From: Syntrophorhabdales bacterium
Lineage (GTDB): Bacteria; Desulfobacterota; Syntrophorhabdia; Syntrophorhabdales; Syntrophorhabdaceae
Assembly (NCBI GenBank): GCA_018052995.1
Contig: JAGPMK010000020.1
Coordinates: 1 to 37,001, forward strand
DNA length: 37,001 nucleotides
Direction of reading: 5' to 3'
Both the position numbers and the translations under genes were made by a program. A model generated the notes under the pieces. That model worked only from the letters and a program-made list of their open reading frames with translations. It had not been told where the DNA came from and ran no database searches. Shown piece after piece: positions 1-37,001 of this stretch. Numbering within the stretch: position 1 is the stretch's first letter; each line of letters starts with the position of its first letter.

Positions 1-441
1 CACCGACTGTTATTTCAAGCTTTGTGAGTCTGGCTTCAGCTGCCTTATGTGCCTCAGTGAGTTCACCGACTGTTATTTCAAGCTTTGTGAGTCTGGCTTC
101 AGCTGCCTTATGTGCCTCAGTGAGTTCGCCAACGGCTATCTCAAGCCTTGTGAGTCTGGCTTCAGCTGCCTTCTGTACCTCGGCTAGTTCACTTACCCGT
201 TGCTCTGTTCTTTTCTGTGCCTCAGCGAGTTCGCCAACGGCTATCTCAAGCCTTGTGAGTCTTTCCTCGCTTGCCTTCTGTGCCTCAGTGAGTTCGCCAA
301 CGGCTATCTCAAGCCTTGTGAGTCTGGCTTCAGCTGCCTTCTGTACCTCGGCTAGTTCACTTACCCGTTGCTCTGTTCTTTTCTGTGCCTCAGCGAGTTC
401 GGCTACACGTTGTTCTGTTCTCTTCTGCGCCTCGGCAAGCT
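1..441. repeat. In-frame 63-bp and 42-bp tandem repeats coding for coiled coil
   Basis: Bases 1-63 and 64-126 are identical. Bases 127-231 and 295-399 are also identical (105 bp, one 63-bp plus one 42-bp module). The remaining modules (232-294 and 400-441) are diverged copies. All modules are multiples of 21 bp, so they keep both the reading frame and the heptad phase. Perfect identity, including silent positions, indicates recent duplication by slippage or recombination. Confidence 0.9.
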
Positions 442-613
442 GGTTTACTTTATTGCTAAGTTCTGATACTGCCTGTGTTAGTTCTATGAAGTCACTACGC
501 TTTACATTCTCCTTGACGTTCCTCTCTATCTCCTCAAGCACAGCAAGAAAGGCTGCCTTTACTTTGGGATCAAGATCGTCTATTTTTCTAATTATATTTA
601 TATTATATGGCAT
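1..613 (-). CDS. Repeat-rich coiled-coil protein, N-terminal part (runs off the left edge)
   Basis: This reading frame is open from an ATG at 613 to the window edge, giving 204 residues without a stop. The protein starts MPYNINIIRKIDDLDPKVKA and then becomes an almost uninterrupted heptad pattern rich in Glu, Gln, Lys and Ala, built from 21-residue and 14-residue modules (for example LTRLEIAVGELTEAQKA and KRTEQRVSELAE). An AAGG-type ribosome site lies about 9 bases before the ATG. The opposite strand also has a long open frame, but it encodes an implausible Ser/Ala/Cys repeat. Proteins of this kind (DUF3782-like; my inference) often carry a PD-(D/E)xK nuclease-like domain after the coiled coil, but that part would lie outside the window. 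Function unknown. Confidence 0.75.
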   Translation of the reverse strand, partial: MPYNINIIRKIDDLDPKVKAAFLAVLEEIERNVKENVKRSDFIELTQAVSELSNKVNQLAEAQKRTEQRVAELAEAQKRTEQRVSELAEVQKAAEARLTRLEIAVGELTEAQKASEERLTRLEIAVGELAEAQKRTEQRVSELAEVQKAAEARLTRLEIAVGELTEAHKAAEARLTKLEITVGELTEAHKAAEARLTKLEITVG

Positions 614-651
614 CTGGTAGACCTTTTTGAAAACATTTCAGTGCATAGCAT

Positions 652-666
652 AGTAGATCATCTACT
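652..666. promoter_or_regulatory. 15-bp palindrome in the 5' region of the coiled-coil gene
   Basis: AGTAGAT and ATCTACT form perfect 7-bp arms around one central C. The element lies between a TATAAT box (689-694, minus strand) and the coiled-coil start codon at 613, so it could be an operator or a small hairpin in the 5' untranslated region. No protein partner can be named. Confidence 0.3.
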
Positions 667-688
667 TAAATTTTTGTTTCTTTATCTT

Positions 689-694
689 ATTATA
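689..694 (-). promoter_or_regulatory. Candidate -10 box (TATAAT) for the coiled-coil gene
   Basis: A perfect TATAAT lies on the minus strand about 75 bases before the ATG at 613. No good -35 box is seen at 16-18 bases upstream (the best is TAGAAT-like), so the promoter is tentative. Confidence 0.3.
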
Positions 695-757
695 CCCATT
701 ACCTTAAAAAGATTCTATTAAAAATTACTATGGCCTCTTTGGATGTTATAACATTTT

Positions 758-1069
758 CTATTCAATATCTTTTTTTAGTTCCTCTATCTCTCTTTGCAGG
801 GTTTCATATTCAACAATTTTAGAGCTTATGAAACTGCTTGTCAGTTTTATCTTTTCATATGCCCATTTGGGTGTCAGCATATAGATGTATCTGGCTTTGT
901 TGTCTGAATCCTTAAATTTCTGCATCTTTATATATCCCTTTTTTATTAGAGCCTTTAAGACATAGTTTACTCCGCCGAGGCTTAATCCAAGTCGGTTCGA
1001 CAGCTCTCGCTGAGTAAGGCTGTTGTTTAAAGAAAGCTCTCTTAATATGTAGAATTCAGAGTCTTTCAT
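758..1069 (-). CDS. MarR-type winged-helix regulator (EPS-associated type)
   Basis: A 103-aa protein with an N-terminal winged helix (about residues 5-70: LRELSLNNSLTQRELSNRLG, then a recognition helix around GGVNYVLKALIKKGYI) and a C-terminal coiled coil (about 78-103, ending EIEELKKDIE). This size and layout match the MarR family EPS-associated transcriptional regulators, which sit in exopolysaccharide loci. Here the only sign of such a locus is a short Wzz-like remnant just upstream at 1230-1355, so the regulator may be an orphan left by loss of the locus or may act elsewhere. A TTGACA promoter with 17-base spacing lies upstream on the same strand. The fold assignment is firm; the target is unknown. 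Confidence 0.8.
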   Translation of the reverse strand: MKDSEFYILRELSLNNSLTQRELSNRLGLSLGGVNYVLKALIKKGYIKMQKFKDSDNKARYIYMLTPKWAYEKIKLTSSFISSKIVEYETLQREIEELKKDIE

Positions 1070-1158
1070 CTTAAAGGCAGGCTACCGCCCTATGAAGTTA
1101 TATTGATCTAAAAAAAGTTAATGAATACAAAAAAGTTCAACCTTCGAACAGCCTAAAA

Positions 1159-1187
1159 CTTTTACATCAAAAGATGGGCATTGTCAA
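1159..1187 (-). promoter_or_regulatory. Candidate sigma-70 promoter for the MarR-type regulator
   Basis: On the minus strand TTGACA (1187-1182) is followed after exactly 17 bases by TAAAAG (1164-1159), a 4/6 match to the -10 consensus. The implied start is near 1152, giving a leader of about 80 bases. That leader contains a small inverted repeat (GTTC...GAAC, about 1136-1150) that could be an autoregulatory operator. Confidence 0.4.
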
Positions 1188-1229
1188 TAGGGTTAGAAGT
1201 ACCATAAAAACCTTATTATTTCACTCAAA

Positions 1230-1355
1230 TTATTTAACCCAATAGAGATGCAGGCCGCCTACAATGAGTTTTAGGTTTTTTAATATAACCTTGAGATAAT
1301 CAATTGGGTTTATTGCCTCATCATAGGCCTGGCTGTATTGTTTTTCATCTTCCAT
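1230..1355 (-). pseudogene. Wzz-like N-terminal remnant (41 codons)
   Basis: A short open frame runs from ATG at 1355 to TAA at 1230. It includes the stretch EAINPIDYLKVILKNLKLIV. An acidic start followed by x-N-x-I-D-Y-L-x-V-L-x-K-x-x-x-x-I-x-G is how Wzz/chain-length-determinant and polysaccharide co-polymerase proteins begin, just before their first membrane helix. The frame stops soon after entering that helix and no continuation is seen downstream, so I read it as a decayed fragment of an exopolysaccharide gene. The nearby EPS-type MarR gene fits this. There is no clear ribosome site. It could instead be a real small protein. Confidence 0.45.
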
Positions 1356-1501
1356 CTTAAATATTAGTAAATCCCCTTAAAACGCCATGTTATTATCTAC
1401 CGTTTTTATTATGATTAGAGTATGGCAAATTCATTTATTATTCTGTTGTTTAAGACAAAAGTCAAGCATTTTTTACTCCTTAAGAAGATCTGTAAAAAGA
1501 T

Positions 1502-1549
1502 TCTGTAGATTTCCCTATCGGTGGGCGAACAAAATCTGTAGATTTCCCT
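1502..1549. repeat. 15-bp direct repeat pair before the sdh operon
   Basis: TCTGTAGATTTCCCT occurs at 1502-1516 and again, without mismatch, at 1535-1549. The 33-bp period is about three helical turns, and the second copy touches the -35 box of the candidate sdh promoter. Such paired sites often bind a regulator cooperatively. The protein is unknown. The rest of the 1070-1587 gap holds only the Wzz-like remnant, the MarR promoter and the sdh promoter. Confidence 0.45.
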
Positions 1550-1575
1550 TGACAAGTTTTTTACCAGTTGGTAAT
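1549..1575 (+). promoter_or_regulatory. Candidate sdh promoter with palindromic operator
   Basis: TTGACA lies at 1549-1554. A perfect inverted repeat, TTACCA-GT-TGGTAA, occupies 1561-1574, exactly where spacer and -10 box must be. The -10 itself is poor (GGTAAT at 1570-1575, 15-base spacing). An operator here would block RNA polymerase. The start codon at 1588 is only 12 bases beyond this box, so a transcript from it would be nearly leaderless. Confidence 0.4.
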
Positions 1576-1587
1576 TAAAAAATTGTA

Positions 1588-1893
1588 ATGTTTATATGGC
1601 TTTTTCATAGAATAAGCGGTGTCTCACTTATAATACTCTTTGGTATCAAGATACTTACAAGTTTTTTCCTCTTTACAAAAGACAAAAAGCCTGACTGGGC
1701 CCTGAGCCTCCACAGGCAGCCTATAATAGATGTCCTTATCCTTATACTCTTTACATTCCACAGTATATATGGGCTCAGGACAATCCTGATAGATTTCGGC
1801 TACAGGAAGGAAAAGAGGCTTTTCTGGCTATCTAATATTGTAGCAGGTATCATCTCCTTGATATTGATTTATATCTACCTTATTGTCTCTTAA
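1588..1893 (+). CDS. sdhC: Succinate dehydrogenase/fumarate reductase membrane anchor (SdhC-like)
   Basis: A 101-aa protein with three predicted membrane helices (about 9-29, 46-66 and 79-100). It begins with the WLFHRISG motif typical of SdhC (HRxSG, residues 7-11, quinone-site side) and has HSIYGLRTILIDF in helix II, where H58 is the likely heme b ligand. It would hold SdhA and SdhB on the membrane and pass electrons between the iron-sulfur protein and quinone. It is unusual in being the only anchor gene present: neither a second 3-helix subunit nor the long 5-helix form is seen. No Shine-Dalgarno sequence precedes the ATG, and an in-frame stop at 1576 rules out a longer start. Confidence 0.85.
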   Translation: MFIWLFHRISGVSLIILFGIKILTSFFLFTKDKKPDWALSLHRQPIIDVLILILFTFHSIYGLRTILIDFGYRKEKRLFWLSNIVAGIISLILIYIYLIVS

Positions 1894-1895
1894 CT

Positions 1896-3599
1896 ATGCT
1901 TAGCCATGACATCATCATCGTAGGCGGGGGTCTTGCCGGACTTCGGGCAGCTGTTGGGTTATGCGAGAGATATGACGTAGGTCTTCTATCAAAGGTTCAT
2001 CCCATAAGATCCCACTCCATAGCAGCCCAGGGCGGAATCAATGCATCCCTTGCAAACCATCCAGATGCAAAGGATGATTCATGGGAAAAACACACATTCG
2101 ATACAGTAAAAGGCAGTGACTATCTTGCAGACCAGGATGCAGTGGAGATTATGTGCAAACAGGCACCCCTTATTGTATATGAGATGGAGCACTGGGGGTG
2201 CCCCTTCAGCAGATTCCCTGATGGCTCTATTGCCCAGAGGCCATTTGGAGGGGCTGGTTATCCCAGGACATGCTACTCTGCTGATATTACAGGCCATGTG
2301 CTTTTGAATACCCTCTATGAAAGGGCGGTATCAAAGGGAGTCAGGGTATACCCTGAATGGTATGTCATTGCCCTTGTTACAGATAACAGCAGGTGTCACG
2401 GGGTTATTGCCTTTGATCTGATAAATGGTTCAATAGTCCCCATAAAATCAAGGGTGACACTCTTTGCCACAGGTGGCTACGGCAGGGTCTACCAGTATTC
2501 CACCAATGCCCTCATCAATACAGGAAGCGGCATTGGCATAGCCTATAGGGCAGGGGTCCCCACAAAGGATATGGAGTTTGTCCAGTTTCACCCCACAGGC
2601 CTTATAGGCACAAATATCCTCATGACTGAGGCATGCCGGGGTGAGGGTGGCTATCTCATAAATAATAGAAATGAAAGGTTTATGGAAAAGTATGCACCCA
2701 AGGCAATGGAGCTTGCGCCAAGGGATATAGTATCGAGGAGCATCCAGACCGAGATAGATGAGGGAAGGGGTTTTGAGCACCCCCTTGGTAGATACATAAA
2801 ACTCGACCTGAGGCATCTTGGCGCCCAGAAGATCCTCGAGAAATTACCAGGCATCAGAAATATCTGTATAGATTTCTTGGGCATTGACCCTATCAAGGAG
2901 CCCATACCTATTATGCCATGTCAGCACTATTCTATGGGTGGTATAGATACCAATGAAGGGGCGGCCACAGAGTTTGAGGGGTTCTATGCAGCAGGCGAGT
3001 GCGCCTGTGTGAGTGTCCATGGTGCCAACAGGCTTGGTGGAAACTCACTCCTTGATACCATTGTATTCGGCAAGCTTGCCTCCATTGCCATCGATGAATT
3101 CCTCCAGGGAAGCCATGTCCCCCCTGATGAAAAACCAATCAACAACAGGCTTGCAGATATGGAGGACACGATAAAGAGGATTGTAAACAACAAGGGAGAG
3201 AGACCATTTTCCATACAGGCAGACCTCAGTAAAAATATGAGTGCCAATGTGGGTATATTCAGAAAAAAGGATGAGCTATCCCTTGCCATTGAACATATAA
3301 TAAAGATAAAGGAGAGATACAAGGGTGTCTATGTATCCTCTTCAGACCTCCATATGAATTATGAGCTTTTAAATGCCATAGAGTTAGGGTATATGATTGA
3401 GGTTGCCCACACCATAGCAATGGGCGCATATCTAAGGGAGGAGAGCCGTGGCGCCCATGCAAGGCGGGACTTTCCCACAAGGGATGATACAAACTGGCTT
3501 AAACACACCATAGCAAGATTCGGTGCAGACGGTAGCCCGGAGATATCATTTAAGGATGTGACCATAACAAGATACCAGCCCATGGAGAGGAAATATTGA
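1896..3599 (+). CDS. sdhA: Succinate dehydrogenase/fumarate reductase flavoprotein subunit
   Basis: A 567-aa FAD protein that oxidises succinate to fumarate or does the reverse. The N-terminus has the dinucleotide-binding GGGLAG motif (residues 10-15). RSHSIAAQGG follows, in which H40 is the expected covalent FAD attachment site. Active-site signatures include FVQFHPTGL, TEACRGEGG, the HYSMGGI histidine and RLGGNSLL. The length is normal for the family. It lies 2 bases after sdhC and its stop overlaps the sdhB start, so the three are co-translated. The direction of the reaction in vivo cannot be told from sequence, but the linkage to a Rieske/cytochrome b pair hints at quinone-linked electron transfer. 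Confidence 0.95.
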   Translation: MLSHDIIIVGGGLAGLRAAVGLCERYDVGLLSKVHPIRSHSIAAQGGINASLANHPDAKDDSWEKHTFDTVKGSDYLADQDAVEIMCKQAPLIVYEMEHWGCPFSRFPDGSIAQRPFGGAGYPRTCYSADITGHVLLNTLYERAVSKGVRVYPEWYVIALVTDNSRCHGVIAFDLINGSIVPIKSRVTLFATGGYGRVYQYSTNALINTGSGIGIAYRAGVPTKDMEFVQFHPTGLIGTNILMTEACRGEGGYLINNRNERFMEKYAPKAMELAPRDIVSRSIQTEIDEGRGFEHPLGRYIKLDLRHLGAQKILEKLPGIRNICIDFLGIDPIKEPIPIMPCQHYSMGGIDTNEGAATEFEGFYAAGECACVSVHGANRLGGNSLLDTIVFGKLASIAIDEFLQGSHVPPDEKPINNRLADMEDTIKRIVNNKGERPFSIQADLSKNMSANVGIFRKKDELSLAIEHIIKIKERYKGVYVSSSDLHMNYELLNAIELGYMIEVAHTIAMGAYLREESRGAHARRDFPTRDDTNWLKHTIARFGADGSPEISFKDVTITRYQPMERKY

Positions 3600-4327
3600 T
3601 AAAGGAGACTGCATACACATTCAAGATACTGAGATTTGATTCAAAAAAACCAGAGGAGGCTCCACGTTTTCGATTATATAGGATAAGGGTCATACCAGGC
3701 CTTACCATCCTTGCAGTGCTTATAAGGATAAGGGATGAGATAGATGGGACGCTGTCCTTCCGTTCCTCCTGTCGTTCTGCAGTCTGCGGCTCCTGTGCCA
3801 TGGTCATAAATGGCAGGATCGATCTGGCATGCAGGACACAGGTGGCATCCTTTGGCACAAACACCATCATCCTTGAGCCCTTACCCAATTTCGAGATAAT
3901 AAAGGACCTTGTAGTAGATTTGACCCCATTCTGGGATATGTATGAAAAGGTAAGGCCCTATCTTATAAGAACAAGTCCTGACCCTGACAAGGAAATACAC
4001 CAGAGCGAGGGGGAGAGAAAACGCATAGACCAGTTTGTAAACTGTATACTCTGTGCCTCATGTTATGGTGCATGTCCTGTCCTGGCAAGAAACCCCGATT
4101 ACCTGGGGCCTGCTGCCATGGCAAAGCTCGAGCGGTTCATTCTGGATTCAAGGGATGAAAGGCCAGGGGATGTCCTTGATGATATAAACAATGAGAATGG
4201 TGTATGGGGTTGCGATACAGTCTTTAGATGTATTGATGCCTGCCCCAAGGATGTAAGACCCACGGATTCTATAGTGGGACTGCGAAAGGCTATTCTAAAG
4301 AAAAAGCTCCTGGGGAGATATAAATGA
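3596..4327 (+). CDS. sdhB: Succinate dehydrogenase/fumarate reductase iron-sulfur subunit
   Basis: A 243-aa protein carrying electrons from SdhA to the membrane anchor. All three cluster motifs are present: SCRSAVCGSC with a later Cys for [2Fe-2S], CILCASCYGACP for [4Fe-4S], and CDTVFRCIDACP for [3Fe-4S]. The start is a TTG at 3596 that overlaps the sdhA TGA. A GGAGAGG ribosome site 5-6 bases upstream supports it, and no ATG is available near the expected N-terminus. The gene ends in an ATGA overlap with the Rieske gene, which ties succinate dehydrogenase to the following quinol-oxidising genes. Confidence 0.95.
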   Translation: MIKETAYTFKILRFDSKKPEEAPRFRLYRIRVIPGLTILAVLIRIRDEIDGTLSFRSSCRSAVCGSCAMVINGRIDLACRTQVASFGTNTIILEPLPNFEIIKDLVVDLTPFWDMYEKVRPYLIRTSPDPDKEIHQSEGERKRIDQFVNCILCASCYGACPVLARNPDYLGPAAMAKLERFILDSRDERPGDVLDDINNENGVWGCDTVFRCIDACPKDVRPTDSIVGLRKAILKKKLLGRYK

Positions 4328-4794
4328 GGCTTAAATTCTCTCTCATAACAAGGAGGCAGTTTTTAAACACCCTTTTTGGTGGTTGGCTGATAGCATTTCT
4401 ATCAGGGGGTTTTTATACCCTTCTAAGATTTGCCTTTCCCACCCTGGGAAAGGAGCCTGATTTTGTAGTCCTAAATACCAAAGACTTTGCAGAATTACCT
4501 ACCAATTCTGTAAAACCCTTTGCATGGGGAGGAAAGCTCGGTTTTATCTTTAAAAGACCTGACAATAAGACAGTGGCATTAAAGGGTGTGTGCACCCATA
4601 TGGAGTGCAATATAACATATAGGCCAGAGGATAAAAGATTCTACTGCCCATGCCACAAGGGCTGGTTTGACATAGATGGCAGGGTCTTAGAGGGTCCTCC
4701 ACCCAAAGCTCTTGAGTTTTTAGACCTTACAGAAGAGGGCGAGAAGTTAATAGTTGCGAAAAAGGGGATAAAGGTTGAGCTGCCAAAGGCTTAA
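4324..4794 (+). CDS. Rieske [2Fe-2S] protein of a cytochrome bc-type complex
   Basis: A 156-aa protein. A twin-arginine-like start (TRRQFL, residues 9-14) leads into one membrane helix (about 17-37), which normally remains as an anchor after Tat export. The Rieske domain has CTHMEC (residues 90-95) and CPCHKGWF (108-115): C90, H92, C108 and H111 are the cluster ligands and C95/C110 the stabilising disulfide, a feature of high-potential Rieske proteins of bc/b6f complexes. Glu94 sits where Gly is usual (CTHLGC). It overlaps sdhB by 4 bases and the cytochrome b gene by 20. Expected role: taking the first electron from quinol. Confidence 0.92.
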   Translation: MRLKFSLITRRQFLNTLFGGWLIAFLSGGFYTLLRFAFPTLGKEPDFVVLNTKDFAELPTNSVKPFAWGGKLGFIFKRPDNKTVALKGVCTHMECNITYRPEDKRFYCPCHKGWFDIDGRVLEGPPPKALEFLDLTEEGEKLIVAKKGIKVELPKA

Positions 4795-5839
4795 AAAATG
4801 GTTTGATGAGCGTTATGACCTTGATGGGCTAAGGGAGTTTGCAAGGCACAAGCTCGTCCCTGTCCACAGGTATGGGTTATTATATTACACCGGTGGCCTT
4901 ACCATGTTTCTGTTTGCCCTCCAGTTTATAACAGGCATGGCCCTCAGCCTCTATTACATCCCATATCACGAACAGGCACACAAGAGTATAATAGAGATTG
5001 TCACAAAACTGAACATGGGTTGGTTTTTTCGTTCCCTCCATCATTGGGGCGCCCAGCTTGCAATTGGTGTGCTTTTTATCCACGTGTTTGGCACGCTGCT
5101 TATCAAGGCATATAGAAAACCAAGGGAGCTCATATGGATCACAGGCTTTATACTCCTTGGTATCTCTATTTTTTTTGGTCTTAGTGGCTATTTTCTCTTA
5201 TGGGATGAGCGTGCCTTTGCTGCTGTAAGGGTTGCTACAGGCGGTGCAGGCAACCTTCCTGTTATAGGCGGGTTCATAAAGTCATTCCTTAGGGGTGGTA
5301 TAGATGTTACAGGGGAGACCCTTACCCGTTTCTATGCCTTTCATGTATCGGTCCTACCATTTTTTACACTGTTTCTTATAGGGGTCCATGTCCTTCTTGT
5401 CCAGTATCACGGCATGAGCATCCCTTTATCGCAACAGAATAATGTGAAAAGATACGAGCCCTTTTTCCCAAATGTCCTCTACAAGGATTTTATAATCTGG
5501 CTTATTTGCCTTGGCGTGGTTGTTACCCTGTCTGTCCTATGTCCCCCTGAGATAGGCAAAAAGGCAGACCCCCTTGCAGCACCCCCAGAAAATATTAAAC
5601 CTGAATGGTATTTTCTCTTTCTCTTTCAGACGTTAAAACTCTTCCCGGGGGATATATTAGGCTTAAATGGTGAGATGATAGCCATCATGCTTATATCGCT
5701 GGCCATACTGTTTTTCTTCCTCATCCCATTTTTTGATAGAAAATCAGCAAGAGGCGAAAGGAGCACTGCCTTTACCTGGATAGGCATCCTCTATACTGCA
5801 TATTTTATTGTTATGACCATAGTTGGTTTTCTCACCTGA
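4775..5839 (+). CDS. Cytochrome b, full-length, with b6-like heme spacing
   Basis: A 354-aa membrane protein of the quinol-oxidising complex. Likely heme ligands are H89 and H103 (RSLHHW...FIH) and H190 and H205 (RFYAFH...GVH). The 14 residues between the last pair match cytochrome b6 rather than mitochondrial b (13). The quinol-site motif KPEWYF is at 275-280. Both halves (b6 and subunit IV equivalents) are fused. The b6f cysteine that binds heme ci is replaced by Tyr38 (LYYTGG). The start is a TTG at 4775 inside the Rieske gene with GGGG 8 bases upstream. The first in-frame ATG would remove the N-terminal helix. Confidence 0.93.
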   Translation: MSCQRLKKWFDERYDLDGLREFARHKLVPVHRYGLLYYTGGLTMFLFALQFITGMALSLYYIPYHEQAHKSIIEIVTKLNMGWFFRSLHHWGAQLAIGVLFIHVFGTLLIKAYRKPRELIWITGFILLGISIFFGLSGYFLLWDERAFAAVRVATGGAGNLPVIGGFIKSFLRGGIDVTGETLTRFYAFHVSVLPFFTLFLIGVHVLLVQYHGMSIPLSQQNNVKRYEPFFPNVLYKDFIIWLICLGVVVTLSVLCPPEIGKKADPLAAPPENIKPEWYFLFLFQTLKLFPGDILGLNGEMIAIMLISLAILFFFLIPFFDRKSARGERSTAFTWIGILYTAYFIVMTIVGFLT

Positions 5840-5850
5840 AGGAGATGGCT

Positions 5851-6141
5851 ATGAAAAAAATACCCATTACCCTTTATACACTGATAACAAAAACAACAAA
5901 ACACCTGATTCTCTCTGCAATAATAACGCTATCTGCTGCCGTACCCCTATGGGCAGAGGAGAATATAGAGGTATTTCCTTCGACGCCCTATGACAGGTTT
6001 ATAATCTATCAGTCCCTTGCCTTTTTCTGGATAGGCATAATAGGCCTTATAGTGATTATAAGGATGAAACTGAGGGAATTAGAGCGCATCCAGGATATGG
6101 GCATAGATAGAGAAGAAAAAGATATACCTCTTCTTGACTAA
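5851..6141 (+). CDS. Small membrane protein ending the sdh-Rieske-cytochrome b operon
   Basis: A 96-aa protein I do not recognise. It has a basic start and hydrophobic signal-like segment (about residues 15-36, ending ...VPLWAEE), a short exported stretch, a second membrane helix (about 52-70) and a charged cytoplasmic tail. There is no CxxCH heme motif, so it is not the missing cytochrome c. AAGGAG at 5839-5844 directly abuts an ATG at 5845, so the ATG at 5851, six bases away, is the better start. It lies 11 bases after the cytochrome b stop. It may be a structural subunit of the complex, comparable to other small single-helix subunits (inference). Confidence 0.7.
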   Translation: MKKIPITLYTLITKTTKHLILSAIITLSAAVPLWAEENIEVFPSTPYDRFIIYQSLAFFWIGIIGLIVIIRMKLRELERIQDMGIDREEKDIPLLD

Positions 6142-6171
6142 GAGAATCTAATCTATTATTATCTTCAAAAA

Positions 6172-8073
6172 ATGCACCCGTGTATCCTAAAAAATACCCT
6201 TATATCACCGTCAGGCATCAAAAGGCTCATGGCAAAACCTGAGGATAAGGATATCTATACATCCATATACAAACACCTCCAGATGTTTGAGGATAAAAAA
6301 AAGTTTGCCAGTGAGATACATACAGAGATACACCTTGTAAAACCAATAATCAAGACCCTGGGACTCTTCTATGAAACAAAGCCTGCTTTCTTTGAGGAGG
6401 GTGTTAGGCCTCCTGATATTGCCCTATTCCATACAGAGGATGCAAGGTTTAATGCATCACAACTCTGGGGGTCAAGGGAATATTATGACAACACCCTCGG
6501 CATCATCCTTGTAAAGAGATACGGCAGGACACTCCAGAAAGGCATAAGTGGTTTCTACCTTGAATTCGAAAACAGGTTACCCTTGTTTCAGATCCTCTAT
6601 ATATTGAAGAAGACAAAGACGCCATGGGGTATCCTCACCAATGGAAAAAACTGGATCCTTGTAAAAAAACCTCAAGATTTTGAGACGCAGCTTATAGAGA
6701 TAGATATAGAGTATCCCTCGGCTACCAGCGACCTCAAACCCATCCATCTTTTCTCTCAAATATTCTCCCCTGAGGGCCTATTAAAGACCATACCCGAGAT
6801 ATTAGAGGAGGAAAGGGAGGGCCTCCTCGGCATGTTAAGGGTAAAAAAAGAGGCACTTACAAAGGGGATAAGGGGCAGGGAAAAGAAGGCAAGTGTATAT
6901 CCTGTGTTATGCGACACCTATTATGAGATATTCAAGGATGGCTGCCTCCCAGAGACAGAGGGATACCTTAAGGAAAGGGATGTAAGACTTGACCTCAAGA
7001 CACCTGTGGCAACAGATACCATAAACCCATACAATGCCCCCCATATATTTGGCTATTTGTTTTCACTGAAGGCCAAACAGACAGGGATTGATATGGATTT
7101 CATACTTGATAATCTTTTTGATGGAAAAAGATACACAAAGGAGTCTGTGCTGAACCTCAAGATCCTTGAAATGACCCCTAATTTTGGTTCCATCACATCC
7201 TGTATAATAGAGGGTCTTGCCTACATATCCTTTAATCTGCCATACAGTGAAAAAAATACCTTTAATACTGAGTGGGAGGATGAACAAGGACTGAAAAAAC
7301 ACATACTCGAGACAGTCCTATACGGTGTAGAGAGGTCCCATATTGCCTATGATATATTTCAGGATTCCATGTTCAGAAGGTTTGGCTTTAAATCAAGGCA
7401 CCTCAGACTGGGGAATCCCCTTATAGGGATGTCCATGGAAGATCTAAAAAACCATATGGAAACAAAAGACCAGATGGAGCTATTTAATAAAAACCCCATG
7501 GAGGTTCTCACAGAGCTGAGGGGGATGTTCAGGCAGTTTTACTCCCTATCCGATAGAATAAAAGAGGACATGGTGGAGAGGGGCCGCATCGAGGCAACAC
7601 TTAACATATATATTAACAGGATAAGGGATGTCATGGATGTCATCACATCCACATACTTTGTAAAAGGGATAGACAAAAAGAAGGTCCAGGGGCTTATATC
7701 CGTCCTTGGTGCTGATGAGCCCACATGGGATGCAATAAGAAAGAGTAGCTGGTTTATAGAGGCAAGAGAGGCTGCAATGAGAAATGGATTCTTCCATTTT
7801 GAGATAGAGTTCCCCTTTCTCCTCAACGATGCCTTTGACCTCATATTTGTCCAACCAGGCTCAACATACATCTGGGAGCAGGATCTTCCGGTTATTGAGC
7901 TTACAAAGGCGTATATCAAGAGGGGATCTTCTTACATGAGGCAAGATGGAAGGCTGGTAGTTATTGCACCAGGCTTTGAGGATAGCCTCATGGCAGAGCT
8001 CGAGGGTTCTAAAAAATATAAGACAGAGAAAAGAGATGACCTGATTATATTAAGCAAGAAAAGGATGGTTTAG
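6172..8073 (+). CDS. Type IIG restriction-modification-like protein with eroded catalytic motifs
   Basis: A 633-aa intact frame that follows the layout of Eco57I-type enzymes. An N-terminal nuclease-like region has PDIALF (81-86), ILVKRYG (112-118) and WGILTNG (152-158); active relatives read E-A-K where this has L-V-K. The methyltransferase part has ILEMTPNFGS (331-340) in place of motif I DPACGSG, then YGVERSHIAYDI (384-395), RLGNPLIG (412-419), and FDLIFVQPGS (555-564) in place of FDVVIGNPPY. All three catalytic sites therefore look lost while the scaffold is kept. It stops soon after motif IV, without a target-recognition domain. It lies 30 bases after the preceding gene, same strand. The ATG at 6172 has no ribosome site; ATG 6229 (AAAAGG upstream) is an alternative. 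Confidence 0.65.
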   Translation: MHPCILKNTLISPSGIKRLMAKPEDKDIYTSIYKHLQMFEDKKKFASEIHTEIHLVKPIIKTLGLFYETKPAFFEEGVRPPDIALFHTEDARFNASQLWGSREYYDNTLGIILVKRYGRTLQKGISGFYLEFENRLPLFQILYILKKTKTPWGILTNGKNWILVKKPQDFETQLIEIDIEYPSATSDLKPIHLFSQIFSPEGLLKTIPEILEEEREGLLGMLRVKKEALTKGIRGREKKASVYPVLCDTYYEIFKDGCLPETEGYLKERDVRLDLKTPVATDTINPYNAPHIFGYLFSLKAKQTGIDMDFILDNLFDGKRYTKESVLNLKILEMTPNFGSITSCIIEGLAYISFNLPYSEKNTFNTEWEDEQGLKKHILETVLYGVERSHIAYDIFQDSMFRRFGFKSRHLRLGNPLIGMSMEDLKNHMETKDQMELFNKNPMEVLTELRGMFRQFYSLSDRIKEDMVERGRIEATLNIYINRIRDVMDVITSTYFVKGIDKKKVQGLISVLGADEPTWDAIRKSSWFIEAREAAMRNGFFHFEIEFPFLLNDAFDLIFVQPGSTYIWEQDLPVIELTKAYIKRGSSYMRQDGRLVVIAPGFEDSLMAELEGSKKYKTEKRDDLIILSKKRMV

Positions 8074-8085
8074 ATTTCATATTAT

Positions 8086-8808
8086 TTATAGCTCTATCTC
8101 CATCCCCTCTTCACCGAGAAGATAGGGCTCATAGAGCACCCCCTTGAAATCATCCCAGGCAGGGTACAGATGACTCAGGATAACCTTTTTGGGCATTGCC
8201 TCATCCACAATCTTTGCAAGGAGACTTAGATTCAGATGCCCCCTTACCCTCCGTTCAGGGAAAGAGCACTCTGTTATGAGCAGATCTGCCCCCTTTGCAA
8301 GCCCTGAAAGCCTCTTTGTGTATGCTGTATCACCAGAGAATACAATACTTTTTTTATCCTCGATCCTTACGGCTATGCTCTCTTTGTTGTGATTTACAGG
8401 TTTTGTGGTGATTGCCACATCCCCATAGTCAATCCCTTGGTCTGACATAACCACTAACTTAAGTTTATAGTGATTGGGCAGTATCCAGGGATATACCTGG
8501 GATAGCCCCCTGAAAAACCTCCTGAAACCAGGACCCCCTATTATGGTTAAAGGTCTCTCTCTCGGCTTAATCCCATAGTTACAGGCAAAGAGAAATGTGG
8601 AGAGATCTGCTGTGTGGTCTACATGAAAATGGGTAAGTATTATAAGGTCTATGTCATTTACGCAATAACCATACTCAAGAAGCCTCCTTACCACAGAGGG
8701 ACCTACATCAATGAGTATCCTAAACCCCCCTGCCATGACAAGATAGGATGAGGATAGTCTCTTTAGGGATGGGATAGAGGTGCCTGTGCCGAGGATCTTG
8801 ACCTTCAT
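8086..8808 (-). CDS. MBL-fold metal hydrolase (RNase Z-like group)
   Basis: A 240-aa metallo-beta-lactamase-fold protein. THFHVDH (59-65) is the HxHxDH metal motif, and later metal-site candidates are the His of PVNHNKES, the Asp of FSGDTAY and the His of LSHLYPAWD. The start, KILGTGTSIPS, is typical of the RNase Z/ElaC-like branch, but the long exosite arm of true RNase Z is not evident, so the substrate is open (RNA or a small phosphoester). Its ATG overlaps the stop of the upstream epimerase gene by 4 bases (ATGA), so it is the last gene of this minus-strand run. Confidence 0.8.
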   Translation of the reverse strand: MKVKILGTGTSIPSLKRLSSSYLVMAGGFRILIDVGPSVVRRLLEYGYCVNDIDLIILTHFHVDHTADLSTFLFACNYGIKPRERPLTIIGGPGFRRFFRGLSQVYPWILPNHYKLKLVVMSDQGIDYGDVAITTKPVNHNKESIAVRIEDKKSIVFSGDTAYTKRLSGLAKGADLLITECSFPERRVRGHLNLSLLAKIVDEAMPKKVILSHLYPAWDDFKGVLYEPYLLGEEGMEIEL

Positions 8809-9761
8809 CTTTTATTTAGATACCAGTCCACAGTCTCTGATATGCCCTTCTTGAGATTGTATTGTGCCTCCCAGCCAAGCTCTGAGGCAGCCTTTTTAGG
8901 ATTTAGTGTGCTTACTTTTATATCCCCTGGTCTTGCCATATCCCTTTTTGGCTCGTCAAAGGTATGGGGTATTGCAACACCCTTTGCCCTTAAGGTCTTT
9001 ATTATCTCCTCATATAGCTCAAGGGTGGTGGTGCCTCTGCCTGTGCCGATATTGTATATGCCCACCCTATCTGTCCTGGTGGCTATGATATTTGCCCTGG
9101 CGATATCCCCGACATAACAGTAATCCCTTATCATGCCCTGGGGTTCTTGGGGAAAATGATTTAATGTAGGATGCACCCCATCAATCAGCTTCTCTGTAAA
9201 AATGGCAACAACACCTGCCTCACCGTGGGGTATCTGCCTGGGACCATAGACATTGCTGTATCGTAATACAGTATATCCCATGCCATACTGACCATAGAAA
9301 AACCTTATATACTTCTCGCTGGATAGCTTTGATATGGCATAGGGCGATGCAGGTTCAGGGACATAGTCCTCGCCCGTGGGAACCACATCTGCATCACCAT
9401 ATATGGCACCCCCCGTGGATGAGAATATAAACTTTTTCACACTGTATCGGATGCACAGCTGAAGAAGCCTTATAGTGCCCTTTATATTCACCTCTGCATC
9501 AAAAAGTGGGTCCTCCACAGAAAGGGGGACAGATATCTGGGCAGCATGGTGGTTTACTATATCGGGTCTTTCCTTTTTAAATATCTCCTCTATACTATCT
9601 CTGCATATATCATCCACATATAGCCTTGCCTTTTCATTCCTATTCTCTTTTCTCCCTGTTGAGAGATTATCTATAATTGCCACATCATAACCATTATCCA
9701 CATAGGCATCCACCACATTAGAACCTATAAAACCACAACCGCCTGTAACAAGAACCTTCAT
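8805..9761 (-). CDS. NAD-dependent nucleotide-sugar epimerase (GalE-like)
   Basis: A 318-aa extended short-chain dehydrogenase. It begins MKVLVTGGCGFIGSNVV with the GxxGxxG NAD motif. Catalytic residues are visible as FSSTGGAIYGD (Ser/Thr) and SPYAISK (Tyr-x3-Lys). The family converts UDP-glucose/galactose or related sugars, and the exact substrate cannot be told. An ATG at 9773 is possible, but GGAGGGG sits between it and the ATG at 9761, so 9761 is the likely start and matches the family N-terminus. It may supply sugars for surface polysaccharide. Confidence 0.88.
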   Translation of the reverse strand: MKVLVTGGCGFIGSNVVDAYVDNGYDVAIIDNLSTGRKENRNEKARLYVDDICRDSIEEIFKKERPDIVNHHAAQISVPLSVEDPLFDAEVNIKGTIRLLQLCIRYSVKKFIFSSTGGAIYGDADVVPTGEDYVPEPASPYAISKLSSEKYIRFFYGQYGMGYTVLRYSNVYGPRQIPHGEAGVVAIFTEKLIDGVHPTLNHFPQEPQGMIRDYCYVGDIARANIIATRTDRVGIYNIGTGRGTTTLELYEEIIKTLRAKGVAIPHTFDEPKRDMARPGDIKVSTLNPKKAASELGWEAQYNLKKGISETVDWYLNKR

Positions 9762-9851
9762 TATCCCCTCCATGTAAAATAGACCCTTAGATCCCGTAAA
9801 TCTCCATCATTAATTTTAATTTTATGACCAAACCTGTGGCAGTAGGGTGAG

Positions 9852-11474
9852 CTATAACTCTATAACCTTTGCCTCTATCATGCCGTCTATGGCGAGTATC
9901 TCGCTTAAGACCTCCTCACCAATAGGGTTATCAACAGACACAAAGGCTACCTCCTCACCTGTATGCTGTCTTGATACACTTAAGCCTGATATGTTTATCC
10001 TGTGATTTCCCAGTATTGTCCCCACCTTGCCTATGATACCGGGTCTGTCGAATATCCGAAAGTGCAAAAATGTCCCCTCAGGGATAACATCAAGATGGAA
10101 TCTGTCAAGAAGGACTATCCTGCCCAGTTTATCCGAGAATACTGTCCCTGCTATGGAAAGCTCCTCTTTGTCTGTCTTAAGGATAAATAGTATGAGATCA
10201 TTAAACTTGTCATACTGCTCTGTCTTTGTCTCCTCAACAGTGATATTTCTATCCTTTGCCAGATAGGGTGCGTTTATATATGTCACTGACTCTTGGATAT
10301 AGACACCTAGAAAACCCTTAAGGCCTGCTATGGTAAAGGGCTGATAGCTGAAGGGCACATCGAATTTTCTCTCACAGAGGTCTTCTTCAAAGTTCTTGCC
10401 TATCATAATAATCCTGATTGACTCAGGCCTGCCCCTGGCAATCTGGGCAGCAAGCCTGCCTATCTTCTCTGTAAGATTAAAATACAACTGGAGATTCTCA
10501 GTAAGCTGTGATTTCATAAAGGGTATATTGACTGCATTCTGGTATGGCCTTCCATGGAGGGCATTTACAACCTGCTCTGCAATAATACGGGCAACTGCCT
10601 CCTGCCCCTCCATTGTGTTTGCGCCAATATGGGGTGTTGCAAAGACATTCTCAAGCTCGAGGAGCCTGTTTCTTTTAGGTGGCTCCTCTTCAAATACATC
10701 AACCCCTGCAGCAAAGACCTTACCGCTTTTTAATGCCTCATACAGGTCATTTTCATTTACAATACCTCCCCGGGCACAGTTGACGAATATGACATTATCC
10801 TTCATAAGCCCTATCTCCCTTGCAGTAATCATATTCTTTGTGGCGGCAGTAAGAGGGGTATGAAAGGTAATGATATCAACCTCTTTCAGGAGATCTTCAA
10901 GCCTGTCATAGAGCATAACACCAAGGGAGTCAGCCTTACTTTTTTTGATATAGGGGTCATAGGCGATAACCTTCATGCCAAAACTCTTTGCCCTTGTGGC
11001 AACATTGCCTCCTATCCTACCAAGACCTACTATCCCGAGGACCTTATTATGGAGCTCTACACCCATAAACCTCTTTCTGTCCCATTTACCGCTTTTTAGT
11101 GAATCATTTGCCAGGGGTATCTTTCTTGCCGCTGCAAGCATGATACCCAAAGTAAGCTCGGTTGCTGCCAGGGTGTTGCCTGTAGGGGCATTCATAACAA
11201 TAATACCCTTTTTGCTTGCCGCCTCTATATCGATGTTATCCACGCCTACCCCTGCCCTGCCTATAATCTTAAGCCTTCCGGGGTTTTCTAAGAGGTCCTC
11301 TGTTATGGTTGTCCCACTCCTTGTGATTATAGCATCATAATTACCAATAATAGCCTTGAGCTCGTCATGTTTTATCCCTGCCCTTATGTCTATCTCTATA
11401 TCCCTGCTTCTTGACAGGACCTCAATGCCGTCATTAGATAGGTTATCTGTTATAAGAACCTTGTATTGTTTCAT
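9852..11474 (-). CDS. serA: D-3-phosphoglycerate dehydrogenase, long form
   Basis: A 540-aa enzyme for the first step of serine synthesis, oxidising 3-phosphoglycerate with NAD. The NAD motif GLGRIGG is at 150-156. The catalytic set is R235 (NCARGG), the Glu of DVFEEEP (about 262) and H282 (TPHIGA). After the catalytic core come an intervening (ASB) domain of about 320-460 and a C-terminal ACT domain (about 467-540), the usual site of serine feedback. Length and domain order match the long bacterial form. An AGGTGAT ribosome site precedes the ATG. It follows the acyltransferase gene on the same strand after about 60 bases. Confidence 0.96.
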   Translation of the reverse strand: MKQYKVLITDNLSNDGIEVLSRSRDIEIDIRAGIKHDELKAIIGNYDAIITRSGTTITEDLLENPGRLKIIGRAGVGVDNIDIEAASKKGIIVMNAPTGNTLAATELTLGIMLAAARKIPLANDSLKSGKWDRKRFMGVELHNKVLGIVGLGRIGGNVATRAKSFGMKVIAYDPYIKKSKADSLGVMLYDRLEDLLKEVDIITFHTPLTAATKNMITAREIGLMKDNVIFVNCARGGIVNENDLYEALKSGKVFAAGVDVFEEEPPKRNRLLELENVFATPHIGANTMEGQEAVARIIAEQVVNALHGRPYQNAVNIPFMKSQLTENLQLYFNLTEKIGRLAAQIARGRPESIRIIMIGKNFEEDLCERKFDVPFSYQPFTIAGLKGFLGVYIQESVTYINAPYLAKDRNITVEETKTEQYDKFNDLILFILKTDKEELSIAGTVFSDKLGRIVLLDRFHLDVIPEGTFLHFRIFDRPGIIGKVGTILGNHRINISGLSVSRQHTGEEVAFVSVDNPIGEEVLSEILAIDGMIEAKVIEL

Positions 11475-11533
11475 GTCATCACCTAAGATATTTTTTTAAA
11501 GAGAATATCATTGAAGATTATAAAAAATCAAGT

Positions 11534-12415
11534 TCAGGTATTCCTGCCCCATCTCCTGTGAACCCAGAACCATTCATCCGGTGCCTTAAGTATTATGGAT
11601 TCAAGAAATGTGTTTATCCTTCTTAAATTTTCCAGGATAAGGTCGTTTATATTGCCCTTTCTCGCCATGATCACAGGTTCATTGCATACAACCCTGTATC
11701 TCAGAAAACCCTCACGGACAAGATAGACAGGGATAACAGGGGAACCTGTCTTCATTGCCACAACAGCGATACCCTTATTTGTGGATACCTTCTCCCCAAA
11801 GAAATCCACATATACACCCCTTGAACGCTTCTCCCTCTGATCAGCAAGGACAGCAACAATCCTGTTTTCCTTAAGATGTCTCATAATATCCATGCCCGTG
11901 CCCTCATTGGGTATAATCTTAAGCCCTGTTATAGCCCTCATCCTATTGAGAAAATTATTCAAAAGGATATGTCTTTTCAGGGGACGGGCAAGGACTATAA
12001 CATCGTGATTTAGAAGGACAGATGTTATACCCATAATCTCCCAGTTTGAATAGTGGAATATAACTGCGAGGACACCCTTACCCATGGCGAGGGCGTTGTC
12101 TATATACCCCCTGTTTTCCAGGGAGAATCTCTCTGGATATGCATCCTTTTTCACATAGGGGATAAGGAGCATCTCTACAAAGTTTATACCGAATTTCTCA
12201 AAGCAACCCTTTGCTATCCTTTGTATCTCATTGATATCCCTGTCTCTGAATACCCTTTTCAGGTTAGAGATGGCAACAAGTCTCCTTTTTCTCAAGAGGT
12301 GGTATGCACACCTGCCAAAAAAAACACCAATGCCCCTCTGAAGGGTCTCAGGCAGGACACGGAGACACTGCTGGATTGTCTTAATTATGCATATGAGAAA
12401 AAGGTCAGTAATCAC
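11534..12415 (-). CDS. LpxL/HtrB-type lysophospholipid acyltransferase
   Basis: A 293-aa membrane-associated acyltransferase of the lipid A late-acylation family. The HxxxxE motif is FHYSNWE (H121, E126), followed by a conserved ADQREKRSRGVYVDFFG region and the family's C-terminal PDEWFWVHRRW. An N-terminal hydrophobic helix (about 1-20) would anchor it. The substrate is most likely a lipid A precursor, which implies a Gram-negative outer membrane. The ATG overlaps the end of the Trm112-like gene by 4 bases. It could also be a related acyltransferase for another glycolipid. Confidence 0.88.
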   Translation of the reverse strand: MITDLFLICIIKTIQQCLRVLPETLQRGIGVFFGRCAYHLLRKRRLVAISNLKRVFRDRDINEIQRIAKGCFEKFGINFVEMLLIPYVKKDAYPERFSLENRGYIDNALAMGKGVLAVIFHYSNWEIMGITSVLLNHDVIVLARPLKRHILLNNFLNRMRAITGLKIIPNEGTGMDIMRHLKENRIVAVLADQREKRSRGVYVDFFGEKVSTNKGIAVVAMKTGSPVIPVYLVREGFLRYRVVCNEPVIMARKGNINDLILENLRRINTFLESIILKAPDEWFWVHRRWGRNT

Positions 12416-12597
12416 CCTTTGTTATCAGCGTTAATAGGGACTGCCTCATCGATGAGCATTATAGGTATATCCTCCCTTATGGGATACATGAGGCTGCACC
12501 TATCACATATAAGTCCATCCTGCCCCTCATTAAGGTAGATATCCCCCTTGCATCTGGGACAGCAGAGTATATCCAGTAGCTCTTTTTTTATAGGCAT
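12412..12597 (-). CDS. Trm112-family small zinc-ribbon protein (YcaR-like)
   Basis: A 61-aa protein, MPIKKELLDILCCPRCKG..., with two CxxC pairs (CPRC and CDRC) followed by YPIREDIPIML, the signature of the Trm112/YcaR family. Eukaryotic and archaeal Trm112 activate methyltransferases; the bacterial role is poorly defined. YcaR-like genes commonly sit with lipid A genes, and here it overlaps the LpxL-like acyltransferase by 4 bases. Confidence 0.9.
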   Translation of the reverse strand: MPIKKELLDILCCPRCKGDIYLNEGQDGLICDRCSLMYPIREDIPIMLIDEAVPINADNKG

Positions 12598-12627
12598 TAG
12601 AGTCTCCTTATATATGCGCCCTCGTGG

Positions 12628-14331
12628 CTATTTCTCTTTATAGCTGTTTCGAAGGATATCCCCCAGGGTAGAAAAGGCGCTGTTGTTGTCCCTTGAAAGG
12701 TTCTCCATTGCGCTTTTTTCATCCATCTTTTTCAATGCCTTGATGCTTAATCCAATCCTCTTTTCCTTCTCATCGATGTTTAAGATAACAGCCTTTATCC
12801 TGTCATCTATCTTGAATACGTCATTGGGGTGTCTGCCCTGGAGGTCATCTATCTCAGAAAGATGTATGAGTCCCTCAACGCCATCCTCTATCTCTACGAA
12901 TATGCCAAAGTCTGTGATGCTCGTTATATAACCCTCTACAATATCCCTCTCCCTGTATTTCTCGCCTATACCCCTCCAGGGATCCTCCTTGAGTTTCTTT
13001 ATGCTCAGGGAGAACTTTTTATTCTCCTTGTCTATATTTAAGACAACAGCCTCTACAGCTGTCCCCTTTTTATATGTATCCTGTATGCCCTTTCTCCTTC
13101 TTGACCATGACACCTCAGAGGTATGAATAAGACCATCTACACCCTCATCTATACCAACAAACATACCAAAATCAGTCCAGTTCTTGACCCTTCCCTTTAC
13201 TATGGAGCCTATTGGATATCTAGCTACAAGCTCATCCCATGGATCAGGCAGAAGCTGTTTCAGCCCCAGGGATATCCTCTTTTTCTCTTTATCGACATCA
13301 AGGACAACAAGTTCGAGCCAATCATTCTTGTTCACGATCTTGCCTGGGCTTTTGAGTTTTTTATCCCAGCTCATCTCGCTTAGGTGCAAAAGCCCCTCCA
13401 CGCCCTGCTCCAGCTCCACAAAGACACCGTATTCAACAATACCTACAACCTTGCCCTTAACCCTTGTGCCGGGTGGGTATTTCTCATCTATCTTCTCCCA
13501 TGGGTCTGGCTTCAACCTCTTCATACTAATGGAGACCCTTTCCTTCTCTGGATCAAGCTCTATAATCTTTACCTTTATCTCATCACCCACCCTCAGATAC
13601 TCCTTAGGGTGTGTTATCCTGCCCCAGGTGATCTCATTCAGGTGGAGAAAGCCATCAACACCGCCTATATCCACAAAGGCGCCATAATCTGTTATGTTTC
13701 TCACAAACCCATACAATACCTGGTCAACCTTGGCATTCTTCCAGAATTCACCCTTCTTCTTCTCTCTCTCCTCCTCCACAAGCATCCTTCTTGAGACAAT
13801 AACATTGTTTTTTCTCTGATTTACCTTTATCACCTTGAACTTAAGGCGCCTGCCCACAAAGGAGGCAGGATTTTTAACTGGTTTGATGTCAACCTGGGAG
13901 ATGGGGAGAAAGGCATTGACACCTATATCCACAATAAAACCGCCCTTTACCTCTGATACAATATCACCCTCCACAGGTGTGCCATCCTCAAAGGATTTAT
14001 TTATCCTCTGCCATGTCCGTATATAATCCACCTTTTGCTTGGAGAGAATAAGGAGCCCAAACTCCCTTTCCCTCCCTGTTATCATAACCTCTACCTCGTC
14101 ACCCACATTAACCGCATACTCGCCATTTTTATTTAGAAACTCTGATTTGGGAACCCTCCCCTCTGATTTGAGGCCAACATCCACAATCACAGTATCAGAG
14201 TTGATATTTATAACCTTTCCCTTTAAGATGTTACCGCCTTCCTGAAGGCTCTTCATCGATGTCTCATAAAGCTCCCTCATCTCCTCTTCGGTATTTTCTT
14301 TTTGTGCTACTGTCTCAGCAATATCTGCCAT
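12628..14331 (-). CDS. rpsA: 30S ribosomal protein S1
   Basis: A 567-aa protein with six S1 RNA-binding repeats starting at about residues 34, 120, 204, 290, 376 and 463. The later ones show the repeated pattern G-x-V-x-x-I-x-D-x-G-x-F-V-x-[IL]-x-x-G-V-[DE]-G-[LF]-[LI]-H. It binds mRNA on the small subunit and promotes initiation. AGGGGG precedes the ATG closely. It follows ispH by only 9 bases, and the cmk-ispH-rpsA order is shared by many anaerobic bacteria. The two genes are separate here, unlike lineages in which IspH and S1 are fused. Confidence 0.96.
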   Translation of the reverse strand: MADIAETVAQKENTEEEMRELYETSMKSLQEGGNILKGKVININSDTVIVDVGLKSEGRVPKSEFLNKNGEYAVNVGDEVEVMITGREREFGLLILSKQKVDYIRTWQRINKSFEDGTPVEGDIVSEVKGGFIVDIGVNAFLPISQVDIKPVKNPASFVGRRLKFKVIKVNQRKNNVIVSRRMLVEEEREKKKGEFWKNAKVDQVLYGFVRNITDYGAFVDIGGVDGFLHLNEITWGRITHPKEYLRVGDEIKVKIIELDPEKERVSISMKRLKPDPWEKIDEKYPPGTRVKGKVVGIVEYGVFVELEQGVEGLLHLSEMSWDKKLKSPGKIVNKNDWLELVVLDVDKEKKRISLGLKQLLPDPWDELVARYPIGSIVKGRVKNWTDFGMFVGIDEGVDGLIHTSEVSWSRRRKGIQDTYKKGTAVEAVVLNIDKENKKFSLSIKKLKEDPWRGIGEKYRERDIVEGYITSITDFGIFVEIEDGVEGLIHLSEIDDLQGRHPNDVFKIDDRIKAVILNIDEKEKRIGLSIKALKKMDEKSAMENLSRDNNSAFSTLGDILRNSYKEK

Positions 14332-14340
14332 ATGTTCCCC

Positions 14341-15162
14341 CTAAAAATTTTTTACCTGCCGCTCTACCGTATCTATGAGAAAATCAGGAGTTGATGCCCC
14401 TCCTGTGATACCCACACGCTTTACACCTGAAAACCATCCAGGCTCCAGGTCTTTTTCTGTCTCAATATGATATGTCTTGGGTTGTAGCCTTCTGGCAAGC
14501 TCATAGAGCTTTGTTGTATTTGAACTATTTTTGCCTCCCACTATAAGCATCATATCCACCTTTTCAGCGAGCCTTGATGCCTCCTGTTTTCTCTTTGATG
14601 TGCTTGCACATATTGTATTATAGGCCCTCAACTCTTCAGCATCCCTTAACAAGCCTGCCACGATATCCACGAAAAAATCCTTCTCCAAGGTTGTCTGACT
14701 CACAACCCCTATCTTTCTGGCATTAATCGAATCAGGTTTCTGCAATACAATACCATCATTATCCAAATAACTCAATACACTTTTCACCTCTGGGTGTTCC
14801 CTCTCCCCCACTATAACAACCTTATAGCCCATTTTTTTCAGCATTATAGCGTATCTTCTCACCTTTTTAACAAAAGGACAGGTGGCATCTATGTATCTCA
14901 GACCGCTCTTTTTTATGTAATCCTCATCCTCTTTTTTTATGCCATGGGTTCTAAATACCACTATGCCATCCTCTATCTTTCTTACGTCATCCACAGGCCT
15001 GATACCCTTTTCCTCAAGCATCTCAACCATCTGTGGGTTATGGATTATGGGTCCTATTGTATATATCTTATCCCCGCCTGCCTGTGCCTCTTTAAGCACC
15101 ATCTTGATAGCCCTTTTCACACCCAAACAGAAACCTATGTCTTTTGTCTTAATAACCTCCAT
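14341..15162 (-). CDS. ispH: 4-hydroxy-3-methylbut-2-enyl diphosphate reductase
   Basis: A 273-aa [4Fe-4S] enzyme for the last step of the non-mevalonate isoprenoid pathway. Cluster cysteines are in GFCLGVKRA (C12), IDATCPFV and TICASTSKRKQE. RTHGI, the EREHPEV histidine and the GGKNSSNTTKL substrate-binding motif are also present. An open frame extends to 15210, but AGAGGGG lies just before twin ATGs at 15165 and 15162. The ATG at 15162 has the better spacing and gives the family N-terminus MEVIKTKDIGFCLGV. It overlaps the end of cmk by 14 bases. Confidence 0.95.
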   Translation of the reverse strand: MEVIKTKDIGFCLGVKRAIKMVLKEAQAGGDKIYTIGPIIHNPQMVEMLEEKGIRPVDDVRKIEDGIVVFRTHGIKKEDEDYIKKSGLRYIDATCPFVKKVRRYAIMLKKMGYKVVIVGEREHPEVKSVLSYLDNDGIVLQKPDSINARKIGVVSQTTLEKDFFVDIVAGLLRDAEELRAYNTICASTSKRKQEASRLAEKVDMMLIVGGKNSSNTTKLYELARRLQPKTYHIETEKDLEPGWFSGVKRVGITGGASTPDFLIDTVERQVKNF

Positions 15163-15832
15163 CATAACCCCTCTGTTTAATGTATCCCAGAATCTTCTCC
15201 AAGACGCCATCTATGTCAAGATTGGTAGTATCTATACAGACAGCACCTTCTGGTATGGTAAGGGGCGCAATCTCTCTCTGGGAGTCATCCCTGTCCCTTG
15301 CCTCCATCTCTTTTTGAACTGCGCTAAGTTGTGCTATCATGCCCTTCTCTGATAACTCGAGAAATCTCCTCCTTGCCCTTTCGCTGCCTGCAGCATCGAG
15401 GTAAAATTTAATATCTGCATGGGGAAAGACAACACTCCCGGTGTCCCTTCCCTCTATGACAACGCCACCGTTTCTTCCAATCTCTCTTTGTTTTTCTGTG
15501 AGAAATTCCCTTACCTTTCTATTTTGCGAGAGCCTTGATGCGAGCATAGAGATCTCTGGCATCCTTATGTCCCCACTTATGTCTTCCCCTTCCAGAAAAA
15601 CCTCTGTTTTATCCCTAAAGTTGAAGTCTATCCTCAGATTATTGAGAAATTCATCCAAGCCAGGATCCTCTGGTCTTGATATATTATGCCTACCCGCAGC
15701 GCAGGCAATACCCCTATACATGGCACCTGTATCAATATAGATATAACCGAGTTTCTCTGCCAGGAGCCTCGCGATAGTGCTCTTTCCTGCACCACTTGGG
15801 CCATCTATTGTAATTATCAATCCCTTCTTCAT
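15149..15832 (-). CDS. cmk: Cytidylate kinase
   Basis: A 227-aa kinase that phosphorylates CMP and dCMP. It has the P-loop GPSGAGKST at residues 11-19, IDTGAMYRG and the VIEGRDTGSVVFP motif that contacts the nucleotide, followed by the RARRRF lid region. Length and order are normal for bacterial Cmk. A GGAAGG ribosome site precedes the ATG. It is the first gene of the overlapping cmk-ispH-rpsA group, about 136 bases after hisC; that gap holds nothing I can support beyond a weak inverted repeat. Confidence 0.96.
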   Translation of the reverse strand: MKKGLIITIDGPSGAGKSTIARLLAEKLGYIYIDTGAMYRGIACAAGRHNISRPEDPGLDEFLNNLRIDFNFRDKTEVFLEGEDISGDIRMPEISMLASRLSQNRKVREFLTEKQREIGRNGGVVIEGRDTGSVVFPHADIKFYLDAAGSERARRRFLELSEKGMIAQLSAVQKEMEARDRDDSQREIAPLTIPEGAVCIDTTNLDIDGVLEKILGYIKQRGYDGGY

Positions 15833-15968
15833 ATCCTTCCTTGAAAAACAGATTATAGACTAAAGAGAGTAGACCTTAAATCTATATTTCTTACCAGATC
15901 TAAAAATAACAAGTTAATTTTTGTGTCCTTGTTGAGCCAAACCCTTAGAACCTGTCTCCTTTCAAAAC

Positions 15969-17039
15969 TCAGGCGTTAATAATCCTCCTCAATGCCTCTA
16001 TAAATCTTATATTCTCATCCATCTTGCCTATGGTTACCCTCACATATTCGGGTAGGCTATAGGCACCCATCCATCTCACAAGCATACCCTCCTCAAGAAG
16101 TCTTTTGGTTATCTCTCCTGCCTCTTTTCCAAGCCTTATAAGGATAAAATTTGCCTCTGTGGGGATAAATTCTAGGCGGAGTTCCCTTAAGACATTATAA
16201 TAAAATGCCTTGCCAATCTTGTTGTTTTCAAGGACTGCGTTGAGAAAACCTGTATCCATTAATGCCGCCTCTGCAGCAACAAGGGCAATATTGTTAATGC
16301 TAAAGGGTTGCCTTGTCCTCTCAAGATAGGATATCAGGGTTACGCCTCCTAAACAATATCCGATTCTGAGTCCTGCCAGTGCATAGGCCTTAGAGAATGT
16401 CCTTAAGATGAGGACAGGGTGGCTATCTATAAACCTTACAGAATCAGGAAAATTAATGTCCTCTGCGAACTCAGCATATGCCTCATCCACAGCCACAAGG
16501 ATATGAGGGGGCAGATCCCCTAAAAAACCTTTAAATTCTTCCTCTCTGAAGATCGTGCCGGTGGGGTTCAGTGGGTTATTCAAAAATATCACCCTTGTCC
16601 TTTCATCTACTGCACCCCTTATTGCTTTAAGGTCTGTTCTCATATCCCTTAGAGGCACCTTGACCACATCATAGGCAAAAACCCTCGAGGCTATGTTATA
16701 ATATGCAAATGCAGGGTCGGTTATTATAATCCTGTCTCTTCCTCTCACCCTTGCTATCTTTAGGACCATCTCTATAATCTCATCAGAGCCATTACCAAGG
16801 ACAACATGCCCGCCCGTAATGCCAAATCTTTTCCCTATCATTTCCCTTAATCCTGATTCACTACCAGGATATCTTGTTATACTGAATAGGGTATCAAGTA
16901 TGGCGTTTAATACCCTCGGTGAGGGTGGAAAGGGATTTTCATTTGATGCAAGCCTCACCAGACTATCATCCCCGCCATATTTTGTTGCCCGAGGGTAATA
17001 AGGTATATCCTTTATGTCACTATCGATCTCAAACCTCAT
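15969..17039 (-). CDS. hisC: Histidinol-phosphate aminotransferase
   Basis: A 356-aa fold-type I PLP enzyme. It shows the RLASNENPFPPSP start motif, LGNGSDEII, NNPLNPTGT, DEAYAEF and the PLP lysine in RTFSKAYALAGLRIGY, all typical of HisC. The reaction is transamination of imidazole acetol phosphate in histidine synthesis, although HisC-like enzymes can also act on aromatic amino acids. A GTG at 17042 and an ATG at 17039 are both possible; neither has an ideal ribosome site and I prefer ATG. The upstream PHP phosphatase gene ends at the same point, which suggests the two act in one pathway. Confidence 0.92.
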   Translation of the reverse strand: MRFEIDSDIKDIPYYPRATKYGGDDSLVRLASNENPFPPSPRVLNAILDTLFSITRYPGSESGLREMIGKRFGITGGHVVLGNGSDEIIEMVLKIARVRGRDRIIITDPAFAYYNIASRVFAYDVVKVPLRDMRTDLKAIRGAVDERTRVIFLNNPLNPTGTIFREEEFKGFLGDLPPHILVAVDEAYAEFAEDINFPDSVRFIDSHPVLILRTFSKAYALAGLRIGYCLGGVTLISYLERTRQPFSINNIALVAAEAALMDTGFLNAVLENNKIGKAFYYNVLRELRLEFIPTEANFILIRLGKEAGEITKRLLEEGMLVRWMGAYSLPEYVRVTIGKMDENIRFIEALRRIINA

Positions 17040-17041
17040 CA

Positions 17042-17695
17042 CTATCTTTTTATAACCCTCCTGACCATGTCCTCGGCATTATTCTGTAAGATGTAAAAAT
17101 CCTCTGTGGTAAGCCCTGCCCCCCTTACAATCCTCATCCCCTCCTCATCGGTTATGAGGTCTGATGGGCTATGGGAATCTGTATCGAGGATAAGCCTTGC
17201 CCCTGTCTTTCTTGCCACCGCTGCTACATGACCATTGGTAAGGGAATGACCCTTTCTTGCACTTATCTCAATAAGGACACCGTTGAGGGTAGCCAGTGCC
17301 ATATCCTCCTCACATATAAGCCCAGGATGCGCCAGGATATCTGCCCCACCCTCTATTGCCTGTCTGTTTGTCCCCTCTTCTACGGGCTCAGCAATAGTTT
17401 CTCCATGGACAACCACGTAGTATATACCCAATTTTCTTGCCTCTTTTATCATATCCTTTATAAGGGTAGGGGGGACATGCGTCAGCTCCACACCAGGGAG
17501 GATCATGATATCATCATAGGCACCTAGCCTCTCTGTAAGCCTTAGGATCGAAGAGGCTACAGACTCAATATTTGTTCCATCCACATGATCTGAGATCCCT
17601 ATAATCTTGTATCCCTTTACCTTTGCCCTCCTTGCCAGTTCAGAGGGCAACAACTCACCATCACTGAGTAAAGAGTGTGTATGTAGGTCAATCAT
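17042..17695 (-). CDS. PHP-domain phosphoesterase, histidinol-phosphatase-like
   Basis: A 217-aa PHP protein that begins MIDLHTHSLLSDGELLPSEL (HxH metal motif, residues 4-6) and continues with GISDHVDGTN, PGVELTHVP, VVHGET, ILAHPG and DTDSHSP, covering the usual metal ligands. The PHP family includes histidinol phosphatase (HisK type), nucleotide phosphatases and polymerase-associated domains. Adjacency to hisC, the preceding step of histidine synthesis, makes histidinol-phosphate phosphatase a reasonable guess, but at 217 residues it is shorter than classical HisK. AGGAAGAG precedes the ATG. Confidence 0.82.
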   Translation of the reverse strand: MIDLHTHSLLSDGELLPSELARRAKVKGYKIIGISDHVDGTNIESVASSILRLTERLGAYDDIMILPGVELTHVPPTLIKDMIKEARKLGIYYVVVHGETIAEPVEEGTNRQAIEGGADILAHPGLICEEDMALATLNGVLIEISARKGHSLTNGHVAAVARKTGARLILDTDSHSPSDLITDEEGMRIVRGAGLTTEDFYILQNNAEDMVRRVIKR

Positions 17696-17709
17696 CTCTT
17701 CCTATGGTC

Positions 17710-18207
17710 TCACATCTTGTATTTACCAAAATCATCAGAAGAGAGGTTTTCCAATATATCCTCCCACTCATTGCTGTCTGTAACTACCTTGTCCCCTTTT
17801 GTAGAAACCTCTACCTTGGATGACCTCTTGATTACACTCTCTTCAACAAAAATAGGGGCGCCTGTCCTTATGGCAATGGCTATGGCATCGCTGGGACGGG
17901 AGTCTATGGTAAGCCTCTTATCATTTACATTCATGTGAATCAATGCATAGTAGGTGTTGTCTCTTAGGTCATTCACCTCTATCTTTACTATCGTAACGCC
18001 AAGGGTATCAAGGATGTTCTTTATAAGATCGTGCGTCATGGGCCTTGGTGTCTGTATGTTCTCAAGGGCAGTGGCAATGCTCGATGCCTCAAGAAGCCCT
18101 ATCCATATAGGGAGCACATCCTTATCCTCGAGGTCCTTAAGGAGCACTATAGGTGTATTGGTAAAAGGGTCTACTGTTATCCCTGCAACCTTCATCTCCT
18201 TTAACAT
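17710..18207 (-). CDS. Bifunctional nuclease family protein (DUF151)
   Basis: A 165-aa protein that begins KVAGITVDPFTNTPIVLLKD and contains LPIWIG, the EASSIATALE helix and LTIDSRPSDAIAIAIRTGAPIF, the signature of the DUF151/BFN fold. Members have been reported to have RNase and DNase activity, but the cellular role is unclear. An AGGAGG lies about 9 bases before the ATG. It sits 24 bases after miaB and 14 bases before the PHP gene, so it belongs to the same transcript. Confidence 0.92.
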   Translation of the reverse strand: MLKEMKVAGITVDPFTNTPIVLLKDLEDKDVLPIWIGLLEASSIATALENIQTPRPMTHDLIKNILDTLGVTIVKIEVNDLRDNTYYALIHMNVNDKRLTIDSRPSDAIAIAIRTGAPIFVEESVIKRSSKVEVSTKGDKVVTDSNEWEDILENLSSDDFGKYKM

Positions 18208-18231
18208 ATTATTTCATACCTCCTTTCATGG

Positions 18232-19533
18232 TCATATCCTCTCTCCCCTCAGGGAATTGGCATAACCCTTTAATACCTTCACCTTCACCAATCTGCCTAT
18301 CATCTGAAGGTCTCCCCTAAAATTAACAATCCTGTTGTGTCTTGTCCGCCCCGTCAGGTCATCCCTAGAGTTTTTACTCCCTCCTTCAACAAGGACATCA
18401 AATACCATGCCCTCTGTTGCCTGATTTTTCTTCAGCGTAATATCCCTCTGGATAGCCTGCAGATAAGCAAGTCTCTTGAATGCCTCATCCCTTGGGACCT
18501 CGCCTTCAAACTCTGATGCAGCAGTATTCTTTCTTTTTGAATAGGCAAAGGAGAATATGCCATCGAATTCCACTTTCTTTACAAGCCCCACTGTCTCCAT
18601 AAAGGCATCTGCATCCTCACCTGGAAACCCGACAATACAGTCTGCTGTAATGGCAATATCTGGACATGCCCCCTTAAGTTTTTCTATCTTATCCATATAT
18701 TCAGAGATGTTGTATCCCCTATTCATGAGACTGAGGATCCTGTCTGATCCTGACTGGAATGGCAGGTGTATCTGTTCACAGAGTTTATCGAGCCCACCAA
18801 AACAATCTATAAGCTCATCGGATAAATCCTTTGGATGGGATGTAACAAACCTTATACGCTCAATCCCTTCAATCTCATTGATTTTTTCCAGTAGTCCAGG
18901 AAAAGACAGGTCATCACTGCCCTTGTTATAGGAATTTACATTCTGTCCCAGAAGAACTATCTCTTTTATGCCTTTTCTTGCAAGATTCTCTACCTCTGCA
19001 AGGATATCACTGCTATCCCTGCTCATCTCCCTTCCCCTCACATAAGGGACAATGCAATAGGTGCAGAAATTGTTGCAGCCCTTCATTATGGTCACATATG
19101 CCCTGATACTGCCCTGACACGGTTCAGGCTTTAAAAAAAGTGGGGCTGCACAGCCATTATCAGAGAAGTCAGAGAAGAATTCACCCCTGCCTGAATGGTT
19201 TACAGCATCTACTATGGCATGGATACCCGATGGGCCAAGGGCAAAATCAATAAAAGGAAGTTTTTCCTTGAGCATCTCCTTTTCCTGCTGGGCAATACAT
19301 CCTGTGACCCCAAGGATAACACCTTTTTTATCCCTCAGCCTTTTAAGTCTTCCTGCGAGGCTAAAGAATTTCTGTTCTGCCTTTTCTCTCACAGAGCAGG
19401 TATTCACAATGACCAGGTCTGCATCATTTGCCCCAGTGGCTGGGGTAAAACCATTGATTCGGAGAAGATGCGACATCTTCTCCGAATCATGTTCATTCAT
19501 CTGACATCCGAATGTCTCTATATAAAACCTCAT
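18232..19533 (-). CDS. miaB: tRNA-2-methylthio-N6-dimethylallyladenosine synthase
   Basis: A 433-aa radical-SAM methylthiotransferase that modifies A37 of tRNAs. The N-terminal UPF0004 domain has FGCQMNEHD (C10), VNTCSVREKA (C46) and VTGCIAQQ (C79), the auxiliary [4Fe-4S] ligands. The radical SAM motif is GCNNFCTYCIVPYVRGRE (CxxxCxxC). A TRAM domain ends the protein. The length is normal. GGAAGGACG precedes the ATG. A perfect 16-bp inverted repeat lies inside codons 15-26 (see separate entry). Confidence 0.96.
   Translation of the reverse strand: MRFYIETFGCQMNEHDSEKMSHLLRINGFTPATGANDADLVIVNTCSVREKAEQKFFSLAGRLKRLRDKKGVILGVTGCIAQQEKEMLKEKLPFIDFALGPSGIHAIVDAVNHSGRGEFFSDFSDNGCAAPLFLKPEPCQGSIRAYVTIMKGCNNFCTYCIVPYVRGREMSRDSSDILAEVENLARKGIKEIVLLGQNVNSYNKGSDDLSFPGLLEKINEIEGIERIRFVTSHPKDLSDELIDCFGGLDKLCEQIHLPFQSGSDRILSLMNRGYNISEYMDKIEKLKGACPDIAITADCIVGFPGEDADAFMETVGLVKKVEFDGIFSFAYSKRKNTAASEFEGEVPRDEAFKRLAYLQAIQRDITLKKNQATEGMVFDVLVEGGSKNSRDDLTGRTRHNRIVNFRGDLQMIGRLVKVKVLKGYANSLRGERI
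19455..19489. repeat. Perfect 16-bp inverted repeat inside the 5' end of miaB
   Basis: TGATTCGGAGAAGATG (19455-19470) and its exact complement (19474-19489) are separated only by CGA. In the miaB mRNA this forms a 16-bp hairpin with a 3-nt loop beginning about 44 bases after the start codon. It encodes HDSEKMSHLLRI, which fits the normal MiaB sequence, so it is not an insertion. Confidence 0.85.
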
Positions 19534-19576
19534 CGTCCTTCCAGATTCTAAAGATCTAAAGATCTCTAAATAACCT

Positions 19577-20680
19577 TTATTTTCCCTTTACCTTGAATTT
19601 CGGGTCGAGTTTCTTCATCTTCTCCACGATCCCACCATATTCAAGCTCAGAATAGGGGAGCATTGCCATGCCTGAGAAGCCCTGCTGCCTTAATTCTGTT
19701 GCCTTTCTTGATACATTTGCCCTTACGTAATCCCAGTATGGATGGTCGAATGCATCTGCTGGCTCGGTAAGCTTGCCATTGTGGACACAGAATGCCATGC
19801 ATGCCACAACAGGGGGGCCATCAAAATATGAGACCGGTGAATTCATCTTAACAGGCATAAGTGGTCCTGTATGGCTACCCCTCATAAAGCCAGCCACATA
19901 ATGACCTATGTTGAATGGTGCGAGGACCTCTCCTGTTGCCGGGAATGCACCCTGGACACGGACAAGCATCACCGGGTCATCCTTGCCTGTGTATTTGCCT
20001 GCAATATTATGGAGCCTTGTTGTGCTCACTGCTGCGGCTATCTCGCCTGTGCCCCTTGAATATATAGACTCTATAACAAATCTCTCGTTATCTCTGAGAA
20101 GCGCTGCTATATCATAGAGGTCCTCAGGGGTATGGAGTTCAATCACCCTATCACCCTCTGTATAATCCACATCCATTATATGGAAGGTAAAACCTTTTTC
20201 CATGTTTGGTGAAAGGATAAGACCTGAGTTATACATGGGGTCTGCAAAACCGAGAAAGAGGGGAAGGTTATATGCGCCTGGGTCGGTCTTATCAGCGGCA
20301 AAGAAAAGAAAGGGCTCATTTGGTCTCTCCTCGATCTCCATCTCTGCAACAGCAGGGCCCATACCCTTTACATTGCCTGAGAAGGCATCCTTCAGGAGAT
20401 CCTGGCCTGCGCCATAAAGACCCTGTTCCTTGGCAATGGCAGTGCCTGCAACAAAGGCATCCCATGCAAGCTTATGGATGTCCTCGCTACCTACACCCCT
20501 TGTGTGGGCAAAAAGTATGGCCACATCATCGCCTGTGTGGGATACAAAAAAATCATGGACAAGCCCCTTACCCTTATCCTCGATGTATTCCGCTACCCTC
20601 TTAATCAGTCTCTGGCTTGGCCTGATATGCCCACCGATACTCCCAATGTCTGCCTTGATAACTGAAATCGTTGTTTTCAT
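19577..20680 (-). CDS. fbp: Fructose-1,6-bisphosphate aldolase/phosphatase, archaeal type
   Basis: A 367-aa protein that matches the bifunctional FBP aldolase/phosphatase (class V FBPase) along its whole length: MKTTISVIKADIGSIGGHIRPS, FVSHTGDDVAILFAH, GAGQDLLKDAFSGNVKGMGP, FFAADKTDPGAYNLPL, FGDP-like ADPMYN, and GPLMPVKMNSPVSYFDGPP. The enzyme joins the triose phosphates and removes one phosphate, making gluconeogenesis unidirectional. It is common in archaea and deep-branching or autotrophic bacteria and rarer elsewhere. A GAGGAGGG ribosome site lies inside the end of surE, and the ATGA overlap shows translational coupling. Confidence 0.95.
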   Translation of the reverse strand: MKTTISVIKADIGSIGGHIRPSQRLIKRVAEYIEDKGKGLVHDFFVSHTGDDVAILFAHTRGVGSEDIHKLAWDAFVAGTAIAKEQGLYGAGQDLLKDAFSGNVKGMGPAVAEMEIEERPNEPFLFFAADKTDPGAYNLPLFLGFADPMYNSGLILSPNMEKGFTFHIMDVDYTEGDRVIELHTPEDLYDIAALLRDNERFVIESIYSRGTGEIAAAVSTTRLHNIAGKYTGKDDPVMLVRVQGAFPATGEVLAPFNIGHYVAGFMRGSHTGPLMPVKMNSPVSYFDGPPVVACMAFCVHNGKLTEPADAFDHPYWDYVRANVSRKATELRQQGFSGMAMLPYSELEYGGIVEKMKKLDPKFKVKGK

Positions 20681-21429
20681 AAAACCCTCCTCAATATTTT
20701 TTTTAATACATCTATAAAATCAATACCTGTTGCGTCAAGCCCCAGAGGTGTAACAGAGACATAACCATTCTCTACTGCAAAAAAATCAGTCCCCTCTTCA
20801 TTGTGATACCTGTCACTATTTCCGCCTATCCAGTAATATTTTTTTCCTCTTGGGTCAACCCTCTCTGTTATTATATCATTATATATCCTTTTTCCAAGCT
20901 TTGTCACCATAAAACCCTTTACCCTGTCATATGGCATATTGGGGATATTGATATTCAAAAATATCTCTTCAAAGGGTATGTCTTTGCCCTCCATGACCAC
21001 CATTATCCTTTTGATTAAGGATGCGGCATCATTAAAATAAAAATTATCCCTTGCTGCAATAGATACTGCCATAGAGGGAATCCCTAAAAACGCACCCTCC
21101 TTTGCTGCTGCCACTGTCCCTGAATAATTAATATCCTGACCCATGTTAGGACCTCTATTAATACCTGATATTACAAGGTCAGGCCTCCCTGGAAGGATCT
21201 TATAAACAGCAAGAAGAATACAGTCTGCAGGTGTCCCGTTTGTAGTATATGTATCCTCAGATATCTCTTTTATCCTTAAGGGCTTATGAAGGGTTACGGC
21301 ATGCCCTATACAGGTTCTCTCTTTTTCAGGTGCTACTGTGTATACTAAATGTTCTCTTTTGAGATTTTCTTTTAGACGAATCAGCCCTTCAGAATAGATA
21401 CCATCATCGTTAGATAAAAGGATAAGCAA
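20677..21429 (-). CDS. surE: 5'/3'-nucleotidase SurE
   Basis: A 250-aa survival-protein-type phosphatase that removes phosphate from nucleoside monophosphates. It has LLSNDDGIYSEGL with the metal-binding DD, VAPEKERTCIGHAVTL, TNGTPADCI, SGINRGPNMGQDINYSGTVAAAKEG and GIPSMAVS, all diagnostic. I place the start at TTG 21429, because GGTGA lies 5 bases before it and it yields the family N-terminus MLILLSNDDG. An ATG at 21444 adds five residues but has no ribosome site. It overlaps the fbp start by 4 bases. Confidence 0.94.
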   Translation of the reverse strand: MLILLSNDDGIYSEGLIRLKENLKREHLVYTVAPEKERTCIGHAVTLHKPLRIKEISEDTYTTNGTPADCILLAVYKILPGRPDLVISGINRGPNMGQDINYSGTVAAAKEGAFLGIPSMAVSIAARDNFYFNDAASLIKRIMVVMEGKDIPFEEIFLNINIPNMPYDRVKGFMVTKLGKRIYNDIITERVDPRGKKYYWIGGNSDRYHNEEGTDFFAVENGYVSVTPLGLDATGIDFIDVLKKILRRVL

Positions 21430-21484
21430 TGTTTCACCATGCAAAAACAGTGGATAAGGTTATCTTTGTGTAAAAATTATTAAA

Positions 21485-21560
21485 TCGGGGCGACGGGATT
21501 TGAACCTGCGACCTCTTGCACCCCAAGCAAGTGCGCTAAACCATGCTGCGCTACGCCCCG
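21485..21560 (-). tRNA. tRNA-Pro (anticodon GGG)
   Basis: On the minus strand the 76-nt sequence begins CGGGGCGTAGCGC and ends GTCGCCCCGA. Acceptor arms CGGGGCG/CGCCCCG pair, the D stem is GCGC/GCGC, and the anticodon stem CTTGC/GCAAG closes a seven-base loop TTGGGGT with anticodon GGG, reading CCC/CCU proline codons. The T arm contains GGTTCGAATCC. The 3' CCA is not encoded. Some + strand reading frames cross this region but are not genes. Confidence 0.97.
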
Positions 21561-21570
21561 AATTAGTAAA

Positions 21571-21599
21571 ATTTTACAGGATATTTTCTCAAATGTCTA
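21571..21599 (-). promoter_or_regulatory. Candidate promoter of tRNA-Pro
   Basis: On the minus strand TAGACA (21599-21594, 5/6 match) is followed after 17 bases by TAAAAT (21576-21571, 5/6 match). The predicted start is a few bases before the mature tRNA 5' end at 21560. Confidence 0.55.
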
Positions 21600-21634
21600 T
21601 ATGTTTTGTTAAGACGTTAGCAAAAGATCCTGTG

Positions 21635-21659
21635 CTAAACCCTCTTATAGGGGATTTAG
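21635..21659. other. Bulged hairpin in the tRNA-Pro/panB intergenic region
   Basis: CTAAA-CCCT (21635-21643) can pair with AGGG and TTTAG (21649-21652 and 21655-21659), leaving a GA bulge and a CTTAT loop. It lies upstream of both divergent promoters as I place them, so it would be transcribed only from another start. No function can be given. Confidence 0.3.
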
Positions 21660-21745
21660 GCTCGCCCAATGGTTTCTATAAATTTTGCAATCCCATAAAA
21701 CCCACAGATTTTTTTATAAGGGCATTATTTTTAAAGAAAAAATTA

Positions 21746-21774
21746 TTGACAAAGCCTGTGGGCTCTGATTCAAT
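21746..21774 (+). promoter_or_regulatory. Candidate sigma-70 promoter of panBCD
   Basis: TTGACA (21746-21751) and TTCAAT (21769-21774, 4/6) are separated by 17 bases. The start would be near 21781, immediately before the pan-like hairpin at 21786. Part of a 7-bp inverted repeat (CCCACAG 21701-21707, CTGTGGG 21756-21762) overlaps the spacer and might be an operator. Confidence 0.55.
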
Positions 21775-21785
21775 ATTTACATATA

Positions 21786-21815
21786 CCGCTTGGATCCACA
21801 ACTGGACCGAGACGG
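21786..21815 (+). ncRNA. pan-motif-like RNA hairpin upstream of panB
   Basis: Read 5' to 3', CCG, CUUGG, bulged A (21794), UCCA, a CAAC loop (21799-21802), UGGA, CCGAG, bulged A (21812), CGG form a 12-bp hairpin with exactly two single bulged adenosines, one on each strand. The pan motif is known as a conserved RNA upstream of pantothenate genes in Firmicutes, Chloroflexi and deltaproteobacteria and is described as a stem with two conserved bulged adenosines. The position directly before panBCD fits. I matched it by description, not by a covariance model. Only one hairpin is seen within the presumed transcript, whereas pan motifs are often paired. Confidence 0.65.
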
Positions 21816-21826
21816 AAGGAGATTTT

Positions 21827-21898
21827 ATGATAAATAGCCTTCTGAATTGTGTTCAGAAGGTTTTTTTATTAAGGGGCGAGGTAAGATGGAGAGAATAA
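21827..21898 (+). CDS. Possible 23-codon leader peptide overlapping the panB terminator
   Basis: GGAAGGAG (21814-21821) is an excellent ribosome site placed 5 bases before an ATG at 21827. The frame encodes MINSLLNCVQKVFLLRGEVR plus three residues and stops at 21898, just inside panB. The terminator hairpin lies within this frame, so ribosomes on it would melt the terminator. It contains four Leu and three Val codons. It may be real, or the purine-rich site may serve only as the antiterminator strand. Confidence 0.3.
   Translation: MINSLLNCVQKVFLLRGEVRWRE
21838..21867 (+). terminator. Intrinsic terminator in the panB leader (attenuator)
   Basis: CCTTCTGAA (21838-21846) and TTCAGAAGG (21852-21860) form a perfect 9-bp stem with a 5-base loop, followed directly by seven T (21861-21867). 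It lies between the promoter and the panB start at 21886, so it must act as an attenuator. CGGAAGG at 21813-21819, which includes the 3' foot of the pan-like hairpin, can pair with CCTTCTG (21838-21844) as a competing antiterminator. Confidence 0.85.
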
Positions 21899-22680
21899 CA
21901 GCTCCGGTAATAAGGGAAAAAAAGGCAGGAGACAAGATTACAATGCTTACTGCCTATGACTTTATATTCGCCGGCATATTGGATAAAGAGGGTATAGAGA
22001 TAATACTTGTGGGGGACTCTGTGGGAACCACACTCCTCGGATACCCAAACACAATCCCTGTCACAATAGAAGAGATGATACATCACACAAAGGCGGTTGT
22101 AAGAGGCACAAAAAATGCCCTTGTTGTTATAGATATGCCATTTATGTCCTATCAGGAGGGTATTGAACAGGCAAAACGCAATGCAGGGAGGATGATGAAG
22201 GAAACCCTGGCAGGGGCAGTCAAACTCGAGGGCGGTGTGCATATGAAGGATACTATAAAGGCCCTTACTGATATTGATATCCCTGTCATGGGGCATGTAG
22301 GGCTTACACCCCAGTCTATCCACAGGATGGGTGGCTATAAGGTGCAGGGAAAGGGCAAGGATGCAGAGAGGCTTATAGATGATGCCAAGGCTGTTGAAGA
22401 GGCAGGCGCATTCTCTATTGTCCTTGAGTGCGTCCCCAGGGGGCTTGCAAAAGAGATAACAGGGATGTTGAAAATCCCCACAATCGGTATTGGTGCTGGA
22501 CCTGACTGCGATGGACAGGTTCTTGTTATCTATGATCTTTTAGGGCTCTCTGGTGATTTCAGGCCCAAATTTGTAAAAAGATACATCGACCTGAAGGAAG
22601 ATATTACAAAGGCCGTTAGGTCATATATATATGAGGTAAAAAGAGGTGTATTTCCTGATGATAATCACTCTTTTCACTGA
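21886..22680 (+). CDS. panB: 3-methyl-2-oxobutanoate hydroxymethyltransferase
   Basis: A 264-aa enzyme that makes ketopantoate from 2-oxoisovalerate and methylene-tetrahydrofolate, the first committed step of pantothenate and CoA synthesis. It shows KITMLTAYDF, the metal- and substrate-binding VGDSVGTTLLGYPNTIPVT, KLEGG and GHVGLTPQS, and IGIGAGPDCDGQVLV. The frame is open to 21847, but GAGG 5 bases before the ATG at 21886 and the family N-terminus fix the start there. The long form would begin inside the terminator. First gene of panBCD, under the leader switch described separately. Confidence 0.96.
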   Translation: MERITAPVIREKKAGDKITMLTAYDFIFAGILDKEGIEIILVGDSVGTTLLGYPNTIPVTIEEMIHHTKAVVRGTKNALVVIDMPFMSYQEGIEQAKRNAGRMMKETLAGAVKLEGGVHMKDTIKALTDIDIPVMGHVGLTPQSIHRMGGYKVQGKGKDAERLIDDAKAVEEAGAFSIVLECVPRGLAKEITGMLKIPTIGIGAGPDCDGQVLVIYDLLGLSGDFRPKFVKRYIDLKEDITKAVRSYIYEVKRGVFPDDNHSFH

Positions 22681-22720
22681 TATATTCCATAGATAGGTTT
22701 AGGGTTACAGGAAATCTTTG

Positions 22721-23566
22721 ATGAAGATTATAGATTCTATTGCGAAGATGCAGGGTTTGGCAGAGGGGCTGAGAAGAACAGACAACAAGATAGGCCTTGT
22801 CCCCACCATGGGCTATCTCCATGAGGGCCATCTTGCCCTTGTGAAAAAGGCAAGACAGATAAGCGATACGGTTGTGGTGAGCATCTTTGTGAATCCTACA
22901 CAGTTTGCGCCCACAGAGGACCTGGATAGATACCCCAGGGATTTCGAAAGGGATAGGGCACTCCTTGAATCAGAGAACGCAGATATAATCTTTTCCCCTG
23001 ATGCAAAACAAATGTATCCTGAGGGTTATTCCACATATATCCAGGTAAGGGGTCTTGAGGATTTCCTCTGTGGAGGCTCAAGAAAAGGACATTTTATAGG
23101 GGTTGCAACTGTGGTGGCAAAACTGTTTAACATTGTAAAGCCACATTATGCTGTCTTCGGCAAAAAGGATTTTCAGCAATTGAAGATAATCGAAAGGATG
23201 GTTAGGGATCTCAATATGGACATTGAGATCATCCCATGCCCTACCGTGAGGGAGGCAGATGGTCTTGCCATGAGCTCAAGAAACACCTATCTGGGTCCCG
23301 AGGAGAGAAAAAAGGCACTGATTCTCTATGAATCCATAAAAACACTAAAGGGGATGTTCAGAGAAGGTGTCAGGGATGCGGATATACTAAAAAAAAAGGC
23401 ACGAGAGATGATTGAATCAATAGAGGGTGTCAGGATCGATTACATAAGCATAGCAGATACTGAGACCCTTGAAGAGATATCTATGATAAAAGACAAGGCA
23501 TTATATGCAGTTGCATGCTTTGTCGGCAGAACAAGATTAATTGATAATACAATCTTGGAGGACTAA
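22721..23566 (+). CDS. panC: Pantothenate synthetase
   Basis: A 281-aa ATP-dependent ligase joining pantoate and beta-alanine. It has [16 protein letters not shown] (HxGH nucleotide motif), [28 protein letters not shown] and the MSSRNTYL (KMSKS-like) loop. A TTG directly precedes the ATG at 22721; I choose the ATG, with AGGAAA about 8 bases upstream. It follows panB by 40 bases and panD starts 2 bases after it. Confidence 0.96.
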
Positions 23567-23568
23567 CA

Positions 23569-23937
23569 ATGCACAAGATTATGATGAAATCAAAAATCCA
23601 TAGGGCAAGGGTTACAGAAAGCAACCTCCACTACGAGGGAAGCATTACCATAGATGAGGCCCTGATGGAACAGGCAGATATTCTCCCCTATGAGCAGGTT
23701 CAGATATATAATGTTACAAATGGTGAGCGCTTTACCACATATGCCATAAAAGGCGATAGGGATTCAGGGGTTATCTGCATCAATGGTGCTGCTGCCCATA
23801 AGGCAAAAAAGGGTGACCTTATTATCATTGTTAGCTATGCTGGCTATGATGAAAAGGAACTTGCCATGTTTCAGCCTAAAAAGGTATATGTGGACGATAA
23901 CAACAGGATAAAAAACCAGCTGAGACTTGTAAACTGA
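23569..23937 (+). CDS. panD: Aspartate 1-decarboxylase proenzyme
   Basis: A 122-aa pyruvoyl enzyme that makes beta-alanine from aspartate and completes the pantothenate branch with panB and panC. The self-cleavage site is the Gly-Ser of YEGSITID, whose Ser becomes the pyruvoyl group. KIHRARVTE, the GERFTTYAI stretch and [16 protein letters not shown] are conserved family segments. GGAGG about 7 bases before the ATG at 23569 decides the start over Met5 and Met6. Hairpins after the gene (TGAGAC/GTCTCA, and an AT-only palindrome at 23980-23996) lack a clear T run, so the terminator is uncertain. Confidence 0.96.
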
Positions 23938-24025
23938 GACATCTCTATAAGGTCTCAATAATATAAAGTTAAAAGTTATTATAAAATTATTTTATAGATT
24001 ATTACCCTAATGCCTCTCTCTGGCC

Positions 24026-24592
24026 TCAACCCTTCTTCCCTATGGAGAAGGACCTGCCAAGAAATCCCCCTATCTGAAAGTATCCTCTTAATTCAGGGGC
24101 ATAGACAATCGGTTTCACCTTTTCTATATCAATGAGCCCCCCTTCGGTTATAACAGATTCGTCTGCCTTTATATCCTTGATCTCGCCAATAAAAAGCGTG
24201 TGAAGACCTAATTCAATGGTCTTGAGAAGACTGCACTCAAGGATAAAGGGAAACTCATCTATATACGGTGCATTAACGACCGTCCCCTTCACAGGGGTAA
24301 GCCCTGTCTCTGTAAACTTGTCATGTCTCCTACCAGAATATATACCGAGATAATCAGCCTCCTTCACGTATCTCTCAGAGGGTATGTTTACTGTAAATGC
24401 CCTTGCCTCCATAATATTATTGTAAGTATACGTGGCCTTTCTCAATGAGATGCCTATGCAGGCCGGCTGTGAGCAGCATATACCACCCCAGGCAACTGTC
24501 ATGGCATTTGCCTTACCGGTATTGTCATAGGTTCCTATAACAAAGACCGGTGCTGGATAAACAACAGGCCTTGAACCAAGAGACCTCTTCAT
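24026..24592 (-). CDS. Flavin reductase family protein (FMN-binding split barrel)
   Basis: A 188-aa protein. [36 protein letters not shown] is the typical beginning of flavoredoxin-like FMN-binding proteins, followed by [12 protein letters not shown] and [24 protein letters not shown]. In anaerobes such proteins transfer electrons to sulfite reductase, rubredoxin or other partners; the partner here is unknown. A GGGGATAAG ribosome site precedes the ATG. It overlaps the upstream 63-aa gene by 4 bases and is thus coupled to rnc. Confidence 0.88.
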
Positions 24593-24780
24593 ATCTTATC
24601 CCCTGCTATTATTTTTTCTTCGTCTGTTTTCCCTTCAGTCTCTGCCTCTGCCATATCATACAACTCCCTGAGATAGATACAGAGGTGTTGTCTTGAATAC
24701 AATGGGACATTAGGATCAACAACAACCATATCCTTAGGCGCCTGGATACCTCCTTCTTTTTTTTCTTCTTTTGCCTTCAT
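24589..24780 (-). CDS. Hypothetical 63-aa protein between rnc and flavin reductase
   Basis: Not recognised. It begins with a run of Lys and Glu ([11 protein letters not shown]), has a central hydrophobic/aromatic segment ([19 protein letters not shown]) and ends acidic. No membrane helix and only one Cys. It is real by context: the ATG overlaps the rnc stop by 4 bases, its own stop overlaps the next ATG by 4 bases, and AAAGGGA precedes it. Confidence 0.65.
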
Positions 24781-25457
24781 AATCTATCCCTTTCTACCTC
24801 AAGCATCTCAAGGAGCACCCTTGCTGCCCTCTGCTGTGCCTCCTTTTTTGTCTTGCCCTGCCCCTTTGCCTTGTAATCACTGCCAAGATATACATTCACA
24901 GTAAACCCACTTTTTGTCTTTCTTGTAAACTTGTATTGTGGAAGTATACCCCATCTCTTCTGGGAATATTCCTGCAGCATATTCTTAGGGCTCTTCTCTG
25001 TCAGCCTATCCTCAATAAAATAGGGCTCAAATAGTGTTTTTATCACCCTCCTTGTCTTTATAAAACCACCGTCAAGATATACTGCACCTATCAATGCCTC
25101 AAGCATATTGGATAGGACCTTTGACTCCTCAGGAACACCCCTGTTACCACCATTGCCATAATTTAGGTGATCCATAAGGCTTAAATCCCTTGCTATCTCA
25201 GTAAGCATCTCCCTGCGGACAAGACATGACCTGGCATTGCTCAAAAACCCCTCATGCCTGTCTTTGTATTTTTTGTATAGGATTATACTGATAATGCAAT
25301 TAAGGACAGCATCGCCAAGATACTCGAGTTTTTCATTATCGGATTTTCTGATCTCCCGCTTTTCATTAAAAAATGAACTGTGGGTCACAGCCTGATTGAA
25401 TAGATCCCTGTTTTTAAATATATAGCCTATCTTTTCTTCTATGATGGTGGGGAACAT
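24777..25457 (-). CDS. rnc: Ribonuclease III
   Basis: A 226-aa double-strand-specific endonuclease. The signature NEKLEYLGDAVL (41-52) holds the catalytic Glu and Asp, with further acidic metal ligands in NMLEALIGAVYLDGG. A C-terminal double-stranded RNA-binding domain (about 155-223: NMLQEYSQKRWGILPQY ... KAKGQGKTKKEAQQRAA) is complete. It processes rRNA precursors and structured mRNAs. No strong ribosome site is seen before the ATG at 25457, yet the N-terminus fits the family. Confidence 0.96.
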   Translation of the reverse strand: MFPTIIEEKIGYIFKNRDLFNQAVTHSSFFNEKREIRKSDNEKLEYLGDAVLNCIISIILYKKYKDRHEGFLSNARSCLVRREMLTEIARDLSLMDHLNYGNGGNRGVPEESKVLSNMLEALIGAVYLDGGFIKTRRVIKTLFEPYFIEDRLTEKSPKNMLQEYSQKRWGILPQYKFTRKTKSGFTVNVYLGSDYKAKGQGKTKKEAQQRAARVLLEMLEVERDRL

Positions 25458-25548
25458 GCTTTTATAGCTAACATAAAGGTATAATAGTATAATAGGGCAG
25501 TGGTTTTAGGATATTAACCCTGCCCTATACCCTATATCATATCCAGAT

Positions 25549-27120
25549 TTAAATCTTGAATGCCTCCTCCATACCTGAATACATTTTTCTCAACTTTGGT
25601 TTTTCTATCTTGCCTGTTGGATTACGAGGCACCTCACCAAAGAATATCTTTTTCGGTCTCTTATATTTCGGCAGGCCCTCACAGTATTTCATGACCTCTT
25701 CCTCGGTAAGGGTCTTGCCAGGCACCACCTCTATTATGACAGCCACGATCTCTCCAAGACGTTCATCAGGCAGACCTATGGCTGCCACATCCTTCACGTT
25801 GGGATTTGTATGGATAAAGTCCTCTACCTCTACAGGGAATACATTCTCTCCCCCTGAGATAATAACATCCTTCTTTCTGTCTACAAGCCAGATGAAACCG
25901 TCTTCATCCTGCCTTGCCATATCACCAGTGTAGAGCCATCCATCTATAATGGTTTTAGCTGTGGCCTCAGGGTTTTTGTAATACTCGCGCATGACCCCAT
26001 CTCCACGGACAATGAGCTCGCCTGCCTCTCCTTTCTTCACGTCCTTACCGCTTTCATCTACAATCCGTGCCTCCCAGTTAAATCCTGGTATTCCAATGGC
26101 ACCTATCTTGTGCTCATTACCTATCCCCAGATGAACGCATCCAGGACCTGTGGATTCGCTTAATCCAAAATTTGTATCATACTGCATATCAGGGAAGTAT
26201 TTCTTCCAGTGCTTAATCAGTGCTGGTGGCACAGGCTGGGCACCTATATGCATAAGACGCCATTGAGAGATCTTATAATCGCTGAGTTTCAATTCGCCAC
26301 TGTCAAGCTTAAGGAGTATATCCTGTGCCCAGGGGACGAGAAGCCATACAATGGTACCTCCCTCCTCATCCACTGCCTCCAGTGTCCACTGAGGGGAGAC
26401 GCCCTTGAGAAGTATACCCTTACCGCCTACAATAAAGCTTCCAAACCAGTGCATCTTTGAGCCTGTATGATAAAGGGGTGGAATAAGGATAAATGTGTCG
26501 TCTTTGGTCTGACGATGGTTTGCATTCTCTGTAATACATGCGCATAACATGTTCTTGTGGGTCAGCAGAATTGGTTTTGGCTGCCCTGTTGTCCCGGATG
26601 TAAAATAAAGGCCACACTCATCAGACTGGAAGAGCTCTATGTTAAAGGGATCTTTTGGGGCATCAGCCATTACCTTTGCAAATGATTCTGCGAATGCCGG
26701 GGGGTTATTACCAAGACAGATATAATTTTTTACCCCTGGAAGCCTATCTTTTATGGCATCAATCCTGCCTGCAAACTCCTCATCAAAAACCATCAGTTTA
26801 GGCTCAGCTACATCACAGCAGTATTTCACGTCCTCTGCGGTAAAACGAAAATTCAAGGGCACTACCCATGCCCCTGTCTTCACAATACCAAAGTAGGCAA
26901 CAAGCCAGTCTATGGAATTCATCATAAAATGGACAACCTTGTCACCCTTTTTAATGCCCCTTGCAGCAAGAACATTGGCGAACTGATTCGCCCTTGTATC
27001 GAATTCTTTCCATGTAATCTCAAATCTCTTCTTCTCTGCAGGGATTCTTTCAACAAGCGCAACGTCATCAGGATACATCCGGGCATTTCTCGCCAAGATT
27101 TCAGCTATAGTTACATCCAT
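25549..27120 (-). CDS. AMP-forming acyl-CoA synthetase (paralogue 1)
   Basis: A 523-aa adenylate-forming enzyme that activates a carboxylic acid with ATP and CoA. It has the P-loop-like LYFTSGTTGQPKPILLTH, FGLSESTG, the YTGDMA motif, DRKKDVIISGGENVFPVEVED and the C-terminal catalytic lysine in PRNPTGKIEKPKLR. An open frame extends to 27171, but AGGAGG just before the ATG at 27120 and the family N-terminus fix that start. The acid substrate (fatty, aromatic or short-chain) cannot be told. It is divergent from a clear paralogue that starts 119 bases away. Confidence 0.9.
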   Translation of the reverse strand: MDVTIAEILARNARMYPDDVALVERIPAEKKRFEITWKEFDTRANQFANVLAARGIKKGDKVVHFMMNSIDWLVAYFGIVKTGAWVVPLNFRFTAEDVKYCCDVAEPKLMVFDEEFAGRIDAIKDRLPGVKNYICLGNNPPAFAESFAKVMADAPKDPFNIELFQSDECGLYFTSGTTGQPKPILLTHKNMLCACITENANHRQTKDDTFILIPPLYHTGSKMHWFGSFIVGGKGILLKGVSPQWTLEAVDEEGGTIVWLLVPWAQDILLKLDSGELKLSDYKISQWRLMHIGAQPVPPALIKHWKKYFPDMQYDTNFGLSESTGPGCVHLGIGNEHKIGAIGIPGFNWEARIVDESGKDVKKGEAGELIVRGDGVMREYYKNPEATAKTIIDGWLYTGDMARQDEDGFIWLVDRKKDVIISGGENVFPVEVEDFIHTNPNVKDVAAIGLPDERLGEIVAVIIEVVPGKTLTEEEVMKYCEGLPKYKRPKKIFFGEVPRNPTGKIEKPKLRKMYSGMEEAFKI

Positions 27121-27153
27121 CGCAAGCCTCCTAAAATTTAATTTGAAAATTTT

Positions 27154-27189
27154 TTTATATTGACAATGCAATATTATTCAATTTATCAT
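27154..27189. promoter_or_regulatory. Overlapping divergent promoters of the two acyl-CoA synthetases
   Basis: On the + strand TTGACA (27160-27165) and TATCAT (27184-27189) are spaced by 18 bases. On the minus strand TTGAAT (27181-27176) and TATAAA (27159-27154) are spaced by 16. The two promoters occupy the same DNA face to face, so they may compete or share a regulator bound within the AT-rich spacer. Confidence 0.45.
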
Positions 27190-27239
27190 GCTAACTATCT
27201 TAAAAGCAATACAAAAACCAATTTAAGAAGGAGGGTTCT

Positions 27240-28838
27240 ATGAATTTTGCAATGTTTTCAGGTCTTCACGCAAGGAAATACCCCAACAGGGAGTTCATTA
27301 TTGAGAGCTATCCCTCAAAGGGGGTAAGAAGGAGTCTCACATGGAAACAGTATGATGAACAGGCAAACAAGCTTGCTAACTACCTCATAAAAGAATGCGG
27401 GGTGAAAAAGGGTGATATTGTGTTGCACCTTATGATGAATTGTTTGGAATGGCATGCAAGCTACATCAGTGTGTTAAAGACAGGGGCAACTGTGACACCA
27501 CTTAATTTTCGTTTTGCCAGTGCAGATATAAAATATGCCGCAGATGTCACAAAGTGCAAGGTCTTTATTTTCGGCGACCAGTTTAATGCAAGGGTTGAGC
27601 CCATCATGAAGGACATGGACTACTGCAAGCATTATATATGTCTTGGAGAAAATGTTCCAAAAGGGGTGGCCTCCTATAAAGAGATTATGGAAAAGGGGGA
27701 CCCATCACCTGTATGCGTTGAGACAGACTGGGAGGAAATGGCAGAGCTTATGTTTACATCAGGGACAACAGGGGCACCAAAACCTGTTTCCCATACCCAT
27801 AAGAGCCTATTCTTCATTGGTATAGGCAATGCCCTTACCTATAATGAAGGCTATAGCAGTGTCTATCTAACGCCACATCCCTTCTACCACAGCGGTTCAC
27901 TGTTCCTATCGTTCCCGTCCTATTTAGGGGCAGGCAAAATCCTTATGCCCATGGAGCTACAGCCTGAATATTATCTCAGAAGTATTGCCGATGAAAAATG
28001 CACAGGTGGCTGGAATACAGTCCCCACATGGTCTGATTTGATAAATGCCATAAAGTCAGGCCAGATTGACCTCTCAAAATATGATCTGTCAGCCTTAAGA
28101 CATATTGAGATAGGTGCCCAGCCTGTCCCATACGTCCTCCTTGAGGATTCAAAGAAGATATTCCCGAATCTGCCAATAGCAAACATCTATGGCATTACCG
28201 AGGGTGGTGGAGGTGGCTCGATAAATTGTTATGACGAGGATATCATGAGAAAACCCGGCTCCATTGGAATTGCCACGGCATTCATGGAGGCTATAGTAGT
28301 GGATGATAAAGGAAATGAGCTACCCCCAGGTAAGGTGGGAGAACTATTACTCAAGGGCCCTCGTCTCATGAAGGAATATGCCTTTAACCCTGAGATGACT
28401 GCCAAGACAATCACCAATGGATGGCTACATACCGGTGACCTTGCCTATAAAGATGAAGAAGGTTTTATCTTCTTTGCCGACAGGTCAAAAGACCTTATCA
28501 TAAGAGGCGGGGAGAACATATTCCCAGTAGAGATAGAGGATGTGTTGCGGAAATTTCATAAGGTTCAGGATGTTGCGGTCCTCGGCTATCCGCACCCAAG
28601 GCTCGTAGAGATTGTTATGGCAATCATCCAGCCCAAAGAGGGTGAGACCATAACGGATGAAGAGGTTATTAATTTTGTAAAGGAACAGGGCCTTGCAAAA
28701 TACAAATGGCCTGAAAAGATTGTCTTTGCCCCTGTGCCCCGTAACCCTTCAGGGAAGATTGAAAAGCCAAAGCTGAGAGATATCTATGTAAAACCTGCAA
28801 AAGAGGCAATGGAAAAGGAATTTAAGAAACAGTCATAA
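27240..28838 (+). CDS. AMP-forming acyl-CoA synthetase (paralogue 2)
   Basis: A 532-aa adenylate-forming enzyme with LMFTSGTTGAPKPVSHTH, IYGITEGG, HTGDLAYKDEEGF, DRSKDLIIRGGENIFPVEIEDV and the catalytic lysine in PRNPSGKIEKPKLR. It shares long stretches with the divergently transcribed neighbour (for example TPLNFRF followed by an ADxKYxxDV pattern), so the pair arose by duplication. AAGAAGGAGGG lies about 7 bases before the ATG. The gene ends with a strong terminator at 28862-28902. Substrate unknown. Confidence 0.9.
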   Translation: MNFAMFSGLHARKYPNREFIIESYPSKGVRRSLTWKQYDEQANKLANYLIKECGVKKGDIVLHLMMNCLEWHASYISVLKTGATVTPLNFRFASADIKYAADVTKCKVFIFGDQFNARVEPIMKDMDYCKHYICLGENVPKGVASYKEIMEKGDPSPVCVETDWEEMAELMFTSGTTGAPKPVSHTHKSLFFIGIGNALTYNEGYSSVYLTPHPFYHSGSLFLSFPSYLGAGKILMPMELQPEYYLRSIADEKCTGGWNTVPTWSDLINAIKSGQIDLSKYDLSALRHIEIGAQPVPYVLLEDSKKIFPNLPIANIYGITEGGGGGSINCYDEDIMRKPGSIGIATAFMEAIVVDDKGNELPPGKVGELLLKGPRLMKEYAFNPEMTAKTITNGWLHTGDLAYKDEEGFIFFADRSKDLIIRGGENIFPVEIEDVLRKFHKVQDVAVLGYPHPRLVEIVMAIIQPKEGETITDEEVINFVKEQGLAKYKWPEKIVFAPVPRNPSGKIEKPKLRDIYVKPAKEAMEKEFKKQS

Positions 28839-28861
28839 AGAGAGGTTCGCAATAAAGATGC

Positions 28862-28902
28862 AAAAAAACCGCCTGCCTTGTTGAAAAGCGGGCGGTTTTT
28901 TT
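28862..28902 (+). terminator. Intrinsic terminator after acyl-CoA synthetase 2
   Basis: A7 plus CCGCCTGC (28869-28876) pairs with GCGGGCGG (28888-28895, one G-U) across an 11-base loop, followed by seven T (28896-28902). With the A run on the left it could work in both directions. Confidence 0.9.
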
Positions 28903-28923
28903 AATATTCCCAATAGGATAAGA

Positions 28924-29178
28924 GTGACACAAATAAACCGGCGGATGAAAAAGGCTCTAATACTCATTTCAATAGGTGTATTACTGCCCCTTGTGTTTTT
29001 CTTTTTCACCTCTGGCTATAGTGCTGGGTCAGGCTTTATAAAAAATCTGCTCAATTTAAAGATAGTAGTAAATCTATTCGGAAAGACCATGGGCATACCT
29101 TATAGGTTTATAGTGGCTGCGGGTGTTATTATTGTCTATGCCGGTATAGTGGTTATAACTAAAAAAGAAGAGGGATAG
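28924..29178 (+). CDS. Small membrane protein of unknown function
   Basis: An 84-aa protein with a basic start, a first membrane helix (about 11-29), a glycine/serine turn, a short amphipathic linker and a second helix (about 60-78), ending in KKEEG. I do not recognise the family. The start is a GTG at 28924 with AGGA 6 bases upstream; an ATG at 28945 (MKKALILISI) is nearly as good. It converges with the TonB-like gene, the two stops touching at 29178/29179. Confidence 0.6.
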   Translation: MTQINRRMKKALILISIGVLLPLVFFFFTSGYSAGSGFIKNLLNLKIVVNLFGKTMGIPYRFIVAAGVIIVYAGIVVITKKEEG

Positions 29179-29940
29179 CTATTTCAGTTTAAACTCTACA
29201 GGGAGCTGGACAACGAGCCTCTCATGTTTTTTTCTAAACTGATTGACCTTATAGATCGCATCCCTTACTGCATCGTCAAGAACGGCATAGCCGGAACTCT
29301 TCAAAATCTTTACATCATCTATAAAACCTGACTCATTTATAACAAAAGATATGATCACCCTTCCCTCAATACCCATCCTTCTTGCCTTTTCAGGATAAAA
29401 GATATTTTTCATGACTGCATCCCTTACATAGGTATAGTCGGCAAGGCTGATACCACCCCCTGGGCCCCCACCCCCTATGCCTGCGCCATGACCCAACCCC
29501 CCCAAATCCCCTGCATATCTCCCTGTGCCATAGTCGGGGGTTCCATACCCTGCATTTATAGCCCTGATGCCTGTTGGTTCTACCTCGCCATGTTCTGCTA
29601 CCTTTTCTCCCTTAAGAGGATTTAGGGATAATACATCGGTGGTACCCTGAATTGCCTCTATTTGGCTGTTATTATGGTGTTTGCCCTTCACCTGGGGCGT
29701 GTTATGATTATAAACATATTGTTTGTCCGGCCCCCTGACCCCCTTACTGCCTTTTTGTTCCCCTACACCATTGCCGCCCCAGCCCCATCTTTTATTTATT
29801 CCCAAATCAGCATTCGCTATGGTAAAATCTACAACAATAGTTTCAATAATATCTGTTCTTTTATAGGGGATAGATAATATAATGGCAATGAGGATGATAT
29901 GAAAGACAATAGAAAGGGCAAGATATCTTTGCCAGTGCAT
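29179..29940 (-). CDS. TonB-like energy transducer with glycine-rich linker
   Basis: A 253-aa protein: one N-terminal membrane helix (about 7-26), a long Gly/Asn-rich periplasmic linker (about 50-165, including GLGHGAGIGGGGPGGG) and a C-terminal TonB domain (about 168-253) with FYPEKARRMGIEGRVIISF, a good match to YPxxARRxGxxGxVxxxF. TonB proteins couple the inner-membrane proton gradient to outer-membrane transporters. The usual Pro-rich linker is absent, and no exbB/exbD or receptor gene is present here. No clear ribosome site precedes the ATG. Confidence 0.85.
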   Translation of the reverse strand: MHWQRYLALSIVFHIILIAIILSIPYKRTDIIETIVVDFTIANADLGINKRWGWGGNGVGEQKGSKGVRGPDKQYVYNHNTPQVKGKHHNNSQIEAIQGTTDVLSLNPLKGEKVAEHGEVEPTGIRAINAGYGTPDYGTGRYAGDLGGLGHGAGIGGGGPGGGISLADYTYVRDAVMKNIFYPEKARRMGIEGRVIISFVINESGFIDDVKILKSSGYAVLDDAVRDAIYKVNQFRKKHERLVVQLPVEFKLK

Positions 29941-30066
29941 ACTGCAATCTATAATAGTAAAAATATTTTGTCAAAACATAATGAGGGGATATGGAAAAAC
30001 ATATATAATTAATTAAGGGTGCTCGCGTGACTTTGCAGGGGTCTTAATATAATAATGGGAGGGCAT

Positions 30067-30306
30067 ATGGTTACATTTATAGTGTTTATAATAATCGTTC
30101 TATTGGTAATAGCATTCTCCATCCAGAATGCCTCTGTGGTGGGTATATCTTTTCTTTTCTGGAGATTCGAGGCCTCCCTTGCCATAGTAATATTTCTTTC
30201 TGTCCTAGCAGGTATAATCATAGCCCTGTTCTTTTCTCTTTGGCTTAAGATGAAAAAGACAGGTAAGCAACCGTCAGGGGATGAAAGACAGAATAAAAAC
30301 CCTTAA
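30067..30306 (+). CDS. LapA-domain (DUF1049) small membrane protein
   Basis: A 79-aa protein with two membrane helices (about 2-17 and 37-58) around IAFSIQNASVVGISFLFWRFEASLA, the N-Q-N-x-x-x-V-x-x-x-F-L-x-W pattern of the LapA/DUF1049 family. E. coli LapA acts with LapB in control of lipopolysaccharide synthesis. GGGAGGG is 3 bases before the ATG at 30067. The ATG at 30055 would place that site inside the gene. It converges with the symporter gene. Confidence 0.85.
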   Translation: MVTFIVFIIIVLLVIAFSIQNASVVGISFLFWRFEASLAIVIFLSVLAGIIIALFFSLWLKMKKTGKQPSGDERQNKNP

Positions 30307-30311
30307 AGATC

Positions 30312-31892
30312 TCAGATATGTCTAAAGGCCTTTTTCACCACATCTGTGCTCACAGGCCTCGTGAACAGGGAGACTACAATGAATATTGTAAATGCCAGGG
30401 GTAGGGCGATTATCTGAGGGTCTATCATATTGAACGGATGGCCTACCAGTGACTCTCTACCAAAGAAGAGGCGACATATGCCTATAGTCTTTGATTCATT
30501 TTCATGGAAAAAAACCATCCATATAAGGGATGAGAAAAAACCACCGAGGATGCTTGCCTTGGCAGCCGCCTTTGTCCCCCTTCTCCAGTATAACCCGAAG
30601 AGGTATGCAGGGATAAATGTAGCGCCGGAGAGACCAAAGAAAAATGCTGTTGCAATAGCTACTGTCCCCTCAGGCAATATAAGACCTAATATTAGGGTTG
30701 CAAAGATGCTGAAGACTATGCCTATCCTTGTTACAATAGTAGTCTCTGCCACTGACTTGCCTTTGAGTAGTGCCTGCTCAAATATATCCCTGCTTAAGGA
30801 TGCGCCAAGGGTATGAAACTGGGCGCTGTTTGCGCTCATAGCAGCAGCCATGAGGGTCACAAGAAAGATAGCTACAAACCACTGGGGATAGAATTGTTCA
30901 ATATAGATAGGGATGACCTTATCCACATTTCCGTAGACCACATCTAAAGATAACATACCGATTCTCTTGTAAAAAATGACATTTGTAAGGGCGCCAACGG
31001 CAAACGCTATCCCTGTTGTAAGGAGGATATAAAGGGCGGTAAAGGGGATTGACCTGTTTAATTCCCTATCTGATTTAAGGGTCATAAACCTCACATTGAG
31101 CTGTGGCTGGCCTATTACACCTATACCCACACCCATTATCATTGTGGTTACCACAAACCACCACATGGGAGAGCCTGCCGTGGGAAATGATGTAAAACCA
31201 TTATGCCCTGCTGATAGAAGATTTTCTGGTATATAAGATGTCATCGATGCCAGCTCCCTGTGTGCCTCTAAAATCCCACCTGCAGAGACATAGGTTGTTA
31301 CACCTATGATAATCATAACCACTATCATTATTATCCCCTGAAAGACTGATGTGTAGAGGACGCCCTTTAGCCCGCCCCATATAACATAACAGGCATTGAT
31401 AAGGAGGAATACAAGGAGTGCGGTAGCAAAGGGCACCTTCAGGTATATCTCTATAAATCGTGAGATACCTATGAGTATTGCAGCGGTATATACAGGCATG
31501 AAAAAAAGTATAACAAAACCTGAAAAACCCTGTATAAACCGTGAATTATATCTTCTGCCGAGAAGCTCAGGGAAGGTATGGGCATCCAATGCCTTGCCCA
31601 TCTTCCTTGTCCTCTTGCCAAAGACAACAAAGGCGATCCAAACACCAATAAAGATATTTAGAAATGCAAGCCATAACATGCTGAATCCGTAGAGCGCACT
31701 TATACCGCCAAAGCCTATGATTGCCGAGGTGCTGATATATGTAGAGCCGTAGCTTAAGGACATAGTGACAGGATGTACCTCCCTTCCTGCCAGAAGATAA
31801 TCAGAGACTGTTGTTGTCTTTTTATATCCCAGATAGCTAAGATAGATGGTGATTGCAATATAGACTGTTGTAAAGACTATAAGGTATAGCAT
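30312..31892 (-). CDS. Sodium:solute symporter (SSS family)
   Basis: A 526-aa membrane protein with about 13 helices. The N-terminal half shows the family pattern DYLLAGREVHPVTMSLSYGSTYISTSAIIGFGG, then TFPELLGRRYNSRFIQGFSG and the VIWGGLKGVLYTSVFQGIIM helix. Members import pantothenate, carboxylates, amino acids or sugars with Na+. The substrate cannot be fixed by eye, although PanF-like and monocarboxylate carriers are the nearest in my judgement. Its ATG follows the stop of a 60-aa membrane gene by one base, and that gene is a known kind of partner. Confidence 0.9.
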   Translation of the reverse strand: MLYLIVFTTVYIAITIYLSYLGYKKTTTVSDYLLAGREVHPVTMSLSYGSTYISTSAIIGFGGISALYGFSMLWLAFLNIFIGVWIAFVVFGKRTRKMGKALDAHTFPELLGRRYNSRFIQGFSGFVILFFMPVYTAAILIGISRFIEIYLKVPFATALLVFLLINACYVIWGGLKGVLYTSVFQGIIMIVVMIIIGVTTYVSAGGILEAHRELASMTSYIPENLLSAGHNGFTSFPTAGSPMWWFVVTTMIMGVGIGVIGQPQLNVRFMTLKSDRELNRSIPFTALYILLTTGIAFAVGALTNVIFYKRIGMLSLDVVYGNVDKVIPIYIEQFYPQWFVAIFLVTLMAAAMSANSAQFHTLGASLSRDIFEQALLKGKSVAETTIVTRIGIVFSIFATLILGLILPEGTVAIATAFFFGLSGATFIPAYLFGLYWRRGTKAAAKASILGGFFSSLIWMVFFHENESKTIGICRLFFGRESLVGHPFNMIDPQIIALPLAFTIFIVVSLFTRPVSTDVVKKAFRHI

Positions 31893-31893
31893 A

Positions 31894-32076
31894 TCAGGGC
31901 AGTTTCTCTATGAGCTCTATCTCTTCCCTTTCCCATCTTATCTCTTCCCTATAATCACCATCTTTTTCCTCCACGCCTTTTCTCCAATTCAGGAAGCCAT
32001 AGATAATGCAGAATAAGGCAGAGACAGGGGTCAGGATATATCCTAAAAAAACCCAGATATCTGAAAAACCGAGCAT
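31894..32076 (-). CDS. Symporter small accessory protein
   Basis: A 60-aa protein with one long membrane segment (about 5-27). The pattern MLGFSDIWVFLGYILTPVSA...CIIYGFLNWRKG agrees with the small proteins annotated as symporter small accessory protein, which precede SSS-family carriers in many archaea and bacteria. AAGG precedes the ATG, and the stop is one base from the symporter start, so the two are translated together. It probably stabilises or regulates the carrier. Confidence 0.8.
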   Translation of the reverse strand: MLGFSDIWVFLGYILTPVSALFCIIYGFLNWRKGVEEKDGDYREEIRWEREEIELIEKLP

Positions 32077-32121
32077 AGCCTTATTTGATTAGCATGTTGA
32101 TTTTTATGTTGTCAAGGAATA

Positions 32122-33144
32122 TCATGCCCCTGCCCTTATGGTGATTATATCTCCATCCTTGACAACATAGGTCTTGCCCTCAAGCCTCCATGCCCCTGCC
32201 TTTTTGCACCCAGCAAAACCATTGTATTTAAAAAAATCATCATAGGCCACAACCTCTGCCCTGATAAATTTATTATAAAAATCTGTATGTATAGTCCTTG
32301 CTGCCTCGTGGGCTGTCTCTCCTTTTTTAATATGCCATGCACGGCACTCATCCTCGCCCACAGTAAAAAAGGATATAAGACCAAGGGTATCGCAGGCAAG
32401 CCTGATAATCTTTCCTCTTATAGACTCTACAATGCCATATTCTGCCATGAAACCAGCCTGCTCTGTCTCAGACATGATGCCTAATTCTGCCTCAAGCCTT
32501 GCACATGCTGCCACACATGGTATATTTTCACTGATCTGACCCCTCAATCTGCTCTCAATATCCTGGGCCTCTGGGAGCCTCTCCTCTGAGCAATTTATTA
32601 AAATCATCATTGGTTTCTGGGAGAGAAACTGGAAGCCCCTTATATGTTTCATCCTTTCTTCTATACCCTTAAGTGACATCAGTGGCTTCTCTTCATTGAG
32701 ATGGGCAAGACATGCCTCAAGGAGCTCCTTTTCCTGCTGAAGCATGAGATTCTCTCTCTTTCCACCCTGCTTGGCAATCCGCTCAAGGCGCTGCTCAACC
32801 TGTGCCATATCTGAGAGGATAAAATCATAGATAACAGACCTATATGCCTGCGCAAGGTCTTCTTCAGGTTCTTCAAAATAAGGCAGGACAAGGATGAATG
32901 CATCACCCTGCCTTATCTGCTGAAAGATTCCAGGGTTTAATGAAGGTGTATCGGTAAGCTCAATCCTTGCATGGACAGTCTTTTTTGTCTTAAAAAAGGC
33001 GCTGAGATTTTCAAGTCTTTCATCAGGCACATCTATTATGGCGATGTTGCCTGAGCCTGCTCTACCATCCTGGGTAGTCCTGCTTAGTGCATGAAAGAAT
33101 GTTGTCTTACCTGAGCCAGCCTTACCTATTATTGAGATATACAT
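32122..33144 (-). CDS. YchF/Obg-related P-loop GTPase paralogue with TGS domain
   Basis: A 340-aa protein resembling YchF. The P-loop is GKAGSGKTT (7-15) where YchF has GLPNVGKST. IDVPDERLENLSAFFKTKK matches the YchF VPDxRL region. The G3 motif is DTPSL (65-69), and the base-recognition motif is INCSEE where YchF has N-x-x-E and other GTPases NKxD. A long helical insert (about 120-200) and a C-terminal TGS domain (AARTIHTDFYNKFIRAEVV ... DGDIITIRAG) follow. YchF itself prefers ATP and binds ribosomes. Whether this divergent copy does is unknown. GGGGATG precedes the ATG. Confidence 0.82.
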   Translation of the reverse strand: MYISIIGKAGSGKTTFFHALSRTTQDGRAGSGNIAIIDVPDERLENLSAFFKTKKTVHARIELTDTPSLNPGIFQQIRQGDAFILVLPYFEEPEEDLAQAYRSVIYDFILSDMAQVEQRLERIAKQGGKRENLMLQQEKELLEACLAHLNEEKPLMSLKGIEERMKHIRGFQFLSQKPMMILINCSEERLPEAQDIESRLRGQISENIPCVAACARLEAELGIMSETEQAGFMAEYGIVESIRGKIIRLACDTLGLISFFTVGEDECRAWHIKKGETAHEAARTIHTDFYNKFIRAEVVAYDDFFKYNGFAGCKKAGAWRLEGKTYVVKDGDIITIRAGA

Positions 33145-33167
33145 TTTACATCCCCTATTTAAAAAAT

Positions 33168-34154
33168 TTATTTTTTCTTTTCCTGATTAAAGAGCATCTT
33201 TATATAGTAGGTTATCTTTGCCAGGAAGGACTGTTGCTGCAGCATGGCCTTTATCTTTTCCTCATCTGTGATATCCTCAGGAATCCCTTTTTTTTCAGCG
33301 ATCACCCTTCTTGCCTTCTCTATGTCTACCATGTCCAAAAGCCCTGATCTCTCAATCTCCTTTAAGGCATCATCGTCAAAATCTTTAATCTTCCTGTAGA
33401 TATCCCTATGAACCTCAAGGAGGACCCTTTTATTATCAGTTAGGGCAATCTTTACAGGTTTATAGATTATCTCACCCTCTGTATTTTTTGTCACCTTTGG
33501 ATAAAAACTCTCCATATGTTTGGGGAGCATGCGGGCACAGCCATGGCTCCTATACCTGTATATACTTGTGGGCCAGATTGTCTCATGTATCAAAAAGGAG
33601 GGTAGGGATGTCCTTATGGCATACCTACCAAGAGGATTGTCTTTACCCGGAGGGACTAGCTCCTCTACAGGTTTGTTTTTTAATTCCATCTCCAACTGAA
33701 CAGATTTAGGAACATGCCATACAGGGTCTTTTTCCTTGCCTATCACCCTGAATCTACCCTCAGGTGTCTTCCATTCAATATCCTTAAGATTAGAAACAGT
33801 TATGGGCATACCAAGGCAAAGGGGATAGGCAGCATCAAGGCTACCTTCCTTGAAAAAATAGAGCATCCTGTCAGGTATATTTATGATTATGCCATCCTGG
33901 ATAATCTTGGGAACTATCTTTCTTGTATTGACCTTGAGCTGGGTGCCTGGCTGGAGTCTTGCCTTAGGGTCAAGCTGATTGTCGCTGATAAGCGTCTTTT
34001 TTTCAATGCCAAGTTTAGAGGCAATGAGCTCAATGGTATCGCCCTTTTCCACTGTATAGACCCCCTCACTGCCAATTATGATACTGGCATTGATGCTGGA
34101 TACAGACATAAAGGGCACAAGAAAGACTATAAATAGACTCAGAAGCAATTTCAT
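33168..34154 (-). CDS. L,D-transpeptidase (YkuD) with LysM domain
   Basis: A 328-aa exported protein: signal peptide (about 1-23), LysM peptidoglycan-binding module (about 32-77, GVYTVEKGDTIELIASKLGI...LKVN), then a YkuD catalytic domain (about 88-247) with LIHETIWPTS and the SHGCARM active-site motif holding the nucleophilic Cys. Such enzymes make 3-3 peptidoglycan cross-links or attach lipoproteins to the wall. A charged, coiled-coil-like C-terminal tail (about 250-328) is an extra. AAAGG precedes the ATG. Confidence 0.92.
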   Translation of the reverse strand: MKLLLSLFIVFLVPFMSVSSINASIIIGSEGVYTVEKGDTIELIASKLGIEKKTLISDNQLDPKARLQPGTQLKVNTRKIVPKIIQDGIIINIPDRMLYFFKEGSLDAAYPLCLGMPITVSNLKDIEWKTPEGRFRVIGKEKDPVWHVPKSVQLEMELKNKPVEELVPPGKDNPLGRYAIRTSLPSFLIHETIWPTSIYRYRSHGCARMLPKHMESFYPKVTKNTEGEIIYKPVKIALTDNKRVLLEVHRDIYRKIKDFDDDALKEIERSGLLDMVDIEKARRVIAEKKGIPEDITDEEKIKAMLQQQSFLAKITYYIKMLFNQEKKK

Positions 34155-34252
34155 AGCCTTTAATCATATCATTTTTTATGAACTATCTTCAAAATAAAAC
34201 GCATTTTCATTGAAATTACTGATATATTTGTGATACTTAACTGATAACACCT

Positions 34253-34405
34253 ATGAAAAAGGTCTCGAAACCACTAAACATATCTCCATTATTTAGCCAT
34301 AAGATCCATGCTGGTAATACAATGATGGGGCTGAATAGCAGGATGAGGGATCCATCCCTGATGGATCCAAACCTTGATGGGTTAAAGGAAGTATTATGGG
34401 ATTAA
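34253..34405 (+). CDS. Possible 50-aa ORF upstream of the site-2 protease
   Basis: An open frame from ATG at 34253 to TAA at 34405 overlaps the start of the protease gene by 10 bases. It encodes a protein that starts MKKVSKPLN and ends DPNLDGLKEVLWD. No ribosome site is visible, but the protease's own AAGGAAG site lies inside this frame, so translation here could be coupled to it. It fills most of the 34155-34395 gap. It may be a chance frame. Confidence 0.3.
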   Translation: MKKVSKPLNISPLFSHKIHAGNTMMGLNSRMRDPSLMDPNLDGLKEVLWD

Positions 34406-35019
34406 TAAATCTGTTATTTAACGACCCTGTTGCCTTTATTCTTATTGCTATACCGCTATTGTATTCTATTATAATCCATGAGCTTGCCCATGGATGGGTA
34501 GCATGGAGGATGGGGGATCCAACAGCAAAATGGCTTGGCAGACTCAGCCTTAATCCATTGAGACACCTTGACCCTATAGGAACAATAATGCTGTTCGTTT
34601 TTGGTTTTGGGTGGGCAAAACCTGTTCCAGTTAACTTTAATAACCTAAGAGATGAACGTAAGGGGCTAATCTTTGTATCTTCTGCGGGTATAGTTGCCAA
34701 TATTATCCTTGCCTTTTTGTCGTTTTTGTTTCTAAGGCTCATGTCACCTTCGCCCTTCGGACATCTCTCGACCATGCTCTTTTATTTTGCAAGGATAAAT
34801 ATCATGCTTGCTGCGTTTAATCTTATCCCCATACCCCCCCTTGATGGCTCAAAGATACTTATGGGTTTTGCATCGAGGCGATTTCAATACACACTCATGA
34901 GACTTGAGCCCTATGGGATGTTTATTATCATAGGTCTTCTTTTTCTGGGTCTTCTCGACCCACTTATAGCCCTCTTCAGATGGGCAATACTTGGGGTTAT
35001 AAGCCTGCTGATCCCATAA
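34396..35019 (+). CDS. Site-2 protease family protein (M50, short form)
   Basis: A 207-aa intramembrane zinc protease with about six helices. The zinc motif HELAH (H28, E29, H32) and the third-ligand motif NLIPIPPLDGS (near residue 149) are both intact. The WVAWRMGDPTAKWLGRLSLNPLRHLDPIGT segment is typical of the short YwhC-like bacterial branch. It has no PDZ domain, unlike RseP. Substrates are unknown. AAGGAAG lies 5 bases before the ATG. Confidence 0.92.
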   Translation: MGLINLLFNDPVAFILIAIPLLYSIIIHELAHGWVAWRMGDPTAKWLGRLSLNPLRHLDPIGTIMLFVFGFGWAKPVPVNFNNLRDERKGLIFVSSAGIVANIILAFLSFLFLRLMSPSPFGHLSTMLFYFARINIMLAAFNLIPIPPLDGSKILMGFASRRFQYTLMRLEPYGMFIIIGLLFLGLLDPLIALFRWAILGVISLLIP

Positions 35020-35114
35020 CACCTGTAGTGCTTTTTTATGTTTTCCAGCCATTCCGATGCCTCATAGATTAAGATATATATGTGCCCCCTACCGATCAGG
35101 CAAACATTATTAAA

Positions 35115-35143
35115 TGGACACACTATATACAATAGTTTATAAT
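35115..35143 (+). promoter_or_regulatory. Strong sigma-70-type promoter of the selenoprotein gene
   Basis: TGGACA (35115-35120, 5/6) and TATAAT (35138-35143, 6/6) are separated by exactly 17 bases. The start would be near 35150, giving a leader of about 50 bases with a small hairpin (TCAGG/CCTGA, 35164-35178) before the GGAGG ribosome site. Confidence 0.7.
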
Positions 35144-35199
35144 ATCCCTGCATGATAAAAATCTCAGGTTTTGCCTGAAGAGTAAGGTAAGGAGGCTTT

Positions 35200-35514
35200 A
35201 TGTTTAATGTATCAGAGGTTGCCACAGATGTTATCAAAAGATTTCTTGAAGGAAAGGACGGTCCCCAGTCAGTAAGGGTCATGATGATGGAGGGTGGCTG
35301 ATCAGGGCCCTCATTGGGCATGGCTCTGGATGAGCCAAGAGAGGATGATGAGGTCTTCAATGAAAATGGTATTATGTTTCTCGTGAATAGGGAACTTTTT
35401 AATCAGGCAAAACCGATTATGATTGATTTCTTCCAGTCACCCTTGGGCGGTGGTTTTACGGTCCAGTCTGCATTATCCAAACAGGGGGGTTGCGGCAGCA
35501 CCTGCAGTTGTTAA
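35200..35514 (+). CDS. HesB/IscA-like selenoprotein (UGA = selenocysteine, residue 34)
   Basis: The frame from ATG 35200 (GGAGG about 5 bases upstream) is interrupted by TGA at 35299-35301 and continues to TAA at 35514, giving 104 residues if TGA is read as Sec. The sequence around it is MMMEGG-U-SGPSLGMALDEP, the hallmark of the described HesB-like selenoproteins; non-seleno homologues have Cys at that position. A C-terminal GGCGSTCSC adds three cysteines, so iron-sulfur or metal binding is likely. A SECIS-like hairpin follows the UGA. The function of the family is not established. A conventional caller would report only the part after the UGA. Confidence 0.85.
35321..35337 (+). promoter_or_regulatory. 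Candidate bacterial SECIS hairpin
   Basis: TGGCTC (35321-35326) and GAGCCA (35332-35337) form a perfect 6-bp stem with loop TGGAT. The stem begins 19 bases and the loop 25 bases after the UGA, within the distance expected for SelB-dependent SECIS elements, and the loop carries the guanines usual for them. It lies inside the coding region, as in bacteria. Confidence 0.6.
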
Positions 35515-35862
35515 TATGTATCTGTCTTAACCCGTAAGGTTCATAAGGTAAAGCCTTTACAGGCTCTATATTTTCTGTGGATTATAGCAACCCTGTAAGG
35601 GCTTTTTCCCATAAAAATCTTTCATTCATTGCCATATTCACCAACAGAACAGCGCTAATTTATATTGAGCAAGGATGATGTTAAGATGGATTGCTGGTTA
35701 ATAAAATATTTAATCTCTGAGATTGAATGATTAAAAAAATATAGATAGAATATTAACCGCATAGCTTAAATAAAAGTAATATTAAAAAGGTGTCCTTTTG
35801 ATAAATATAAGAGAGGAGACAGAAAGGGTATTACCAAAAATCCCTTAAAGACAGTCAAGGCA
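35515..35862 (+). other. 348-bp gap after the selenoprotein gene, with a weak terminator
   Basis: No gene is supported here. CCCT-GTA-AGGG followed by CTTTTT (35591-35607) is a weak terminator candidate for the selenoprotein transcript. Other small hairpins (GTAAA-GCC-TTTAC, AGCC/GGCT) precede it, around 35550-35572. The remainder is AT-rich and probably holds the promoter of the next gene. A 16-codon frame near 35798-35848 has no supporting feature. Confidence 0.4.
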
Positions 35863-36822
35863 ATGGATAAAGATGCCCTGAATACCTTTTTAAAAAAATG
35901 CAGATACATCCTCACGGTTATACTCTGCCTTGCGGCAATAGGCATTGAGATATACTACAGCATATGCGATGAGGCATGCTCCTATCTCAAGGGAGACCTT
36001 TTCGGAATCCCCCTTGAATACATAGGCATAGGATACATGATTCTACTTATTCTTCTTTCCCTGATGAAAAAGGATCTGCCCCTTGTTATATTATTGTCTG
36101 GAGGCATGGGCATTGAGCTATATCTTGTGAGTTTTCAGATATGGCATAATGTTTACTGTCCCTATTGTCTTGCCTTTGGAGGTCTTCTTGTGGTTATATT
36201 TTTATTAAATTTCCGTATGAGACTTAAAAAAATCATTATCCTGTTAGCAGCTATAGGGCTTATTTTCTTCTCAATCTTTTTTAAAGGTGCTGTAGCACCC
36301 CTGTATGCTGCAGAGATGCAGATGCCCATCCCAGAATTCGGAAAGGGCCCTATAAAAGTAAGGCTATACACAGATTATTTCTGTCCGCCATGCAGGACAA
36401 TAGAGCCAAAGATAGAGCCCATACTAACAGAGCTTGTCAACAAGAATATAATAACCCTTACCCTTGTGGATGCCCCTTCTTCAACTACATCAGCCATGTA
36501 TAATAGATACTTTCTATTTATAATCAATGAGAAGAGGGACCTTGAAAATGCCCTTCTTGCTCGCTCAGTTCTGATTGGTGCAGCATTAAGAAAGATAAAG
36601 GAACAGACAAGGCTCGAGGGTTACCTGAATGATAAATGGATAAGATTCAAGCCCTTTGATACAAAACCTGTCTTATATATAATGAATAATTATCTTAAGG
36701 ATGACCGCATAAACGCAACCCCTTCATGCATAATTGAGAACCAGGGTCAAAAAAAACAGTATGTAGGAGAGATTGAGGTATTAAGTGCCCTTGAAGATAT
36801 AAGAAAAAAGAACTCCAGATAA
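35863..36822 (+). CDS. VKOR-thioredoxin fusion, disulfide bond-forming protein
   Basis: A 319-aa fusion. The N-terminal part (about 1-145) is a vitamin K epoxide reductase-type membrane domain with loop cysteines C35 and C39 (CDEAC), the FGIPLEYIG motif and the quinone-side CPYC (C99, C102). The C-terminal exported part (about 160-319) is thioredoxin-like with CPPC (C174, C177). Such fusions oxidise protein thiols and pass electrons to quinone, replacing DsbA/DsbB. The two loop cysteines are only 4 residues apart, closer than in the cyanobacterial enzyme as I recall it. ATG 35863 has only a close AAGG upstream. Confidence 0.88.
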   Translation: MDKDALNTFLKKCRYILTVILCLAAIGIEIYYSICDEACSYLKGDLFGIPLEYIGIGYMILLILLSLMKKDLPLVILLSGGMGIELYLVSFQIWHNVYCPYCLAFGGLLVVIFLLNFRMRLKKIIILLAAIGLIFFSIFFKGAVAPLYAAEMQMPIPEFGKGPIKVRLYTDYFCPPCRTIEPKIEPILTELVNKNIITLTLVDAPSSTTSAMYNRYFLFIINEKRDLENALLARSVLIGAALRKIKEQTRLEGYLNDKWIRFKPFDTKPVLYIMNNYLKDDRINATPSCIIENQGQKKQYVGEIEVLSALEDIRKKNSR

Positions 36823-36898
36823 ATCCTGGCAGGGACATGTTAAGAGCTTGATGCTAGCTTATTAACCTATCTTATAAAAACCGTTCCTTAATGGCGGG

Positions 36899-37001
36899 AT
36901 GAAATATATGGTTGTGAAATTTTTTATCTCTATAAAAAAATTTTTTCTCCGTGACCTTACGCCCCAACGTATCTTTGTCTTAAGCTTTCTCTTTATAATC
37001 A
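36899..37001 (+). CDS. Start of a membrane transporter, possibly Trk/Ktr-type (partial)
   Basis: An open frame from ATG at 36899 (or 36908, which has GGCGGG 9 bases upstream) runs off the right edge. The visible residues, KKFFLRDLTPQRIFVLSFLF and onward, resemble the first helix of TrkH/KtrB potassium transport subunits (typically L-[ST]-P-x-x-x-x-x-L-x-F). Only about 34 residues are visible, so the call is tentative. Confidence 0.4.
   Translation, partial: MKYMVVKFFISIKKFFLRDLTPQRIFVLSFLFII

Follow-up and report, generated by a model that had tools for sequence, protein, structure and literature searches.

Type IIG restriction-modification enzymes are defined in PMC4081073, which also records a variant whose nuclease motif contains Gln instead of Glu. 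The MmeI homologue DnmA (YeeA) from Bacillus subtilis lacks the nuclease motif, stands outside an active restriction system and is an active, sequence-specific m6A methylase (PMC7261158). CamA of Clostridioides difficile is a clade-specific orphan adenine methylase that is active and present in all genomes of the species (PMC8187626). METTL14, the partner of METTL3, carries EPPL in place of DPPW and is non-catalytic, contributing complex integrity and RNA binding (PMC5023411).

Here we analysed a protein, pseudo-IIG, encoded in a 37,001-nucleotide stretch of Syntrophorhabdales DNA (hereafter the window). It shares with Eco57I-type IIG enzymes a collinear nuclease, linker and methylase core and the signatures FFH.E.EFP and GN.LIG, but it is half as long as the 1363-aa intact protein used for comparison, has no target-recognition domain and has lost both the (D/E)xK acid and NPPY; also unlike those enzymes, it is vertically inherited and near-universal in two families of one order. 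Like DnmA and other MmeI homologues, it is a relative of bifunctional restriction-modification enzymes with the nuclease motif missing, although NPPY and the target-recognition part, unlike in DnmA, are gone as well. CamA, likewise clade-specific and also a structural neighbour of the AF2 model of pseudo-IIG, differs in being catalytically active and in recognising a DNA sequence. The EPPL of METTL14 resembles the QP[AS]L that replaces NPPY in pseudo-IIG, but METTL14 is eukaryotic, has only the class I methylase fold in common with it and forms a heterodimer with an active partner. A literature search combining Syntrophorhabdus with restriction returned nothing on the pseudo-IIG gene.

Homology to Type IIG enzymes and altered motifs

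The pseudo-IIG open reading frame (6172-8073, + strand) begins with ATG and runs through 633 codons with no internal stop, as stated in the preliminary description. Sequence searches with the single protein against Pfam, NCBIfam and PDB yielded no trustworthy match, and neither did a 32-member alignment against Pfam and PDB. The curated Eco57I model (Pfam PF07669) matched neither the window protein nor any of the 32 members, no Type IIG family model of NCBIfam passed for the window protein, and a match to Pfam DUF7809 (E 0.057), below the cut-off, was taken as chance. Pseudo-IIG represents a protein family unrecognised by Pfam or NCBIfam.

The relationship to Type IIG enzymes was recovered by hhalign, using the ortholog profile and an intact IIG protein of 1363 aa that belongs to a different family of the phylum (L036:1407-5498; Pfam Eco57I and TaqI_C). 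The two aligned with a probability of 99.5, an E-value of 2.8e-22 and 27% identity, residues 6-599 of pseudo-IIG being collinear with residues 5-891 of the intact protein, and a second intact IIG protein aligned with the nuclease domain (E 1e-13). Foldseek searches with the AF2 model (pLDDT 89.9, pTM 0.90) gave DrdV, BrxX/PglX and BpuSI as top matches with probabilities of 0.96-1.00 and low global TM (0.16-0.24 on the query), and also reached CamA and the non-DNA class I methylases TrmR and METTL15; the nuclease domain alone gave weak matches only (TT1808, BpuSI and HsdR; E 0.012 and above). The methylase and C-terminal half of the intact 1363-aa relative matches M.TaqI, and AFDLILGNPPY in the intact relative corresponds to AFDLIFVQPGS in the window protein. 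Homology to a nuclease and to a gamma-class N6 methylase core is present in one chain (hhalign, Foldseek). Pseudo-IIG matches, in collinear order, the first two thirds of Eco57I-type IIG enzymes; the homology is real but remote. The preliminary description had proposed an Eco57I-type architecture, to be abandoned if profile searches found no similarity to Type IIG enzymes; both hhalign and Foldseek found such enzymes, and the proposal was borne out.

Motif conservation was scored across 33 aligned orthologues (Table 1) and read against the general rules for methylase motifs I, II, IV and X. Mean column identity is 71% in the nuclease-like domain vs 64% over the whole protein, and the linker (aa 201-322) is under weaker constraint than the nuclease domain. 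Residues invariant in the nuclease region (33/33) are E48, E52, E68, P81, D82, K115, R116, E133, N134, Q140 and T156-N157-G158. Position 113, where most intact relatives have the acid of an ExK motif spanning 113-115, is Leu in 22 of the 33, otherwise V, M, Q (two orthologues), F, I or another residue, and acidic in none (0/33). An acid near position 133 and a Gln equivalent to Q140 are usual in intact relatives too. The isoelectric point is 9.0 for the nuclease-like domain and 6.7, near neutral, for the whole protein.

In the methylase half, the first residue of motif I is acidic throughout (D in 32, E in 1) and the final glycine, G339, is present in 33/33, whereas G337 is replaced by Asn in 12/33. 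At motif IV, Q and P each occur in 32/33 and are followed by A, S or another residue, with no aromatic at the fourth place in most; NPP[YFW] is found in 0/33, its place being taken by QP[AS]L and variants. Most intact relatives, in contrast, keep the nuclease acid, DPAMGSG and NPP[YW]. The motif X region also appears altered (YN vs YTP), and W368, E369, W568, E569 and K583 are conserved. The chain ends ~70 residues past motif IV, and no target-recognition domain follows that motif in any of the 33 orthologues. The window copy departs further from the family consensus at E333, N337, G563 and S564.

Table 1. Positions of pseudo-IIG features and of the adjoining promoter and operon, numbered along the window
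Feature	Position	Strand	Evidence or remark
sdhCAB / Rieske / cytochrome b / small membrane protein operon	1588..6141	+	immediately upstream in 34 genomes
-35 element TTGACT, running into the stop codon of the small gene before it	6134..6139	+	present upstream of all 33 orthologues
-10 element TATTAT, 17 nt from -35, 9 nt before ATG	6157..6162	+	orthologue upstream comparison
Pseudo-IIG protein, 633 aa	6172..8073	+	ORF call, orthologues, AF2 pLDDT 89.9
N-terminal PD-(D/E)xK-like domain, aa 1-200	6172..6771	+	hhalign; weak Foldseek matches TT1808, BpuSI, HsdR
P81-D82, nuclease site, invariant 33/33	6412..6417	+	orthologue alignment
L113-V114-K115 at the (D/E)xK position; acid absent 33/33, Lys invariant	6508..6516	+	alignment
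E133-N134...P137...Q140, invariant	6568..6591	+	orthologue alignment
Helical linker, aa 201-322, shorter than in intact IIG enzymes	6772..7137	+	hhalign, AF2
Motif I position EMTPNFG, aa 333-339; family consensus DMTPGFG	7168..7188	+	alignment
E387 at motif II, invariant 33/33	7330..7332	+	alignment
GNPLIG, counterpart of GNSLIG in an intact IIG enzyme	7411..7428	+	hhalign, alignment
Motif IV position VQPGS, aa 560-564; family VQP[AS]L vs GNPP[YW]	7849..7863	+	alignment

The three motif readings given earlier for the window protein (LVK at 113-115, EMTPNFG at 333-339, VQPGS at 560-564) are right. The accompanying statement that all three active sites are eroded holds in that the decisive pieces are gone, but it goes slightly too far with respect to P81-D82, K115, Q140, the acid and glycine of motif I and E387, all of which are kept; each active site has lost a decisive piece, not the whole. 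Since the motif I acid and last glycine and the motif II glutamate are retained, pseudo-IIG may, judging from these residues, still bind SAM or another ligand. The earlier term 'catalytically dead' is accordingly too strict, as chemistry on a different acceptor is also conceivable, and the DNA-binding, regulatory or defence-sensing role suggested with it is a candidate function.

Distribution, selection and genomic context

Pseudo-IIG orthologues were found in 42 of 46 Syntrophorhabdales genomes, some of the copies being cut by contig ends. By family, they occur in 38/39 genomes of f1, 4/4 of f2 and 0/3 of f3. One genome (G009, 92% complete) lacks both pseudo-IIG and cytochrome b, which fits a missing contig. 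Outside the order, matches in a 395-genome sample of the phylum comprised only large proteins (~900-1500 aa) and one contig-edge fragment. Beyond the phylum, the search covered plasmids, phages and viral contigs, together with genome contigs scanned for close relatives: phages and viral contigs contained no relative of pseudo-IIG, plasmids only partial, distant matches to intact-type enzymes, and a phage, plasmid or viral origin was rejected on these grounds. The orthologues form one clade in which genera mostly hold together, consistent with vertical descent, and the gene is single-copy and at a fixed locus in most genomes.

Pairwise dN/dS was 0.06-0.18 for the pairs with the lowest dS and 0.03-0.09 for the nuclease domain in the close pairs examined by domain; the methylase half is also under purifying selection. 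The earlier claim that selection has preserved the protein is therefore upheld by dN/dS. The orthologue comparison proposed with it places the loss of the canonical motifs across the family (0/33 with an acid at position 113, 0/33 with NPP[YFW]). The opposite outcome, a lone decaying copy among orthologues with canonical motifs, was not observed, these motifs being absent in 33/33; the loss is old and family-wide, not private to the window genome. Pseudo-IIG thus combines loss of catalytic residues in all 33 members with purifying selection, as expected of a pseudoenzyme under selection.

As also noted earlier, pseudo-IIG has neither a partner methylase nor a specificity gene beside it, and this was confirmed: no S gene is adjacent at the window locus, where the next gene is convergent and unrelated. 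A more distant partner, in the manner of METTL3 and METTL14 with an intact Eco57I enzyme as the active member, was considered and rejected, no co-conserved partner being found. Three genomes (G001-G003) have no Eco57I-family match and the window genome (G000) only a weak match of 249 aa, so an intact IIG partner is not required. Assignment to BREX as PglX/BrxX does not agree with the locus, where the neighbours are respiratory and housekeeping genes, or with the loss of motif IV. One genome of the order (G011; noted at L037:5340-9446) has many Eco57I-type proteins, giving 13 PF07669 matches, besides its own pseudo-IIG.

Promoter and upstream operon

Pseudo-IIG starts 30 nt past the end of a respiratory operon in the window; in most genomes, ~27-38 nt separate it from the small membrane-protein gene. 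This operon (1588-6141) combines sdhC, sdhA, sdhB, a Rieske gene, cytochrome b and the gene for a small membrane protein; a cytochrome c1 gene was not seen in it. It is conserved across most of the order and absent as a block in several genomes. The small membrane protein that closes it (98 aa, 5845-6141) is conserved in the order. In 34 genomes pseudo-IIG shares its contig with cytochrome b, which lies a short way upstream, mostly at ~0.3 kb and in G037 at 1.6 kb.

All 33 orthologues are preceded by a promoter-like sequence, TTGACT followed after 17-18 nt by TAT[TGC]AT (TATTCT in two), 5-17 nt before the ATG; L029 is counted among the 33, the element being present in its sequence. In most orthologues the -35 element runs into the small gene's stop codon (CTTGACTAA), and in two f2 genomes (G037, G039) the promoter is present without a small membrane-protein gene abutting it. 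No evident Shine-Dalgarno sequence was found upstream of pseudo-IIG in the 33 orthologues, and the mRNA is predicted from this arrangement to be leaderless or nearly leaderless. The pattern TTGACN-N17/18-TANNAT-N4-10-ATG has 24 sites in the window genome (G000) vs 4 for the reversed control pattern, an excess suggesting that genes with no leader or almost none are not uncommon there. We accordingly discarded the leaderless promoter as a sign of special regulation, since other genes seem to use it too.

Possible roles of pseudo-IIG

Our best explanation, which we hold with about even confidence, is that pseudo-IIG is a vertically inherited double pseudoenzyme, a non-catalytic protein binding nucleic acid or a ligand and derived from an Eco57I-type restriction-modification enzyme. 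Computation shows the ancestry in a single-chain enzyme of this type, together with the truncation and the motif losses: gone are the acid that binds metal in the nuclease, the NPPY tetrapeptide of the adenine methylase and all of the target-recognition half. It likewise shows conservation, selection, a conserved promoter-like sequence and retention of the gene without the operon. What is left, the PD-(D/E)xK fold and the methylase core with a shortened helical linker between them, is inherited vertically and kept by strong purifying selection. Transcription is predicted to start at a sigma-70 promoter belonging to the gene itself and not to depend on the respiratory operon upstream. The basic nuclease-like domain, with its invariant D82, K115 and R116, could act as a non-cutting binding module for nucleic acid or for a protein partner, and the remodelled methylase pocket could bind SAM or a related ligand as a switch. 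We infer that the protein works without catalysis; the conserved W368, E369, W568, E569 and K583 could equally mark a new active site, and the pI of the whole protein counts against this best reading, as strong nucleic-acid binders are not typically near neutral.

A more specific version can be offered only tentatively: a restriction-modification enzyme may have been domesticated early in Syntrophorhabdales (f1, f2) into a core housekeeping switch that senses SAM or nucleotides and binds nucleic acid, with both its nuclease and its methylase dead. Across nearly the whole order, what was once an enzyme of defence seems to have taken on a new housekeeping task and, if this reading is true, pseudo-IIG is a clear case of defence machinery domesticated into core function. 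Dead nucleases and dead methylases are each known, as are restriction-modification relatives with one dead half, such as DnmA. To our knowledge, no Type IIG descendant has been described in which decisive residues of both activities and the sequence-reading half are lost and which is nevertheless kept almost order-wide with a fixed promoter. The hosts are syntrophic bacteria that are hard to study, and a target of 633 residues allows direct tests of ligands and partners.

The main rival is that pseudo-IIG is a remodelled but active methyltransferase, one that still binds SAM and in which NPPY disappeared through a change of acceptor (to RNA, protein or a small molecule), not through loss of catalysis. 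We regard this as rather unlikely, though several features favour it: the DMTPGFG consensus keeps the acid and final glycine, the motif II glutamate is invariant, the methylase half is itself constrained, and the structural matches extend to TrmR and METTL15. M.TaqI, moreover, has an atypical motif I, EPACAHG, close in kind to EMTPNFG. The frequent Asn at position 337 and the altered look of motif X, however, speak against it, and a methylase with a changed acceptor leaves the strong conservation of the nuclease domain unexplained.

That conservation would be accounted for if the nuclease half still cut, with E133 or an N-terminal glutamate such as E52 replacing the lost (D/E)xK acid, as happens in nucleases with a relocated acid, and the invariance of E48, E52, E68, D82, K115, E133 and Q140 is compatible with such a relocation. 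This is improbable in our judgement, because no target-recognition domain is left to aim the nuclease and the loop at 124-134 is predicted with low confidence in the AF2 model. E133 in particular is not a compensating gain, since intact relatives with the ExK acid usually have an acid near there, and the idea of a catalytic acid migrated to E133 is weakened accordingly.

A role in defence, with a dead restriction enzyme acting as a sensor or decoy for phage anti-restriction proteins, would suit the restriction-modification ancestry, and one of the structural neighbours is BrxX/PglX, for which a structure bound to the phage inhibitor Ocr has been solved as well. Defence genes tend to have a patchy distribution, however, whereas pseudo-IIG is inherited vertically, occupies a fixed locus in most genomes and has no relatives in phages or viral contigs. 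A defence role, for which we see little probability, is less likely than a chromosomal one in housekeeping or regulation, given that the gene is non-mobile, single-copy and found almost throughout two families.

That pseudo-IIG regulates or assists the sdhCAB / Rieske / cytochrome b operon would be a natural reading of the short distance to the operon's last gene, and the observation in the preliminary description that pseudo-IIG closely follows a respiratory operon is correct as to position. The gene nevertheless has its own promoter in every orthologue. It also survives loss of the operon: in four genomes (G020, G025, G022, G004) no cytochrome b match was found, the small gene is reduced to its last codons (e.g. 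VKEKGTPFLD*, LDREKTYLILD*, KDAPSLD*), and the promoter and pseudo-IIG follow. The gene found upstream of the operon in G018 adjoins pseudo-IIG in G020 and G022. Conversely, in two f3 genomes the two genes known from the downstream side in the window follow the operon directly, leaving an empty site where pseudo-IIG would stand. The hinted functional link is thus unsupported; pseudo-IIG was rejected as a functional part of the operon, the operon is judged not to belong to the pseudo-IIG system, and a regulatory tie between them is very unlikely. Decay of a lone gene whose frame stayed open by chance, for which only the additional consensus departures of the window copy could be adduced, is refuted by the distribution over 42/46 genomes, the open frames of the full-length copies and the dN/dS of 0.06-0.18.

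Two minor observations concern the surroundings. The gene upstream of the sdh operon in G018 (L054:15090-15578), which stands beside pseudo-IIG in G020 and G022, encodes a conserved charged protein of 162 aa on the opposite strand. At the contig edge, window positions 1-433 carry tandem repeats of period 63 and 168 inside a low-complexity open frame (24-620, +), whose strand may or may not be the coding one.
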